Source: Lentisphaera profundi (lineage in GTDB: Bacteria > Verrucomicrobiota > Lentisphaeria > Lentisphaerales > Lentisphaeraceae). Taken from it: a DNA stretch of 64,000 bases. Below, piece after piece: positions 1 to 64,000 of the stretch (position 1 is the stretch's first letter; each line of letters starts with the position of its first letter). Made by a program: the position numbers and the translations under genes. Under the pieces are notes generated by a model. That model was not told the origin of the DNA, did no database searches, and saw only the letters and a program-made list of their open reading frames with translations. Where the stretch lies: positions 62,001 to 126,000 of the forward strand of contig NZ_CP117812.1 of NCBI RefSeq assembly GCF_028728065.1, read 5' to 3'.

Positions 1-216
1 TTGCTCAGCAGTTTTAGCTTGCATACGCTCTTGAAGCTCACCGAAAATGGCTTGCTCGTCTTCTGCAGTGAATGGGCTATCTTTACCTTCAGAAGCTTCG
101 AGAATACTAGCTCCGAGAGCAGTGAAATTAAGTTCTTCGGCAAGGCCTTGGCCTTTGAGGTTATCAAAAATTTGACGGCCAATAATGGCAGACAATTTAT
201 CTTGGTCTGTACTCAT
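1..216 (-). CDS. FKBP-type peptidyl-prolyl isomerase, N-terminal part (cut by window edge)
   Basis: Only the first 72 residues are in the window; the gene runs off the left edge. They read as the helical dimerisation domain that precedes the catalytic domain in FkpA/Mip-like FKBP isomerases: an opening MSTDQDKLSAIIGRQI helix, then LKGQGLAEELN, then the conserved LGASILEASEGKDSPFTAEDE stretch and a Gln/Glu-rich helix FGELQERMQAK. The family catalyses cis-trans isomerisation of Xaa-Pro bonds and helps proteins fold, usually in the periplasm. No signal peptide is seen here, so a cytoplasmic form is possible. The ATG at 216 is preceded by an AAGGAA Shine-Dalgarno sequence. The catalytic domain itself cannot be checked. 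Confidence 0.75.
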   Translation of the reverse strand, partial: MSTDQDKLSAIIGRQIFDNLKGQGLAEELNFTALGASILEASEGKDSPFTAEDEQAIFGELQERMQAKTAEQ

Positions 217-667
217 GTCTTTTCCTTGTTATATGTTTGACTGCGTGAGTATAAGCTTAGAGCTCAAGCTGTCAAGTTAAGCAAGGAAAGAGCTCGTGGA
301 GAACGCAGTAAGCTGAGCTTAAATCACCTACAGTCCATTCAGGAAATAAGATTGAGTTTATCGATTAGCAAATAATAGGTCGACCCAAAGTTTGTGTGTG
401 AACTGCAAATCCAAAGATTTAAAAATGAGTTCAAAGCCGATGGTTACACCATGTCCAGGACCGTCAGTCGCCTGTAACTTATCAGCACTCCCCAAATTTG
501 TAAGGATTAATAGAGTTATTAACCATCAAGCGAAGATAGTGGTGACTAGAAGGCACCTCCGGGAGTGTTTTACCTTTAGCCAATGTCATGGTGTAGATGT
601 TGTTAGAGGCTTCATAGTTCTGCCCATTAATTCCGTTTTGTGATGAGGACCTAAGCGTTAAATAAAT
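217..667. other. Intergenic region, no convincing gene
   Basis: This 451-base stretch separates the FKBP gene from the end of the arginine dihydrolase gene. The minus strand is open from about 660 to 485 and would give a Asn/Ser-rich peptide (NGINGQNYEASNNIYTMTLAKG), but there is no start codon with a ribosome site and the frame ends at once after 58 residues. It may be a remnant of a secreted protein gene. The plus strand shows only a Cys/Val-rich open frame without a ribosome site. No terminator hairpin was recognised. Confidence 0.4.
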
Positions 668-2743
668 TCAGACCTCAAGAGCGCTAGCAAGCCTTTGTAA
701 GAATAAGCCAACATCGGTAACTATTCCCACGGCCTCTAAGCTGCCTCGATCAGCGAGTTTGCTGACCACTGCGGGATTAATATCGACACAAATAAGCTGG
801 ACCTCAGAGGGAGTCATATTACCAACCCCAATAGAATGCAGCATGGTGGAGAGCATGAGAATCATTTTACAGTCTTTGATGGCCTCGGCATAGCGTTCTT
901 GAGCGACAATGAGATCCATGATGGCATCGGGTAGGGGACCATCATCGCGAATTGATCCAGCAAGGATATAGTCAACTTTATTTTGCACACAAGCATGCAT
1001 GATTCCGGATTTAATGACCTTCTGCTTGACGGCTTCTTCAATGGAACCTGCGAGGCGGATCTGATTGATGGCGCGCAAGTGATGCTGATGGCCTCCCGCA
1101 ATAGCTTGGCCCTTTTGTAGATCCACACCTAAAGAGGTGCCAAAGAGGTTGTACTCAATATCATGGACCGCGAGCGCATTGCCGGTGAGCAAAGTATCAA
1201 TAAATCCAGCGCGGATCATTTGCTCGAGGTAAATCCCTGCACCAGTATGAACGACCACGGGGCCAGCAACGACTGCAATTTTAGCACCAGCGGTTTTCAG
1301 TTTTTTCATTTCATTGGCGAGTGCTTCGATTTGACCTTCGACACGGCGTTCGCTAGAAACGCCACTGCTCATGAAACTGAAGCTCTCGGTATTTTGATCT
1401 GGAGTAATGGGCTTATCTACTTTGAGGCCTTGGTCGCCAATTAAGATTTGATCGCCCTCTTTGATATCGCGTAAGACTTGGCAAGATATTTGTTGTTGAT
1501 CAGCACTCAGGATAATGACCCCATCCATGCGCCTATTTTGAAGTTCAAGCCATTGACTTCCACAGAGTACTTGAGTGGGATAAATACTCGTGCTATAAAA
1601 GTTTTCAGGTGCGACGCCGTCTTTTGGTGAGGGAGCAAACTGTGCTTGCAAGGAGGCGGTCATTAATTCTACGCCTTGGCCCAATAATTCTTTTAATACG
1701 GCATCCATGCGAACTTGATTAGGCGCGCAAATTTTTAGCTTAGCATGAGAGGCTTGATCCGTACGCAGTGCGGGGACAAGCTTAATCAATTCAAAACTGA
1801 GCCCCCCACGATCAAGGCAATTCAGAATCTCAGAAAGTTCACCCGAGTCGAGTAGGTGACCAGATAGTTTTAAATGCGCCGTACAAATCGTAGATTGCAG
1901 ATTAGCGGAGGGACTCGCGGCAACAATGTTTTGCTGCTCGAGTTTCATGGTCAAGCATTTGACCCCACCGCCAGCTTTCATGAATTCACTCACAGCACAG
2001 ATATGGATTTGATAACCTCGATCATTCAGTTTCTCAATGAGCTCAGGACTCATGGCATTTGTAAAAATATGTTCTTTGATATTAAAGAGATTACAGGCGA
2101 ATTGGCAGGCATCTTCTTCGCTGACTAGGATACGATTTGCGGGACTTATGCGTTGTTCTATTTCACTAAGGGAGAAAGCATCAAAGGCATTGGGAAAATA
2201 GAGGGCTTCACCAGCAGAGAGCGGCGCAAAGCAGGTATCCAAATGGTAAAAGCGGGGATCTATCAGTCGTAGTGGAATGACTTCAATCTGCCAAGATTTC
2301 ATAATGTGGAGCTGAACTTCTAGGCAAGATCGAACCCCGTAAGCGGCCCATAAAAGGCGCTCATTCGCTTGGAAAAGCGCATCTCCTTCACCTTCAAAAC
2401 TCAATGATCGTCCGAAATCGCTTAGCTGATAGTGGAGCTTATTAAATTCATCGTAAAAGATGCTTTCTTCTGCTTGGCGTTCAGTCAAGCGAAAGCGTGA
2501 GAGTATCATATTTTCGCCTAAGCTGAGCCCGCCATTAGCGGTAAAGACTAAATCCGGCATATCCTCTTGCGCTGGTATGCAGTGGATATCTACATATTGA
2601 GCTAAAGTTTTATATAGGTAGTTCCACTGATCACGAGCTAGATCACGATTGACTCGCCCAATCTGACCTTCCATCCAGGGATTGATCTCATAATTGACGC
2701 CGAAATAATCCGGGCGGCACATGACTATTTTTTGCTTTTTCAT
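668..2743 (-). CDS. argZ: ArgZ/AgrE-like bifunctional arginine dihydrolase / ornithine cyclodeaminase
   Basis: The 691-residue protein matches the length and two-part layout of cyanobacterial ArgZ (AgrE), which removes two ammonia and one CO2 from arginine to give ornithine and then cyclises ornithine to proline. The N-terminal half (about 1-275) has the guanidine-modifying fold: FTANGG with Asn70, FEGEGDALF (Glu117-Asp121), FYHLDTCF with His168, and the nucleophile Cys263 in GGGVKCLTM. The C-terminal half (about 290-691) is the LOR/SDH-like (TIGR00300-type) NAD-binding cyclodeaminase domain, with VVAGPVVVHTGAG and DDGPLPD motifs. In the known ArgZ the Asn at the position of Asn70 separates dihydrolase from deiminase chemistry, which supports the dihydrolase call. 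A TAGGAGTCCTA palindrome contains the ribosome site. The gene is divergent from putA, whose product oxidises proline. Confidence 0.85.
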   Translation of the reverse strand: MKKQKIVMCRPDYFGVNYEINPWMEGQIGRVNRDLARDQWNYLYKTLAQYVDIHCIPAQEDMPDLVFTANGGLSLGENMILSRFRLTERQAEESIFYDEFNKLHYQLSDFGRSLSFEGEGDALFQANERLLWAAYGVRSCLEVQLHIMKSWQIEVIPLRLIDPRFYHLDTCFAPLSAGEALYFPNAFDAFSLSEIEQRISPANRILVSEEDACQFACNLFNIKEHIFTNAMSPELIEKLNDRGYQIHICAVSEFMKAGGGVKCLTMKLEQQNIVAASPSANLQSTICTAHLKLSGHLLDSGELSEILNCLDRGGLSFELIKLVPALRTDQASHAKLKICAPNQVRMDAVLKELLGQGVELMTASLQAQFAPSPKDGVAPENFYSTSIYPTQVLCGSQWLELQNRRMDGVIILSADQQQISCQVLRDIKEGDQILIGDQGLKVDKPITPDQNTESFSFMSSGVSSERRVEGQIEALANEMKKLKTAGAKIAVVAGPVVVHTGAGIYLEQMIRAGFIDTLLTGNALAVHDIEYNLFGTSLGVDLQKGQAIAGGHQHHLRAINQIRLAGSIEEAVKQKVIKSGIMHACVQNKVDYILAGSIRDDGPLPDAIMDLIVAQERYAEAIKDCKMILMLSTMLHSIGVGNMTPSEVQLICVDINPAVVSKLADRGSLEAVGIVTDVGLFLQRLASALEV

Positions 2744-2819
2744 AAGAGTAGGACTCCTAAGTTTAAAAACGCGTATTCACCTAATATACATCTGGCGATT
2801 GATGGAAAATAGTCATTTA

Positions 2820-2831
2820 GCAAAATTTTGC
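2820..2831. promoter_or_regulatory. Palindrome in the argZ-putA divergent promoter region
   Basis: GCAAAATTTTGC is a perfect 12-base palindrome in the 171-base gap between the divergent argZ and putA starts. It is followed by GGGGAG and a run of T. It is a candidate operator for joint control of arginine and proline breakdown, but nothing in the window identifies a regulator for it. Confidence 0.3.
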
Positions 2832-2914
2832 GGGGAGTTTTTTTTCATTTTATGATTCTACCGTGTTTAGTTTAGAGGGGGACATTTTAAATTAATCGAG
2901 TCGATGTACTGCTA

Positions 2915-5900
2915 ATGAATCAAAATCAAGACATTGAAAGAATTCTCGAATTTGTAAAAAGTGCGAATTCGCCTGAGATAAAATCGAGCTTAGAACGAGG
3001 GCAGCAGGCGGTCGACTTAAGTAGGCTCATTTTAGAGCAAGCGGATAAAGTGCGTCATGATGACGAAAGGTTAAGAGATGAAGAACTAGCGCGCATGTTC
3101 GACGATCCGCAGGGCAAAGCTTTTAGCACGGCAATGCACGATCAATGTTTCCGCAGTGAAAATTCTAAGCGCATAGCCGATCAGATTGGCTACTTATTAA
3201 AAAAATACGGTACGCCGAGTTTCCTTGATCACTGGGCAAGAGTGGAAATTGATGTTTTTAAGAGCTCGCCACTATTCTTGAAACAGCGCTTGGTGCCACT
3301 CATCAAGAGATTAATACGTAAGAAAACAGCGGGGGTTATTTTTCCAGGTGAAGAGACTGGCTTGCTGAGCCACGTTCAAAAAAGAAAAGATCAAGGAGTG
3401 ATTAGCAATGTAAATCGTCTCGGTGAAGCGATCCTAGGCGAAGCAGAAGCTCATAGCCGTCTAGAGACTTATATTGCGGATCTAGAAAAGCATCAGATCG
3501 CGTACATGTCGATAAAAATCTCCACCATCTACTCACAGATTAATACTCGCGCATGGCATCAAAGCGTGGATATCCTGGCCGGTCGCTTGCGTTGCCTTTA
3601 TCGTGCGGCAATAAAAAATGCTGGAGATGAGCAAGCCTGCTTTATCAATTTGGATATGGAAGAATATCGCGACCTGCGCTTAAGTTATGAAGTTTTTAAA
3701 GAAGTTCTTGATGAAGATGAATTTTTGCAATACCGAGCAGGAATTGTGCTACAGGCTTATTTGCCCGACTCCTATGCCTTGCTCGAAGAGCTCATCGCTT
3801 TTTCTCAAAAACGTTGTGATCGTGGGGGAGTCCCACTCAAACTACGAATCGTTAAAGGTGCGAACTTAGCCATGGAAAAACTTGAGGCGGCTTTAGATAG
3901 TAGTGTGCCGGCCCCGTTTCCCGATAAATTATCCGTGGATAGCCATTTTAAAAAAATGCTTCATCTCGCCTTGCGTCCAGAGAATGTAAGATCACTGAAT
4001 ATCGGCATTGCATCGCATAATCTTTTTGACTTATCTTATGCTTTGCTTTTGATAGCAGAAAATGGAGTGGAGGCCTACTGCGAGTTTGAAATGCTAGAAG
4101 GCATGGCACCACATATTCATCGAATTATCAATTTATTGAGCGGCAAAACGGTGCTTTACTGCCCCGCGGCTCGGGCCTCAGAGTTTAATAATGCAATGGC
4201 TTACCTCATTAGACGCCTTGATGAGCAGAGCGCAGAGGAGAACTTTTTGCGTCATTCCTTTAAACTTCTAGGCGATCAGCAGAGTTTTGCTAAGCAGAGT
4301 GAGTTTTTTTTACGGGGTATTGAAGGCCTTGAGGCGATTGACTCATCATCGCGGCGCAATCATCTGCCAATATTAAAGAAAACCACGCTAGAAGAAAATT
4401 TTCATAATGAAATGAATACGGATTTTGTCTTGGAGTCAAATATCCATCGCTTAAGAGGTGAAACGCTAAAGACTGTGAACGAGCTCCTAGAGTCAAGCCA
4501 TCCGAGCCCTATTCCGCTAATAATTAATGGCCAAGAAATACACAGTAAACAAACAGCCTCAGGGATAAGCCCCGATACGGGGAAAGAATTTTATGATTAT
4601 AGTTTAGCCGATGCGGCGGCGATAGAAAAGACTTTGCGATGTGCGCAAAATCAAACGAAGCTGATTGTCTTTGACGATTGGCCTAAAAGGGCAGATAAAT
4701 TACTTAAAGTAGCGGAAATCATGCGCCACAAGCGTTTCCATTTGTGTGCACTTCTTATGGCAGATGTGGGCAAGAGTTCTTTAGAAGCCGATGGCGAAGT
4801 CTCCGAGGCAATAGATTTCTGTGAATACTACGCCCGCTCAATGGCTCAATGGCAGCACTTGCCCAATTTGAAGATGCAGGCCTTGGGTAGCGTATTGATT
4901 TGTTCGCCATGGAATTTCCCGCTAGCGATTCCAACAGGAGGTATTGCAGCCGCTTTAATCATGGGCAATGCCTGTGTTTTTAAGCCCGCACCAGAAGCGG
5001 TATTGGTGGGCTACGAATTACTAAATATTTTTCATCAAGCGGGCTTTGATCCATGTGACTTACAGTTTGTGAGCTGTGAAGATGAGCCACAGGGTTCCAG
5101 CTTAATTAAAGATTCACGTATAGATGCAGTGGTGCTTACAGGAGCAACTGAAACGGCACAGTATTTCATGAAAATGAGACCAGGACTCCACTTGATGGCT
5201 GAGACGGGGGGCAAAAATACGATGATTATTAGTGAGCTCAGCGATAGAGATTTGGCGATTAAGGACTTAGTGGATTCGGCCTTTGCTTATTCAGGTCAGA
5301 AATGCTCAGCTTGTTCTTTGGCCTTTATTCATCAGTCTCTCTATCAAGACCCTAAGTTTTTGGAAACGCTTAAGGATGCGGCGCAATCGCGCACGGTAGG
5401 TCAAGTCAGTGATCAACGCTCTTTTATTACACCACTGATTCAGCCTGCGCAGGGCAAATTACTGCATGCAATTGAATCTTTAGAAAAAGCAGAGACTTGG
5501 TTGCTCAAGCCAGTCTTGCACGAGGACTCGGCTCATTTAGTGAGTCCAGGAATTAAGTTGGGTGTCACGCCTGAATCAGTGACTTATCGTACGGAACTTT
5601 TTGGTCCAGTACTTGGCCTCGTCGTTTATGAGGATTTGGAAGAAGCTATAGAACTGATAAATGCGGGTGACTATGGCCTCACTGGAGGAATCCACAGTTT
5701 GGACGAAAGGGAGCAACAATTATTCTTGGAGAAAGTTGAGGTGGGCAATACTTATATTTGCCGAGGCATTACGGGAGCGATGGTGGAACGTCAGGCTTTT
5801 GGGGGCTATAAAAACTCTTCTTTTGGTCGTGGATTCAAAGCAGGAGGACCCAATTATCTTTTGCAATTTTGTCAAATTCATGAACAACTTGAGCACGAAC

Positions 5901-6493
5901 ATAAATGTATGGCAGTACATGCCCTAGGGGAGTCATTGCAAGAGTTCTTATCTAAAAAAGAACTCGACTTCTGGTCGCGTTCAATAGCGTCGTACCAAGA
6001 AGCTTATGAAGATGAGTTCAGTCAAAATCACGATCAGCAAGGCATTGCTGGGCAGGCAAATATTTTTCGTTATCGCAAGTTAAAAGTTATGCATTTGGCC
6101 CTTCAGAGCAGCGATTCAATCCTTGAAGTCTGTCAAGTTTTATCTGCGGCACAAGTTGCGGGAGTCGCAAACTTGCGAGTCTTTGCTAAAAGCACAGATA
6201 TAGAGCGGCTTAATCTACAAAGCTTGATAAAAATCTTTACTTTTGAGCTTAATATTTTAGACGAAGACGATTTTTCACAAGCTTTAAAAGTATCACCGAT
6301 GGGACGGATTCGACTCATCCATCAAGCGCCAGAAGCTTGGCTTCGTGAGGCAGCGGAGCGCTTTATTCCTTTGCAAGCCTGCCCCGTTTATTCAACAGGT
6401 AGACTCGAGTTGCTACATTATTTTCACTCTCAATCCCTCAGTATTGATTACCATCGCTACGGCAATAGTGAGCAGGGGTTTTCTCTCTCCTAA
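2915..6493 (+). CDS. putA: Bifunctional proline dehydrogenase / P5C dehydrogenase PutA
   Basis: This 1192-residue protein joins an FAD-dependent proline dehydrogenase barrel (about 150-450, with RIVKGANLAMEK, IGIASHN and EFEMLEGM) to an NAD-dependent aldehyde dehydrogenase (about 515-985) that turns P5C semialdehyde into glutamate. The dehydrogenase shows SPWNFPLAIP, the general base Glu763 in MAETGGKN and the catalytic Cys797 in SGQKCSACS. A further C-terminal region of about 200 residues, with ANIFRYR and SIDYHRYGN, resembles the extra domain found in longer (type B/C) PutA proteins. There is no ribbon-helix-helix DNA-binding domain at the N terminus, so it is probably not its own repressor. 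ATG 2915 has only a weak ribosome site. Placement opposite argZ suggests it takes the proline made from arginine onward to glutamate. Confidence 0.93.
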   Translation: MNQNQDIERILEFVKSANSPEIKSSLERGQQAVDLSRLILEQADKVRHDDERLRDEELARMFDDPQGKAFSTAMHDQCFRSENSKRIADQIGYLLKKYGTPSFLDHWARVEIDVFKSSPLFLKQRLVPLIKRLIRKKTAGVIFPGEETGLLSHVQKRKDQGVISNVNRLGEAILGEAEAHSRLETYIADLEKHQIAYMSIKISTIYSQINTRAWHQSVDILAGRLRCLYRAAIKNAGDEQACFINLDMEEYRDLRLSYEVFKEVLDEDEFLQYRAGIVLQAYLPDSYALLEELIAFSQKRCDRGGVPLKLRIVKGANLAMEKLEAALDSSVPAPFPDKLSVDSHFKKMLHLALRPENVRSLNIGIASHNLFDLSYALLLIAENGVEAYCEFEMLEGMAPHIHRIINLLSGKTVLYCPAARASEFNNAMAYLIRRLDEQSAEENFLRHSFKLLGDQQSFAKQSEFFLRGIEGLEAIDSSSRRNHLPILKKTTLEENFHNEMNTDFVLESNIHRLRGETLKTVNELLESSHPSPIPLIINGQEIHSKQTASGISPDTGKEFYDYSLADAAAIEKTLRCAQNQTKLIVFDDWPKRADKLLKVAEIMRHKRFHLCALLMADVGKSSLEADGEVSEAIDFCEYYARSMAQWQHLPNLKMQALGSVLICSPWNFPLAIPTGGIAAALIMGNACVFKPAPEAVLVGYELLNIFHQAGFDPCDLQFVSCEDEPQGSSLIKDSRIDAVVLTGATETAQYFMKMRPGLHLMAETGGKNTMIISELSDRDLAIKDLVDSAFAYSGQKCSACSLAFIHQSLYQDPKFLETLKDAAQSRTVGQVSDQRSFITPLIQPAQGKLLHAIESLEKAETWLLKPVLHEDSAHLVSPGIKLGVTPESVTYRTELFGPVLGLVVYEDLEEAIELINAGDYGLTGGIHSLDEREQQLFLEKVEVGNTYICRGITGAMVERQAFGGYKNSSFGRGFKAGGPNYLLQFCQIHEQLEHEHKCMAVHALGESLQEFLSKKELDFWSRSIASYQEAYEDEFSQNHDQQGIAGQANIFRYRKLKVMHLALQSSDSILEVCQVLSAAQVAGVANLRVFAKSTDIERLNLQSLIKIFTFELNILDEDDFSQALKVSPMGRIRLIHQAPEAWLREAAERFIPLQACPVYSTGRLELLHYFHSQSLSIDYHRYGNSEQGFSLS

Positions 6494-6608
6494 GTATCGC
6501 GGGGTACATTTATTGTGATCGCTAGCAATGAACGGAGAGATCCTTGTAAATCATCTTTATTAGTAGTAGTTTCTGACTGAGTTTAGATTAAATTTTTTGA
6601 GGTATATT

Positions 6609-8372
6609 ATGAAGTTCTTTTTACTACTGTTTATTTTTTCCACATCATTGTTTTCAAAGGATATTATTGCTGTTTATCGTTTGAATCACGTCGTGGGTGA
6701 GACCCTCCCTGAGCCCGGTATAAATGAAATTTTAAGTAAGGAGAAGGTGCGTCGACTCAATTTCATGCAATTACTTTCCTGTATGAATTATTGCGTTAGC
6801 AAAGATGATGTAAAAGCAGTGGTGATTTATCCCGAGGGCATGAGGCTTGGTTTAGCGCAGAAGCAGGAACTAAACCGCCGTATTCAAGAAGTGAAAAAAG
6901 CGGGCAAGCAAGTCTATCTTTATGCTTACGGTCTAAACGAGACGACTCTCCCTTTAGCTCAGAGTACTCAGGTCAGCTTATTTCCGCAAGGCGATGTGAG
7001 CTTTCGCGGTATTGCGATGCAGCAGTTTTATTTCAAAGGGCTTTTAGATAAGCTCGGACTCCAAGCCGATATTATTCACATTGGTGATTACAAGAGTGCA
7101 GGCGAGCCCTTTTACCTAAGTGGGCCTAGTCAAGAAGCCGCCAAGCAACAACAAACTCTTGGAGAACAGATCTTTGAGGAAATTACTGCGGATTGTGCCG
7201 TCGGTGAACGCAAGAGTGCTGCGGAGTACGCAAAACTTATTGACAAGGGTTTATTTTCTCCCGAAGAAGCCTTAGAAGCCAATTTAGTGGATTCACTGGA
7301 ATATCATAATGACTTTATTAAGCGCCTTAAAAAGCAGTATGGCGATGCTAAATTTAAGAGAAATTATGGACTGCCAAAATCTTTTGAAGCGCCACAAATT
7401 AAAAATATGATGGATGCCTTCTCATTCTTACAAAAGTTATCAGCACCGAAAAAAGAAGCCAAAGGTGATGTCATTGCCCTCGTCAATCTAGATGGTACCA
7501 TAGAAGCCGTCATGGCAGAAAAATTGCGCCGTTATATTTTGCGAGCAGCGCAAAACGATAAAGTAAAAGCGATGGTATTGCGAATTAATTCCCCTGGGGG
7601 CTCAGCACTTGCCAGTGAAGTCATTTGTCATGCCACAAAAGTATTTAAAGATGCAGGCAAAGTTTTTGTGGTCTCGATGGCCAATGTCGCAGCCAGTGGC
7701 GGTTATTATGCCGCCGTCTATGGCGAGCCTATTTTTGCGGAGAACGCAACAATCACGGGATCTATCGGAGTTATCGGAGGCAAGATGGTAACATCTTCTT
7801 TACTCGAGAAGATCGGTATTAGCACCCATCAGGTAAAAATCGGTAAATTTAGTGACCTCCATAGTACCACATCATTTTTTGATGAAGCTCAGCGCGAAGT
7901 CGTGACTGAATCGATGTTGCGTGTTTATGATGTCTTTAAACAAAGAGTTAGCGAGGGACGCAAAGATAAATTAAAGGGAGAACTCGAATCAATGGCGGGT
8001 GGACGTGTATTTACGGGAAGAAGAGCAAAAGAACTCGGCTTAGTGGATAAAATAGGTGGCTTGCGTGAGGCCATTCGCGAAGCTCAAGATCAAGCGAGCT
8101 TAGCCAAGTACCGTTTAGAGGTTTATCCCAAGCAACTCAGCTTCGAAGAAATGATTCTCGAAAGTTTTCAGCCACAGAAAGAAGAAGAAGAATTGATCAG
8201 CATGGCGCCAATGCAGCGTTTATCCTACAAAAATATCTTTTTGAACAAGATGATTGCCGGCATGGAAATTCACTCCCCAGAATTGGCTTTACATATTGGG
8301 AAATTCTTGCAGTATATCAATTTACTACAAAGTCAAAATGTGCTTCTTTTAGATCCGCGCTGGGCGCATTAA
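6609..8372 (+). CDS. sppA: Signal peptide peptidase SppA, 67K type
   Basis: The product is a double-domain S49 peptidase that cleaves leftover signal peptides in the cytoplasmic membrane. At 587 residues it has the length of E. coli SppA rather than the short archaeal or Bacillus form. The N-terminal domain supplies the general-base lysine, Lys162 in GDYKSAGEPFY, and the C-terminal domain supplies the nucleophile Ser363 in VAASGGYYAA; INSPGGSALASE and TGSIGVIGG are further S49 landmarks. The protein opens with MKFFLLLFIFSTSLFS, a membrane anchor or signal segment. I chose ATG 6609 because GAGGT lies five to six bases upstream; an in-frame TTG at 6597 has no such site. Confidence 0.92.
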   Translation: MKFFLLLFIFSTSLFSKDIIAVYRLNHVVGETLPEPGINEILSKEKVRRLNFMQLLSCMNYCVSKDDVKAVVIYPEGMRLGLAQKQELNRRIQEVKKAGKQVYLYAYGLNETTLPLAQSTQVSLFPQGDVSFRGIAMQQFYFKGLLDKLGLQADIIHIGDYKSAGEPFYLSGPSQEAAKQQQTLGEQIFEEITADCAVGERKSAAEYAKLIDKGLFSPEEALEANLVDSLEYHNDFIKRLKKQYGDAKFKRNYGLPKSFEAPQIKNMMDAFSFLQKLSAPKKEAKGDVIALVNLDGTIEAVMAEKLRRYILRAAQNDKVKAMVLRINSPGGSALASEVICHATKVFKDAGKVFVVSMANVAASGGYYAAVYGEPIFAENATITGSIGVIGGKMVTSSLLEKIGISTHQVKIGKFSDLHSTTSFFDEAQREVVTESMLRVYDVFKQRVSEGRKDKLKGELESMAGGRVFTGRRAKELGLVDKIGGLREAIREAQDQASLAKYRLEVYPKQLSFEEMILESFQPQKEEEELISMAPMQRLSYKNIFLNKMIAGMEIHSPELALHIGKFLQYINLLQSQNVLLLDPRWAH

Positions 8373-8414
8373 GTCTTCCTAAAAAAAAACTTTATAAAAT
8401 TTATTTGAAGACGT

Positions 8415-8442
8415 TTGCATATGAACAAACTTTGTGTATTCT
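8415..8442 (+). promoter_or_regulatory. Probable sigma-70-type promoter of the tRNA cluster
   Basis: TTGCAT (8415-8420) and TATTCT (8437-8442) are separated by 16 bases and would start transcription near 8450, about 20 bases before the first tRNA. It is the best -35/-10 pair between sppA and the tRNA genes. Confidence 0.4.
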
Positions 8443-8471
8443 CTAAGCACGCTAAACGAAGTGTTTGAAAT

Positions 8472-8548
8472 GGGATTGTAGCTCAATTGGTTAGAGCGCT
8501 GGCCTGTCACGCCAGAGGTTGTGGGTTCAAGTCCCATCAGTCTCGCCA
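8472..8548 (+). tRNA. tRNA-Asp (GTC), copy 1
   Basis: A 77-nt cloverleaf: the GGGATTG/CAGTCTC acceptor stem, AGCTCAATTGGTTAGAGC D arm, the anticodon stem CTGGC/GCCAG enclosing loop CTGTCAC (anticodon GTC, Asp), the T arm GTGGGTTCAAGTCCCAT, discriminator G and an encoded CCA. It is the first of three tRNA genes in a row. Confidence 0.96.
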
Positions 8549-8582
8549 TTCAAATATTTCATATAGCAACTTTTTTCGAGTA

Positions 8583-8659
8583 GGGATTGTAGCTCAATTG
8601 GTTAGAGCGCTGGCCTGTCACGCCAGAGGTTGTGGGTTCAAGTCCCATCAGTCTCGCCA
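8583..8659 (+). tRNA. tRNA-Asp (GTC), copy 2
   Basis: This 77-nt gene is base-for-base identical to the tRNA-Asp gene 34 bases upstream, including the encoded CCA. It is a tandem duplication within the same probable transcript. Confidence 0.96.
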
Positions 8660-8673
8660 CTCGTAAATCTCAT

Positions 8674-8746
8674 GGTGGAATAGCTCAGTTGGTAGAGCAA
8701 CGGAATCATAATCCGTCTGTCGTGGGTTCAAGTCCCTCTTCCACTA
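8674..8746 (+). tRNA. tRNA with CAT anticodon (elongator Met, or Ile2)
   Basis: A 73-nt cloverleaf with acceptor GGTGGAA/TTCCACT, anticodon stem ACGGA/TCCGT and loop ATCATAA (anticodon CAT). It lacks the G-C-rich anticodon stem and the mismatched first acceptor pair of initiators, so it is not tRNA-fMet. Elongator tRNA-Met is the simpler call; a lysidine-modified Ile2 tRNA cannot be excluded. Unlike the two Asp genes, CCA is not encoded. Confidence 0.9.
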
Positions 8747-8749
8747 CTG

Positions 8750-8780
8750 AAGGTCACAGTTAACTCTGTGACCTTTTTTT
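8750..8780 (+). terminator. Rho-independent terminator of the tRNA cluster
   Basis: AGGTCACAG and CTGTGACCT form a perfect nine-pair stem with a six-base loop, followed by a run of seven T. It begins four bases after the last tRNA. Confidence 0.93.
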
Positions 8781-9121
8781 ATGTCTATAGGCAATAGGCA
8801 TGGGAATCATTAAGCTAGAGGCCAGAGCAAATCAGATGACTCAAAAAGAAGTACTCATTCGGCTCCATGCTTTAACCGAATTAGAACAGTCGACACTTAG
8901 AATGTCTGACTATCCAAGATCGATCTATCGCTAAGTACGAATGAAATGGTTTATGTAGGAGAATAAAAATGCGAGTATTAAGCATCTAACTAAAATAGAA
9001 AGGAATGATGTTAATACTCGCTGTATCCCTTCGTCCAAGGTGAAAAATATACGAGGACTGGATACTATTTATAATACTTTATAGTCTGAGTGATTTAGAT
9101 ACAATAGCTGGTGTAAAAACT
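8781..9121. other. Intergenic region with a tiny open frame, no supported gene
   Basis: This 341-base stretch follows the tRNA terminator. A 44-codon frame (ATG 8800 to TAA 8934) reads MGIIKLEARANQMTQKEVL and onward, but it has no clear ribosome site and resembles nothing I know. The main structure is the long inverted repeat at 8971-9021, listed separately. Confidence 0.4.
8971..9021. repeat. Long imperfect inverted repeat (hairpin)
   Basis: GCGAGTATTAAGCATC (8971-8986) pairs with GATGTTAATACTCGC (9007-9021) over 15 base pairs with one bulged G, around a 20-base loop. It is not followed by a T-run on either strand, so it is not a typical terminator. It could be the remnant of a small inverted-repeat element or a structured RNA. 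Confidence 0.6.
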
Positions 9122-9382
9122 TCAAGTAATTTCTACTTGAGCTTCCTCTAGAAATTCTACTAGCTTTAATAATTCTGAGTTTAGCATCGTCTTATTTTCG
9201 TCAGAATTATTGAGTTCAGCTAATTTCAAATTTAAAGTCGTGACCATTTTTTCCACTTCTACAATCATTATGTTAAGATCGTGTCGTTTCATCGCGGCCT
9301 TATCGTCGTTGAATACTTCAGCCAATCTTTTATTGTAATCGGCATCACTTTTATCAAGCATCAGATGTGTGTAATATCCCAT
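9122..9382 (-). CDS. Small hypothetical protein, helical
   Basis: The 86-residue product is charged and rich in Leu, Glu and Lys (KLAELNNSDENKT, LLKLVEFLEEAQVEI), predicted helical and possibly coiled-coil, with no signal peptide or membrane segment. I do not recognise a family. The start at 9382 is preceded directly by AAAGAGG with almost no spacing, which is not ideal; Met8 has no better site. The composition is protein-like and the frame is the only long one here, so it may well be real. Confidence 0.4.
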   Translation of the reverse strand: MGYYTHLMLDKSDADYNKRLAEVFNDDKAAMKRHDLNIMIVEVEKMVTTLNLKLAELNNSDENKTMLNSELLKLVEFLEEAQVEIT

Positions 9383-9538
9383 CCTCTTTGTTTCCCAAAT
9401 TATTTCTTAAGTAGCTATACTGATAGTAGATTAAAAAAAATGGGGTGTAAAGAGGCAAGGCTAAGTCTTAATCAAGAGTTAACATATCTCTAAAGTCAAA
9501 AATGGGACTGATGAGTTGGGAGTACGGCCGATTTAATT

Positions 9539-10105
9539 TTAAGTTTGGTTTTGGCTCTGGATATAGTTTAGATATTCGGGGTGAACGCCTTTGATGTAAA
9601 AGTTGCCATTTTTGAATTTCTTAATGGTGAAATGATTGCCCTTGGAAGAAGCGATGCAAAGGAAAATTAAAAAGAGGAAGAGGCCGAGAAAACCAAAAGC
9701 TTGAACATCAGGAGAACCTAAAGCAAAGCATAAGCCACCTGCGATTAAACTGCCGAAAGCGAATAAGAGGTAGGTGTTTTTCTTCTTTTTGAATTGTGCT
9801 TTGATTTCATCTTTCAAAGAATAAGTGATCGTAAGCTTTTTGCGGACGATGAAATAAACGATGAGTAAAATAATTATATTGAGCAGGATACATAGATAAA
9901 TCCAAGGGCTAGCCCAACTAAGATTCTTCTTGATGGGTTCTTCATCCTCTGTTAAATCTTTGTTGCTAATCATGCAACGATTGGGCAGTACTGCGGGACT
10001 TTGGCAAACTAAAAACTCGCCATCTACACTGACTCCACTGATGCCATGAGCGGCCATGGTGTTAGAAATGTTTGTTTCACTGACTTGGTATGGATTGTGT
10101 TCCAT
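9539..10105 (-). CDS. Hypothetical membrane protein of the NPYQ type
   Basis: The 188-residue protein begins MEHNPYQVSE, an opening shared by many small membrane proteins of the Planctomycetes-Verrucomicrobia group. A soluble N-terminal part (1-66, containing FLVCQSPAVLPNRCMI) is followed by three hydrophobic segments (about 67-87, 115-130 and 134-152) and a short C-terminal tail. The function is unknown. AAGGAG lies eight bases before ATG 10105. It stands alone between intergenic gaps. Confidence 0.7.
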   Translation of the reverse strand: MEHNPYQVSETNISNTMAAHGISGVSVDGEFLVCQSPAVLPNRCMISNKDLTEDEEPIKKNLSWASPWIYLCILLNIIILLIVYFIVRKKLTITYSLKDEIKAQFKKKKNTYLLFAFGSLIAGGLCFALGSPDVQAFGFLGLFLFLIFLCIASSKGNHFTIKKFKNGNFYIKGVHPEYLNYIQSQNQT

Positions 10106-10321
10106 GTGACAATCTCCTTTTCCTCAATTGATTATGGTATAAATATTAGAGCATAAATGGACAATTACGAAGCAGTGCAATCCTAGTGCTCTAATACTTC
10201 TTAGTGAATTTACAATTTTTTAACTTATCTCAGGAGTATGAGTGCTCGAGAGCTTTTTCTGGACTATTCGAAAAATGAGCTATGTAGATTAATTTAGGAA
10301 AAATTAAATAAAGGATTGCGG

Positions 10322-11458
10322 ATGAGATATTTATTGTTGTTGATTTTAGCTAGTGCAAGTTTATTGGCAGCGCCAAAGACGATTGATATAGGTGCTCCTG
10401 CACCTGACTTTAAGCTAAAGGGCGTTGATGGTAAATTACACGACATGGCTGAGTACAGCGATGCTAAAGTATTAGCGCTCTTATTCACTTGTAATCATTG
10501 TCCTTCCGCCCAAGCCTATGAAGATCGCCTCATTCAGTTAGTGAAGGACTACGAAGGCAAGAGTGTTCACTTAGTCGCTATTTCTTCTGCGGCACCCAAA
10601 GGGGTTCGCATCAATGAACTCGGCTTCAGTGTGGGTAATGATAGTTATGAAGATATGATTGTACGAGCCAAGGAAAAGAACTATAACTTCCCTTATTTAT
10701 ATGATGGTGATAAACAAGCCGCTTCCAATGCTTATGGTCCGGTATCGACACCTCATTTATTTATCCTCGATCAAGACCGCAAAGTGCGTTACCATGGACG
10801 AATTGATAATAGTGAGAACGGTGAAAATATCACCAGTCAGGATGCTCGCGTCACCATTGACGCTTTACTTGCAGGCAAGAATGTAGCACTTACCACGACT
10901 AAAGTTATTGGTTGTAGTACAAAATGGCTAGAGAAAGAAACGGCCGTTAAAGCCTATAATGAAGCGTGGAAAAAACAGCAAGTTCTTTTCGAAGAAATCT
11001 CTGCTGAGCAAGTAAAAAAATTGGTTAAAAATGATACGGATAAAGTACGGATGATCAATGTATGGGCTACTTGGTGCGGTCCCTGTGTCGCGGAGTTTCC
11101 GGACTTAATTGAACTCAATCGTCGTTTTGAGTACCGCAATTTTGAATTGATAACCATCAGTATGGATAGCCTTAAGCGCAAGGATAAGGCGCTGAAATTT
11201 TTACAAAGTGAAAATGCCGGAATCACTCGTCGAATCCAAAAAGGCCTCAAAAAAGAAGGTCGCACGGCAAATAATTATATCTTCAATGGAAAAAATAGCG
11301 AAGACTTGATTGAAGCCCTCGATGCTAAATGGCAGGGACCTATTCCCTATACAATTATTTTAAAGCCCGGTGGCGAAGTTTTGTATCGTCATCAAGGTGA
11401 AATTGAACCCAAAGAAGTTCGCCAAGTACTCATTGATTACTTGGGCAATACTTTTTAA
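10322..11458 (+). CDS. Secreted tandem thioredoxin-fold protein (peroxiredoxin-like plus TlpA-like)
   Basis: After a signal peptide ([16 protein letters not shown]) this 379-residue protein has two redox domains. The first (about 20-195) is AhpC/TSA-like, with GAPAPDFKL and a CNHC active site at Cys57 and Cys60. The second (about 225-378) is TlpA/thioredoxin-like, with WATWCGPC at Cys252 and Cys255 and the cis-Pro region GPIPYTIIL. Such proteins reduce disulfides in the periplasm. The tandem order suggests electron transfer between the two domains, but this is inference. ATG 10322 was chosen because AAAGGA lies six bases upstream; an in-frame TTG at 10316 overlaps that site. The stop codon abuts that of the convergent ruvC. 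Confidence 0.82.
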
Positions 11459-11986
11459 TTAGAGTTTTAGACCCATTTTATTTGAGAGTGGCGAAATCAG
11501 CGCTTGGCCATGGCAAACTGCTAGGGCGAGAGCATCTGTAGCATCATCATTAATTTGTGAGATATCAGCTTTAAGTATACCCGCAATCATGGTGGCCACT
11601 TGTTCTTTTGAGGAATTGCCAGAACCCGTGATAGCCTGTTTCGCGCGCTTGGGGGCGTATTCCCAAACGGGAAGCTCTGTCCCTGCTAAGGCACTGAGGA
11701 CTGAGCCGCGAGCCATACCCAAAATCATTGCGGTCTTCGCAAACTTGGAATAAAAAGTTCCTTCTATAGAAATATGATCGGGCTTATATAAATCTAGTAG
11801 TTGGGTAACGGCGAGGTGTAGGCGTTTGAGGCAGTCGAGCTGACTGAGTTTCGCTTTGTTTTTGATAATCCCACAATCAATCACATTCATTGATCCATCT
11901 GCAAAGAGATCCACCACGCCATAACCCGTGGAGCGTAGTGATGTATCGACACCCAAAATGCGAATTTTTTTACTCAGCGTGAACAC
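11459..11986 (-). CDS. ruvC: Crossover junction endodeoxyribonuclease RuvC
   Basis: RuvC cuts Holliday junctions after RuvAB branch migration. The 175-residue protein has the usual length and the four acidic catalytic residues in their expected contexts: Asp14 in LGVDTSLRSTGYG, Glu75 in SIEGTF, and Asp148 and Asp151 in DDATDALALAVCH. ruvA and ruvB are not beside it. The start is a GTG at 11986 with a weak ribosome site; no ATG lies before the catalytic Asp14. A terminator separates it from the acyltransferase gene upstream on the same strand. Confidence 0.92.
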   Translation of the reverse strand: MFTLSKKIRILGVDTSLRSTGYGVVDLFADGSMNVIDCGIIKNKAKLSQLDCLKRLHLAVTQLLDLYKPDHISIEGTFYSKFAKTAMILGMARGSVLSALAGTELPVWEYAPKRAKQAITGSGNSSKEQVATMIAGILKADISQINDDATDALALAVCHGQALISPLSNKMGLKL

Positions 11987-12007
11987 CTAAAAAGTTATAA
12001 TTAAAAT

Positions 12008-12042
12008 AAGGCTCAAGAGCATTCACTCTCTTGAGCCTTTTT
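12008..12042 (-). terminator. Rho-independent terminator
   Basis: AAGGCTCAAGAG and CTCTTGAGCCTT form a perfect twelve-pair stem, with T-rich sequence on the minus-strand side (TTATTTTAATT). It lies just after the end of the minus-strand acyltransferase gene and before ruvC. Confidence 0.88.
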
Positions 12043-12071
12043 AAGCTAACTCGGCTTTAGGCCTTTACCAA

Positions 12072-13814
12072 TTAAGCTAAGCAGGGACTCGTATGTTGAT
12101 CACAGTAATGGGAATAGTTCTCACCGAGATAAGTGAGTAAACTTTTCGGAGGAGCATTGGGTAAATCAACTACGATGAGTCCATCTAGAGTCCCACCGAA
12201 ATGTTCGTCTACAGAGAAAGAACAAAACTTGCCACCTAACTTCATATAGTGTTTCACCAAGGGCGGAATATCTTTGTGATCGGGCTCAATATTGCGAACG
12301 AGTGCGGAGAGTTGCTCAGGATTTGAGATATTGAGCATTTTGCAATAGCGGCGAATCTCGCGATTAAATTTGTGAAGTTTAGCTTTTTGCTTGGCTTCAA
12401 CACCAGATTCATCACTGAGTAAAAGTTCAGCAATTAAAGCTCGCGATACTGCACTATAATCACTACTGACAGAGACCGCACCAATTAAGTAGCGGTATTG
12501 CGGGTTGCGCATCATGTAGGCACCGATGCCTCGCCATAGCAAGAGCAATGAATAGGGTTTTCTCTGATAAGCGGGACTGACAAATGAGCGACCCATCTCT
12601 AAGCTCATCTTATATTTCTGGAAAAAGTCGGGAGCAAAATTATAGAAATTCGAGGTATAAACACCTTTGAGGCCGAGTTCATCCATGCGTCCGATTCGAT
12701 ACGCACCGACAATTTCGCGAGCCTCGCGATTCCAAATAAAGAGTTGCTCATAGTGTTGATCATATTCATCGAGATCAATTTCAGTTCCAGTGCCTTCATT
12801 GGCCCGTCGAAAGGTGATTTCTCGCAGGCGACCAATTTCTCGCATGACTTGGGGCATCTGCTGAGATTTGGAGCAGTAAACATCATATTCTTTGTAGGAA
12901 TGCAGTTTGGACTGAGGGCTTAAGTGCTCAATTTCTTCATTTAAAATGTCTTTGGGAATGGCCGCTATTATGGGAGCCTGATCAGTATTACTGAAATCAA
13001 AATCTTTCTTTTTGAGCTCAGTATTAAGTAAGAGCGTTTGCAGGCGTAGGAAAGAAATACCTTGTTCATCATCTTTAAATGATTTTATCTTAATGGGATT
13101 GATCAGGGAGCCCACTTTTACGCTGATTTTGCGACCTTCGCGACTGAGTTCACGAGGTAGTAGCGCCGTGCGAATCAAGGGATGAATCATCCCGAGAGTA
13201 TTGAATAAGAGACTATTTCTACCCTTGAAATGAACGGGGACGACGCTGGCAGCAGCAATTTTGGCCATTCGAAAAATGGCTGGGTTCCATTCATCATCAC
13301 TGACGCGATGATCTTCATGATGATAATGCGAAACAGCACCTGCGGGGAATACGGCGAGCAAGCCACCATTTTTTAAGAACTGTAGGGATTCACGTATGGG
13401 GCGATGATTTTTATCATTATTTCTTTTAAAGGCATCAACGTAGATACAGTCCTGATTCACAGCTTCAATTTGTGATAAAAAGTGATTAGCCATGATTTTT
13501 ACATCGGGGCGAACGCGTTTGATGAGTCGTAGAAGGATGAGACCATCAATGCCTCCAAAGGGATGATTAGAAACAATCACAACAGGACCCGTTTTTGGGA
13601 TGTTTGCGATGTCTTGCTCATTTAAATCAATGTCAATATTGAGGATGTCTAGAGCTTGGTCGATAAATTCTTCACTGCTCGGACTCGCTTCAATTTGTTG
13701 GTAGACAGCATCTAACTTATTAAACTTGAGAACTTTATTAAGAAGTGGTGCCGATAATTCAAAGATAGCTTTATCTTCTAAAAGATTCTCGATACATATT
13801 TTTTTCGTTTTCAT
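12072..13814 (-). CDS. OlsF-like two-domain acyltransferase (PlsC-type plus GNAT-type)
   Basis: The N-terminal half is a lysophospholipid O-acyltransferase of the PlsC/hemolysin-like group, with the acceptor motif SNHPFGGIDG (His84, Asp90) and FPAGAVSHY. The C-terminal half (about 300-580) is a GNAT-like N-acyltransferase of the OlsB/hemolysin type, with REIVGAYRIGRMDELG and LEMGRSFVSPAYQ. This order is that of OlsF, which makes ornithine lipids by itself by N-acylating ornithine and then O-acylating the product; related enzymes make glycine or other amino lipids. The amino acid used here cannot be read from sequence. ATG 13814 is preferred (GAGAG five bases upstream) over an in-frame GTG at 13826. 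A terminator follows. Confidence 0.78.
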   Translation of the reverse strand: MKTKKICIENLLEDKAIFELSAPLLNKVLKFNKLDAVYQQIEASPSSEEFIDQALDILNIDIDLNEQDIANIPKTGPVVIVSNHPFGGIDGLILLRLIKRVRPDVKIMANHFLSQIEAVNQDCIYVDAFKRNNDKNHRPIRESLQFLKNGGLLAVFPAGAVSHYHHEDHRVSDDEWNPAIFRMAKIAAASVVPVHFKGRNSLLFNTLGMIHPLIRTALLPRELSREGRKISVKVGSLINPIKIKSFKDDEQGISFLRLQTLLLNTELKKKDFDFSNTDQAPIIAAIPKDILNEEIEHLSPQSKLHSYKEYDVYCSKSQQMPQVMREIGRLREITFRRANEGTGTEIDLDEYDQHYEQLFIWNREAREIVGAYRIGRMDELGLKGVYTSNFYNFAPDFFQKYKMSLEMGRSFVSPAYQRKPYSLLLLWRGIGAYMMRNPQYRYLIGAVSVSSDYSAVSRALIAELLLSDESGVEAKQKAKLHKFNREIRRYCKMLNISNPEQLSALVRNIEPDHKDIPPLVKHYMKLGGKFCSFSVDEHFGGTLDGLIVVDLPNAPPKSLLTYLGENYSHYCDQHTSPCLA

Positions 13815-14298
13815 ATTTACTCTCACTTTTGTTTCTTGACGAGATAAAGTAAAAGCGGAATAGTTATATGCGTAAACAATTATTCATTGAGTCTTCATTG
13901 ATAAAATCAATGTTGATTCTGCTGTGTGTACATTTTTAAGGCGATTGCCATAGCTAAAAATATTAGGAAATGACAATTTAAGGTGTGGAGCGTCACCACT
14001 ATTTTAAATAGGATATATCAAAGAGTTTTTACCTGCCTATACTCTGCTTGTTAGGACTGCTCTATGCTATGATTTTTTTTATTCACTTGTTTATTTATAA
14101 GTGCTTCTTAATAAGAAGTTTTTACGGCCTCCTAAGGATATTTTCACTGGGATTAAGCTATAGCTGATTTTCCTTGATAATTGGCTCTTTTCGCAAATGC
14201 CCAATTCTTTGCTTGAGCCTGTAGAAATCCTAAGATATTCTCTTATATTGCGGGTTCTTAAGGTTATTAATAATTATAAAGTTATATACAGGTTTACT
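13815..14298. other. Intergenic region upstream of aspS
   Basis: This 484-base gap separates the divergent acyltransferase and aspS. A CTTCTTAATAAGAAG palindrome followed by five T lies at 14104-14123 and could be a weak terminator or an operator. An in-frame extension of aspS from ATG 14197 exists but gives a sequence unlike AspRS. No gene is supported. Confidence 0.5.
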
Positions 14299-16089
14299 AT
14301 GCACAGTTACAGATCTCACTCTTGCAACGACTTGCGTAAGGAAGATGCAGGGCAAAAAGCTCGCCTTTCTGGTTGGATTCACCGCGTTCGCGATATGGGT
14401 GGAATTGTTTTTATCGATTTACGCGATCACTACGGAATTACTCAGGTTGTGGTCAACCCTCAAGAAGATTTTCACATGGACGTTCACCACTGGAAGCTTG
14501 AATCCGTTATTACTGTAACAGGTGATGTCGTTCTCCGTGATAAAGAAACTTTCAATAAGAAACTCCCTACGGGTGAAGTTGAACTTACGGCGAAAGAATT
14601 GAAAATGGAGAGTCTCGTTGAGAGCATGCCTTTCAATGTCGCTCTAGAAATGGAAATGCCTGAGGCGATGCGCCTTGAGCACCGTTACCTCGATTTGCGT
14701 ACTTCGCGCATGCACCACAACATTATTACTCGTGCAAAAATCATTGCGGGCCTTCGTCAACGCATGACTAAGCTCGGCTTTAATGAGTTCCAAACTCCGA
14801 TTTTAACCGCTAGTTCACCTGAGGGTGCACGTGACTTCCTCGTACCGTCACGTTTGAATCCAGGTAAATTCTACGCTCTTCCACAAGCACCTCAGCAGTT
14901 CAAGCAATTGCTCATGGTTTCTGGCTTTGATAAATATTTCCAAATTGCTCCTTGTTTCCGTGATGAAGATGCACGTGCAGATCGTTCGCCAGGTGAATTC
15001 TATCAGCTTGATATGGAAATGTCTTTTGCCACGCAGGATGACGTATTCAAAATTATCGAAGATGTGATCATTGGAACTTTCCAGGACTTCACTCAGTGGA
15101 CGACGACTGAAACAGAATTCGTCCGTATTCCTTACAAAGAATCAATGCTCAAATATGGTTCTGATAAGCCAGATTTGCGCAATCCGATTATCATTAGTGA
15201 TATCTCTTCCGCTTTCGTCGATTCAGAATTCACTGCCTTTGCTTCCGTTGTTAAAAACGGTGGAGTTGTTCGTGCCATGAAAGTTGCGGGTCACTCCGGT
15301 GCCTCACGTAAGTTCCATGACAAGATGATTAAATTCGCTCAAAGCGTGGGCTCAAAAGGCCTCGGTTACCTCATTTTTGAAAATGGTGAACTTCGCAGCC
15401 CGATCGCAAAATTCCTTTCTGAAGAAACTATTCAATCAATCAAAGACGCATGTGACGTCGAAGATGGTGATGTGGTCTACTTTGTTGCGGACAAAGAAAA
15501 GAGTGCTTGCCGTATTTGTGCAGCCGTTCGTGATGAGTTGGGCTTACGTTTAAAACTACTCGACGAAAAAGAATTCAAATTCTGTTGGATCGTGGATTAC
15601 CCCATGTTTGAATACAACGATGATACTAAAAAAGTTGAATTCAGTCACAATCCTTTCTCAATGCCTCAGGGTGAGATGGAAGCCTTGGAAACAATGGATC
15701 CACTCGAGATTTTGGCGTGGCAGTATGACCTCGTTTGTAATGGTATTGAACTCTCTTCTGGCGCGGTTCGTAATCACCGTCCTGATATCATGCTCAAAGC
15801 TTTTGGAATTGCCGGTTACTCAGCTGAAGAAGTTGAATCTAGCTTCTCTGGAATGATCAATGCTTTCCGTCATGGCGCACCTCCTCACGCAGGTATTGCT
15901 CCTGGTGTTGACCGCATGGTTATGCTTATTCTTGGTGAGCCAAGTATTCGCGAAATTATTGCTTTCCCACTGAATGGTTCCGCACAGGATTTATTGATGA
16001 ATGCTCCTTCTCCAGTATCGCAAGATCAACTGAAAGAGCTTCACCTCAAGCTTAATCTACCTAAGCCTAAGCCAAAAATGCAGGGCTAA
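14299..16089 (+). CDS. aspS: Aspartyl-tRNA synthetase
   Basis: The 597-residue product charges tRNA-Asp with aspartate. It has the bacterial layout: an OB-fold anticodon domain (about 1-110, RLSGWIHRVRDMGGIVFIDLRD), a class II core with motif 2 CFRDEDARADRSPGEFYQLD, a GAD insertion in the middle and motif 3 near the end (GIAPGVDRMVMLILG). ATG 14299 matches the family's usual start and has AGG six bases upstream; a longer in-frame start at 14197 adds 34 residues with no counterpart. mnmA follows after three bases, so the two are probably cotranscribed. Confidence 0.96.
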   Translation: MHSYRSHSCNDLRKEDAGQKARLSGWIHRVRDMGGIVFIDLRDHYGITQVVVNPQEDFHMDVHHWKLESVITVTGDVVLRDKETFNKKLPTGEVELTAKELKMESLVESMPFNVALEMEMPEAMRLEHRYLDLRTSRMHHNIITRAKIIAGLRQRMTKLGFNEFQTPILTASSPEGARDFLVPSRLNPGKFYALPQAPQQFKQLLMVSGFDKYFQIAPCFRDEDARADRSPGEFYQLDMEMSFATQDDVFKIIEDVIIGTFQDFTQWTTTETEFVRIPYKESMLKYGSDKPDLRNPIIISDISSAFVDSEFTAFASVVKNGGVVRAMKVAGHSGASRKFHDKMIKFAQSVGSKGLGYLIFENGELRSPIAKFLSEETIQSIKDACDVEDGDVVYFVADKEKSACRICAAVRDELGLRLKLLDEKEFKFCWIVDYPMFEYNDDTKKVEFSHNPFSMPQGEMEALETMDPLEILAWQYDLVCNGIELSSGAVRNHRPDIMLKAFGIAGYSAEEVESSFSGMINAFRHGAPPHAGIAPGVDRMVMLILGEPSIREIIAFPLNGSAQDLLMNAPSPVSQDQLKELHLKLNLPKPKPKMQG

Positions 16090-16092
16090 GAC

Positions 16093-17154
16093 ATGAAAAT
16101 TGCAATGCTTCTTTCCGGCGGAGTCGATAGCTCCGTGGCACTTCGCCTCCTCAAAGAGCAAGGCGGCCACGAGATCACGGCTTTCTACCTCAAGATTTGG
16201 CTTGAAGATGAACTCGCTTTTCTGGGTGAATGCCCTTGGGAAGAAGACATGCAATACGTGCGTGCCGTTTGCGAGGAACTCGATATTCCTCTGCAAGTGG
16301 TGCCACTTCAGAAAGAATACATGGAGCGCGTGGTTTCCTATGTTTTGGCCGAGCTGAAGCAGGGCAGAACCCCGAGTCCAGATATTCTTTGCAATGAACG
16401 CATAAAATTTGGCGCCTTTTTTGATGCCATTGATGAATCCTACGACAAAGTCGCTACGGGTCACTATGCGCAAGTTCGCGAGAATGAAGAAGGTCTTTTT
16501 GAGCTACTTCGTGCTCCCGATCCAGTCAAAGATCAAACTTACTTTTTATCCTCACTCAGTCAGGCTCAGCTCTCTCGTGCGCTTTTCCCCATTGGTTCTT
16601 TATTGAAGAGTCGCGTACGTGAATTAGCCGAAGAATATGACCTCCCCAATAAAATCCGTAAGGACTCACAGGGGATTTGTTTCCTCGGTAAAATTTCTTA
16701 TCCCGATTTTGTTCGTTTCCACTTGGGTGAAAAGAAGGGCAAGATCGTTGAAATCGAGACTGATGAAAAGAAGGGTGAACACAAAGGCGTATGGTTTCAT
16801 ACCATTGGTCAACGCTCAGGCCTTGGCCTCTCAGGCGGTCCTTGGTATGTGGTTAAAAAAGATTTGGCTACTAATATCGTTTATATTTCTCACAAAAATG
16901 GTCTCGAGGATCAGCTGCGTAATGAAGTGACTGTGAATACTGTTCACTGGACTTCCGGTAAACTCCCTGAAAAGACCGATCTCAAAGTTAAATTGCGTCA
17001 TGGCCCACAAATGGTCGATGCCCGCATTATGGATCTCGGCGATAATCGCATTTTCATTAAGCTCGCAGAAAAAGATAAGGGCATTGCCCCAGGTCAATCC
17101 TGTATCTTTTACGACGATCTCATCTGCCTCGGCCGCGGAGTCATCGAAAAGTAG
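16093..17154 (+). CDS. mnmA: tRNA-specific 2-thiouridylase MnmA
   Basis: MnmA adds sulfur to uridine 34 in the wobble position of Lys, Glu and Gln tRNAs. The 353-residue protein has the ATP-binding PP-loop SGGVDSSVAL at 8-17, the catalytic Cys100 in PDILCNERIKFG and Cys196 in DSQGICFLG, which form the persulfide/disulfide pair, plus the C-terminal beta barrel. It lies three bases after aspS, a plausible translation-related operon. No terminator hairpin with a T-run follows it; repeat-rich DNA begins at once. Confidence 0.95.
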   Translation: MKIAMLLSGGVDSSVALRLLKEQGGHEITAFYLKIWLEDELAFLGECPWEEDMQYVRAVCEELDIPLQVVPLQKEYMERVVSYVLAELKQGRTPSPDILCNERIKFGAFFDAIDESYDKVATGHYAQVRENEEGLFELLRAPDPVKDQTYFLSSLSQAQLSRALFPIGSLLKSRVRELAEEYDLPNKIRKDSQGICFLGKISYPDFVRFHLGEKKGKIVEIETDEKKGEHKGVWFHTIGQRSGLGLSGGPWYVVKKDLATNIVYISHKNGLEDQLRNEVTVNTVHWTSGKLPEKTDLKVKLRHGPQMVDARIMDLGDNRIFIKLAEKDKGIAPGQSCIFYDDLICLGRGVIEK

Positions 17155-17177
17155 TGCTGCCGTACGGGCGGATGTAA

Positions 17178-17280
17178 CTTTTCATCTACATTTTTGCGAA
17201 GCTAGTTCCTTAGATTTATTTTCATCTGTATTTTTGCCGGTAAGATTTTATTTTCATCTGCATTTCCGCGAAGCTATTCC
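17178..17280. repeat. Three direct repeats of a TTTTCATCT-CATTT-GCG motif
   Basis: CTTTTCATCTACATTTTTGC (17178), ATTTTCATCTGTATTTTTGC (17218) and ATTTTCATCTGCATTTCCGC (17250) are three spaced direct copies. The first and third also share GCGAAGCTA and TTCC downstream. They begin 23 bases after the mnmA stop. Confidence 0.7.
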
Positions 17281-17372
17281 GCCTGCGGAGGCTCTCCGCC
17301 CGCCGGAGGCATTTATAGGTTTTAATATAGAGGGGCTCTGCCCCAGCCCCGCTCAAGGGTACTTGTACCCTT
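17281..17372. repeat. Cluster of GC-rich hairpins
   Basis: GCCTGCGGAGGC (17281-17292), GGGGCTCTGCCCC (17332-17344) and AAGGGTACTTGTACCCTT (17355-17372) are short perfect or near-perfect hairpins. The sequence around GGAGGCATTTATAG is echoed at 17551 (GGAGGCATTCATAG), so parts of this block recur within the gap. They look like intergenic REP-type sequence rather than terminators. Confidence 0.65.
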
Positions 17373-17444
17373 AAGAATCCCAACGCTAGTCGCTGCGCTC
17401 CTATGCTTAATTTTAGTTGAACAGAGTGCTGTATTCAATTCATC

Positions 17445-17493
17445 CGCCTGGTCAAGGAGTGGCAGCTCCTTGCAGGGTTTGGGGCAGAGCCCC
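17445..17493. repeat. Dispersed hairpin repeat, copy A
   Basis: The 33-base core 17445-17477 forms a hairpin CAAGGAG-TGGCAG-CTCCTTG and matches 29 of 33 bases with a core at 60594-60626. A second hairpin, GGGGCAGAGCCCC, follows at 17481-17493. It is the reverse complement of the hairpin at 17332-17344. The two core copies differ by changes that keep the stem paired. Confidence 0.8.
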
Positions 17494-17592
17494 ATATATA
17501 ATTAAATAAAAAAAGCTTAAGTTCCCACTCATTAGAGGCTCACCCGCCTGCGGAGGCATTCATAGATATTAATAAATAGGGACTAGATCCCT

Positions 17593-17756
17593 AAGGTGTA
17601 TACAAAACAGCACTTATCTATACATATCCTCATAAGGTGTATACAAAACAGCACTTTTCACTACATATGCTCATAACATGTATACAAAACAGCCCTTTTC
17701 TATACATATGCTCATAACATGTATACTGAATGGCATTTCTTTATACATAAATATAA
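17593..17756 (+). repeat. Four tandem 41-bp direct repeats
   Basis: Units start at 17593, 17634, 17675 and 17716, each exactly 41 bases. The shared pattern is GTATACAAAACAGC, then a T-rich centre, then TATACATATGCTCAT; the fourth copy is the most diverged. The array ends about 100 bases before the helicase start. A single related copy lies at 23561-23592, at the far edge of the islet. There are no unique spacers, so it is not a CRISPR array; iterons or regulator sites are possible. Confidence 0.92.
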
Positions 17757-17856
17757 TGGCTTTTGTTGCGGTATTCCTAGCTATCTTATTTGAATATTTC
17801 AGTCTATTAAGTCAGTTTATATAAGGTAGATGACCGTATAGGGTGGGAGTAATTAT

Positions 17857-20061
17857 ATGCATATTAGAATTTCTGAAGACAAGAAGCTTAGTAAACTTGA
17901 ATCAAATGGCTTAAGACCATTTCAGAATCAGGTTTACGAACATCGTGATGAGAAAATAATTGTCATCAATGCCATGACTGGCGCCGGTAAATCTATTTGC
18001 TCTCAAACGATCGCCTTATACAAGCTTGCTGAAGAACAGGTCAAGAGAGTCATTATCGCTGTTCCACAGAAATCCATAGGTGTGAACTTTCGTGAATACC
18101 CTGTCAAAGCCTTTGAGCATGCGGAAAAGTACCATGTATCCCTCGATCTTATTGATGGGACCGACACCACGTCTCGACTCAAACAATTTTTCAAATCGGG
18201 TACGGGGATATGTATCTGTACACATGCATCTTTAGTATCAGCACAAGTTAATGTAGATCAGTTTGATGACTGTTTACTCGTTATTGATGAAGCTCACCAT
18301 GTTTCTGCGTCAGAAGATTTAATGAATCACTTGGGTATATCCGTGAACAACTGTATGTCATCAAAAGGGCATACAGTATTGATGACGGCAACACCTTTTC
18401 GTAGTGATGCAGCCTCGATCGTGCCATCAGGCTTCGACTATGCTTCTAGCTTCTTCAGCATCACAGAATTCCTCTCTAGCTGTAAGCACCTTCGTGGAAT
18501 TAATACAGAATTTGACCTTCATGAATGCGATTCCTATTTGGATCGAATTAATGAAATAGATTTCAGTCGTAAAACGGCGATCTATATACCTGTAACGGGT
18601 TCCTATGAATCTCGTGACGTCTTCGATAAGAACTCGAAAGAAAACCATATTAGCTCCGTGATGGAAAAAATCGGAATCCCAAAAGGTAGAGACGAGTTTG
18701 GCTTTTATTTACTTGAACGGAAAGGACGCTTACTTAGAGTTGCGGACTTGGTGAATGATGAGGGTCCACAACAGGCTGCATTGGATGATACCAGAAAGAC
18801 AGGCGAATGTGATATTGTCCTCTCTATGAGTAAAGCGAAAGAAGGCTGGGATTATCCCTGTATTGAACAGGTGGTGATTATCGGTGCTCGTGGAAGTCTT
18901 TCTGATACCTTGCAAATGATCGGCCGTGGTGTTCGTGATTATGAAGCTAAAGAAACTTGCTATGTTCGCATTCTCGCTCAAATCGCTGATGTAGAAAGTG
19001 AAGAAGTTCGTGAGCAGACTGCTCGTTTTCTGAAGACGGTTTATTGCGCTCAGTTGCTAGAAGACATTATGATTCCAGCAAAGCTTTTTAACTTAAAGCG
19101 CATCCCCAAAGAAAATGGTGAACAGGAAAACATTCTCCCTGCAGTCAAAGAAGCAATAGAAGACCCTGCTATTAACGCACGTATCGGCGAAGCCATGAGA
19201 AACTTGCCGACCAGTATTCAATTGGGTAATAGCAGTGAAATCAAAGAAGCTATTTTGAATATCATCAGAACTGAACAAGCTCAATTTTCTGAAGATGAAG
19301 TAGCTCAGTTTGAACGTGCCTTGAAACTATGTCGCCACCTACGTAGTGAAGTCATAAAGAAAGATCTCAGTCTAGAATTTGCAGGCACGATCAATGTTGA
19401 TGATATAGACTTTGCTGTTATTGACGATGTTTCTCATGTAAGTCAGGCGGTAGCAGTATTGGCCAAAGGCATGGGGTTAGAAGGCTTTGAGTCTTTAAGA
19501 ACGTCATTAGCAAATGATTTTTACGAGACTTTAGAAGAGGCTTCAACAGCAGTTCAGAAGTTAGAGATTAAAGGACGAGTTGAATATCAAAAAGCAGGTC
19601 GATACAAAGAAGACCTAAGATTAACTGCCAATCCCGATAGAGTATATAAAAATCAATGGGACAAAGAAAATTGGACTTGGGAGAAATTCCTTGGGAACGA
19701 AGAGAAAGTAAATCCATACCCCACCCTTCATGAGGCACTATTAGCAGTGCAAAAACTAGGAATAAGGAGCTCTACTGAATATATAAATCGCTATAAAGAA
19801 GATCCTAAATTACCATCTTCACCCTGGAGATGTTATGATGGTCAATATAGAGATAAATTCAACTGGAATAAATTCCTTAATCAGACCGAGATATACCCTA
19901 CATTACAAGAGGCTCATACAGCAGTTAAAAAACTAGGTATTAAATCTTCTAGGGAATATATCAAAGATAAAATTTACAAAAAAGATACTAGATTACCTGC
20001 TGAGCCAAGGCTTAAATATAAATCACAGATCAATGGTCGTGGAACAAGTTTCTTGGTATGA
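17857..20061 (+). CDS. Superfamily II helicase with C-terminal integrase-type repeats (first part of a split gene)
   Basis: The N-terminal 480 or so residues form a ResIII/DEAD-like helicase: Walker A AMTGAGKS (39-46, Lys45), DEAH at 144-147, TATPF at 177-181 and motif VI QMIGRGVR at 353-360. From about residue 555 there are two complete and one partial copies of a 60-65-residue repeat of the form YPTLxEAxxAVQKLGIKS-xxY-RYKEDPRLPSNP-xxY-NQ-W-WNKFLG, which resembles the phage-integrase repeat unit (PF14882). The third copy breaks off at YKSQ. The next frame continues it as QWSWNKFLG, so the gene seems frameshifted near 20030. GGGAG precedes ATG 17857. Probable role: an ATP-driven DNA translocase of a restriction or defence protein (inference). 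Confidence 0.82.
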   Translation: MHIRISEDKKLSKLESNGLRPFQNQVYEHRDEKIIVINAMTGAGKSICSQTIALYKLAEEQVKRVIIAVPQKSIGVNFREYPVKAFEHAEKYHVSLDLIDGTDTTSRLKQFFKSGTGICICTHASLVSAQVNVDQFDDCLLVIDEAHHVSASEDLMNHLGISVNNCMSSKGHTVLMTATPFRSDAASIVPSGFDYASSFFSITEFLSSCKHLRGINTEFDLHECDSYLDRINEIDFSRKTAIYIPVTGSYESRDVFDKNSKENHISSVMEKIGIPKGRDEFGFYLLERKGRLLRVADLVNDEGPQQAALDDTRKTGECDIVLSMSKAKEGWDYPCIEQVVIIGARGSLSDTLQMIGRGVRDYEAKETCYVRILAQIADVESEEVREQTARFLKTVYCAQLLEDIMIPAKLFNLKRIPKENGEQENILPAVKEAIEDPAINARIGEAMRNLPTSIQLGNSSEIKEAILNIIRTEQAQFSEDEVAQFERALKLCRHLRSEVIKKDLSLEFAGTINVDDIDFAVIDDVSHVSQAVAVLAKGMGLEGFESLRTSLANDFYETLEEASTAVQKLEIKGRVEYQKAGRYKEDLRLTANPDRVYKNQWDKENWTWEKFLGNEEKVNPYPTLHEALLAVQKLGIRSSTEYINRYKEDPKLPSSPWRCYDGQYRDKFNWNKFLNQTEIYPTLQEAHTAVKKLGIKSSREYIKDKIYKKDTRLPAEPRLKYKSQINGRGTSFLV

Positions 20062-21683
20062 GTGACTTCTACCCTACTTTAAAAGAAGCTAGTAAGGCAA
20101 CTCAAGAGTTAAGAATTAAAAGCGGCAGTCAATATAAAAGAGGTCGCTATAAAGAGGACCCTAGACTTTGTTACAGCCTCGATAGTGTTTATAAAGATCA
20201 ATATATAGGGGAGTGGGACTGGAATAGATTTTTGGGGCTAGAAAAAAGAGTAGAGCCATACGCTACCTTAAAAGAAGCTAGTCAGGCTGCGCAGAGTATA
20301 AATATAAAGTCTGGTAATGAGTATACTAAAGAGAAGCGATATAAGGAGGACCCTTATCTTCCAAGTAAACCGATGGATAAATATAAAAATCAGTATACAG
20401 GTATATGGGACTGGAATAGATTTTTGGGGCTAGAAAAAAGCGTAGAACCCTACGCTACTATAATAGAAGCTAGTCAGGCTGCACAGAGATTAGGAATTAA
20501 AGGTATTTCTGAATATACAAAAAAGCACCGTTATAGAGAAGATCCTAGACTAAGATATAACCCTGATAAAACATATCAAAATGAGTGGAATGAAGGGTGC
20601 TGGTCTTGGAAGAAATTCCTAGGAGGTGATGAATTATATGCTACGCTGAAGGAAGCTTCTTTAGCAGCGAAAAATCTTGAATTAAATAAACGAGGTGACT
20701 ATCAAAACAATGGTGGGTACAAATTAGATCCAAAATTAACTCCGAACCCTGATAAAATATATAAAAATGAGTGGGTGAAAGAGAATTGGTCTTGGGAGAA
20801 ATATCTAGGGTTAGAGGAAAAGAGTAGACACTATTTAACGTTAAAGGAAGCTAGTTTTGCTAGTGTAGAGCTAGGTATTAAAGGTAGGCATGACTACCAA
20901 ATAAAAAAAATATATAAAGAAGATAAAAAACTTCCTTTCAATCCTGAGAAAGCCTATCAAGGACAATATGATGGTAAATTCAGCTGGAACAGGTTTCTCA
21001 AAAATGGGAAAAATAAATTATATTCTTCAATAAAAGAGGCTAGTCAAGCTGTACAGAAGTTAGGAATGATGAGCTCTACTGAATATGTAAAACGATACAA
21101 AGAAGACTCAAGGTTACCATCAAATCCAGATAAAACATATTGCATACAGTGGGATAAAGAAAATTGGACATGGCCAAAATTTCTTGGGAAAACAATCTCT
21201 AATACTTATGGCACTATAAAAGAAGCTAGTATTAGTACTCAAAGGTTAAATATCAAATCTGGGAATGAGTATACAAAAGAAAAGCGCTATAAAGAAGATC
21301 CTCAACTTCCAAGTAATCCGATCAAGGCATATAAAAATCAGTATAACACTAAATGGAATTGGCCACATTTCCTTGGGATAGACGAAAAACTTCAAGCAAT
21401 TGAGGGGAGAGAAAAGATCACTCTCAAAGAACACATCAAGAAAGAACGCAATGCAAGTTTAGTTAAGAAGATTAAAGAAAAGCGTTTGGCCGAGACGGGC
21501 AAATTAGCCTGTGATGATTGTGCTCATTCTTTTGATGAGCAAGGTTTTGATTATATAGAAGCACACCATGATAGTAAGATGCACTCAGAGCTATCCCCTG
21601 AAGGTGAATTAGTATCAGAAGATGACTTTCGTTTACTCTGCCCAAACTGTCATGTCATAGCCCACAAAAAAATGGAATCATAA
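20058..21683 (+). CDS. Integrase-type repeat protein with C-terminal HNH nuclease (second part of a split gene)
   Basis: This frame holds seven more copies of the 60-65-residue repeat found at the end of the helicase, each beginning YxTLKEAS and ending W-W-x-FLG, followed by a basic linker and an HNH nuclease domain at about 450-541: CDDC, then IEAHH, then LLCPNCHVIAH. The paired CxxC motifs bind a structural zinc and the HH is the likely catalytic site. ATG 20058 overlaps the helicase stop (ATGA), so coupled translation would be possible, but the repeat consensus reads upstream of this ATG in the same frame, which argues for one ancestral protein: helicase, ten repeats, HNH. Confidence 0.82.
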   Translation: MSDFYPTLKEASKATQELRIKSGSQYKRGRYKEDPRLCYSLDSVYKDQYIGEWDWNRFLGLEKRVEPYATLKEASQAAQSINIKSGNEYTKEKRYKEDPYLPSKPMDKYKNQYTGIWDWNRFLGLEKSVEPYATIIEASQAAQRLGIKGISEYTKKHRYREDPRLRYNPDKTYQNEWNEGCWSWKKFLGGDELYATLKEASLAAKNLELNKRGDYQNNGGYKLDPKLTPNPDKIYKNEWVKENWSWEKYLGLEEKSRHYLTLKEASFASVELGIKGRHDYQIKKIYKEDKKLPFNPEKAYQGQYDGKFSWNRFLKNGKNKLYSSIKEASQAVQKLGMMSSTEYVKRYKEDSRLPSNPDKTYCIQWDKENWTWPKFLGKTISNTYGTIKEASISTQRLNIKSGNEYTKEKRYKEDPQLPSNPIKAYKNQYNTKWNWPHFLGIDEKLQAIEGREKITLKEHIKKERNASLVKKIKEKRLAETGKLACDDCAHSFDEQGFDYIEAHHDSKMHSELSPEGELVSEDDFRLLCPNCHVIAHKKMES

Positions 21684-21756
21684 TGGCAATTTTATACAAA
21701 TATATGGCTTCTGATAGAGAGAGACTTTATGTTTAGGATAGATAGATTTTCAAAAT

Positions 21757-21773
21757 GTTCCCAATTTGGGAAC
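21757..21773. promoter_or_regulatory. Palindromic operator candidate for the toxin-antitoxin operon
   Basis: GTTCCCAATTTGGGAAC has perfect eight-base arms around one central T and lies 34 bases before the higB start. HigA-type antitoxins repress their own operon by binding such palindromes, so this is the probable operator. A TTGACA hexamer follows at 21780, but its matching -10 would overlap the start codon. Confidence 0.6.
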
Positions 21774-21807
21774 TGTAGTTTGACAAAGGCATAAATAAAG
21801 TGTAACT

Positions 21808-22101
21808 ATGAGGATACTAAAACGAAAAACCTTGGAAGACTTTTGGTTAAAGCATGCCAATGCCAAAGGACCCTTAGAAGCGTGGTTTGCCGAAGCTAGC
21901 AAAGCTAAATGGATAGATACGACAAATATTAAGGCCAAGTATAGCAGTGCATCTTTCATCGCGGGCAATCGGGTAGTTTTTAATATTGGTGGTAATAACT
22001 ATCGTTTAATCGTGAAGATAGCTTATAAACCGGGAATAGTTTTTATACGCTTTATTGGTAGCCATGCTGAATATGATAAAATTGATGCGGAGACAATCTA
22101 A
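21808..22101 (+). CDS. higB: HigB-type mRNA interferase toxin
   Basis: The 97-residue protein is a close match to the PF09907 HigB family in both length and sequence. Conserved signatures are LEDFWLKHANAKGPLEAWF at the start, SASFIAGNRVVFNIGGNNYRL in the middle and FIRFIGSHAEYDKID at the end. The family cuts mRNA, usually on ribosomes, when its antitoxin is lost. It comes before the antitoxin gene, the reverse order typical of hig loci, and shares TAATG with it. ATG 21808 agrees with the family start; the ribosome site is weak. Confidence 0.92.
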   Translation: MRILKRKTLEDFWLKHANAKGPLEAWFAEASKAKWIDTTNIKAKYSSASFIAGNRVVFNIGGNNYRLIVKIAYKPGIVFIRFIGSHAEYDKIDAETI

Positions 22102-23306
22102 TGAAAATCAAACTGATAAAAACAGTAAGTGAATATGATCAAGCTCTTGAGCGTATTGAGCTTCTGATGGATTTGGATTCAATGTCTCAGGATCAGGAAG
22201 ATGAACTTGAAGTCTTGGCTTTTCTCGCGGAAGCCTACGAAGAAGATCATTTTCCCATTGATTTACCTGACCCAGTTGAAGCAATCAAATTTCGTATGAG
22301 CCAAGAAGGACTCAAAAGGAAAGATCTCGAACCGTACCTAGGCAATAAGAGCCGAGTTTCTGAAGTGATGAATGGCAAGCGCCCTTTAAGCCTGACAATG
22401 ATGCGTCGCTTGCATGAAGGACTAGGCATACCTGCAGAAGTTCTTTTACAGGAAAAAAATGCCTCGCTTCCAGAACCCGTTAGTATTGAGTGGTCAAAAT
22501 TTCCGATCAATGAAATGCACAAGAGAGCTTGGTTTAAGTTCGATGGCTCGACTCGCCAGTTGAGGGATCACGCTGAGGAACTCATGCGTAAAATGGCTGC
22601 GGGTTTAGAGGATAATTTACTCCAACCTATTTTAAATCGCCAGCAATTAAGAGCCTCCAAAGACTTTTGTTCTTATGCAATGACTGCTTGGCGCTTGAAG
22701 GCGATTTCAGAGGCCACACAGACAAAGTTATTGGAGAAATATGAAGAAGGATCCATTACAGATGACTTTCGTCGTGAGTTAGCAAAACTCAGTTATCTAG
22801 ATCAAGGGCCTTTATTAGCAAAAGAGTTTCTCAATAAAAATGGGATTCATCTTATTGTTTTAGCTCATCTTCCCAAAACACATCTTGATGGTGCCAGTAT
22901 GTTTTTAGCTAATTGTGAACCATTGATAGCTTTAACTTTACGCTATGATCGCTTGGACAACTTTTGGTTCACCTTGTTTCACGAACTTGCTCATATTGCA
23001 CTTCATTTCGGGGGAGATAAAGAATCTTACTACTTTGATGATTTGGAGTCTTCTACAGAGGATATTATCGAAAAAGAAGCTGATGCTTGGGCAGCCGAGT
23101 CTCTGATCCCTCATGAAATATGGAGAACTGCGGGCTTAGATCATGGTGCGAGTAAAGCTCAAATTCAGTTTTTTTCTCGGGAAATGAGAATTAACCCCGC
23201 AATTCCAGCAGGACGCTTACGTCGTGAATTTAGAGATTATCGCATTTACAGTGATTTGCTTGGCAATAAAATGGTTAAAAAACTTTTCACTGAACAAGAA
23301 GGCTGA
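22101..23306 (+). CDS. HigA-like antitoxin fused to an ImmA/IrrE-type metallopeptidase
   Basis: The first 118 or so residues are a HigA antitoxin (COG5499-like): an acidic lead-in, then a helix-turn-helix with KDLEPYLGNKSRVSEVMNGKRPLSLTMMRRLHEGLGIPAEVLL. The remaining 280 residues form a zinc peptidase domain with HELAH at 294-298 and a downstream acidic ligand near Glu326 in EKEADAWAAESL, as in ImmA/IrrE proteins that cleave phage or stress repressors. One protein thus combines a toxin-binding repressor with a protease. It could be a self-cleaving antitoxin that frees HigB on a signal; this is inference. It overlaps higB by one base and ends the islet. Confidence 0.88.
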   Translation: MKIKLIKTVSEYDQALERIELLMDLDSMSQDQEDELEVLAFLAEAYEEDHFPIDLPDPVEAIKFRMSQEGLKRKDLEPYLGNKSRVSEVMNGKRPLSLTMMRRLHEGLGIPAEVLLQEKNASLPEPVSIEWSKFPINEMHKRAWFKFDGSTRQLRDHAEELMRKMAAGLEDNLLQPILNRQQLRASKDFCSYAMTAWRLKAISEATQTKLLEKYEEGSITDDFRRELAKLSYLDQGPLLAKEFLNKNGIHLIVLAHLPKTHLDGASMFLANCEPLIALTLRYDRLDNFWFTLFHELAHIALHFGGDKESYYFDDLESSTEDIIEKEADAWAAESLIPHEIWRTAGLDHGASKAQIQFFSREMRINPAIPAGRLRREFRDYRIYSDLLGNKMVKKLFTEQEG

Positions 23307-23367
23307 AATTCCCTCTTACGTATTTGTTTACAGGGATCATTCGACATGAAAATCAACCCCCTCTGAC

Positions 23368-23559
23368 TTAGGGAGCAATAGCTTCTACGTGGCCGTCGCC
23401 GAAGAGGATGTTGAGTTTTTCGCCGTTTTTGTGAATTTGGGTATCGCCAAATTCGTCGCCATCCATGGCAATGCGGGAAGCGGGGCTTTCGATATCTGCG
23501 AATAAAGCGCCATTGATAATGGCGGGAGTGATATATACATTTTCATGAAGACGAACCAT
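23368..23559 (-). pseudogene. Decayed pseudopilin copy with internal deletion
   Basis: This 63-codon frame encodes the last 56 or so residues of a pseudopilin (VYITPAIINGALFADIESPASRIAMDGDEFG to FGDGHVEAIAP) and is about 85-90% identical in DNA to the end of the intact gene at 27334-27822. Its apparent N terminus, MVRLHEN, is not coding in the intact copy: the same DNA (ATACATTTTTATGAAGGCGAGCCATTA) lies upstream of the intact gene's start. About 340 bases between these two parts have been lost, with a short TATA-type match at the junction. Homology to the other copy stops at CCATTA, right where the 41-bp-type repeat begins. Confidence 0.88.
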
Positions 23560-23560
23560 T

Positions 23561-23592
23561 ATGTATAGAACCCAGCCCTTTTTACTACATAT
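23561..23592 (+). repeat. Solitary diverged copy of the 41-bp repeat
   Basis: ATGTATAGAACCCAGCCCTTTTTACTACATAT matches the second and third tandem units of 17634-17715 at roughly 26 of 32 positions and in the same orientation. It marks the right edge of the helicase/toxin islet, between the pseudopilin fragment and the AraC gene's stop codon. Confidence 0.75.
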
Positions 23593-23598
23593 CTCGTC

Positions 23599-24432
23599 TT
23601 ATGGATTATAGCCTTTGCGGTAGTCGCTAGGTTTACCGCCTTTGAGTTTTTTGAATTGTCGGTTGAAGTGGGAGATATTGTTGAAACCGGCTTCTTCTGC
23701 AATGAAGGTGATGCTATCGTGTTTTTTGTTTTGTAAGAGCAAGCAAGCCTTATTAATGCGAAGCTCATTGTAGAAATCTATCACTGAATGTCCGCAGTGT
23801 TTTTTAAAAAAGCGACGAAAAGTGCTTTCACTCATCGCCAGCTCAGTAGCGAGCTGAGGAACCTTAATGTCTTTGTCATTTACGAGCCGATCGACAATCA
23901 AATTAAATTGTTCTTGAACGCGGCTATCGCTTTGAGATTGATTGGTGAGCAAGCTGATTTTTGAGCCTTCACTTGACTGGAGCAAATCGAGGAGTCGCAA
24001 AAAATGAATCATGCGTTGGACTCCTTGAGAATGATGAATTTGGAACATGAGGACTTTAGCTTTTTCCGCAGCTGCAAAGGGATAAGCCCAGGCATGACTC
24101 AATAAGTCGCTCAAAGAACTCAGTTCCACGGAGCTAAAGAAATCAGCGCCAAAGCAATCGCGGTTAAATTGTAGAACGAGAGCTTTTTGTTTTTCTTTAC
24201 TAGGATCAGAAGTCCAGCTATGAGCCATATTGGGAGGAATAAAAACTAGATCTAGATCTTGGTAGGAAGCCATATTTTCCCCAATGAGTCGACTGCCCTG
24301 ACCATTGAGAATCAGAGTGATCTCAAACTCCCTATGAAAATGCCAATTAAAGTTAAATGAATCATCTTCGCGATAGAGGCTTTTGAGTCGACTCTCGGCG
24401 GCTAGAACAATGATTTCTTTATTCGCTAGCAT
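23599..24432 (-). CDS. AraC-family transcriptional regulator with cupin sensor domain
   Basis: The N-terminal cupin-like domain (about 1-150, with WHFHREFEITLILNGQGSRLIGE and FIPPNMAHSW) should bind a small ligand. The C-terminal 100 residues are a double helix-turn-helix of AraC type (LAMSESTFRRFFKKHCGHS and AGFNNISHFNRQFKKLKG). It is divergent, with a 152-base shared promoter region, from an alcohol dehydrogenase/esterase/dioxygenase operon and is its likely activator. ATG 24432 has GTGAGAC upstream. Confidence 0.9.
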   Translation of the reverse strand: MLANKEIIVLAAESRLKSLYREDDSFNFNWHFHREFEITLILNGQGSRLIGENMASYQDLDLVFIPPNMAHSWTSDPSKEKQKALVLQFNRDCFGADFFSSVELSSLSDLLSHAWAYPFAAAEKAKVLMFQIHHSQGVQRMIHFLRLLDLLQSSEGSKISLLTNQSQSDSRVQEQFNLIVDRLVNDKDIKVPQLATELAMSESTFRRFFKKHCGHSVIDFYNELRINKACLLLQNKKHDSITFIAEEAGFNNISHFNRQFKKLKGGKPSDYRKGYNP

Positions 24433-24584
24433 GGGATAGTCTCACTTAATTATTAATATGAATAAATCATAATTACTTTTATAATCAATAAGTAATGACT
24501 GAATAGTATTATTTTATGATTGTCTTAGCGGAGAATTAGAATAAATATAATTTATTTTAAAGCTAAATTAATCAAGGACTCAAG

Positions 24585-25691
24585 ATGAAGATACGGGCAG
24601 CAATTAGTGATAGCCAAGGCGGTTTTTCTATTGAAACGATAGATCTACATCCTCCTGGACTAGGCGAAGTTTTGGTTAAAATAAAGGCCTCCGGTATTTG
24701 CCATACGGATTACGATTCTATGACATGGGACAGACCATTGATCATGGGTCATGAAGGTGCCGGTATAGTGGAACAAATAGGTGAGGGAGTAAGTTCGGTC
24801 AAGCCGGGAGATGCCGTCATGCTCAACTGGGCGATCCCTTGCGGAACATGTTATACCTGCAGTGATGGACGACAGCACATCTGCGAAGAGAACTCCATGG
24901 TGACCGGTAAAGGTGGCGGCGCTACGACGTCGGCTTATGTGAATGACCAAGTTATCGGCAGTTCTTTTCATCTCGGGACTATGGCGCAGGCAACGGTGGT
25001 CAAGGAAGCCGCCGTGGTCAAGATGACAAGCGTCATGCCATTTTCCTCGGCCGCAATAGTGGGTTGTGGAGTGATGACTGGTTATGGTTCGGCAGTCAAT
25101 GCCGCCGCTGTAAAAGCAGGCAGTACTTGTGCGGTTATCGGTTGTGGTGGTGTTGGTTTAAATGTCATCCAGGGCTGTCGCATTTCCGGGGCTTTGAAAA
25201 TCATCGCTATCGATCTCAGTGAAGATCGTCTGCAAGAGGCTAAAAAGTTCGGTGCTACTCATGTTATCAAAGCAGATAAAAACGATGTCGATTTTGTTAA
25301 AGTACGTCAACAAGTACGGGCTTTAACAGAAGGGCGCGGGGCCGATTACGCCTTTGAATGCACCGCGGTTCCGGCTCTCGGAGATGCTCCTTTGGCGCTC
25401 ATTCGCAATAGCGGAATGGCCGTTCAGGCCAGTGGTATAGAACAGAAAATTAACTTTGACTGCGAGCTTTTTGAATGGGACAAAATTTACATCAATCCAC
25501 TTTATGGTCAGTGTAAACCGCAGCGTGACTTTCCCCGTTTACAGGAACTCTATAAGCAGGGCGAGTTGCTTCTCGACGAATTAGTGACGTGTACTTACAC
25601 TCTTGACGAATTAGGCCAGGCCTTTGAAGACTTACTGGCCGGGCGCAATGCCAAGGGCGTTATTATTTTTGATGACGAGGCACCTGAATGA
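24585..25691 (+). CDS. Zinc-dependent alcohol dehydrogenase (MDR superfamily)
   Basis: A 368-residue medium-chain dehydrogenase/reductase. Catalytic zinc ligands are Cys39 and His56 (GICHTD, GHEGAGIVEQIGEGV). The structural zinc site is complete: Cys86, Cys89, Cys92 and Cys100. The NAD-binding Rossmann motif VIGCGGVGLNVI follows. The overall pattern is close to class III alcohol/formaldehyde dehydrogenases, but the substrate cannot be told. The next gene overlaps it by four bases (ATGA) and encodes an esterase, a pair reminiscent of formaldehyde detoxification or of alcohol ester breakdown. Confidence 0.9.
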   Translation: MKIRAAISDSQGGFSIETIDLHPPGLGEVLVKIKASGICHTDYDSMTWDRPLIMGHEGAGIVEQIGEGVSSVKPGDAVMLNWAIPCGTCYTCSDGRQHICEENSMVTGKGGGATTSAYVNDQVIGSSFHLGTMAQATVVKEAAVVKMTSVMPFSSAAIVGCGVMTGYGSAVNAAAVKAGSTCAVIGCGGVGLNVIQGCRISGALKIIAIDLSEDRLQEAKKFGATHVIKADKNDVDFVKVRQQVRALTEGRGADYAFECTAVPALGDAPLALIRNSGMAVQASGIEQKINFDCELFEWDKIYINPLYGQCKPQRDFPRLQELYKQGELLLDELVTCTYTLDELGQAFEDLLAGRNAKGVIIFDDEAPE

Positions 25692-26500
25692 GTTCTTTCC
25701 GCACCATAGAAATCTCAAGTGATGTTCCCGACGGATTGAAGTTTCTCACGGTGAAATCGGCCCATTTAAAAGGGCGTGGCGATATTACTCTTTTTGAACC
25801 ACAGGGAGATTTTAGCGAGCCTCTGCCTTTAGTCATTTTACTACACGGCGTTTACGGCAGTCACTGGGCCTGGGCGTTTAGTGGTAATGCCCATAAAACT
25901 GCCGCAAATATGATAAATTCTGGAGAAATTGAACCGATGGTTTTGGTGATGCCTTCAGATGGTTTATGGGGTGATGGTTCATCCTATACAAGCCATAACG
26001 AGCGCGACTTTGAGAAGTGGATTGTGGAAGACGTTGTCAAAGCAGCTTGCGAAGCCAGCCCTCTGGTCAATGAGCAGTCGCCAAAGTTTATCAGCGGCCT
26101 TTCCATGGGGGGCTATGGAGCTCTTCGTTTGGGTTTGCGTCACCCGCAAATTTTTACAGCAATTTCAGCCCATTCCGCAATCACCTGCTTTTCTGAAATG
26201 GCTTTATTTATCGAAGAAGATTTAAACTCTTTGCACAAATCTTGGGATGAGAGTGAAGAACTGGATATTATTAGTGAATTTTCCAAGGAAGGTAAGATTC
26301 ATCCTCATTTACGCTTTGATTGCGGGCTAAGTGATCAATTAATCGAGGGCAATCGCCTTTTTCATAAACAATTAAACGAGCTCAAAGTCGCTCATACTTA
26401 TGAGGAGTTTGGTGGTGCCCACGAGTGGGATTATTGGCAAAATCATTTGCCTGGCACACTGAAATTTTTCAATCAATTCTGCAAAATCAAGGGAAAATAA
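25688..26500 (+). CDS. Esterase D-like alpha/beta hydrolase
   Basis: A 270-residue putative esterase (PF00756-like) with the nucleophile Ser139 in GLSMGGYGALRLG, an oxyanion region LPLVILLHGVYGSHWAW and the likely catalytic His near residue 239 in FGGAHEWDYW. The family includes S-formylglutathione hydrolase and acyl esterases. It overlaps the upstream dehydrogenase by ATGA, so the two are translated together and probably act in the same pathway. No signal peptide is seen, so it acts in the cytoplasm. Confidence 0.85.
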   Translation: MSSFRTIEISSDVPDGLKFLTVKSAHLKGRGDITLFEPQGDFSEPLPLVILLHGVYGSHWAWAFSGNAHKTAANMINSGEIEPMVLVMPSDGLWGDGSSYTSHNERDFEKWIVEDVVKAACEASPLVNEQSPKFISGLSMGGYGALRLGLRHPQIFTAISAHSAITCFSEMALFIEEDLNSLHKSWDESEELDIISEFSKEGKIHPHLRFDCGLSDQLIEGNRLFHKQLNELKVAHTYEEFGGAHEWDYWQNHLPGTLKFFNQFCKIKGK

Positions 26501-26502
26501 TA

Positions 26503-27327
26503 ATGAGTAAGACGATAAAGAAAAACATAGATATAGATAGCCACTATCAGTTGACGCAAGAGCAAATTTCTTTCTATCAAGAAAATGAGTTTATTAAGCT
26601 GAAGAATGTCCTGAGTCCGGAAACTCTCGCACATTATCGCCAGATCATTTGGGATAAGACTTTGGCGCTCAATACTAATACCCTTGCGATGGAAGAGCGC
26701 AGTACCTATGACAAGGCCTTTATTCAAGTGATTAATCTATGGCAAGAAAATGATCGCGTCAAAGAATTTGTTTTGGGTAAAACTTTAGCGAGAATCGCGA
26801 GTGAGCTTATGCAGGTTTCAGGTGTGCGCCTTTATCACGATCAAGCCCTTTTCAAAGAAGCTAGTGGTGGCTTTACACCTTGGCATGCTGATCAGCAGTA
26901 TTGGCCGCTCTCGAGTCATAAAACCATTACCGCATGGATACCTCTACAGGCAGTGAGTCTCGACATGGGACCCTTGAGTTTTGCCGCGGGCTCACAGCAT
27001 GATCAGACTTATCGTGACCTCGCCATTTCCGATGACTCAGAAATGGTCATCCAAAAAGCCATGAATGACTATCCAATCGAATGTGCAGCTTTTGACATTG
27101 GAGAAATTAGTTTTCATAGTGGCTGGATGTATCATCGAGCACCAGCCAATAAAACAAATGAAACTCGTGGAGTGATGACCATTATTTATATGGATGAGGC
27201 GATGAAACTCAAAGAGCCAGAAAATCCCAATCAGGAAAATGATCGTCGTTGCTTCTTACCTGGCATCGAAGTTGGACAAATTGCCAATAGTCCTCTTAAT
27301 CCCATAATCTATAGTCAGGCATTTTAG
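26503..27327 (+). CDS. Phytanoyl-CoA dioxygenase (PhyH) family protein
   Basis: An Fe(II)/2-oxoglutarate oxygenase of the PhyH family, 274 residues. The facial triad is visible: His128 and Asp130 in FTPWHADQQYW and His211 in WMYHRAPANK, with a nearby Arg in NETRGVMTI for 2-oxoglutarate. Residues DMGPLSFAAGSQHD are typical of the family. The true substrate is unknown. ATG 26503 follows the esterase stop by two bases with AGGGA upstream; a longer frame from 26425 lies inside the esterase gene and was not used. It is the last gene of the AraC-flanked operon. Confidence 0.85.
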   Translation: MSKTIKKNIDIDSHYQLTQEQISFYQENEFIKLKNVLSPETLAHYRQIIWDKTLALNTNTLAMEERSTYDKAFIQVINLWQENDRVKEFVLGKTLARIASELMQVSGVRLYHDQALFKEASGGFTPWHADQQYWPLSSHKTITAWIPLQAVSLDMGPLSFAAGSQHDQTYRDLAISDDSEMVIQKAMNDYPIECAAFDIGEISFHSGWMYHRAPANKTNETRGVMTIIYMDEAMKLKEPENPNQENDRRCFLPGIEVGQIANSPLNPIIYSQAF

Positions 27328-27333
27328 ATTAGC

Positions 27334-27822
27334 TCATGGTGCAAGGGCTTCTACGTGGCCGTCGCCGAAGAGGGCGTTGAGTTTTTCTCCGCTTTTGTGA
27401 ACTTGGGTATCGCCAAATTGGTCGCCATCCATGGCAATGCGGGACGCGGGGCTTTCAATATCTGCGAATAAAGCGCTATTGATAGCGCTTGGGGTAATAT
27501 AGACTTTTTTGTATTGAGGACATTTGCGTTTGGCAGGGCAGCTAAGGATCTCGGGTTCTAGTTCAAAGAGTCGGCTGATGGGGTCCGAACTTTGTAAATA
27601 TCGATGTCCTGTATTGCTCGGCATTCTAGTTTCTGAACCATCGGAGAAATACATTATCATGGCGGTGCCAATTTGCTTGAGATTATTAGTACATCTTTTA
27701 GTATCTGAAAGCGTATGCATTCGCGGTCCTAGAGCAGGGATAACGGCAGCCATTAGAATTCCCAAAACACAAAAAGAAGCAATGATGACCAATAAATCAG
27801 TGCGAGTAAAAAAGCGTTTCAT
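27334..27822 (-). CDS. Type IV pseudopilin-like protein
   Basis: The 162-residue protein opens with a short basic leader and a prepilin-like helix, FFTRTDLLVIIASFCVLGILMAAVIPAL, close to the FTLIELLVVIAIIGILAALLLPAL consensus of PVC pseudopilins (DUF1559/GspG-like), with Asp in place of the usual Glu. NNLKQIGTAMIMYFSDG and the end FGDGHVEALAP are hallmarks of the group. It should be cut by a prepilin peptidase and sit in a type II secretion/pilus-like structure or on its own. The ATG 27822 has AAAGGAG at ideal spacing. A decayed sister copy lies at 23368-23559. Confidence 0.85.
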   Translation of the reverse strand: MKRFFTRTDLLVIIASFCVLGILMAAVIPALGPRMHTLSDTKRCTNNLKQIGTAMIMYFSDGSETRMPSNTGHRYLQSSDPISRLFELEPEILSCPAKRKCPQYKKVYITPSAINSALFADIESPASRIAMDGDQFGDTQVHKSGEKLNALFGDGHVEALAP

Positions 27823-27936
27823 AAAATCTCCTTTGTTAAGGCTATTATACATTTTTATGAAGGCGAGCCATTAGAGGCTTTGTGAAAAGCAGGAGAATTA
27901 TCGGTGAATAGCTGGGGTTGAGACCAAAACCACTGA

Positions 27937-28380
27937 TTAGGCGTTCTGATCAGCGGGAAGTTCTACAGGCTTTATGAGTGCCGTTTTCTCTTTGGAGAAT
28001 TTTAGTCCGAGGATGGATAAGCCGATCAGAATTATATCTAGGATAATACTTTGAGTATGGGATATTTTTAATGCACTGCCAAAGCAGCCACAACTTTGTT
28101 GTGAATCCAAAAAGAGAATAAAAATCAGGAAGCCAGTGGAGAGTATCAAGCTAATGAAATAGCCTGTGCGGCGGAAAGTTTTGAAGGCGAGGGCAAGGCA
28201 AATACTGAGTTCTAAGAGGGGAATATAGAAGCTCACAATCTCGATCAGGGCATTCACTTTAATAAAAGGCATGACTTCATTTACGTGGAGGTAGACGGCT
28301 TCAATATCATTGAGCTTAGTGATTGCGGAGAAGGCAAAAACCAAAATAAGGAGAGTCCGAATGATAAGCTCAATTCTCAT
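27937..28380 (-). CDS. MauE/DoxX-like membrane protein
   Basis: A 147-residue protein with four hydrophobic segments and the CGCFG motif (Cys97 and Cys99), matching the MauE-like branch of the DoxX superfamily. MauE-type proteins are involved in disulfide handling during maturation of exported proteins. It starts within the end of the rhodanese gene (11-base overlap), so the two are translated together. This pairing suggests a periplasmic sulfur or thiol redox role. The start at 28380 was preferred over an upstream in-frame start at 28425 because the membrane segment begins there. Confidence 0.75.
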   Translation of the reverse strand: MRIELIIRTLLILVFAFSAITKLNDIEAVYLHVNEVMPFIKVNALIEIVSFYIPLLELSICLALAFKTFRRTGYFISLILSTGFLIFILFLDSQQSCGCFGSALKISHTQSIILDIILIGLSILGLKFSKEKTALIKPVELPADQNA

Positions 28381-28771
28381 GACTTGGCCCCAGCTCATTG
28401 AAATCAAACCAAGCTTGGTAACCATCCTTCAGGTAGAAAGTATTCTCATAATTCAGTTCTTCGCGAATGCGTTTTGAGAAATGACGACTAAAGCTACAGC
28501 GCTTATTACAGTAGACTAAAATGAGAGGACGCTTGAGCGCATGATTGTTAATATGCTCTTGGACCTTTGGCAAGACATTAGCGTGCTGAGCATGATCAAT
28601 ATGTGCTTGCTTATATTCTTCGAGACTTCGAGCATCAATAATGAGGTAATTATTTAAGTCAATACTTTTGATATCGAGAGCATAAGCATCGGGTGATTTC
28701 ACTTTGATGAGTGCGGCCAAAGCCACACTTATAAAGAGCGGAAGCAAAAGAACGAAGAGAATTTTTTTCAT
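28370..28771 (-). CDS. Exported rhodanese-like protein
   Basis: A 133-residue protein with an N-terminal signal or anchor (MKKILFVLLLPLFISVALAAL) and one rhodanese domain: LIIDARSLEEYKQAHIDHAQHAN, the active-site loop VYCNKRCSFSR with Cys88, and YLKDGYQAW near the end. Rhodaneses carry sulfur as a persulfide on the active Cys. The loop has a second Cys at position 92. It is cotranscribed with, and overlaps, the MauE-like gene, and both are membrane or envelope proteins. Confidence 0.85.
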   Translation of the reverse strand: MKKILFVLLLPLFISVALAALIKVKSPDAYALDIKSIDLNNYLIIDARSLEEYKQAHIDHAQHANVLPKVQEHINNHALKRPLILVYCNKRCSFSRHFSKRIREELNYENTFYLKDGYQAWFDFNELGPSHEN

Positions 28772-28884
28772 AGAAGAGACGAACTGATTAAATCAAGATA
28801 CTTCATTATAGCTAATGAACTTCTATTAAGCAATTGAGTGACTCTTCAAAAACTAAAAAACTGTGGTGTCTATTATTTGTACTT

Positions 28885-29565
28885 TTAATAGGCGCCTTTG
28901 CAGGACAAAACCGCCGGAATAGTCAGAGCCATTAGTTTGATGTCCAGAAATATATTACACTCTGCTATATAGGTATAATCCATAAAGACTTGTTCTTTAA
29001 AAGGAATATCGCCTCGACCGCTCACTTGCCATATACAGGTGAGACCAGGCTTTACACTTAAACGTCTATTTTCAAAAAAAGAATACTGAGCGACTTCATC
29101 AAGTGTAGCAGGACGTGGACCTACAAGACTTAAGTCACCTTTGAGAACGAGAAAGAATTGAGGAAGTTCATCGATACTGAGTTTGCGAATATAGCGACCA
29201 ATGGGTGTGATACGCGGGTCTTTTTTCATTTTGAAGGTGATGGAATCACCATGATCATTTTGGTCCATCAGTGCTGCTTTGCGTTCTTCTGCATCAGCAT
29301 ACATAGATCTGAACTTTGGAAACATCATGGTTTTACCCTTTAAGCCAGCACGTTTTTGCCAGAAAAGAATTGCCCCAGACGAAGTGAGCTTTATAATTAA
29401 GGCAGTTCCAATAAGTACTGGGCTCAGTATTAAAATCGCAAGAGTAGAAAAAACTATATCTATCAATCGTTTGATAATTGAATAAGTAGTCTGTTTAATA
29501 TTATTGCGATGGTCATGATGGTCATGATGGTCATGATGGTCAAAAATAACTTTTGTTAATTGCAT
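28885..29565 (-). CDS. Undecaprenyl-phosphate sugar-1-phosphate transferase (EPS initiation)
   Basis: The 227-residue protein is the PF02397 bacterial sugar transferase that loads the first sugar phosphate onto undecaprenyl phosphate. It has one membrane segment (IDIVFSTLAILILSPVL), FRSMYADAEERK, RITPIGRYIRKLSIDELPQF, GDLSLVGPRPA and KPGLTCIWQVSGR, all canonical. It is a short PglC/WcaJ-C-terminal form without the extra N-terminal membrane domain. The N terminus contains DHHDHHDHHDH, encoded by a 9-base tandem repeat. ATG 29565 has GGAG six bases upstream; the longer frame from 29601 was rejected. It probably starts the repeat unit made by this locus. Confidence 0.92.
   Translation of the reverse strand: MQLTKVIFDHHDHHDHHDHRNNIKQTTYSIIKRLIDIVFSTLAILILSPVLIGTALIIKLTSSGAILFWQKRAGLKGKTMMFPKFRSMYADAEERKAALMDQNDHGDSITFKMKKDPRITPIGRYIRKLSIDELPQFFLVLKGDLSLVGPRPATLDEVAQYSFFENRRLSVKPGLTCIWQVSGRGDIPFKEQVFMDYTYIAECNIFLDIKLMALTIPAVLSCKGAY
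29508..29542. repeat. 9-bp tandem repeat inside the sugar transferase gene
   Basis: GATGGTCAT is repeated almost four times in a row (3.9 units). On the coding strand it gives a (Asp-His-His)n run near residue 10 of the sugar transferase. A 9-bp unit keeps the frame, so copy number could vary without breaking the gene. Confidence 0.92.
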
Positions 29566-29737
29566 GTTAATCTCCGTTGATTGTTTGGAGATTAATAACA
29601 AAAGATAGTGAAGATAATCTGCATTAATCCTTAAGCTATTTATGCTAAGTACTTTATAAAAATATTAATATTAAGGAATGATTAATAATTAGCCATAAGA
29701 TGCGGATTAAGTTACATTAAAGTGTGCGGATAAATGA

Positions 29738-31108
29738 TCATTTTTTAAAATCAGCAGGTTTAATATCGTATTTTTTCATTTTGTCATAGAGAGTTTTACG
29801 TGGAACATCTAAGGAGGCACAAGTATTCACAACAGAACCACCTTGCGCAGTTAATTCATTTTCGATAAGGTGTTTCTCATAGAGGCCTACTTTATCGGCA
29901 ATGCTGGAGGTTTCAGGACTAGAAAAACTACTTATATACGTGCTGTCAGTGTTATTTTGCTCTACTTGTAGGTCTTCGCTAAGCATACCTGTTATCACAT
30001 AGCGTTCAGCCGTATTACGTAATTCTCTAACGTTACCAGGCCAATCATAAGCAATTAGCTTATTGAGAATATCTTGAGATACGTCGATAAGCTCTCGTTG
30101 ATACTGGGTGCAAAATTGAAAGAGGAAATGTTTGAAAAGTAGAGGGATATCTTCTGGACGATCTTTGAGCGAGGGGATTTTTATAGGAATGACATTGAGG
30201 CGATAATATAAATCTTCACGAAATCCCCCTTTGTCAACGACCTGTTTGAGTGGGACTTGTGAAGCAGCAATAACCCTGACATCGACCGAAATAAGTTTAT
30301 TACTTCCGACTTTTTCAATCACTCGTTCTTCAAGAAAACGCAAAAGCTTTACTTGCATGCTCATGGGCATTGAATTGACTTCGTCTAAAAAAAGAGTTCC
30401 ACCATGACACTCTTCAAATTTTCCTTTACGTGAAGATACCGCCCCAGTAAAGGCCCCCGCTTCGTGACCAAAAAGCTCTGAATCCATAAGGTTTTCAGGG
30501 ATAGCACCACAATTTATAGCGGTGAATTTGTTGTCTTTACGTGCAGATGAATCATGAATATAATTAGATATAACTTCCTTCCCTGCACCCGTTTCTCCAA
30601 TAAGCATAATATTAGCATCTGAGAGAGCAATAGTCTTTAAGGTGTCTTTTAAGCGTAGCATAGAAGATGCTTGAGCAATAAATTCTTTAGCGCCAGATTT
30701 TTTCTTAATTTGTAGACGTAGAGTTTTATTTTCGATACTTAATTGGCGTTTCTCTAAAGCTCTATTGGCAGAGCTTATGAGATATTCTTTAGAGAGGGGT
30801 TTTTCCAGGAAATCATAAGCACCTGAACGTAGCGCTTTAAGAACATTTTCAACTTCACCATTACCGGTAAGAACAATGACCGGAATCCCCTCATCTATTT
30901 TTTTTACTCTATCCAGAACTTCAAAGCCATCGATGAGCGGCATATGGAGGTCGGTAACAATAATTCCTTGCCAACCAGCTTGGATCTCAGCTAGCATTTC
31001 GAGGGGTTCAGAAAAAGTTTTAATTTTAAAAGTGGTTTTGCGCATGATTAATTTCATCGCATGTAAAAAGTTTTTATCGTCGTCTACAAAATAGATTTCC
31101 TTACTCAC
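29738..31108 (-). CDS. Sigma-54-dependent response regulator (NtrC family; PrsR-like)
   Basis: The 456-residue protein has a receiver domain (1-120, phosphoacceptor Asp53 in TDLHMP), an AAA+ activator domain with GETGAGKE, the sigma-54 contact loop GAFTGA and GGTLFLDEV, and a C-terminal Fis-type helix-turn-helix (NTCASLDVPRKTLYDKMKK). It belongs to the NtrC/DctD group and would activate RpoN promoters. Its place in an exosortase/EPS locus recalls PrsR, the regulator of PEP-CTERM systems. GTG 31108 is taken as start because TAGGAG lies about eight bases upstream; an in-frame GTG at 31135 lacks one. It is divergent from its likely kinase. Confidence 0.92.
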   Translation of the reverse strand: MSKEIYFVDDDKNFLHAMKLIMRKTTFKIKTFSEPLEMLAEIQAGWQGIIVTDLHMPLIDGFEVLDRVKKIDEGIPVIVLTGNGEVENVLKALRSGAYDFLEKPLSKEYLISSANRALEKRQLSIENKTLRLQIKKKSGAKEFIAQASSMLRLKDTLKTIALSDANIMLIGETGAGKEVISNYIHDSSARKDNKFTAINCGAIPENLMDSELFGHEAGAFTGAVSSRKGKFEECHGGTLFLDEVNSMPMSMQVKLLRFLEERVIEKVGSNKLISVDVRVIAASQVPLKQVVDKGGFREDLYYRLNVIPIKIPSLKDRPEDIPLLFKHFLFQFCTQYQRELIDVSQDILNKLIAYDWPGNVRELRNTAERYVITGMLSEDLQVEQNNTDSTYISSFSSPETSSIADKVGLYEKHLIENELTAQGGSVVNTCASLDVPRKTLYDKMKKYDIKPADFKK

Positions 31109-31405
31109 GTGTGTACTCCTACTTGATTGGCTCACATTATAGTAAAAGCTTCACCTTATTGAAACAATTATTTATGCGAAAAATCACACAAAAAAAGAGG
31201 CGGAATGATATATTTATGAAGTTTTAGATGATTTTATCGAGTTTTATTTATGTTTTAGAGAAATGAAGTGCCTTATTGAATAATCAATTAGCTGAAAAAT
31301 TTATTGAGGAATTATATTTCTTTACTTTGAGTAAAACTATTAATTTTTATTTATTAAAAATAGTCGAGTACAAAAGAACGTTAATGTGAGGGGAGAGTCT
31401 AGGTA

Positions 31406-33301
31406 ATGAAAATAAGTTTTTATACGACCATGCTAGTATTATCCTGCATGTGTGTGGGTTTCACGGCCGTGGGCATTGTTTTTTTTAGAGGGGAGTTAAT
31501 CCATGTTCAGCAGCAGAAGCTGCAGTTACTCCAACAAGACAAAGTTCAAACAGATGAAGCGTTAATCTTTATTAATCAATGGAAGCGCACTCTAGATTTA
31601 TATTTAATGAAACATGAGCCCTATTTACACAAGAGTTTAAAGGAGCAGGTGAATGCCATTAAATATATAAACCAGCAGTATGTGGGAAGCGATAATATTC
31701 GTTTAGTAAGTGCACGAATTGAACAGGTCATGCACCTATGCTCCAAAAAAATGAGTACTGATGCAGAATGGAAAATTTTAAGTATAGCAAGTGGAAAATT
31801 AACACTAGATCTAGAAGGAAGTGTTCAAGCTTTGCAAAAAAAATTACGGACTCAGATAAATGAAAAAAGGCTTTATATTAGTTCCTTACAGAAACAGTTT
31901 TCACTCACTGTTTATGTATGCCCCACACTCTTTATCGCATTTTCATTAATTATGCTAAAGTGGGCCAATCGAACAGTAGTACAACCGATTAAAGACCTCA
32001 CTGAATTGGCACGCAAAGGAGAGATTAGTCAAGAAAAGTTTTCCTATAAAAAACCAGTAGAAGTCGATCACTTAGTGGATAGCTTAAACGAGTATATACG
32101 CGAACTCATTGAGGTGAAAGATCAAGCTTGGCAAGAAATGCGACAAAACGAGTATGCTAATGCTCGAATGAGTAATATTATGGAAACGGCTGCGGATGCC
32201 ATTATTTGTACAAGTTCTTCGGGTGATATTATTCAAATGAACGCATCATTTCGACGTTTAACGTTCTTGACGGATGATTATCCAGGCGAATTGCGTTGTG
32301 AATTTTTTTTACCGAATTTTAGATTGTCAGATTATAGCGAAGATATAATGGAAACATTTGTAAGTGTTGAACAAACTGTCCTCAAAAACACCAATGGTGA
32401 AGATATACCTATTGAGCTTTCAGTAAGTCATTTTACATACGAAGAAGTGATGTATTTCACCTTAGTTATCAGAGATATACGCGAACGAGAACGGATGCAG
32501 CAACAAATTCTTCAAGCCCAAAAAATGGAATCTGTGGGGACTTTGGCTGCTGGTATTGCGCATGAGATTAATACCCCTACTCAGTACATTCGAAATTATT
32601 GTATTTTCTTGCAAGATGCCTTCAATGATTTAGCGAAATATGTTAAAATGACTCAAGAACATCCCACAAGTCAAGTACTGAAAAAATTAGAAGAAGACAT
32701 CGAGCTCGATTTTTTAATGGAGGAAATACCGAAAGCGCTTAAAGGTAGTGAAGAGGGTTTAGGGAAAGTCAGTGTCATTGTCAAATCCATGAAGGTCATG
32801 TCTCATCCTTCTAAAAGTGAAAAAGTCAGTTACGATATAAATACTTTATTAAAAGAAGCTGTTATTCTTTCTAGAAATCAGTGGAAACAATTTGCAGAAA
32901 TCAAATATATTTTAGACGAAAATATTCATGAGGTCATGTGTTATCCAGGCTTACTTTCACAGACCTTTATTAATATTATTGTGAATGCAGCTCAAGCAAT
33001 CGAAGAGCAAATTAAAACTCAAACTTTTGAAACATTGGGTGTGATTACAATTAGAACGACCATGAAGAAGCGAAACGTCATGATTAAAATTTCGGATACA
33101 GGAATTGGGGTTAAAGATAGTATTCGGACGAAAATTTTCGATCCCTTTTTCACAACTAAAGAAGTAGGAGTGGGAACCGGTCAGGGCTTGGCGTTGTCTC
33201 ATGACCTTATAGTTGGTAAACATGGAGGAAGTATAAGTTTTGACTCAAATCCGGGACTTGGTTGTAGCTTTATAATCCTACTGCCTTATACACTGTCTTA
33301 G
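31406..33301 (+). CDS. PAS-domain sensor histidine kinase
   Basis: The 631-residue protein has a membrane segment at 6-28, an extracytoplasmic helical sensor (about 30-170), a second membrane segment (about 172-192), a HAMP-like region, a PAS domain (about 250-355), and the kinase core: H-box GIAHEINTPTQY with His386, N-box INIIVNAAQAIEE, G1 ISDTGIGV and G2 GTGQGLALS. It is divergent from the NtrC-type regulator across 297 bases and is the obvious partner. The signal sensed is unknown. Its end overlaps the convergent ATPase gene by four bases. Confidence 0.92.
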   Translation: MKISFYTTMLVLSCMCVGFTAVGIVFFRGELIHVQQQKLQLLQQDKVQTDEALIFINQWKRTLDLYLMKHEPYLHKSLKEQVNAIKYINQQYVGSDNIRLVSARIEQVMHLCSKKMSTDAEWKILSIASGKLTLDLEGSVQALQKKLRTQINEKRLYISSLQKQFSLTVYVCPTLFIAFSLIMLKWANRTVVQPIKDLTELARKGEISQEKFSYKKPVEVDHLVDSLNEYIRELIEVKDQAWQEMRQNEYANARMSNIMETAADAIICTSSSGDIIQMNASFRRLTFLTDDYPGELRCEFFLPNFRLSDYSEDIMETFVSVEQTVLKNTNGEDIPIELSVSHFTYEEVMYFTLVIRDIRERERMQQQILQAQKMESVGTLAAGIAHEINTPTQYIRNYCIFLQDAFNDLAKYVKMTQEHPTSQVLKKLEEDIELDFLMEEIPKALKGSEEGLGKVSVIVKSMKVMSHPSKSEKVSYDINTLLKEAVILSRNQWKQFAEIKYILDENIHEVMCYPGLLSQTFINIIVNAAQAIEEQIKTQTFETLGVITIRTTMKKRNVMIKISDTGIGVKDSIRTKIFDPFFTTKEVGVGTGQGLALSHDLIVGKHGGSISFDSNPGLGCSFIILLPYTLS

Positions 33302-34131
33302 AAACTAGGCATTGAGAGGCAAAGTTTTTGTTGTTGAATATCGTTAATTACGAGTGAAATGGTATCATGGGAGAAATGCACAGCATCTTGCTCATCAACA
33401 TGTTCAAATGCAATCTTACAAACTTTATTTATTTCTCTTGGACATCCTAAGGAAAAACCATAAATCATGTCTACAGATTCTTGATCGATACTGACTTCCT
33501 TATTTATTTTATTCATCCTAAAGCGAATATAGGATTCGATTTGATCAGCCTCTAGGTAAGGTAGGAAATACATTAAACCGACACGTTGAGCTACTGTAGG
33601 ACATTGCATGAGAGTTTGATTGAATTCTGGTTGGCCACATAGAATGAGCGATACACCAGATGAATTTTGAGTGCTATTAGTAAGACATTTAAGGTTCCTA
33701 AGGCAGTCAACTGAAATCATTTGGCACTCATCAAGCATGATGATCAGGTGACGTCCTGTAGCAATGATTGTCTCATGCATGATTTTTTCGAATTCACTCA
33801 AAAGCAGATAACGATCCATCTTAAGTTCAATAGTCTTATGCACGCCGCTTAACTGAAAAATAATGGTATCTAAAATGGCCTCAAAGGAAATATTTGAACT
33901 GGGGATATAGACTAATTTATAAGAATAATCAATCATTTGCCCAAGGGTCTTACAGAGTAAGGTTTTCCCGGAACCGATTTTTCCCGTAATGACACCAATA
34001 TTAATACCTCGATCAGTACAGATATACTGCAGGCGCGAAATAGCTTCGGCATGTTGGGGGCTTTCAAAAAAACAAGAGGGCGTAGGGTCGGTTTCGAAAG
34101 CGCAATTTTTTTTGTGCATAAATGGTTTCAT
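33298..34131 (-). CDS. ExeA/GspA-like AAA ATPase of exosortase EPS loci
   Basis: A 277-residue ATPase of the ExeA/TniB-like group, matching in size and pattern the ATPase regularly found next to exosortases (TIGR03015-like). Walker A is GKIGSGKT at 50-57, Walker B LIIMLDE with Asp134 and Glu135, and SLILCGQPEF and AQRVGLMYFLPYLE are family landmarks. The role is thought to be in assembly or control of EPS export; it is not established. Only 67 bases separate it from the O-antigen-ligase-like gene upstream, so it likely ends that minus-strand operon. Confidence 0.85.
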   Translation of the reverse strand: MKPFMHKKNCAFETDPTPSCFFESPQHAEAISRLQYICTDRGINIGVITGKIGSGKTLLCKTLGQMIDYSYKLVYIPSSNISFEAILDTIIFQLSGVHKTIELKMDRYLLLSEFEKIMHETIIATGRHLIIMLDECQMISVDCLRNLKCLTNSTQNSSGVSLILCGQPEFNQTLMQCPTVAQRVGLMYFLPYLEADQIESYIRFRMNKINKEVSIDQESVDMIYGFSLGCPREINKVCKIAFEHVDEQDAVHFSHDTISLVINDIQQQKLCLSMPSF

Positions 34132-34198
34132 TATTATCTCATTATCAATATTTGATAGTTAATCTAGAATACGCAATGCCAACTTACTAAAGTATTTC

Positions 34199-35602
34199 TT
34201 AAGTAGTTGTAGCAGTAGTACTTAAAGGTTCTTTTTTAATGTGATGAATGGCAACGATGATTGAGCATATTATGATCATTAAAAAATATTGTGGACTTTG
34301 GCGATAGCCTAATTGAAGCATGCTTTGAAAATGGAGTACTAAACTTGCACCAAGACATGCAGTACTCACTGTATAGAGGTATTTATCTTTACGAGTTTTT
34401 ATTAGATTTAAAAATGCCATCCAATAAAGTCTTATCCATATAATGGCAAAAGCGATTAAACCAGGGTAACCCAATTCACCTAGGTTAATGAACCAAAGAT
34501 TATGGGGAGGAGTTCCGGGAGGCAGTTGTTCATCGACTTGTCGTGCATATTTTAACCATGACCATGCTGAAAAATTTCCTATACCTACACCAAAAACATT
34601 TTCTGCGGCCATGAGTTTAGCTTTTTTATTGTATTTCCCCCGATAAGTCATGTCTTCGCTCGCATCCTGTTTGTTGAAGAAACGATTGATAAGGGTGTCG
34701 GAAGATATAAATAAAATGATCGCTGTAAAGAAGAGGCCTATAGAGAGCAGGATAATATTTTTTAGGCTAAATATTCGGCGACAAAGAAAGAATAAACAGC
34801 AGGCTATACCAAGGGCCATTGCCACTAGTCCACCACGAGAAACCGTTAAAATGACACACAGTCCACAGCACGCGACAAGAAATGAATAAACAAAAGATGA
34901 TAACCACGACTTAGCATAAAGTATTAAAGGGAAAAATAGAGTGCCTAGCATGGCCATGTAAGTGGAAAACGAATTGGCATGACCCAAATTTGTTTTAATG
35001 CGGTGGAATCCAAAAATATAGCGATCCCTGAGAGCTAAAAGGGTGAGATAAATAACAGTTAATAGCAAACCCATATAAATAATTTTGATATACTCTGGGT
35101 TCTGGAGGTAGTTAACTAATATCCAAAAGAGAAAGAGACCTCGAAGAATTTTACTTATCTCAAAAAGTGGATAAAGCCATAATTCGAATTGAGCATAAGG
35201 AGGTGGATATATAGTATATTTATTAGTGACTACGGGATCTGGTACAGGTAAATTTTGACAATTAAGAGCCCAGGAAATTAGCGCAATTAAAAGATAAAAT
35301 AGGTAGGGACAAGTAAGTGCGGGAAGCAATATACGTTTATTTTCCTTCCAATTTATAAGTAAATTTCCTGCAAGAGTTAGAGCACAAATATCAATTAAAC
35401 TTAGTTCAAAGCCACGAGTCGAAGCTCGATAGAATTCACGAGAAAAGAAATTTATACCAAATTTATCAGGTTCACAACTCGACCATATCAGGAGCATGAA
35501 GTATAGCTTTGGTATAAGTTTGTGGACTTGACAAAGAAAGACTCCAATCGGAACTCCTGCGAAAAGAATAAAGAAGAAAATTATGTATTTATATTCCGAC
35601 AA
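34199..35602 (-). CDS. O-antigen ligase/polymerase-like membrane protein
   Basis: A 467-residue protein with about eleven hydrophobic segments and the Wzy_C-type periplasmic loop ending in PPHNLWFINLGELGYPGL, the mark of O-antigen ligases and EPS polymerases (PF04932). In this locus it most likely joins repeat units into the exopolysaccharide. The start is a TTG at 35602, preceded by AAGAGAG; the first ATG would remove the first membrane segment. It lies 11 bases after the GT4 gene. Confidence 0.82.
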   Translation of the reverse strand: MSEYKYIIFFFILFAGVPIGVFLCQVHKLIPKLYFMLLIWSSCEPDKFGINFFSREFYRASTRGFELSLIDICALTLAGNLLINWKENKRILLPALTCPYLFYLLIALISWALNCQNLPVPDPVVTNKYTIYPPPYAQFELWLYPLFEISKILRGLFLFWILVNYLQNPEYIKIIYMGLLLTVIYLTLLALRDRYIFGFHRIKTNLGHANSFSTYMAMLGTLFFPLILYAKSWLSSFVYSFLVACCGLCVILTVSRGGLVAMALGIACCLFFLCRRIFSLKNIILLSIGLFFTAIILFISSDTLINRFFNKQDASEDMTYRGKYNKKAKLMAAENVFGVGIGNFSAWSWLKYARQVDEQLPPGTPPHNLWFINLGELGYPGLIAFAIIWIRLYWMAFLNLIKTRKDKYLYTVSTACLGASLVLHFQSMLQLGYRQSPQYFLMIIICSIIVAIHHIKKEPLSTTATTT

Positions 35603-35613
35603 TTAGGACTCTC

Positions 35614-36837
35614 TTAAACCGCTAGGTTTTGATGGCTCACAAAGCTTTCTGCTTTGTCTAGTAAATGGTTTACGAGTCGCTCGATATAATTATCGAAATT
35701 GTATTTTGTATTTACAAATTCCCGACCAGATGCGCCTAATTTCCTCACAAGCTTTTTGTTATTAAGCATGAGCTCAATTTTTTCGGCCATTTTCTCAATA
35801 TTCATCCAGGGAATTAAGTATCCACTTTGATCATTAATGAGCCAATCTTTAATTCCACCTGCATCGAAACCAATGACAGGTAAACCATGGCGAAGAAATT
35901 CTAAGCCAACAGTGGCAATAGGTTCAGGCCAAACTGATGGTACAGCACCAAAAAGAGCTGAACCATAAATAGCCGATAATTCTTCTTGGCTCACAAAGCC
36001 CTTAAAGATGATTTTATCTTCCATTTTTAAGCTACGTACAAGTTCTTGACAGTATTGCTTATGAGAGCCGCTACCAAATACATAGAGTTTAAAATTTGTT
36101 TTCACAAGAGCAAGAGCATTGATGAGGCAATCGAGGCCTTTTCCACGAATAATTTGAGTAGCAAAGATAATGATATTTTCATCACTATATGAATTTATGG
36201 GAAGATCATTTTTGGGGAGAGGTACAGGAGGGAAAATCTTAATTTTACTTTTGTGGAAGCCCTGTGTTATTAATTCTTGTTTCATATACTCACTGACGAC
36301 AAATACTTCATCGAAGGATTTATTAATTTTGATTTGTTGCATTTGTTTGCTGTAGCTGCGCCAGACAAGTCGACTAGATTCTCCTTGTCTTTCTCTATTC
36401 AGAGAAGCGCCACAGGGAATCAGACAGGCTATACCGGCTTTTTTAGTGCAAATTTTTCTACTAATTGGATTATATTTATAACTTCTCATACAGTACATAT
36501 CGTGATCGTGCTGCATACGTATAAGAGGGCAACCAAAATCACGAAAAGCCTGTAGCATACCAATATTCATACATTTATGTACGTAGATCATTTGAGGTTG
36601 GATTTGTTGGAGTATTTTCCAAGTTTCACTATAGGCACGATGAGCTTTTTCTTCGAAATCATACTGGATCTTTTCTTTGATAACACTTTCAAGCTCTTGG
36701 CTATCTTTACCGGTATCTTCGTTATAGAGGAAGCTGACTGCCATTTTTTTTGCGATGTAGGGGAGGGTTACATATATATGTTGTTCAGCACCTGAATAAC
36801 GGCCGAATCGTTCATTGACTAAAAGTATAGATTTCAT
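35614..36837 (-). CDS. Glycosyltransferase family 4 protein
   Basis: The 407-residue GT-B enzyme has the donor-binding C-terminal half with IIFATQIIRGKGLDCLINAL, IFKGFVSQEELSAIYGSALFGAVPSVWPEPIATVGLEFLRHGLPVIGFDAGG, in which the EPxxxxxxE motif is clear. It would transfer a sugar from a nucleotide donor to the lipid-linked repeat. AGGAG precedes ATG 36837. It follows the GT2 gene after 20 bases. Confidence 0.88.
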   Translation of the reverse strand: MKSILLVNERFGRYSGAEQHIYVTLPYIAKKMAVSFLYNEDTGKDSQELESVIKEKIQYDFEEKAHRAYSETWKILQQIQPQMIYVHKCMNIGMLQAFRDFGCPLIRMQHDHDMYCMRSYKYNPISRKICTKKAGIACLIPCGASLNRERQGESSRLVWRSYSKQMQQIKINKSFDEVFVVSEYMKQELITQGFHKSKIKIFPPVPLPKNDLPINSYSDENIIIFATQIIRGKGLDCLINALALVKTNFKLYVFGSGSHKQYCQELVRSLKMEDKIIFKGFVSQEELSAIYGSALFGAVPSVWPEPIATVGLEFLRHGLPVIGFDAGGIKDWLINDQSGYLIPWMNIEKMAEKIELMLNNKKLVRKLGASGREFVNTKYNFDNYIERLVNHLLDKAESFVSHQNLAV

Positions 36838-36857
36838 AAGATTGTTCTCCTAGTTTA

Positions 36858-37964
36858 TTAGAGGTGAAAGCGCGTTTCACGAAGTTTCATAGCATTTAAA
36901 TCTTGAGCAATTTTTTTACTTTTGGTATCGGACCAAAGTGATTGTAAATGACTATTTTTAATTTTTTGATTACTCACGAAAACCACAGCAATATCGACCA
37001 ACCATGCACAAATCACGGGGATGATCATTTTTAATTTTCCCTTAAAAGATAATCGTGTGAGTCTTTTAAATCGAACTGATAGGGCACCAGAGTAAATGTA
37101 CCATTTTTTGCCTTGGGCAAAATAAATAAGCATCTCTTCTTTGAGCCATTCAGGATTTTCTAAGGCACGTTTTTTTACAGCTTGAATGGCATTATCATTA
37201 ATGAGATCATTTTTAATGATTTCTTTAAAAATTCTCCATAAAGAAAAACCTACAGTTTGGCGCACTTGATTATTGAAGTAATCTTTCACACCAGTGTAAG
37301 CTTCAAAAATATGACTGATGTGGCGCAGGCTAATGATTTTTGAATCATCTACTGAGTGCTTCAAGCCACCTGTACACGCCATGAATTTAATATAGGTGTC
37401 ATCGATCAAAACTTCTGGTGGGATATAAATTTGTTTGAGGAAATCTGCGCGTGCACAGTAAAGTTGACCACAAAGTTGTGATGTCCCTTTTTGGGTTATT
37501 TTTGAAAAGGCTAGAGAAGTAAAATTACGTAAACCCTTGTGCGCTTTAAGACTGATATCTTTGATGGGTAGGTCACTAGAAATTAAGGCTTCAGAGTTAC
37601 GTTCGAGTGCGTCAATTAAAGTTGAAAAATTATGGTTTTGTTGAATAATGATATCGCCATCCATACAGATGATATAGTCGTAATCAGGATCGGAGTAGAG
37701 ATGGATGAGATCATTCCACGCAGCAATTTTTCCAGGCTCTTCTTTGCTTACAACTCTATAGGTAAAATTCAAATGAAGTCGTTTAAACTCCCGCAGCAGG
37801 AATTCAGCAATTGCCGCACTGTTATCGCTACAAGCATTCGCAACTATGATCATTTCAATTTTATCTTGTGTATGATTAAAAATATCTTGTGTGAAAACAG
37901 TTTTTAGTGTATCAGCTATGATATCTTCTTCATTATGAATGAGCATGCCAATAAGTATTTTCAT
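36858..37964 (-). CDS. Glycosyltransferase family 2 protein
   Basis: The 368-residue protein has the GT-A nucleotide-binding start MKILIGMLIHNEEDIIADTL, CSDNSAAIAEF, and the metal-binding MDGDI (DxD) motif, followed by a hydrophobic region near the C terminus (MIIPVICAWLVDIAVVFV). It is first in a minus-strand operon of GT2, GT4, polymerase and ATPase genes. AGGGAAG precedes ATG 37964, and a sigma-54-like promoter lies 30-46 bases upstream. Confidence 0.85.
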   Translation of the reverse strand: MKILIGMLIHNEEDIIADTLKTVFTQDIFNHTQDKIEMIIVANACSDNSAAIAEFLLREFKRLHLNFTYRVVSKEEPGKIAAWNDLIHLYSDPDYDYIICMDGDIIIQQNHNFSTLIDALERNSEALISSDLPIKDISLKAHKGLRNFTSLAFSKITQKGTSQLCGQLYCARADFLKQIYIPPEVLIDDTYIKFMACTGGLKHSVDDSKIISLRHISHIFEAYTGVKDYFNNQVRQTVGFSLWRIFKEIIKNDLINDNAIQAVKKRALENPEWLKEEMLIYFAQGKKWYIYSGALSVRFKRLTRLSFKGKLKMIIPVICAWLVDIAVVFVSNQKIKNSHLQSLWSDTKSKKIAQDLNAMKLRETRFHL

Positions 37965-37993
37965 AAAACTTCCCTTTTTTTGATTTAATCAAA

Positions 37994-38010
37994 TGCTTAT
38001 ATGATGCCAA
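37994..38010 (-). promoter_or_regulatory. Sigma-54-like -24/-12 promoter of the GT2-GT4-polymerase operon
   Basis: On the minus strand TTGGCATCATATAAGCA has the invariant GG and GC at the correct 11-base offset; the -24 half is a full match (TTGGCA) and the -12 half is AAGCA rather than TTGCA. Transcription would start near 37983, giving a leader of about 19 bases that contains the ribosome site AGGGAAG. A 30-nt palindrome lies 78 bases further upstream. The NtrC-type regulator of this locus is the natural activator. Confidence 0.5.
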
Positions 38011-38087
38011 GGATAAAAGTATTTATGTAAATAGCTTGTTTGTATATATTTATGAATATTTATGAATATTAATGAGCGAGTTTCTTG

Positions 38088-38117
38088 TAATCATGTAACA
38101 AAATTGTTACATGATTA
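38088..38117. promoter_or_regulatory. Perfect 30-nt palindrome, candidate enhancer site
   Basis: Two 14-base arms (TAATCATGTAACAA and its exact complement) flank a central AA. It lies about 78 bases upstream of the sigma-54-like promoter at 37994-38010, where NtrC-family activators usually bind. No T-run follows on either side, which argues against a terminator for the exosortase gene ending at 38139, though a terminator role is not excluded. Confidence 0.6.
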
Positions 38118-38138
38118 TGTGAATTTCCATCTGGATGT

Positions 38139-39761
38139 TTAGTCTGTATTGACTTGGATTTCTGGAAGGATTGGAATAAAATCTTTTTCTAGCTGGGTAC
38201 AGTTATCAGACCAAGTAATATAAAGTAACCAAGGAAGCTGTTTCCCTTGAAGTTGAGCCATCGTATTATGAGCGATAAATTCACTGTAAGTAGCGCATGT
38301 GAAGTCATCGCTTTGGAACCAATAGATGAATTCACGACTTAATCCTTCTTGCTTAAGTTTAAGTTTAGTGACGTTTAAATCTGAAAATTTCGTATTACTA
38401 TACTGAATTTGTTGGCGTGAACTTACCTCCCAACCGATACCAAATTGGCAGTATTCAGGAGTGTGTATATTTTTAGAATCACCTTCGGATGAAATAATCA
38501 TGAGTCCGGCACTTTCGGAACCTTTGGTATAGATTCTTTTTATGAGTTCCTGGTCATTTACTTCTAGGTCAAAACCTTCCCAATTATTTAATATGTAAGG
38601 GTAGTAAAAGGATTGAGTCACTAATGGCACAGGAGATTTACGTGAGCTGTAGAGTTGAATTCCAAAAAGAAAACAAGTAGCAACAAGAATGTACTTGTAG
38701 CAAATAAATGGTAAGGGGCGTGTACATGTATATTTAATGGTTTTAGTTCTACTCAATACAAATGAACTGAGTAGAACTGCGATGATAAATTTACTAATAA
38801 GGACATGATCTAGACTTAAGTTAAACATTTCCATTACTTGTTCATTAGTTTTTGGGTAAGCCATGAAAATTATGAACAGTAAAGGAGTCTTTTTTAAACT
38901 ATTTTGAAAACCGTATTCAATAGTATTAAAGCTATGAAGACTGACTAAAAAACAAAAGCCTAGAATATAATTATTCATGCTGAATAATTGAATAAGACTG
39001 GTGATGGCAAGAATAAAGATCATCATTAGAATGCCACTAAGATAGTCACTATGATTTTTCGAGCTTTTAAAAGCCAAAAAGGCATAAATACCAATGCCCC
39101 AGATGAAAAAAAGAAATGAAGCGGTGTCATTTTGGTTATAAATGGTTCCCTTCCAATCGCGTATGCAAGCAGTGAAAAATGGAAGCATAACTAGGCATGT
39201 CATTAGTATGGCAGGGTACAATAAGTTTATTTTAAATGTAGCTTGCTTAAGCGATATCATGAGTTCTAAAATTTTTGTAAGCATATATATATTGATCGCA
39301 AAAAAAACTAGCCCAATAATGGTATGAAGTAGGGTGTCTGCATGAATAATAGAACCGCTTAGATAACTGAGTCCAACTAAGGCAGAGACGCGGATGCTAT
39401 TAACGAATACGGCCAGAGGAATACTAAGCATGATAAATATAAACTTACTCAATCCCGTTAATTTTTTACTCGCAATAGCCAGTATACATGAAGAGATTAA
39501 ACTAATCTTTATACTCTTTGATCCATTGCATGCGGGAATGATATCGAATGACATATTTCCCACTTCAAGAATCGTAAATTGACGTTCGATATCCATTCCC
39601 AAATAAGAGAGGAAATATTCAGAAAAAATAGCAGAAATAAGCCTTAACTGAGTTCCCCATAGTTGATCAAATACTTCTCCAAAATATAAAACAATAAGGA
39701 GGCAACTAGAGATAAGTACAGTCTTATGCACTAATGATTTTGTGAACAATGTCTGAGCCAT
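38139..39761 (-). CDS. Exosortase with fused EpsI domain
   Basis: The 540-residue membrane protein holds the exosortase triad: Cys78 in IPACNGSKSIK, Arg124 in NSIRVSALVG and His146 in LLHTIIGLVFF. Exosortases are transpeptidases that cleave PEP-CTERM tails and attach the protein to another molecule in the envelope. The soluble C-terminal 150 residues match the EpsI/DUF3485 partner (GLMIISSEG, IHTPEYCQFGIGWEV, FIYWFQSDD), fused here in one chain. Its gene overlaps the upstream TPR gene by 31 bases, and the PEP-CTERM-like substrate is first in the same operon. The exosortase subtype was not determined. Confidence 0.9.
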   Translation of the reverse strand: MAQTLFTKSLVHKTVLISSCLLIVLYFGEVFDQLWGTQLRLISAIFSEYFLSYLGMDIERQFTILEVGNMSFDIIPACNGSKSIKISLISSCILAIASKKLTGLSKFIFIMLSIPLAVFVNSIRVSALVGLSYLSGSIIHADTLLHTIIGLVFFAINIYMLTKILELMISLKQATFKINLLYPAILMTCLVMLPFFTACIRDWKGTIYNQNDTASFLFFIWGIGIYAFLAFKSSKNHSDYLSGILMMIFILAITSLIQLFSMNNYILGFCFLVSLHSFNTIEYGFQNSLKKTPLLFIIFMAYPKTNEQVMEMFNLSLDHVLISKFIIAVLLSSFVLSRTKTIKYTCTRPLPFICYKYILVATCFLFGIQLYSSRKSPVPLVTQSFYYPYILNNWEGFDLEVNDQELIKRIYTKGSESAGLMIISSEGDSKNIHTPEYCQFGIGWEVSSRQQIQYSNTKFSDLNVTKLKLKQEGLSREFIYWFQSDDFTCATYSEFIAHNTMAQLQGKQLPWLLYITWSDNCTQLEKDFIPILPEIQVNTD

Positions 39762-42484
39762 TGGAGAACCTCATCTTTTTGATTATTGTGCCAAACTAAA
39801 GTACGGTCAGTGAGTAGTCGTGTTAGAATTTCTTCAGTTTTTTTGAGAGAGGAAGACTCATAAATTTTTGCGAGCATAAGCTGGTTTGAAATGGATAGAG
39901 AATCTTGCTGCTCAAGTAATTTTTGTAGTTTCTCCCATTTTTCTAAACGACTGAGTACTTTTATGAGTGTGTCTAGAGTTTGAGTTTGAGGAAGTTTTTG
40001 ATAGTTACTTTCGGCATGTATTAATACAGTGGAGAATTGTGCATTAGGGAGTTCTAAAATAGCAGATATATAATTATTAGAGATGATTATGTTTGAAGGT
40101 TGAAGTGCGAGAGCTTGTTTATAGCATTCTGCAGCTTGATCATACTGCTGTTCACGAAAAGAGATATCTCCTAATATTCTCCAGTTTTGTAGAGCTTGGT
40201 CACATTGACTTATAAGTTGATTTCTTTTATCAAAATCTTTCATTTGATGAAGACAAATTATTTTATAGGTCAGTGTCTTTCGATCAGTTAAGTGGTTTAT
40301 TTTTTGCAGAGCCTCAGAATATTTATTATTTTTAATAAGTCTTAGGCTTTCGAATCTAAGTAATTCGAGATCAGTAAATTTATCTCCATGCAGCGTGAGT
40401 AATTTTTGCCAAGACTCGATTTGGCTGGCAGCCATATTTTGCTTGAGTTGAGAACTAATGATTTTTTTATGTAATTGAGGGTCATCAACTTTTACCATAT
40501 ATTCTTGAGCTTGCTTTAAGTCATTTAAGTGAAAATAAAGTTCAGTTAAAGCACGGTGAATAGCCTGGTCTCGAGCGATTTGGAGTTTCTCTATTTGCTG
40601 TACAGTTTGTCGGAGCAGAGCTTTATTTTCACTCGTAGGCAATTTACTATAAATATCCATAACCGCAGCCGCTTTGATGAGTAGTGGAGCCTTACGATTA
40701 CCATAACTCATGATGACCTCCTGGGAGTATTTTAGTGCTTGAGGGAAAAGTTTTAGTTCCAAAGCTTTACTTGCCAAAATGAGTAAGGCCTGCAGATCTT
40801 TTTCTTTCCTTAAGGGAATTAGTATTTCCTCCATTTTCTTAAACTCTTTATTCTCAGCGGCAAGTCGTGCTAAAAGCAGTAAGGCACTCTTTCTTGTGGA
40901 TGAAAACAACAAAGCTTTTTTTAGTGAATTTTTAGAAGTATTAATTTGGCCTTGTTCATAATCGATAAGTGCCAGTTCAATCAAAGCTTGTGGAAGTCCT
41001 GCCGCTCCAAGTCGGGTGAAAACTTGCTTGGCTTTAGTAGGATCATTTTTGCGGATGAGACAAGCGGAAATAAATTCCTTTTCTTGTTTAGAAATACTTG
41101 CTTTTTGAATGATTTCTAAAGCACTGTGGATGTTCCCATCATTAATTGCTTCTTCAAATTTCTTATTTAAATGAAGCATTGGTGTTAGCGAATTATTTTT
41201 GGTGAATAGAGTTGTTAATGAAGTCGAGCTTGGTTTCCCCAGTTCTTGACGATTGAATTGATATAAATTTATAGAGGCATCGCTGATAGAATTTTGATGA
41301 AGTTGTTCGATGACTTTTAAGGCACTGAGGTGTTGCCCTTCAAGAGTTAAAATTTGAGCATTATTAAAAAGGTATAGAGGCGAATTAAGAAAACCCAGAT
41401 GTAGACCTTCTATTTGTTCAATGTGTCTATTAAACTCCGCGGCTTTAATAGAATTTGACGCGGCACTAAATTGTTTTTTACTTATGTAGTAACGGCTACT
41501 TAGGTAGCGACTTACGAGGTGAGATGATGAGGGTGTTGGGAATAGAGTATTAGAATCTTTTTGACTTGAGATAAAATTCTGATAAAATACGATTTCTTTT
41601 TCGATAGTTTTTTGGTCAATAAAAAGGCGAAAGTATTGACTACGGCCGGAGATATCAAAAATAGCTTGACAATCTTGTTTTGCCGCCATAAGGATATCAT
41701 CAATATAAGTATTCTTGGGCTGTGAGATTAATCGAGAAATAAATAAATACATACGTGCATTGTAAGCACAGGCCAGCTCGCTAACTTCAAGCTCTTTACT
41801 AAAGATCATGGGCGCGATGATTTCTTGTACTTTATGATAGTCACCACCAATAAAGTTCATAAGTGCGACTTTAAGTTGCCATTCTTTATTTTCAGGAAAG
41901 CGCTGAGATACGTGCTCAAGAATTGTCTTAAGTGAAGTTTTATCAGCTTTAATAAAGTGCAGCGAATACAATAAATTTAGAGATTGAAAATTCATTTGAT
42001 TCAAGTCTTGCTGCAATAAAAATTTCAGAGCTTTGTCGTATTTAAATTCACTGATATAGCTCCTCGCTATATACAGTTCACTAAGTTCATGTGAACTTTT
42101 TCTCCAGCATTCGCGAGCTTTACTTTTTTTACCCATATCGAAATAAATCATACCCAATTTAAATTGAGGAAAAATCCTTTGAGGTAATGAGTCGATATAG
42201 TTTAAGGAAGCATCAGTTATTTTAGTTTTGGAGACTAAGTCACTGAGAACATAAATAGCCTTAAGTCTTTTTCTTGAGTTGATGTTTTCATTCATTTTAT
42301 TAAAGATTTCTTTTGTGGCACTAAGGTTGAGTTCCTTATCATTAATATGATCTAGATAGTCAATAGCTTTCAAGTTTGACTTATTTACTTTGGGTAACTT
42401 TTTCTCTATGGGTTTATCATTCATCATGAATAATAATCCGCCTCCAGAACTGAGTAGTAGAAAAGTAATAATAAGAATACGCAT
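39731..42484 (-). CDS. Large TPR-repeat protein of the exosortase/EPS locus (PrsT-like)
   Basis: A 917-residue protein with a signal or anchor (MRILIITFLLLSSGGGLLFM) followed by helical repeats of TPR type throughout; the clearest are RILGDISFREQQYDQAAECYKQALALQPSN and IELALIDYEQGQINTSKNSLKKALL. Size, export signal and position match the TPR lipoprotein PrsT of PEP-CTERM systems, but it has no lipobox Cys. It may scaffold EPS synthesis or sorting in the periplasm. It sits three bases after the PEP-CTERM-like gene and overlaps the exosortase gene by 31 bases, a tight three-gene unit. Confidence 0.8.
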   Translation of the reverse strand: MRILIITFLLLSSGGGLLFMMNDKPIEKKLPKVNKSNLKAIDYLDHINDKELNLSATKEIFNKMNENINSRKRLKAIYVLSDLVSKTKITDASLNYIDSLPQRIFPQFKLGMIYFDMGKKSKARECWRKSSHELSELYIARSYISEFKYDKALKFLLQQDLNQMNFQSLNLLYSLHFIKADKTSLKTILEHVSQRFPENKEWQLKVALMNFIGGDYHKVQEIIAPMIFSKELEVSELACAYNARMYLFISRLISQPKNTYIDDILMAAKQDCQAIFDISGRSQYFRLFIDQKTIEKEIVFYQNFISSQKDSNTLFPTPSSSHLVSRYLSSRYYISKKQFSAASNSIKAAEFNRHIEQIEGLHLGFLNSPLYLFNNAQILTLEGQHLSALKVIEQLHQNSISDASINLYQFNRQELGKPSSTSLTTLFTKNNSLTPMLHLNKKFEEAINDGNIHSALEIIQKASISKQEKEFISACLIRKNDPTKAKQVFTRLGAAGLPQALIELALIDYEQGQINTSKNSLKKALLFSSTRKSALLLLARLAAENKEFKKMEEILIPLRKEKDLQALLILASKALELKLFPQALKYSQEVIMSYGNRKAPLLIKAAAVMDIYSKLPTSENKALLRQTVQQIEKLQIARDQAIHRALTELYFHLNDLKQAQEYMVKVDDPQLHKKIISSQLKQNMAASQIESWQKLLTLHGDKFTDLELLRFESLRLIKNNKYSEALQKINHLTDRKTLTYKIICLHQMKDFDKRNQLISQCDQALQNWRILGDISFREQQYDQAAECYKQALALQPSNIIISNNYISAILELPNAQFSTVLIHAESNYQKLPQTQTLDTLIKVLSRLEKWEKLQKLLEQQDSLSISNQLMLAKIYESSSLKKTEEILTRLLTDRTLVWHNNQKDEVLQWLRHCSQNH

Positions 42485-42487
42485 AAT

Positions 42488-43369
42488 TTAACCTACAAAC
42501 ACGTTTGATTTTTCTTGCTGTAATTTTTTGTAGAGAATAAATCCTGCAATAATAATCAGTAAATAAAACTCTGGCTCAGGTGCCCCTGCTGGAGCGATGG
42601 GGACCTTTGAAAAAGATCCTGCTTCAAGGAAAACAGCGGAATCCCACAAGGTATCACCTGCGTCAGCAATGGCTAATTTTAGATGATACGTTTCCCCTGC
42701 ATTCAATCCGGTAAGTTTGGCGGTAAAAGTATTAGTGAAACCATCGAAAGAAAAATCAAAATCTTGATTGTTATTTGGATCATGATGAGAGTCATTATTA
42801 TTAAAAAAATCTTCATTAGTATTATGATTGATACTATTAATTGCGACAATATCATCTTCGCCGGGAACTAGAGCATAGTTCTCACCATTGATAAAAAAAC
42901 CAAAAGTATCATTATAAGAACTGCCCACCCACTCAGTGTACTCCTCTGATGCAAAGGCATAATTAAAGTAGGCACTATCTCCTTGAGTGGTGAAATCCAT
43001 TTCAATACTGGTGGCATCGTATGTGCTATAACCCGGGATAAGGGAATTTAAATCACTATCACCGCCGGTATTTAATCTGCCTGATGTACGACTGGATGAA
43101 TTAACAGAGTCAATAGTATTGACATAGCCAGTCGAAAGAACAATACCGCTGTCCATGCCTAAACCAGCATCCAGACCATTGCTGAAGTAGCCTAGAGCTC
43201 GACTGTCTCCATTGTAAGATATATTAGAAACCTGAACTCCTGGATCGATGTAGGCTTGTTCATCTATAAGTGAGTTTACGAGATTGTCGATGTTATCAAA
43301 GCTATCTATGATGATTTCAGCTTGTAGTTGAATGTTGCTCAGTAGTAATAGGGTGATGAATGTTTTCAT
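42488..43369 (-). CDS. PEP-CTERM-like choice-of-anchor L domain protein (exosortase substrate)
   Basis: After a Sec signal peptide (MKTFITLLLLSNIQLQAE) this 293-residue protein has a choice-of-anchor L domain, with GIVLSTGYVNTID, ATSIEMDFTTQGDSAYFNYAFASEEYTEWVGSSYNDTFGFFING. It ends with a sorting tail: GAPEPEFYLLIIIAGFILYKK, that is a PEP motif, a hydrophobic stretch and a basic end, plus an unusually long last segment (LQQEKSNVFVG). It is the first gene of the operon that also holds the exosortase, so it is the likely dedicated substrate. AAGGT lies seven bases before ATG 43369. Confidence 0.87.
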   Translation of the reverse strand: MKTFITLLLLSNIQLQAEIIIDSFDNIDNLVNSLIDEQAYIDPGVQVSNISYNGDSRALGYFSNGLDAGLGMDSGIVLSTGYVNTIDSVNSSSRTSGRLNTGGDSDLNSLIPGYSTYDATSIEMDFTTQGDSAYFNYAFASEEYTEWVGSSYNDTFGFFINGENYALVPGEDDIVAINSINHNTNEDFFNNNDSHHDPNNNQDFDFSFDGFTNTFTAKLTGLNAGETYHLKLAIADAGDTLWDSAVFLEAGSFSKVPIAPAGAPEPEFYLLIIIAGFILYKKLQQEKSNVFVG

Positions 43370-43395
43370 TTTGGTTTACCTTACGTTTTTTAGAT

Positions 43396-43412
43396 TGCAA
43401 GTATAAAGCAAT
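43396..43412 (-). promoter_or_regulatory. Sigma-54-like promoter of the PEP-CTERM/TPR/exosortase operon
   Basis: On the minus strand ATTGCTTTATACTTGCA has a good -12 half (TTGCA) and, 11 bases away, TTGC in place of TGGC. Transcription would begin near 43384 and the 15-base leader would contain AAGGT. The missing first G of the -24 element lowers confidence. Confidence 0.35.
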
Positions 43413-43704
43413 TAGTGATCCTTTTTTATCCGACATAGTCATAAGTATTTTATAATAAGTATTTAATATTTTATTTATTATTTTAATATTACATATTTGT
43501 GCGTTGTTTGTTGTATATATTGTTACTTTTATCACCCTTTATCATTAGTCGAAAATAGCTATATTTGACTATTATTGTGATGGGGTAGAAAAGGTGTATT
43601 ACAATGGGTAAATATGGTGACAAGATTTATTTTGACACAAAACTAGCAGTGAAATAAAGTTTTAAATTCTTGTTTATTAAGTCTTTATGATTTTATGATG
43701 AGTC

Positions 43705-43721
43705 TATGCCTATTGTTTGCT
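43705..43721 (+). promoter_or_regulatory. Sigma-54-like promoter of the rightward EPS operon
   Basis: TATGCCTATTGTTTGCT has a -12 half TTGCT and, at the correct 11-base offset, ATGC in place of TGGC, the same deviation as the divergent site at 43396-43412. The predicted start near 43732 leaves a leader of about 22 bases that includes TGGAG, the ribosome site of the first gene. Confidence 0.33.
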
Positions 43722-43753
43722 GATACTTCGCCAAACAATCTGGAGTAAAAGAT

Positions 43754-44608
43754 ATGACTATTAACAAAATCGCTATTATTATGAGATCTAAAAATGAGCA
43801 ACCCTACGTTAGGGAAGCGCTCGAGAATCTCTTAGCTCAGACCTATAACTCTTATAAACTATATAATGTTGATTCAGGATCTGATGATGGCACATTACAA
43901 GTGGTGAAAGCTTTTAGTGAGTCTGTAAAATGCATTGCCCCAGAAAATTATATCCCTGGAACAGTCCTAAACGATATGATTGAAGCTTGTGAAGAAGACG
44001 TGATCGTATTCTTAAATGCCGATGCAATTCCACAAAGTGTTGACTGGTTAAAAAATTTATTAGAACCCATTTTAAATAATAGAGCGGATGCGACTTTTAG
44101 TCGCCAACTCGCTAGAAAAGATGCTTTCTTCATTGTGAAAGATGACTATTCGAGGACCTATATCAATGAGAGCGATTCTTCACAGGACTATAAAAAATTT
44201 TCAGCAGTCGCGTGTGCATTTAAAAGAAAACTATGGGATGCAGTCAAGTTCTATGACGATGGTTATGCGGAAGATTTAGTATGGGCCATTCAGTGCCAAC
44301 GCCAAGGCTTCCATTTTAAATATGTCCATGAAGCCGTGGTTCAGCATTCTCACAATTATACCATCAAGGGTTTATTCAGAAAAAAATTCCGACATGGGAT
44401 CGTTTATTATCGTTTACAGATGCTTAAACCATCACTTTTATGGCAAGCTTATATCTGTTCACGAGAATTGACACGCGATGCTCTTAAAGCAATTAAAGGA
44501 CTCAAATTAGCAGAGATTCCTTATAACATTTTATATCGAATGACGATACACATGGCGATTTACCGTGGTGTGAAATTGGCCGCAAGCAGAAAGGAGACAG
44601 AGCTATGA
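43754..44608 (+). CDS. Glycosyltransferase family 2 protein
   Basis: A 284-residue GT-A enzyme with the opening KIAIIMRSKNEQPYVREALENLLAQTY, VDSGSDDGT and FLNADAIP (DxD-type site), then AEDLVWAIQCQRQGF in the acceptor part. It begins the rightward half of the locus. TGGAG precedes ATG 43754. The next gene overlaps it by ATGA. Confidence 0.9.
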   Translation: MTINKIAIIMRSKNEQPYVREALENLLAQTYNSYKLYNVDSGSDDGTLQVVKAFSESVKCIAPENYIPGTVLNDMIEACEEDVIVFLNADAIPQSVDWLKNLLEPILNNRADATFSRQLARKDAFFIVKDDYSRTYINESDSSQDYKKFSAVACAFKRKLWDAVKFYDDGYAEDLVWAIQCQRQGFHFKYVHEAVVQHSHNYTIKGLFRKKFRHGIVYYRLQMLKPSLLWQAYICSRELTRDALKAIKGLKLAEIPYNILYRMTIHMAIYRGVKLAASRKETEL

Positions 44609-45731
44609 GTAAGTATACCGTAAATGCAGGAAATAAATTCGATTTATTAGTTGATCGTGATTTAGCCGCCATTATAAATCTTTGTTTAACCTCAAAATAT
44701 GCAGCAAGTATTAAAGCGATTGTTCTTATGGGATCCTATGGTCGTGGAGAAGGCACTGCTTTTCAGACTGAACGTGGTTTAAGACCTTTTAATGATTACG
44801 ATTTAGTCGTCGTAGGAAAATCCATGAACGAATGGAAACGCCGGAAAGTTCAAAAAGTATTTCATCAACTTGAACGAGAACTCACAAAAGATTTAGAAAT
44901 CACGGTGGACTTATTTCTTCATACCGAAAATAGTCTAAAGCGTGCGGATGCAAGTTTAATGAATTACGAGATGAAATATGGCCACAAAGTTGTCTATGGA
45001 GATCCGCGAATATTGGAGCTGATGCCCAACTATAAATCTGTTGATCTCTCAGAAGCGACAAGATTACTTCTTAATAGAGGAAAATTATTACTTGATATTT
45101 CGACTCGCTTAAGAAGTGTGAACTCTTTCACAGAGAACGAATTACTCTTATATAAAAATATTTAAACAAAGTCATTCTCGCCATGGGTGATGCGGCGCTT
45201 ATGGCATCGGGAATCAACAGCATTTATTACAAAAACAAAAGAGATCAGATTGAAGAAATAAATTCTTTCAAAAACCGCTCATGGATCATCGATGAGTATC
45301 AGCGTGCGGTGGCCTTTAAATTTATTGGTGATCGAGAGCTCTTACATGAAGATATGGAAGCCAGCTTCGATCAAATAAAAGAGCATTTTATCAAGTTCTA
45401 TTTTGAGTTTGAGGGCATCCGTCTGAGTAAAGAAATCTCGGAATATAATAGTTATTATTCTGAAATGCTAATCCCTTGCTTCAAGCTCCCATTGACTAGT
45501 AAAATCAAGAATGTTTATTTAAATATACGTGGATTTGGACTGAGTGAACTACTCAATACCCATTGGCTAGGGAGACACCCCAGAGAACGTCTTTTTACAA
45601 TATTCCCCCTCTTATTTAAAACACAATTAAGTGTGAGTGAATGTCGCTTAGTGAGTCGTCTAGAGGGCTGTACTCATAATGTGGAAAATTGTCTACAAAC
45701 TTTTTATCAATTAAGGGAGAAGTACCTGTGA
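44605..45731 (+). pseudogene. Nucleotidyltransferase-fold protein, frameshifted
   Basis: Two frames make up one gene. The first (44605-45165) has an N-terminal nucleotidyltransferase motif, VLMGSYGRGEGTA followed by FNDYDLVVVG and DLEITVDLFLHT, and ends with ELLLYKNI. The second frame continues as KYLNKVILAMGDAALMASGINSIYY and on to 45731. Adding one A to the five-A run at 45154-45158 joins them as LLLYKKYLNKVILAMGDA, about 375 residues in all. The break may be a sequencing error, a true mutation or slippage. The role of the intact protein is unknown; it lies between a GT2 and a phosphodiesterase-like gene and shares overlaps with both. Confidence 0.8.
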
Positions 45732-46885
45732 AAAAAGAAAAATTAGCCTTGTTTTTATTTATTGATGCCTTCGGCTGGGAAATCCTTAAGAAGCATTCGT
45801 TTTTTTTAGCGGATAAATTGAAATCGAAACAAAAACTAGAAACCGTCTTTGGCTATTCTAGTGCCTGTGATCCATCTATAATATCGGGTCGTAGTCCAAG
45901 TGAACACGGTCATTGGAACTCTTTTTATTATGCACCCAAAACTTGTCCATATAAGTGGTTAAAGTATTTGCGCTTCATGCCTGAAAAAATCATGAATCAC
46001 CATAGAGTACGTTCAAAACTCAGTTCTTGGATTAAAAAAATTCATGGCTTCACTGGTTATTTCATGCTTTATAATGTGCCTTTTAAATATTTACCTCTTT
46101 TCGATTATGCAGAAAAAAATCGCATCTGGGAACCAGGTGGCCTAAATCAAGGTGAAAATATTTTCGATCAACTTTCAAAAAACAATCTGAGTTTTCATAC
46201 TCATCACTATGGTCAGAGTGATGAAGTCAAAATTTCGAAATTAGAAGAAAAAATCAAGTCGAAAAATATTGACTTCGCTTATGTCTCGATGGGAGGACTC
46301 GATTCACTGATGCATAGCGTTGGCACGCAAGATGAAAAAGTCGAAAAGAAGGTGCGCTGGTATGATCAACGCTTACGTGAAACTCTGGAATTAGCAGAAC
46401 AGAATTATGAAGATGTTAAGTTTCACGTTTTTACAGATCATGGTATGCACGACACGAAATCTACATACGATCTGCAAGCTGAAATCGCTAAATTGGATTT
46501 AATATACAATGAGGATTATGTAGCAGTCTATGATTCGACTATGGCGCGTTTTTGGTATTTAAATCAGAAAGGTAAAGAAACCATACAAAGCTTTCTCCAA
46601 GATTCAGCTCATGGTCGTACCTTGAGCGATGATGAATTAAAAGATCTTGGGGTGTATTTTGAAGATCGTAAGTTTGGTGAAGAGATCTTTATGATGAATT
46701 CTGGCGAGCAAATCTGTCCAAGTTATATGGGCGAGAAATTCACTCCAGGACTTCATGGCTATCACCCTTCAGATGCAGATTCCTATGCTCAGATTTGCGG
46801 TAATAGTGAGCCTCGTGATGACCTTAAATCTATTAAAGATATCTATAAGGTTATGATGGATCAAATGCACTGGCTCATGAAATAA
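45728..46885 (+). CDS. Alkaline phosphatase/phosphodiesterase superfamily protein
   Basis: A 385-residue member of the alkaline phosphatase-like fold (type I phosphodiesterase/nucleotide pyrophosphatase group). Visible metal-site elements are LFIDAFGWE at the start, SIISGRSPSEHGHWN with a candidate nucleophile Ser, and the later FTDHGMHDTKS with Asp and His ligands. It may trim or transfer a phosphate-linked group on the polymer. No signal peptide is seen, so the site of action is unclear. GTG 45728 overlaps the preceding stop and has AGGGAG upstream; the longer frame from 45689 has no such site. Confidence 0.78.
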   Translation: MKKEKLALFLFIDAFGWEILKKHSFFLADKLKSKQKLETVFGYSSACDPSIISGRSPSEHGHWNSFYYAPKTCPYKWLKYLRFMPEKIMNHHRVRSKLSSWIKKIHGFTGYFMLYNVPFKYLPLFDYAEKNRIWEPGGLNQGENIFDQLSKNNLSFHTHHYGQSDEVKISKLEEKIKSKNIDFAYVSMGGLDSLMHSVGTQDEKVEKKVRWYDQRLRETLELAEQNYEDVKFHVFTDHGMHDTKSTYDLQAEIAKLDLIYNEDYVAVYDSTMARFWYLNQKGKETIQSFLQDSAHGRTLSDDELKDLGVYFEDRKFGEEIFMMNSGEQICPSYMGEKFTPGLHGYHPSDADSYAQICGNSEPRDDLKSIKDIYKVMMDQMHWLMK

Positions 46886-46886
46886 G

Positions 46887-48362
46887 ATGTCCGTAGCCTT
46901 CACACCTAAAGCTTTACGCTCTGTTCCTTACTTGCTATCAGCTAAGCTGGTAACGTTTGTGGTATACTTTTTTGTATCGGTGATGGTGGTCAAGGCTCTG
47001 AGTCCGGAAGATTATGGAATTTTGGCTTTGTCAAAAAACTTTGGACAATACATGGTGATAGTGTGTGCCTTAGGCCTCAATACCTGCATTTTACGTTATG
47101 TCCCAGAAATTGAAGTTAAAAGGGATTATCTAGGAATTAAAAGCTTTCTTATTCGAAGCTTGGGGTGTCAGTTTTTAAGTTGGTTACTCTGTATTGGTGT
47201 ACTATACCTTGTTAAGGTATATATCTTTGAGTATCTAACAACGGATTCTCCTTTATTGTTAGAATTCATTTTTTTATGGATATTAGCTTGGGTAGTAAAA
47301 AATACCGTAACCGATAGTTTGACTGCTTTATTTGAAGTGAAAACAGTGGCATTTATTGCCCTGATACAATCAATTATGATATATTTTGCGGTTTGGTGGG
47401 TATGCTCAAATGATGTGAAAATTGAATATATTCTTGGTGTAGAACTCTTTGCTTTAGCTTTTACTTCTATGATTGGATTCATGCGATTGAGAAAGCGTTT
47501 AGCAGAGCCCGTTTGTGAGAAAAGTACTGAGAATAACCTTCCCGTGCAGAGAGTGCTTGCTTTGGCCACTCCTGTATGGTTTAATGGGCTGTTAAGATCA
47601 CTCATGCTTCAGTATACTGAAGTGTTTATTTTAGCTTATTGTTTTTTACCAGAGATTGCCGGATTTTATGAATTAGGATACAGTTTACCTCTATTGGCGA
47701 TCACCTTTATTCCCATGGCATTGCAGACACTTTTTTCTTCCGCTTTTGCGGAAGCTTATCAGCGAGATAAGACTTTGCTTCCGAAGATGGTTAGATCAAT
47801 GTTCAAAGTTTTGATTCTCCTTTCCATTCCTTTGGCTTTTACAGGTTTTCTTTTTTCAGAGCAGCTGGTAGCAAAAATTTATGGTGAAGATATGAGTAGT
47901 GCAGGCTATGTAGCTAAATATTTTAGTCTTATACATATTTTACCTCTTATATCAATGCCACTCTCGATGGCGGTGACCACGCTTGAAAAAAATTCAAAAA
48001 CCGTCGGCTTACTGATCCTACAGGTCACAATCAACATTGCTTTAGATATTATTTTGATTCCAAACTATGGCTTAAGTGGAGCTATAGCGGCCGTGATTTT
48101 AACTTTTTCTCTAACCATCCCCATTCGTTTATTAGTTATTCGTCGTCTGATAGGTGGTATTTGGTTTCCAGCTAAGTTTTTTCTAAAAATTATAGCGAGT
48201 TGTTTATTATTAGCGATTCCTTTCAGTTTTATCCCCCAATCAAATACTCTATTAGGTGATTTATCGCTGGCTATACTCTACCTAGCCTCATGTGCGGGAG
48301 TCCTACATATTACAGGAAGTACTCAAACTTTTCTAGAATTTCTAAGTAAAAAAAATCATTAA
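46887..48362 (+). CDS. Wzx-type polysaccharide flippase
   Basis: A 491-residue MOP-superfamily transporter with about 12-14 membrane helices and the family opening YLLSAKLVTFVVYFFVSVMVVKALSPEDYGILALSKNFGQY. It would flip the undecaprenyl-linked repeat unit across the cytoplasmic membrane. It starts one base after the preceding stop. After it there is a 176-base gap before the next gene, so a new transcript may start there. Confidence 0.9.
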   Translation: MSVAFTPKALRSVPYLLSAKLVTFVVYFFVSVMVVKALSPEDYGILALSKNFGQYMVIVCALGLNTCILRYVPEIEVKRDYLGIKSFLIRSLGCQFLSWLLCIGVLYLVKVYIFEYLTTDSPLLLEFIFLWILAWVVKNTVTDSLTALFEVKTVAFIALIQSIMIYFAVWWVCSNDVKIEYILGVELFALAFTSMIGFMRLRKRLAEPVCEKSTENNLPVQRVLALATPVWFNGLLRSLMLQYTEVFILAYCFLPEIAGFYELGYSLPLLAITFIPMALQTLFSSAFAEAYQRDKTLLPKMVRSMFKVLILLSIPLAFTGFLFSEQLVAKIYGEDMSSAGYVAKYFSLIHILPLISMPLSMAVTTLEKNSKTVGLLILQVTINIALDIILIPNYGLSGAIAAVILTFSLTIPIRLLVIRRLIGGIWFPAKFFLKIIASCLLLAIPFSFIPQSNTLLGDLSLAILYLASCAGVLHITGSTQTFLEFLSKKNH

Positions 48363-48538
48363 TACGCATAAGTCCTTTGGTGTAACAAATAAGTGTATCA
48401 CTGTGTGAAAAATGATAAACCAATGGGGATTAATGGTTTTTAATATTCTTAAGTCCTTTGTTTCAAGTATATTATGGTTTAATCACCATCTCTAGCATGA
48501 GCTATGATAACATTCTTTGAAAAATAAGGAATGAAACA

Positions 48539-49633
48539 ATGATCATTACAAATACAGATATTTTCAAAATCCCCGTATCGACCTTAAATAAAACTGAAAC
48601 TATTAATGCGATACATGAATTAGTTAGACGTTATGAAAGAGAAGCCAAAGCTCAATACGTTGCGACACTCAATATGGACTTTCTTGCGAACTGTTTCCAC
48701 ACCTTCAGTCTTAAAGTTAAGAATCAAGAACTCTATGAGACACTCCAAACAGCAGATCTCGTAACAGCAGATGGGATGCCGATTGTTTGTTTAGGAAAAA
48801 TGAAAAATGCCTCAATGAAAGAGCGTGTGACAGGTGCAGATCTCGTCTTTGATATTGCGAAATATTCGGCTCTTTTGGGACATAAAATATTTTATATTGG
48901 TGAGAGTAAAAAACTTTGTAAAAGAGCCCATGTAGCATTAAAAGAGCAATATCCCCGACTTAACGCGGCGGGCTTTGCGAGTCCAATGGTCTCTGATGTG
49001 GGAGAGATTTTAGATGATGTTGGCCTCATTGAAAAAATTAATAATTCAGGGGCAAAGATTCTATTACTTGGATTGGGAAACCCCAAACAAGAGATGTTTT
49101 TTCGTCGTTATAAAAAAGACTTAAAAATCCCTGTGAGCATAGGTATCGGTGGAAGTTATAATTTTATAAGTGGTCGTGTTTTGCGAGCACCGAAATTGCT
49201 CCAGAATATCGGGATGGAGTGGGCTTATCGTCTTTGTAAAGAACCGGGAAAATTATGGAAGCGTTACTTCAGTCAGATTCTGCTTTTAATTTCTTTTATG
49301 ATTCATGGGCGCTTGAATATCCTAAAATTTTTAGGTTATCATCTCTTCGATTTACAGAAAGGTCAAGAAGTATTGGATGGCTCGATTCGAGTTATGGGTC
49401 GCTTAAATGATAAAATGGTGGAGAATATTTATCAATTATTTAATGAGTGTAAATTCACCACGGTAGCTCTCAGTGACTTAACATTAGCAGAGGGACATAG
49501 CTTGTGGAAACTTCGAAAAATCTGTCGTATCTACGGCGTTGAACTGATCCAGGCTAAGAAGCACAGAGAGCATCAAAAACCAAGACAATGGTTAAGAAGA
49601 AAAACCAAGTCATTGATTACACGTGTTATGTAA
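48539..49633 (+). CDS. WecG/TagA/CpsF-type glycosyltransferase with C-terminal STAS-like domain
   Basis: Residues 1-245 are a GT26 enzyme: ADLVTADGMPIVCLGK, ERVTGADLVFDI, FYIGESKK, LLLGLGNPKQEMF, and GIGGSYNFISGRVLRAPKLLQNIGMEWAYRLCKEPGKLWKRY, all highly typical. Such enzymes add a ManNAc(A)-like sugar to the lipid-linked acceptor. After a hydrophobic stretch, the last 90 residues (DGSIRVMGRLNDKMVENIYQLF, TTVALSDLTLAEGHSLWKLRKICRIYGVEL) resemble a STAS/anti-sigma-factor-antagonist fold. AAGGA is eight bases before ATG 48539. Confidence 0.88.
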   Translation: MIITNTDIFKIPVSTLNKTETINAIHELVRRYEREAKAQYVATLNMDFLANCFHTFSLKVKNQELYETLQTADLVTADGMPIVCLGKMKNASMKERVTGADLVFDIAKYSALLGHKIFYIGESKKLCKRAHVALKEQYPRLNAAGFASPMVSDVGEILDDVGLIEKINNSGAKILLLGLGNPKQEMFFRRYKKDLKIPVSIGIGGSYNFISGRVLRAPKLLQNIGMEWAYRLCKEPGKLWKRYFSQILLLISFMIHGRLNILKFLGYHLFDLQKGQEVLDGSIRVMGRLNDKMVENIYQLFNECKFTTVALSDLTLAEGHSLWKLRKICRIYGVELIQAKKHREHQKPRQWLRRKTKSLITRVM

Positions 49634-49647
49634 AAGGAATATCTGAA

Positions 49648-51786
49648 ATGAATCCATCGAATCACATAAATAAAAAGAATCTGGAGCAAGAAAAAACCTT
49701 GAGTTTCAGAAGCTTTAAGAACGCAAGTTCTGTAATTTCTAATTTTGTTGATCCTAACTCTACAGATCAAATTGAATCTGAGGTGATCTCAAACTTCAAA
49801 TCTGTTGTGGAGCCTAGCCAAACGTCAAAATTAGAAATGCACAGTAAGCATCCTTTTACAGAGAAAGTAGTGAGAGCTTTTAATAAAAAAGATATACTAG
49901 CGAATTTTGATTGGAAAAAAATCGCTCATGACTCACGAAAACGTCTTCCTTATTTACTGCTTTTAATTGTTTTGTGCACCTCTGTAGCGACTTACTTTAC
50001 CCATGAGATGTGGAATGAAAAACAGCGCTTTTTTGCCAGCCATAAGCTTTTATACAAAGAGGTTAAATTTCAAAATAAACAAATCCTCCCAACGAGTACA
50101 AGTCTCACCATGATAGAGCATAAAGAGACCTTGAATAAAGCCTTGGACTTACTGCCTACAGTTCAAACGCTAGATGAGCTCAAAGCTGCAGTTGATATTC
50201 AATTTGATAATAAAAATAAAATGGTTCGTGTGGAATTTACTCATAGCGATAAAGAACTAGCCATAGAAGCCAGTAATCTTCTAGGTCAATTGGCAGTGGA
50301 AGCCAACAAAAAGTTTTATTATGATTACTTTCTAGAGAAGTTTAGCAATCTCTCAAGTCAAGTTTTAATGACTGAACAAAAGATGGCCGTTCAAGATAAG
50401 TTGATTGCTGATGCTATGAAAAAAACGGGGGCTTTAAATATTCGCGAGCAATATAGAATTTTAATGGAATCCATTAGTCTTCAGGAACGTAACTTACTTG
50501 AGGCTGAGATTGACTACAGCAAACGCAATGTAGAGCTCAAGGTATTAAAAAGTGAATACGCAAAAATGCCTGATGAAGTTGTACGTAACTCCTATGAAGA
50601 TAATCCCTTAAAAGCTCAATTGACAAACACAAAAATGGCTTTGCTCAGTGCTCAATCAATTTATGGAGAAGGCAATCCTAATGTACAGGCAATTAAAGAA
50701 AAAATTTCTGGTCTAAAAACTCAACTCGCATCTCAGGATATACAATCAACTTTGCAAAAAGTTTATATGCCTAATGTGCGTAAGAAGGAAATTTATATGC
50801 AGATTGCACAAGCTGATGGTGCACTCGAATCTGCAAAGAATCGCATCGAATCAATTCAGCTCAATATAAAAGAAGGACAACAAAAACTCTATCAAGTCCC
50901 TGATAAAGAAATGAAACTCGATGATAGCTTACGCAAAAAAGAAGCTCTTTCAGAACTTTTAGATAATCTTCGTAAAAAACAACAAGATGTAGAAATCATG
51001 ATGCGGAGTGAAATTAAAGATTTGGTGCCCTATGAATTTGCGGATAGTGCTAGATTGATTAAACCGATGAAACTCTTAGCCGTGCCTCCTTTAGTACTGA
51101 TTTTTACAATCGGCTTAGCACTCGTATACTTGACTTACAGTTGTGTTTTTGATCAGTCGATAAACACCAAAAAACAAATAAGTATTAACTTCACAATCCC
51201 TTGTATCATGCAGCTGGAATCAGGTGAAGATTTTGATGAAGATATTTTTAAAGGTCTCGAAAAAACACTGGATAGCAATACTCATCTGCAGCTAAAAAAG
51301 ATTGTGAGCATCCAATCTAAAGAAGGTACACATACAGCCTCTCATGCAGCAAAATATTTTGCAGAACGTGGCCAGAAAGTACTTTTTTGCACCTATCAGG
51401 ATCTTAGTACTGATCAAGAAAGTAAAGCTCATTTGTTAAATGATTATCATGCCGGTGAAGATCAACTAGATAACTTTGTTCAAGAAGGGGATTTTGATCA
51501 AGTTTGTTTCTGTGCACAAGATAATGCGATTCCAAAAGAACTGATAGACACGCTACAGCAATTAAGTTTTCATTATGATCGCGTGATTATTGATATCCCT
51601 ACAACAGAATGCGGCAAAGCTGAGATAGATCTTATTAATTTTGCAGATTGGTTTTTTTGTGTAGTAGATGCCCGTAAAGCCAAAAGAAAAACTTTGGTGA
51701 ATCGTCTAAAAGATTTCGAATTTAAAGGTGTTTGTCCAGAGGGTTTTATCCTCGATAAAGTTAATTCTTCACTTATACAGGTATAA
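49648..51786 (+). CDS. Wzz/Wzc-like polysaccharide co-polymerase with degenerate kinase domain
   Basis: The 712-residue protein has a membrane segment at about 101-118, a periplasmic Wzz-type coiled-coil region (about 140-450), a second membrane segment (about 475-500) and a C-terminal P-loop-like domain. That domain has an intact-looking Walker B (RVIIDIPT, about 645) but no Walker A lysine: the expected GEGKT site reads SKEGTHTASHAA near 556-566. There is no C-terminal tyrosine cluster. It is thus a BY-kinase-like protein that probably cannot bind ATP or autophosphorylate normally. ATG 49648 has AAGGA eight bases upstream. Confidence 0.85.
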   Translation: MNPSNHINKKNLEQEKTLSFRSFKNASSVISNFVDPNSTDQIESEVISNFKSVVEPSQTSKLEMHSKHPFTEKVVRAFNKKDILANFDWKKIAHDSRKRLPYLLLLIVLCTSVATYFTHEMWNEKQRFFASHKLLYKEVKFQNKQILPTSTSLTMIEHKETLNKALDLLPTVQTLDELKAAVDIQFDNKNKMVRVEFTHSDKELAIEASNLLGQLAVEANKKFYYDYFLEKFSNLSSQVLMTEQKMAVQDKLIADAMKKTGALNIREQYRILMESISLQERNLLEAEIDYSKRNVELKVLKSEYAKMPDEVVRNSYEDNPLKAQLTNTKMALLSAQSIYGEGNPNVQAIKEKISGLKTQLASQDIQSTLQKVYMPNVRKKEIYMQIAQADGALESAKNRIESIQLNIKEGQQKLYQVPDKEMKLDDSLRKKEALSELLDNLRKKQQDVEIMMRSEIKDLVPYEFADSARLIKPMKLLAVPPLVLIFTIGLALVYLTYSCVFDQSINTKKQISINFTIPCIMQLESGEDFDEDIFKGLEKTLDSNTHLQLKKIVSIQSKEGTHTASHAAKYFAERGQKVLFCTYQDLSTDQESKAHLLNDYHAGEDQLDNFVQEGDFDQVCFCAQDNAIPKELIDTLQQLSFHYDRVIIDIPTTECGKAEIDLINFADWFFCVVDARKAKRKTLVNRLKDFEFKGVCPEGFILDKVNSSLIQV

Positions 51787-51788
51787 AA

Positions 51789-52817
51789 ATGAAATTTTTA
51801 ATTATAGCAATTCTCGTATTCCTCAGTTCTTGTACGACTCACAGGAAGCCTATTAAATTGACTGGCTATCCCAAACTCGAACAGCAAGCCAAAGCTCCTC
51901 AAAAAATTATTGACCCCAAGTACTTTTCTCCTTATAAATTAGAAAGAAGTCGCGTGGATGTTGGCGATGAATTAGAGATCTCTGTCTTTGGCCAAGATAA
52001 TACTCTCAGTTCTGTCACCGTGGCTCCCGATGGCAAAGTTTACTACCTTTATGGTGTAACTGTTCAAGGTGCGGGTTTATTTATAGAAGAGATAGCAGAC
52101 TCCATTAAAATTAAGCTTAATAAGCTGTTTAATAATCCTGAGGTTTCGATCTTACCACAGAAAGTACACAGTAGTAATTTTTCAATCATCGGTAAGATAC
52201 GAGCTCCAGGGCAATACAAGCTTTTAAGCTCGCTCACACTTCGTCAAGCGATTAATCAGGCGGGTGGATTGACCGATGGCGTTTTTCGAGGGACTACAGT
52301 GAAAGTAGCCTCATTAAAAAAATCTTTCATTATACGTGATGAGAAGAAAATTCCAGTAAATTTTCATGCTCTTATTGAAAAAGGTGACGCGAGTCAAAAT
52401 GTGTTTATTCATCCAGGTGATTATATTTATATTGCTTCCGGTTTATCTCAAGAAGTCTATATAATGGGTGCAGTGACATCTGCGTATCCTGCCGCTTATA
52501 ATGATGAAATGACCATCATCAGTCTCCTAGCTTCAAATGGTAGTGGTTTGAAAAAATCAGCTTATATCAAGCAGGTTTTGATTTTACGTGGTGATCTACA
52601 GGATCCCGTGGTTTATCAGATTGATCTTGCCGCGGTATTAAATGGCGATGAGCATGATATATATTTACAGCCTGGGGATATCATTTTTGTACCAGAAAAA
52701 CCGTACAAGTTTCTTGCGGAGCTCACTGAATTAGCCTGCAATGTATTTGCCTCATCTTTTGGTCGTCGTCTTGGGCGAGATTTTTCTGAAGATGTATTAG
52801 GCTTGGAGGCAGAGTAA
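51789..52817 (+). CDS. Wza-like polysaccharide export lipoprotein
   Basis: A 342-residue outer-membrane export protein with a lipobox (MKFLIIAILVFLSSCTT), a Poly_export domain (VGDELEISVFGQDNTLSSVTVAPDGKVYYLYG) and two SLBB repeats (FSIIGKIRAPGQYKLLSSLTLRQAINQAGG and YIMGAVTSAYPAAYNDEMTIISLLASNGSG). It forms or lines the outer-membrane channel for the polymer. It overlaps the next, similar gene by one base. Confidence 0.92.
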   Translation: MKFLIIAILVFLSSCTTHRKPIKLTGYPKLEQQAKAPQKIIDPKYFSPYKLERSRVDVGDELEISVFGQDNTLSSVTVAPDGKVYYLYGVTVQGAGLFIEEIADSIKIKLNKLFNNPEVSILPQKVHSSNFSIIGKIRAPGQYKLLSSLTLRQAINQAGGLTDGVFRGTTVKVASLKKSFIIRDEKKIPVNFHALIEKGDASQNVFIHPGDYIYIASGLSQEVYIMGAVTSAYPAAYNDEMTIISLLASNGSGLKKSAYIKQVLILRGDLQDPVVYQIDLAAVLNGDEHDIYLQPGDIIFVPEKPYKFLAELTELACNVFASSFGRRLGRDFSEDVLGLEAE

Positions 52818-53812
52818 TGAAAATCTTATTTATCATAATGTTCATTTTAACAAGTAGTATCTCTGCTAATGAGGCGACTACAGGGCTTGAAACTACTCAA
52901 GCATCTAAAGAAAATAATGAAGTTAAGGCACTTAATGAAAAACCTGTAAAAGAATACCTCCTCGGAAATGGTGATGTTATCAAGGTGAGTATTTACGGGA
53001 TTTTTCGAGCCGAAAGAACTCTCATCATTAATTCTCATGGCTACATTTCATTTTTACTTACTGGTCCAGTGAAAGCTAGCGGTAAATCGATCAATTCTCT
53101 ACGCGAAGAAATTGAACTTATCATTCGTAAAAAACGTAAACATATCATTATAAGCGTCGTCCCTATTTCATTTAATAGTCAGAGTTACACGATTGGTGGG
53201 CAAATAAAATTTCCAGGAAAAAAAGTACTGAATGGCAATGTGAGTATTCTTCAAGCAATTGCCGATGCTGGAGGTTTTAAGAGTGGCGAATTTCGTAACT
53301 CTACAGTGGATTTAGCGGATTTACAGCATGCCTTCCTAATGCGTGAAGGTAAGCAGTTAGAGGTTGATTTCACGGCCTTAGTCCTAGAGGGCAAAACGAA
53401 ATATGATATAAAGCTGCGCAATGGTGATTATCTGCATATTCCTAGTGCTCTTTCCAAAAAAGTTTATACCCTTGGCGAAGTCAATTACCCTAGACAAATT
53501 ATGTATCTCAATCGTTTAACTCTACTTCAAGCAATTACAGAATCGAGAGGGATCAAGGAATATGCTTCGCCTAATGTAGTGATCATTAGAGGCTCTCTCA
53601 GCAATCCAGAAAAATTGATTTTTAACATGAATGATATCCTTCATGGTAAGACAGCCGATGTGCTTCTTAAACCTGGAGACATTGTTTTTGTTCCAGAAGA
53701 TTCAAGCGCTGATTTACAGCGCTTGGTGAAAGTGGCAATCAGAGCCTTTGTACAAACAGTAGCATCATCGGCAGCAGCTAATGCAATCGACGATAATTAT
53801 CAAAATAACTAG
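52817..53812 (+). CDS. Second polysaccharide export protein (SLBB domains, non-lipoprotein)
   Basis: A 331-residue paralogue of the preceding export protein with a Sec-type signal (MKILFIIMFILTSSISA) and no lipobox Cys. It has the Poly_export region (LGNGDVIKVSIYGIFRAERTLIINSHGYISFLLTG) and two SLBB repeats (YTIGGQIKFPGKKVLNGNVSILQAIADAGG, YTLGEVNYPRQIMYLNRLTLLQAITESRG). Two export proteins in tandem suggest a hetero-oligomeric channel or a periplasmic adaptor plus an outer-membrane pore (inference). The start overlaps the preceding stop (TAATG). Confidence 0.88.
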   Translation: MKILFIIMFILTSSISANEATTGLETTQASKENNEVKALNEKPVKEYLLGNGDVIKVSIYGIFRAERTLIINSHGYISFLLTGPVKASGKSINSLREEIELIIRKKRKHIIISVVPISFNSQSYTIGGQIKFPGKKVLNGNVSILQAIADAGGFKSGEFRNSTVDLADLQHAFLMREGKQLEVDFTALVLEGKTKYDIKLRNGDYLHIPSALSKKVYTLGEVNYPRQIMYLNRLTLLQAITESRGIKEYASPNVVIIRGSLSNPEKLIFNMNDILHGKTADVLLKPGDIVFVPEDSSADLQRLVKVAIRAFVQTVASSAAANAIDDNYQNN

Positions 53813-53822
53813 GAGAAAGTAA

Positions 53823-55064
53823 ATGAAGATATTATTAGCAGGAGTTCCGTTTGGCAGAAACAATATTGGAGATGAAGCCATTTTAGAGGGCATGGTCACC
53901 ATGCTTAGGTCTATAGAGCCCGCTGTCGAAATATGTGTTAGCACAGACATGCAAAAGGAGACGCGTGATGTCCTAAATGTAGAGACCTGTCCACTCCTAG
54001 GTTTTAGTCATGTCGATTATTCAAGAGAAGAAGCAGAAAGCATTATTCAGCAACAGGACCTCTTTATTTGGAGTGGCGCAACGGGGCTCTCGGATTACCC
54101 CGATGATGCCATGACTTTAGTCAGTATTTGTCGCAAAGTAAATACACCAGTAGTTATTTTTGGAACGGGGATGAATAGCGAATTAAACCCTGCAAAATTT
54201 CAGCTGCAGGCAGGGCGAAAAAAAGATCTCTTTAGGAAGTTAAGTCAGCTTACTTTTGGTACAGTCGATTTCTCGTACATCTATGAAAAAAGAAAGCTTG
54301 CCACAATGCTAGCAACAATGAAAGCCAATTTAGCTTATCCGCGTCTCATAGCATTGAGAAATGAAGATAGTCAACAAAACTTGAAGACTCATTGCCCCGG
54401 AATAAAATCACAATTAGGTGTAGACCTTGCTTTGGTACTGGATAGTGATGAGAGTGTGTTTGAGCGTTTGGATAAACACACCCAAGAACTCTTAGGGCAA
54501 GATAGGAAAAAAATTGGTCTTTGTATTTCGGCTCAACGTCAGCTTAATAATCTTGATGAATTTGCCGCTAGAGTGGATGAATGGATCGTAAAATATGAAG
54601 CCAATGTATTTTTAATTGCGATGAATCCAATAACAGATGCGGCACTTATGGAGACGATTAGAAAGCAATTAAGAAATAAGCAAAATTGCACCTTGGTAAA
54701 AGCATGTCTTCAGCCCCGAGAAGTTGTAGCACTCAGTGCTCGCATGGATACAGTGATTAGTAGCCGTTTACATCTACTCATTCTTGCGTCAATTAATCAC
54801 GTTCCACTAATTGGAATTAGTCGTGGTAGTAAAGTTGACACCTTTTTGAAACGTTTTGGTCTCCAATCGTGTGGATCTGTAGAAGCTGTAGACTTAGCAA
54901 AGATAGATACTGAACTTAAGAAATTCTTTAATAATCCTTTAGAGTTTAAGCTCAAAAGTAAGAAAGTTCGTGCGCAAATGTTAAATAATCAAAAAGTGGC
55001 ACTGGATATGCTTCATCATGTTTTACATGAAATAAAGGAGAATATCCATGCCTGTACAGCTTAA
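53823..55064 (+). CDS. Polysaccharide pyruvyl transferase family protein
   Basis: The 413-residue protein matches PF04230 (CsaB/WcaK-like): GVPFGRNNIGDEAILEGMVTML at the start, FIWSGATGLSDYPDD, VIFGTGMNSELNP, and near the end VISSRLHLLILASINHVPLIGISRGSKVDTFLKRFG. Members add pyruvate ketals to sugars of surface polymers, giving them acidity. AGGAG precedes ATG 53823. The next gene begins within its last codons. Confidence 0.9.
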   Translation: MKILLAGVPFGRNNIGDEAILEGMVTMLRSIEPAVEICVSTDMQKETRDVLNVETCPLLGFSHVDYSREEAESIIQQQDLFIWSGATGLSDYPDDAMTLVSICRKVNTPVVIFGTGMNSELNPAKFQLQAGRKKDLFRKLSQLTFGTVDFSYIYEKRKLATMLATMKANLAYPRLIALRNEDSQQNLKTHCPGIKSQLGVDLALVLDSDESVFERLDKHTQELLGQDRKKIGLCISAQRQLNNLDEFAARVDEWIVKYEANVFLIAMNPITDAALMETIRKQLRNKQNCTLVKACLQPREVVALSARMDTVISSRLHLLILASINHVPLIGISRGSKVDTFLKRFGLQSCGSVEAVDLAKIDTELKKFFNNPLEFKLKSKKVRAQMLNNQKVALDMLHHVLHEIKENIHACTA

Positions 55065-56300
55065 CAGTGTTTATCACATAGCCCGTCGTTTTGTCCTCGA
55101 TAAATGGGGCGGAACCGAAGCGGTAGTTTATAACTATTGCAGTGAATTAAATAAGAGAGGAATCACTAATCAAGTTTTCACCACAAATATTTTTGTGATA
55201 CAGCAGATGAGAATATAAATGGTGTTCGTATTAGTCGTTTTTCTTATGTTTTTCCCTGGCTCTTTCTGAGTAAAGAAGCGAAAGAAAAACTTAAACTCAA
55301 GGGTGGTAGCCCGCTCTGTATGCCGATGTTTTTCCGACTCTTATTTGGGAAGAGTCCCTCGATCATACATACACATGTACAACATCGTTTAGGTGGTATT
55401 GCGAGAACAGTAGCGAAATTAAAAAAAATCCCCTATGTAGTGAGCCTTCATGGTAATTATTTGACCCTACCGCAATCAGAAGCGACAAAAATGATGAAGC
55501 CCTTTAAAGGGAAACTTGAATGGGGAAAAGTTTTTGGCTTTATCTTTGGCGCGCGAAAAACAGTCTCTGATGCCGATGCCGTTATCTGTGTTGATCGCAA
55601 TGAATATGATAAACTAACAGAACTTTATCCGCACAAGCATATTGTTTATATGCCCAATGGAGTGGAAATTGAAAAATTTGCAGGGCATACGGGCCAAGCC
55701 TTTAAAGATAAAATCAATTTAAAGAGTGACGAAGAGTATATACTCTGTTTATCACGTATTGATTTTCAGAAAAATCAGCGACTTTTGATTAAAGCTTTCG
55801 CAGAATACAGCAAAAACCATACAAAGCATAAACTACTTATTGTGGGTCCCATTACAGTAGAAGATTATCACCATAAAATTCTGCAGGATATAAGGGATTA
55901 TAATCTCGAAGATAAAGTCATCATCATACCAGGATTTGAGCCTAACGACCCGATGCTTGCAGAAGCCTATGCAGGAGCTGATTTTTTTGTTCTGCCCTCT
56001 CGTCATGAACCCTTTGGTATCGTAATTTTAGAAGCGTGGGCTTCAGGAACACCAGTAATTGCTTCAAGACTACCTGGTATAGAGGCCTTCAGTTCTGACA
56101 AGGAAAATATCGTACATTTTGAGAGTGAAGATTCAGCTGATCTTCTCCTTAAAATGAATAGTCTAGATGATGAATCTTTTAAAAATAATATTCAAGTAGC
56201 AGCCACTCTAGAGGTCCAAAATTATAGTTGGTCTCATGTGGTTTCGGAACTACAGAATCTTTATCAAATACTGATTGCCGCTAAGGGAGGTCTCAAATGA
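55048..56300 (+). pseudogene. Glycosyltransferase family 4 protein, frameshifted near its N terminus
   Basis: AAGGAG seven bases before ATG 55048 begins a frame that reads YHIARRFVLDKWGGTEAVVYNYCSELNKRG, a GT4 acceptor-domain start, and stops at 55218. From about 55195 another frame reads DTADENINGVRISRFSYVFPWLF and goes on to a normal GT4 end (LSRIDFQKNQRLLIKAF, FVLPSRHEPFGIVILEAWASGTPVIASRLPG). One T added to the five-T run at 55190-55194 joins them as TTNIFCDTADEN. Internal initiation at 55320 would give a protein lacking the N terminus. Sequencing error, mutation or phase variation are all possible. Confidence 0.85.
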
Positions 56301-57433
56301 ATATAGCCTTATCATCTTTTGTACTTCAACAAGGTAAAAGCGGGGTTGCTCGCTACATAATAGACTTGGTGAAAGCCATGAATGGGGTCAATAATTTGGA
56401 AAACATAAAGTTATTGCTTCCTGAAAATGATAGTCACCTCATTGAACGTGATAGCAATTTATCTTTTAATATTTCAAAAGCTTGTGTAGCTAATCCAGTA
56501 TTGAATATTTTATGGCACAACACCTATTTACCGATGTCTAATCTACTCAATTCAGTTGATCTCTTGCATGTGCCTAGCTACAGACGAATTCCCTTTGTAA
56601 AAAAATGTCCTCTCATTGCAACTGTCCATGACTTAGCCACGTTTAATATTGATGGCAAGTATGATAAAATGAGAATGTTCTATAATCGTAAGATAGTCCC
56701 AAGTCTTATTAGACGTTGTGATCGTCTGATCACAGTAAGTGAATTTTCAAAGAATGATATTGTGAAATTCATTGGTTACGATGCCGATAAAATAGATGTC
56801 ATCTATTCAGGGATAGATCACCAACTTTTTTATCCTCGAAATAAAGATCACGCAAAAGCAATAATCGCTAAAGAATATGGCTTTGAAGCACCTTTTTTCA
56901 CTTATGTTTCTCGGATTGAACCCAAGGGGAAAAACCATTTTCGACTCTTAGAGGCCTTTGAAAAATTCAAGAAAAGACATCCGAGTGATTACAAACTTTT
57001 ACTCGTAGGATCTGATTGGAATGGAGCCGAAGCATTTCATAGACGCGTTGCGGACTCTCCCGTTAAAGATGATGTGGTTTTTACTGGCTTTATTGCGAAT
57101 GAAATGCTACCCATAATTTATTCGGCCGCAGAACTCTGTGTCTATCCGTCATTATTTGAAGGTTTTGGTTTTCCTGTTATCGAAGCTATGGCCTGCGGAG
57201 CTCCCGTTATTTGTTCGAATACGAGTTCTTTACGTGAAATCTCAATTGATCGAGTTCCCAACTTTGATCCTTATAATGTGGATGAAATTTACACTTGTAT
57301 GAGAGATACTATAGGCAAGCAAGATTTTAATCAAGATATTAATAAAAATCTTGCATATGCAAAGACTTTCCGCTGGGAAAATACGGCCCAGAATGTGGTG
57401 AGCTCTTATGAAAAATGTTTAGCCAGTATCTAG
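56297..57433 (+). CDS. Glycosyltransferase family 4 protein
   Basis: A 378-residue GT-B enzyme. The N-terminal domain opens MNIALSSFVLQQGKSGVARYIIDL; the C-terminal half has FTYVSRIEPKGKNHFRLLEAF, VFTGFIANEMLPIIYSAAELCVYPSLFEGFGFPVIEAMACGAPVICSNTSSLREI, with the EGFGxPxxEA donor-site motif. It overlaps the preceding gene by ATGA with GGGAGG upstream. Confidence 0.92.
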   Translation: MNIALSSFVLQQGKSGVARYIIDLVKAMNGVNNLENIKLLLPENDSHLIERDSNLSFNISKACVANPVLNILWHNTYLPMSNLLNSVDLLHVPSYRRIPFVKKCPLIATVHDLATFNIDGKYDKMRMFYNRKIVPSLIRRCDRLITVSEFSKNDIVKFIGYDADKIDVIYSGIDHQLFYPRNKDHAKAIIAKEYGFEAPFFTYVSRIEPKGKNHFRLLEAFEKFKKRHPSDYKLLLVGSDWNGAEAFHRRVADSPVKDDVVFTGFIANEMLPIIYSAAELCVYPSLFEGFGFPVIEAMACGAPVICSNTSSLREISIDRVPNFDPYNVDEIYTCMRDTIGKQDFNQDINKNLAYAKTFRWENTAQNVVSSYEKCLASI

Positions 57434-57445
57434 GAGGGTAGAGCA

Positions 57446-58501
57446 ATGACAGCAAGTTTAAAATCTACGATTAAATTCTATCTGAATTTTGTACCAACAT
57501 ATCTAGCCTTATACAGGCAGGTACTTTATGATTGGCACCGTTTTAAGAAATACTCATCTTATAGCATGTCTATTTTTTTTCTGCAATCCAACGGTCGCGT
57601 TAAAACTGCGGAACAACTTTCTGCCTTGGTTCAAGCAGATGCACATAAAATTGAAAAGGCTTTAGCCATTACAAATCCACGTCCAGGATTTGGCGTGGCA
57701 GTGGTAAAACGCCTTAGAAAAAACATGCTTGAGTACTACCACCGTTTTAACTTTAATTCACGTCTAGAAATAGCGTATAGTACACTTCTTAAATATATTG
57801 ATTTCAATAAAAAACAGCAAAGTCTGGATGAAGATCTGGAGCAACTTATTCTACAAATTGAAGAAGAAATTACAGAGCTTAAAATGCTCGATCACAAGGC
57901 TGCGGGGCTCATTGAATTTAGTAAAAAAGACTACCATCAAAATAGTAAAAAAGACCTTGAGAACTTTTTTATGGGGCGTTATTCCATTCGTCAATTTTCG
58001 GATGAAGAAGTATCCATGGCGCTCTTAAAGAAAGCTGTACAATTAGCAGCGAAAACTCCTAGTGTATGCAATCGCCAGTCCTACCATGCTTTCATATTTC
58101 AAGGCCGTGAAAAAGCTCAGAGTGTTCTTTCTTATCAGTTGGGAAATCGGGGTTTTGGAGAACAGGTCGATTCTGTGATTACAGTGACAGCGGATTTATC
58201 CTGTTTTTTCTCAGCTACTGAGCGCAATCAAGCTTGGATTGATGGAGGGCTCTATGCAATGAGTCTAATGTATGCCTTACATTCTCTTGGCCTAGGTTGC
58301 TGTCCTCTTAACTGGAGTGTTGAGCCCAAAAGAGATTGCGCATTAAAAGATGCTTCGGGAATTTCCCATTCACATTCAATCATTATGATGATTGCCATTG
58401 GTCATTTACAAGACAATTTTAAAGTGGCAAAATCTAAACGTAAACCAATGAATGAGCTATGCACTGTGATCGAATCGCCCATTAAAGCAAGCTCCTTATA
58501 A
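57446..58501 (+). CDS. Nitroreductase-family protein
   Basis: A 351-residue protein whose C-terminal 190 residues are a nitroreductase FMN fold: RYSIRQFSDEEV, AAKTPSVCNRQSYHAFIF, WIDGGLYAMSLMYALHSLGLGCCPLNWS, IGHLQDN. The N-terminal 160 residues are helical and specific to this subgroup. Such proteins occur at the ends of EPS clusters, where their reaction is unknown. AGGAGG lies upstream of ATG 57446. It is the last gene of the rightward operon, followed by a terminator. Confidence 0.85.
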   Translation: MTASLKSTIKFYLNFVPTYLALYRQVLYDWHRFKKYSSYSMSIFFLQSNGRVKTAEQLSALVQADAHKIEKALAITNPRPGFGVAVVKRLRKNMLEYYHRFNFNSRLEIAYSTLLKYIDFNKKQQSLDEDLEQLILQIEEEITELKMLDHKAAGLIEFSKKDYHQNSKKDLENFFMGRYSIRQFSDEEVSMALLKKAVQLAAKTPSVCNRQSYHAFIFQGREKAQSVLSYQLGNRGFGEQVDSVITVTADLSCFFSATERNQAWIDGGLYAMSLMYALHSLGLGCCPLNWSVEPKRDCALKDASGISHSHSIIMMIAIGHLQDNFKVAKSKRKPMNELCTVIESPIKASSL

Positions 58502-58556
58502 GGCCTAAATATAAGGGATAAGACAATTTAGTACTAGAGTATATTTGATTAAACTC

Positions 58557-58591
58557 AAAAGAGCCGGAACATGATATTTCTCGGCTCTTTT
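58557..58591. terminator. Bidirectional terminator
   Basis: AAAAGAGCCG (58557-58566) and CGGCTCTTTT (58582-58591) form a ten-pair stem with a 15-base loop and A/T runs on both sides. It lies between the convergent nitroreductase-like and PhoD-like genes and can serve both. Confidence 0.85.
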
Positions 58592-58606
58592 AAAGAATTC
58601 TTGAGT

Positions 58607-60541
58607 TTATTTTAATTCGACCGCAATAGTTTGTGAAGAATTGGTTTGAAGAGATTTCTGTGACCATTGGTCGGCTTTGCCAAGCCCCGCTTTGATGGTG
58701 TATTTTCCTTGGGCATATACGGGAGCAGAAAATTCTTTGCCTTGAATACGGCGGGTATAGAGGATCTCACCAGTAGCTTCTTCAATCACTTGGACCACGG
58801 GGTTCTCGATATTAAAACTTAGCGTAGGTAAATGACCGACGATTTTACGACCATCATTTTCTTCCATTTGGAAAGAAATGGGCCAGCCGGGGAATTGTAC
58901 GGAATCACCTTTGCGAACATCGCAAAAACGTGGCCAGCATTCAAAGGTAACCTTGTTATTAGATTTATTGAAACGAACGAGACCATAACCATCGGCGCGA
59001 GAAGTTCTGTTGTTGCGCAGTTCACGCATAGTAGCGTACTTGGGATTGGCATAAGCAAGCATGGTGACTTTGTTTCCAAGACCATCGAGGTAATCACCTG
59101 TCCAGGGGAGGGGACCATCGATCTTTTCGCCACTACCTGCTTGTTCATTTTCCGGCCACCACCAGCGACCATAAATTGTATTGACGAGAGCCGGGTTAGT
59201 GAAGGCGTAGGGACCATCGCGGAAGTTGTCGATACCATGTTGTACAGAAACACCGAGATGTTGATCTCCACAGAGGTGAGTCGCTAGACCACGGCGAATT
59301 TCGCGGAGGGCATTATTACGGCCCGTTTGTGGCCAAGCATTAGAATCTAGGTCAGCTAGCAAGCGATTTTTGAGTTTACCGTGCTTGTGAACTGCACCCG
59401 TGAAAGCCGTTTGAGAAAGGACAGCTTTCATTTGAGCTCCCGTCCAGTCTTGACTCCATTGATTAAGAAATTTAAGCTGACGGTCACCTAATAGTTTCAA
59501 GCCTGGTAAGTCCACGGCTTCGCGATCGTAACTTGGATCATTGATGTGATCTGGACGGGGACCCATTTTTGGAATGGTGCCTTTGGGACCCGTTTTAAAT
59601 TTACGGTCTTCAATAATGGCAAAATCGATACCACCTACATTGAGATCGGTATAGTAAACGCCAATACCATGTTTGATTGGTGTAGGATCATAGGCATCGG
59701 GAAGATTAAAAGTTTGTTGACGTTCCACCATTTTAACGTATGAGCTTGGATAGTAATATCCACCAGAACTACCATCAGTATGATCGGCTACCGTACCGCC
59801 ATTGCCCCAAAAATTGGCTTGGCCAATATCGTGATCATCAGGAATCATAATAGTGGGGCGATCTTTCATGATTTCGGCAAACTGCACACCAAATTGCAGG
59901 AAGGCATAAGTATGTTCTTTATGGTTATAGCTTTGATCCCCAGCAAAAAAGAGTAGGTCGGGATTGTGAACTTTTAGGTTTTTGATGTATTCGGCGCGCT
60001 GATAGGGAGTTTCATCATGGGGAGAATTACAGGACATGGAAGCCACGGTAATTTCTTTTTTATCTTTGGGGTCGCTGCGGAAAGTTCCTTCGAAAGTAGA
60101 GAGCTCACCAAGTTTAACGCGGTAATCAACAGTTTTTGAACTATCCCAATTTTCGATGCGGAAGTGCGAGTCCCAGCCGGGGTAGAGAACGGGCTGAGTA
60201 GCCAGTTTTTTCCACTGACCCTTTTCTTTAATTTCTAAAGTGATTGATTTGGGTTCTTCGGGTAAGAGTGGAAAGCATTGTAACGTGAGTTTGAGAACGC
60301 CGTGATCCTGAGCATAAAAAGCAAAGCCAATGGCTTTGGAGCGTTCGCGTTCAGCAATGAACTTTTGATGGATGTTATTCGCTTTCTTTTCCCACCATTT
60401 ACCCGTGGTAAGAGTTTCGAGGACTTTTGCTCTAGCGGAGTCACCAAAAGGCAAGGGATTATAATCTATACTAGAGGCGGATAAATTGACGGAGCTCAAT
60501 AAGCTCAGGCTTAAGCCGAGCAGGGACATTTTAAAGTTCAT
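58607..60541 (-). CDS. PhoD-like alkaline phosphatase, exported
   Basis: A 644-residue protein with a signal peptide (MNFKMSLLGLSLSLLSSVNLSA) and a PhoD-type metallophosphatase core (PF09423-like): SCNSPHDETPYQRAEYI, DLLFFAGDQSY, MIPDDHDIGQANFWGN and THLCGDQHLGV carry the expected Asp, Asn and His metal ligands. It should release phosphate from phosphodiesters or phosphomonoesters in the periplasm, useful in the sea. ATG 60541 has AAGGAA five bases upstream; a frame reaching back to 60670 runs through repeat DNA and was rejected. Confidence 0.88.
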   Translation of the reverse strand: MNFKMSLLGLSLSLLSSVNLSASSIDYNPLPFGDSARAKVLETLTTGKWWEKKANNIHQKFIAERERSKAIGFAFYAQDHGVLKLTLQCFPLLPEEPKSITLEIKEKGQWKKLATQPVLYPGWDSHFRIENWDSSKTVDYRVKLGELSTFEGTFRSDPKDKKEITVASMSCNSPHDETPYQRAEYIKNLKVHNPDLLFFAGDQSYNHKEHTYAFLQFGVQFAEIMKDRPTIMIPDDHDIGQANFWGNGGTVADHTDGSSGGYYYPSSYVKMVERQQTFNLPDAYDPTPIKHGIGVYYTDLNVGGIDFAIIEDRKFKTGPKGTIPKMGPRPDHINDPSYDREAVDLPGLKLLGDRQLKFLNQWSQDWTGAQMKAVLSQTAFTGAVHKHGKLKNRLLADLDSNAWPQTGRNNALREIRRGLATHLCGDQHLGVSVQHGIDNFRDGPYAFTNPALVNTIYGRWWWPENEQAGSGEKIDGPLPWTGDYLDGLGNKVTMLAYANPKYATMRELRNNRTSRADGYGLVRFNKSNNKVTFECWPRFCDVRKGDSVQFPGWPISFQMEENDGRKIVGHLPTLSFNIENPVVQVIEEATGEILYTRRIQGKEFSAPVYAQGKYTIKAGLGKADQWSQKSLQTNSSQTIAVELK

Positions 60542-60576
60542 ATTTTTCCTTATTATTTTACGATTACCAATAAAGT

Positions 60577-60626
60577 GGGGCAAAGCCCCTAATCGCCTGG
60601 TCAAGGAATGGCAATTCCTTGCTGGG
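60577..60626. repeat. Dispersed hairpin repeat, copy B
   Basis: GGGGCAAAGCCCC (60577-60589) and the 33-base core at 60594-60626 (hairpin CAAGGAA-TGGCAA-TTCCTTG) match the elements at 17481-17493 and 17445-17477. Here the small hairpin comes before the core instead of after it. Core identity is 29 of 33; the stem changes are complementary. It lies just upstream of the PhoD-like gene's start. Confidence 0.82.
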
Positions 60627-60841
60627 GGAGCTCGAGGGGGACAGCATCCCACTCGTATGCAGAGCATCATGACCTTTATGCTGGTTAATCGTGTATTATT
60701 TTAAGTTCACTATAAAAAACGCATGTCAAATGAAAATCCTTACAAAAGAATGGATTTTTTATCTACATAAAGGTATTTGCAGGGTTGAGTTAAATCTTGC
60801 GTAGACTTATTCAAAAGTATGTAAAGTTAATCAAGTAGAGT

Positions 60842-62329
60842 TTAATAGGCCTGTTTTTTGAAGGTCTTTTTTTCGTAGGCTTCCCAAGAATGCTTGGCTC
60901 GGCTTTTACCCACGTATTCATATTCATCAAAAATATCGGGATTGGAGCCCATGCGCGGGTCATTGGTCGCCTTGAGTTTCTTACTTAGCTGATTCCATAG
61001 TTTATTTTTGATTGAGGCATACTCCGGGTTTGAAGCGAGGTTATGGATGCACTCGGAATCTTGGTCAATACGATAGAGTTCCTCTTTGGCGCGTTTGGCC
61101 ATGACGAAGTTATAAAATTTATCTTTGCCTTGATTATGAAGTTCTAAAATGAGACTTTTCGTGGGTGAGCTATCGATATTGGTATAGCCAGTTTCAGGAT
61201 TTCCCGAGGGCCAGCGATCTTCGGCGAAGTTGTGAATATAAAGGAATTTCTCGGTGCGGATAGCACGAACGGGATAGCCTTTGTCACCTTCGCGTCCGAG
61301 GTCATGATTTTCGCGACCGACGCAAACAAAGTTTCTTTCGGGTTTAATGAAGCCACTCTTATTAGCGTGGAAAATATCGAGGAAACTTTTGCCACTCATT
61401 TCTTTGGGAATCGCAATTCCTGCGGCTTCGAGGAAAGTGGGGGCTAGATCAATATTACTGACGAAGTCTTTGACCACGGCGCCACCTTTGTGGACTTTGC
61501 CCCAGCGTGCTACCATGGGTAAGTGAATATCATCATCGTAGATTTGGCCTTTGATGCGCGGGAAAGGAGCGCCATTATCTGAAAAAGCGATAATGAGGGT
61601 ATTATCCAATTCACCGATCTCTTCTAAGTGTTGGATGATTTGTCCGAGGTGATGGTCGTACCAATTGATTTCTAAGGCGTAGTCAAGAAGATCATTGCGC
61701 ACATCAGCATGGTCGGGGTAATAAGCAGGGACTTTAACTGAAGCGGGATCCAAGCCAGATTGAGCACCTGAATTTTTTGTGTAGCCGCGATGCGGTTCTT
61801 TGGCACCATACCAGAAACAAAAGGGCTGATCGGCTTTTTTAACCTTGAGAAAATCTTTGAAATTGGCCGTGTAATCAATATTGCTGATAGCTTTTGTAGG
61901 GCCGACATTTTTAATTTTATTCCAAGCCTGACCCGCAGGATTATTTTTGCGAACATTATTATAGCGTCCGGGCCCCCAGCCTTTGCCAGTATAGCCCACA
62001 TGATAGCCACTTACTTCTAGAAGATCTGTATAGGGAATTATGTTCTTGGGCCACTGACTCCAGTGAATCGCTGCCTCCTGCATTTCCCAAAAGTTACGTC
62101 CGCCGAGAGTTGAAGCTCGAGAGGGCCCACACTTAGGATTGCTCACAAAAGCATTTTGAAAGAGGATTCCTTCTTTTGCGAGACGATCGAGATGAGGTGT
62201 TTTCACCCAAGTATCACCAAAGCAAGCAGCATGGGACATATCATCCGCAATCGCGAATAAAATATTGGGACGCTCGCTCGCCATGAGTGAAGAAAAGAGA
62301 AAACTGCTTAACAATAAAAACTTGTACAT
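60842..62329 (-). CDS. Exported type I sulfatase
   Basis: A 495-residue formylglycine sulfatase with a signal peptide (MYKFLLLSSFLFSSLMA). The FGly site is Cys67 in CGPSRASTLGG (CxPSR type), so it needs a formylglycine-generating enzyme. Calcium ligands Asp29 and Asp30 are in FAIADDMSH, and FSDNGAPF holds the later ligands. It would desulfate sulfated polysaccharides or glycans; the substrate subfamily was not determined. Such sulfatases are abundant in marine PVC bacteria. AAAGGTG lies before ATG 62329. Confidence 0.93.
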   Translation of the reverse strand: MYKFLLLSSFLFSSLMASERPNILFAIADDMSHAACFGDTWVKTPHLDRLAKEGILFQNAFVSNPKCGPSRASTLGGRNFWEMQEAAIHWSQWPKNIIPYTDLLEVSGYHVGYTGKGWGPGRYNNVRKNNPAGQAWNKIKNVGPTKAISNIDYTANFKDFLKVKKADQPFCFWYGAKEPHRGYTKNSGAQSGLDPASVKVPAYYPDHADVRNDLLDYALEINWYDHHLGQIIQHLEEIGELDNTLIIAFSDNGAPFPRIKGQIYDDDIHLPMVARWGKVHKGGAVVKDFVSNIDLAPTFLEAAGIAIPKEMSGKSFLDIFHANKSGFIKPERNFVCVGRENHDLGREGDKGYPVRAIRTEKFLYIHNFAEDRWPSGNPETGYTNIDSSPTKSLILELHNQGKDKFYNFVMAKRAKEELYRIDQDSECIHNLASNPEYASIKNKLWNQLSKKLKATNDPRMGSNPDIFDEYEYVGKSRAKHSWEAYEKKTFKKQAY

Positions 62330-62516
62330 GAAAAATCACCTTTAATGAGGATTAGAAACTGAATTAAGATACGTATCTAAACGTTGAGTATTACAAAGAT
62401 CTATACAGTTCATATAAAAAGCGTTCGCAGATTTTTATAGATCTTGCGTTTAAAATCAATAAATTGATGTTCTTACTGTTTATGATATGATGGTTTAATT
62501 AAACAGGAGCTCAGAC

Positions 62517-63485
62517 GTGAAATTCATATTTACCCTCTTCATTTTCGTATTATTATCCGCATGTACAAGCCTTAGTGAAAACCAGGATTCGCATACAAGC
62601 ACTGTACTTAATGAGCCGGTATTGATTATTGACGATATCAAATTGCGTGGTGAATTTGAAAAGAAAATGACTACGCTCTTCAAAGAGGGTACGCCTAGCA
62701 CACATGAAAAACTTCAGCAAGAGCTTTCTCGAAAAACGTGTAAATTGGAACTGCCGTCGGCAGGGATATTAAATCTTACTCCAGCAGAAATTTATCAGCA
62801 TCGTGTTAAAAGTACGGTGATGGTGGGAGTCCTCTACAATTGTAAAAGTAAGACATGCAAAAAGATCCACAGTAGTATTGCTTCTGGCGTTATTATTCAT
62901 GAAGATGGTATCGTCGTCACCAATTATCATGTGGTAGATAGTAAACAAACTAATCTCAAAGGCATGGGTGTAATGACTGCTGATGGTCACGCTTTCCTTG
63001 TAGATGAGGTCTTAGCGGCAGACAAAGTAAATGATATTGCGATCCTTAAACTTAAAGCCGCATCGGATTTAACGGCAGTACCGATTTCCCGTGATGAGCC
63101 TGTGGGTAATTCTGTTACACTTATTACTCATCCTATGGGGAAGTTTTACACCCTGACTCAAGGCTATGTATCACGGTACCATGTGGGAAAGGATAAGCGT
63201 TGCATAATGAATATCACCGCGGATTATGCAAAAGGTTCCAGTGGAGGTCCTGTTTTCAATAATCGTGGTGATCTGATCGGTCTCGTTTCGAGTACCTTTT
63301 CAATTGCGTATACCAATGTACCGTTGGTCACTGATGGTGAAACTAAATCCTTGGCAATGAAGAGTGGAAATGATAAAAAGCAGGCAATGTATAATGGTCG
63401 CCCAGTAATACTGGGGCTAAACCATCAGATGACCGTAAAGAATACAGTACCCTCACGTGCAATTCTTAAGCTAATTGAGAAGTAA
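62517..63485 (+). CDS. HtrA-type trypsin-like serine protease, lipoprotein
   Basis: The 322-residue protein starts with a lipobox (MKFIFTLFIFVLLSACTS, Cys16) and has a chymotrypsin-fold protease domain with a full triad: His138 in TNYHVVDS, Asp173 in VNDIAIL and Ser242 in GSSGGPVFN. No PDZ domain follows, so it is not a complete DegP/HtrA. It probably acts at the periplasmic face of a membrane. The start is GTG 62517 with AGGAG eight bases upstream. Confidence 0.88.
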   Translation: MKFIFTLFIFVLLSACTSLSENQDSHTSTVLNEPVLIIDDIKLRGEFEKKMTTLFKEGTPSTHEKLQQELSRKTCKLELPSAGILNLTPAEIYQHRVKSTVMVGVLYNCKSKTCKKIHSSIASGVIIHEDGIVVTNYHVVDSKQTNLKGMGVMTADGHAFLVDEVLAADKVNDIAILKLKAASDLTAVPISRDEPVGNSVTLITHPMGKFYTLTQGYVSRYHVGKDKRCIMNITADYAKGSSGGPVFNNRGDLIGLVSSTFSIAYTNVPLVTDGETKSLAMKSGNDKKQAMYNGRPVILGLNHQMTVKNTVPSRAILKLIEK

Positions 63486-63494
63486 GTAAGGGAG

Positions 63495-63510
63495 TGCCTT
63501 ATCAGGCACA
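63495..63510. terminator. Short hairpin between convergent genes
   Basis: GTGCCT-TATC-AGGCAC is a six-pair hairpin ten bases after the protease stop codon. It lacks a T-run, so it is only a weak terminator candidate. Confidence 0.35.
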
Positions 63511-63521
63511 TGATCGTTGAA

Positions 63522-63944
63522 TTATTTCTTCGGGCTTTTGATTGATTGCTGTAAATATTTATCGAGTGGTACGAGTAGATTTTTCGCTTCAGAAAATTCA
63601 TCTGAGAGGGCTTGGGCTCCTTTGATCATATCGACCGAGAGGCCGCGGGTCGTACTTATATTTGTTTTCGCTTGGTTTTGAGGTGAAGAATCGAGGGTGA
63701 CGGACTGTAAAAGTAAGGCGAGCCCAGCAATTTTATTTTCTTTCACACCATCACCACGGATATAGAGCATACCTAGATTGCCGATAGCCCAAGCATCCCC
63801 TTGCACGGAGGCTTTACGATACCATTCATTGGCTTTGGCAAAGTCAACTTTAGTACCACGACCATTTTCAAACATTAAGCCCAAATTGAATTGATCACAT
63901 ACTTCACTATTCCCACGCCGTGTGTAACTGAGAATATTCAACAA
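63522..63944 (-). CDS. Sel1-repeat protein, short
   Basis: The 140-residue product has one clear Sel1-like (TPR-related) repeat, FNLGLMFENGRGTKVDFAKANEWYRKASVQGDAWAIGNLGMLYIRGDGVKENKIAGLALL, followed by a helical tail. Sel1 proteins act as scaffolds. There is no ATG: the start is a TTG at 63944, with AAAGGGAAG seven bases upstream and an in-frame TAG just before it. No signal peptide is present although relatives are often exported, so the gene could be shortened at its 5' end. Confidence 0.65.
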   Translation of the reverse strand: MLNILSYTRRGNSEVCDQFNLGLMFENGRGTKVDFAKANEWYRKASVQGDAWAIGNLGMLYIRGDGVKENKIAGLALLLQSVTLDSSPQNQAKTNISTTRGLSVDMIKGAQALSDEFSEAKNLLVPLDKYLQQSIKSPKK

Positions 63945-64000
63945 CTAATGCTTCCCTTTGATAATGACCTTTAGGCTCGTGCGGAAGTGAGCTGTTATGA

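Follow-up and report, generated by a model that had tools for sequence, protein, structure and literature searches.

What a long inverted repeat does in the 174-bp gap (37965-38138) between an exosortase gene and a glycosyltransferase gene is the question raised by this locus of Lentisphaera profundi. The original prediction, made on the window (the whole 64,000-nucleotide stretch of DNA analysed here), held that an enhancer, a promoter and a regulator fit together at this place. Our analysis suggests, with a probability of roughly 70%, that the gap is a sigma-54 enhancer-promoter unit, probably under the control of the response regulator encoded in the locus; it would probably serve as an ordinary, regulator-controlled switch of polysaccharide genes for exopolysaccharide production. 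From the original prediction, the promoter box and the repeat, reduced to a 16-bp dyad core, stand, as both are conserved in three species, and a second dyad can be added to them; the 14-bp arms of the repeat are not conserved, and the regulator is a binder that we infer.

The gap and its exopolysaccharide locus

The locus is of the exosortase/PEP-CTERM exopolysaccharide type and spans ~28.9-58.5 kb. Its first part encodes a sugar transferase, an NtrC-family response regulator, a divergent PAS histidine kinase, an XrtA-type ATPase-like protein and a Wzy-like protein; then follow two glycosyltransferases, an exosortase-EpsI fusion, a TPR protein and a choice-of-anchor-L protein with a PEP-CTERM-like end; and the plus-strand genes encode a glycosyltransferase, a phosphodiesterase-like protein, a flippase, WecG, a Wzc-like protein, two Wza-like proteins, a pyruvyl transferase and two further glycosyltransferases. 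The first gene behind the promoter encodes a family 2 glycosyltransferase (36858-37964, minus strand; Pfam PF00535); a group 1 glycosyltransferase (35614-36837, minus strand; PF00534 and PF13439) and a Wzy/O-antigen-ligase-like membrane protein (34199-35602, minus strand; PF04932) would follow in the same presumed transcript. On the other side of the gap, the gene of the exosortase-EpsI-type (DUF3485) fusion (38139-39761, minus strand; PF09721 and PF11984) ends 21 nt before the repeat. The exosortase lacks approximately the first 40% of its profile and retains the C-x-G, N-x-x-R and H-x-x-x-G motifs (CNG, NSIR and HTIIG). Elsewhere in the window (17857-21683), a helicase gene and an adjoining second gene encode several "integrase repeat unit" (INT_rpt) domains.

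The inverted repeat (38088-38117, assigned to neither strand), the proposed activator site (enhancer), was defined by direct reading, a repeat search and its uniqueness in the genome. It reads TAATCATGTAACAA-AA-TTGTTACATGATTA: the 14-bp arms are perfect, as had been said of a "perfect 30-nt palindrome", but the 2-nt AA centre makes it strictly an inverted repeat rather than a full palindrome. Among the perfect short-loop inverted repeats of the window it has the greatest length, and it lies in an intergenic stretch with a G+C content of 25%. Among 60 simulated windows of the same dinucleotide make-up, an arm of 14 occurred in none and an arm of 13 in one; inverted repeats with an arm of at least 14 and a loop of 0-10 are expected 0.005 times per window and 0.4 times in the whole genome, and because of this genome-wide expectation the length of the repeat alone is suggestive, not decisive. 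The genome scan that the original prediction had called for found a single copy in the 5,457,903-base (5.46-Mb) genome with up to three mismatches allowed, and we dropped a repeat-element reading because of this single-copy state.

A sigma-54-like −24/−12 promoter element (37994-38010, minus strand; TTGGCATCATATAAGCA, GG-N10-GC) lies downstream of the repeat at an edge-to-edge distance of 77 nt, in agreement with the predicted distance of about 78 bases. The minus-strand −24/−12 match itself, TTGGCATCATATAAGC at 38010-37995, has the GG-N10-GC form of a sigma-54 promoter, and the site begins 46 nt before the ATG of the family 2 glycosyltransferase gene. It had been called the best sigma-54-like site in the window, which it is not: by an approximate sigma-54 matrix it ranks 18th among 127,968 positions of the window and second among the non-coding ones, and the higher-scoring non-coding match, at 23512 (minus strand), falls between convergent genes. 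Each of the three Lentisphaera genomes that we compared carries a single copy of rpoN (TIGR02395; 372.6 bits in the present genome). Between the dyad and the promoter (38044-38075), the AT-rich direct repeat ATTTATGAAT occurs twice with a 10-bp period and could bend DNA and aid looping.

Conservation of the promoter box and the dyad core

The footprint sample comprised this genome and two sister species, Lentisphaera marina IMCC11369 (G001; NZ_JAQZZL010000002.1), which carries the same glycosyltransferase locus, and a species designated G002; the gene order of the locus is identical in both sisters. The promoter box before the orthologous gene reads TTGGCATCATATAAGC here, GTGGCATAGGATAAGT in L. 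marina and TTGGCATAAGACCCGC in G002 (GG-N10-GC, GG-N10-GT and GG-N10-GC, respectively), stands at a nearly equal distance from the ATG in all three species, and is preserved though the glycosyltransferase proteins share only 59-61% identity with their sister orthologues. The −12 position of L. marina, GT and not GC, speaks against the sigma-54 reading.

Alignment with the upstream regions of L. marina and G002 revealed a dyad core, GTAAC-N6-GTTAC, inside the repeat (38095-38110, minus strand): GTAAC-AATTTT-GTTAC here, GTAAC-CATATA-GTGAA in L. marina, and GTCAC-CAAAAA-GTGAA in G002. The spacing from core to TGGCA is 85 bp here, 75 bp in L. marina and 76 bp in G002; the core thus lies upstream at looping distance (75-85 bp) in three of three species, and the 10-bp shift corresponds to one helical turn. 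Because only three genomes are compared, the number of independent changes behind this conservation is small.

The full-length repeat with its 14-bp arms occurs in this species only and is absent from L. marina and G002. Compared with L. marina and G002, this species has GTTAC in place of GTGAA as its right half-site, an exact inverted copy of the left flank comes next, and its spacer exceeds theirs by ~10 bp. A templated (quasi-palindrome) lengthening of the right arm would be consistent with these differences, which are read from three sequences and in an AT-rich spacer that aligns poorly; the extra arm length seen here is probably a later, local extension that is dispensable for the site. 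On this comparison, the 16-bp core tells more than the long palindrome around it, conspicuous as that is.

Genome-wide, pairing the dyad with a TGCCA 60-90 bp away gives two to three matches per Lentisphaera genome, one of which, in each species, is the site described here. The dyad pattern GTMACN(W)5GTKW, scanned genome-wide in the three genomes by patterns and not by a matrix, is not enriched over a reversed control; any regulon is therefore small and mostly within the locus. We dropped a broad regulon, given this lack of enrichment and the lack of a convincing sigma-54 partner at the extra matches that we inspected. Among more distant relatives, the locus of the regulator homologue of genome G005 (63% identical) has no clear dyad, and the glycosyltransferases of G031 and G040 (31-34% identical) are not preceded by a comparable gap.

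Further dyads, the regulator and alternative readings

A search matrix built from the three first-site cores alone was applied to the remaining intergenic regions of the locus, and identified a second conserved dyad, GTAAC-N6-GTGTA (48382-48397, plus strand), upstream of the WecG/Wzc/Wza operon. The three species carry it at the same place of region 48363-48538, as GTAAC-AAATAA-GTGTA, GTCAC-TAAATA-GTGAT and GTAAC-TAAAAA-GTGAA; this dyad, upstream of 48539, is the first, second and first best non-self match in stretches of 64, 40 and 40 kb, respectively; and when the columns of the matrix were permuted 3000 times, two of the resulting matrices reached its score in any of five regions, as did none of 1000 shuffled sequence sets. 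A degenerate sigma-54-like element, TAGCATGAGCTATGAT (48493-48508, plus strand), follows, with boxes that align in the three species. The distance from the dyad to the −24-like box (TAGCATG, GTGCACG and TTGCACG in the three species, each with a poor −12) is 95 bp here and 96 bp in both sisters, about one turn beyond that of the first site. The reading of enhancer plus sigma-54 promoter is well supported because the box and the dyad are conserved, their spacing is compatible with helical phase, and the dyad recurs at a second exopolysaccharide operon.

A possible third, weaker dyad, TGTTTC-N6-GTGAAG (31149-31166, minus strand; TGTGTC-N6-GTGAAG in both sisters), is located where the regulator gene would have its promoter, and could tentatively be taken as an autoregulatory site. 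The TGTKTC-N6-GTGAAG score was reached in 11 of 1500 permutations, but in 264 of 1500 with a symmetrised matrix, and we hold the site tentative because it overlaps a possible −35 element and may be conserved as part of that element. The surrounding stretch (31136-31200, minus strand) is a strongly conserved block (TTTTTCGCATAAAAAATTGTGTCAATTAAGTGAAG in the sisters) before the response regulator gene, perhaps a promoter with an autoregulatory site. A TGG-N10-TTCTAG-like box, TGGCATTGCGTATTCTAG in this genome (34164-34181, minus strand), precedes the XrtA-type ATPase gene (33298-34131) and is conserved in the three species; it resembles a −24 element whose −12 carries TC rather than GC, and is possibly another, atypical sigma-54 promoter.

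The choice-of-anchor-L protein (42488-43369, minus strand; NF038133), judged by its PEP-CTERM-like C-terminus (APEPE-hydrophobic-KK), is a likely substrate of the exosortase of the locus. We sought the dyad at its gene and found no clear site there, and PEP-CTERM genes, with one marginal TIGR02595 match (16.2 bits vs. a cut-off of 16 bits), were dropped as targets. An AAYCCGCAC-like block recurs in three species in the divergent region before this gene (43370-43753) and before the sugar transferase gene (29602-29737), possibly as a shared site of another regulator.

The GAFTGA-type activator that the locus had been said to encode is present: the likeliest binder of the dyad is an NtrC-family response regulator (29738-31135, minus strand) with a receiver domain, an AAA+ domain containing GAFTGA, and a Fis-type HTH (PF00072, PF00158 and PF02954), so that rpoN and a GAFTGA activator occur together in the genome. 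The regulator is 79-82% identical in the sisters, where it occupies the same locus, and its HTH is nearly unchanged across the three species. Its best NCBIfam match is TIGR02915 (PrsR), at 384.5 bits and under the cut-off of 502.6, followed by AtoC at 382.2. Divergent from it lies the gene of a PAS-domain sensor histidine kinase (31406-33301, plus strand; PF02518 and PAS), which is best matched by AtoS-like kinases (193.8) and reaches just 58 bits vs. a cut-off of 300 for PrsK (TIGR02916). As the regulator falls below its cut-off and the kinase is nearer to AtoS than to PrsK, we call the regulator PrsR-like in role and place, not PrsR.

The regulator, used as a query against the genome, gave 20 matches, of which many fall on its sigma-54 activator (interaction) domain, and other sigma-54 activators are therefore encoded in the genome. 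One of these might bind the dyad as the enhancer of the sigma-54 promoter while the locus regulator acts elsewhere, and the link between binder and site does draw on neighbourhood and conservation only; however, both conserved sites lie inside the regulator's own locus, with the tentative third at its own promoter, and the regulator's HTH is conserved along with the sites, which makes another binder unlikely in our view.

The repeat could instead act as RNA, namely as a 3′-end hairpin (terminator or RNase block) of the exosortase transcript, 21 nt past the stop codon, where a stem of 13 bp with a 4-nt loop is predicted (−18.6 kcal/mol, z −5.4). This explanation is weakened, and in our estimate quite improbable, because the U-tract is absent (the stem is followed by CAAGAAACTC, and a terminator scan makes no call) and because the sisters cannot form the long hairpin yet retain the GTMAC-N6-GTKA letters, which is the reverse of the pattern expected if an RNA stem were under selection. 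Slightly less probable still is that the dyad is an operator unrelated to sigma-54 and the sigma-54-like match is incidental: 5-6-5 inverted repeats are a common operator form of repressors and CRP/TetR-type regulators, but a position 75-96 bp before the promoter box, in ~10-bp steps at two loci in three species, is typical of enhancers and far for most repressors, and the gap holds just one sigma-70-like site, a poor one.

Proposed mechanism and relation to known systems

Taking the gap as a sigma-54 enhancer-promoter unit, we propose that sigma-54 RNA polymerase would form a closed complex on the −24/−12 element (37994-38010); that the dyad KTMAC-N6-GTKAM (38095-38110) would be bound by an activator of the NtrC family, for which the response regulator of the locus, encoded at a distance of 7 kb and phosphorylated upon a presumed signal, is the most likely candidate; that the bound activator would loop across approximately eight turns of AT-rich DNA; and that its GAFTGA loop and ATPase would open the promoter. 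The glycosyltransferases and the Wzy-like gene behind the promoter would be switched on as a result, and the second dyad, upstream of the WecG/Wzc/Wza operon, would allow the export half to be switched on together with them.

In sigma-54 enhancers of the NtrC/AtoC type, a dyad that accommodates a dimer with Fis-type HTHs lies some 70-150 bp before a −24/−12 promoter. The unit described here shares this layout, and AtoC is the next-best family match of its regulator; it differs in its dyad letters (KTMAC-N6-GTKAM) and in having a locus-specific regulator.

A closer parallel is the cis-element that Haft et al. (2006) described upstream of PEP-CTERM genes, in Proteobacteria only and with PrsR as the predicted binder: a 17-nt motif ending in TTTACA is followed, after 63 nt on average (range 32-92), by a sigma-54 motif (PMC1569441). 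Both systems belong to an exosortase/exopolysaccharide locus with an NtrC-family regulator and a kinase nearby, and both place an activator motif of ~17 nt, a putative one here, before GG-N10-GC, at a gap of 32-92 there and 75-85 here; the 3′ end of motif 1 reads TTTACA there, and that of the dyad site here GTTACA. In contrast, the targets there are mainly PEP-CTERM genes of Proteobacteria, whereas here they are glycosyltransferase and export operons of Lentisphaerota, with a regulator under the TIGR02915 cut-off and a kinase that is not PrsK. By analogy, the unit would work like the system of Haft et al.; its membership in the PrsK/PrsR system is not established. The pepA gene of Aquincola tertiaricarbonis, in a PEP-CTERM locus, has an RpoN1-dependent, mapped −24/−12 promoter with a predicted enhancer upstream, in a genome that encodes PrsK/PrsR (PMC9850573); the layout is alike, whereas there the promoter was mapped experimentally and the target is PEP-CTERM, and here the element is predicted and the target is a glycosyltransferase.

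A more far-reaching and tentative proposal, which we consider possible but doubtful as a whole, is that Lentisphaera possess a small sigma-54 regulon confined to this locus, where a single cognate two-component system would co-switch assembly and export of an exosortase-linked exopolysaccharide through a dyad common to both. PrsR-like enhancer logic would thereby reach past Proteobacteria and apply to glycosyltransferase operons rather than PEP-CTERM genes, and the long palindrome would be a recent templated extension of a half-site that added approximately one helical turn.

If our reading of the gap is true, the coupling of exopolysaccharide/exosortase loci with sigma-54 and a two-component system encoded nearby would be broader than Proteobacteria and reach Lentisphaerota, and the unit would offer an exact site and target on which to test how Lentisphaera switches on its exopolymer.
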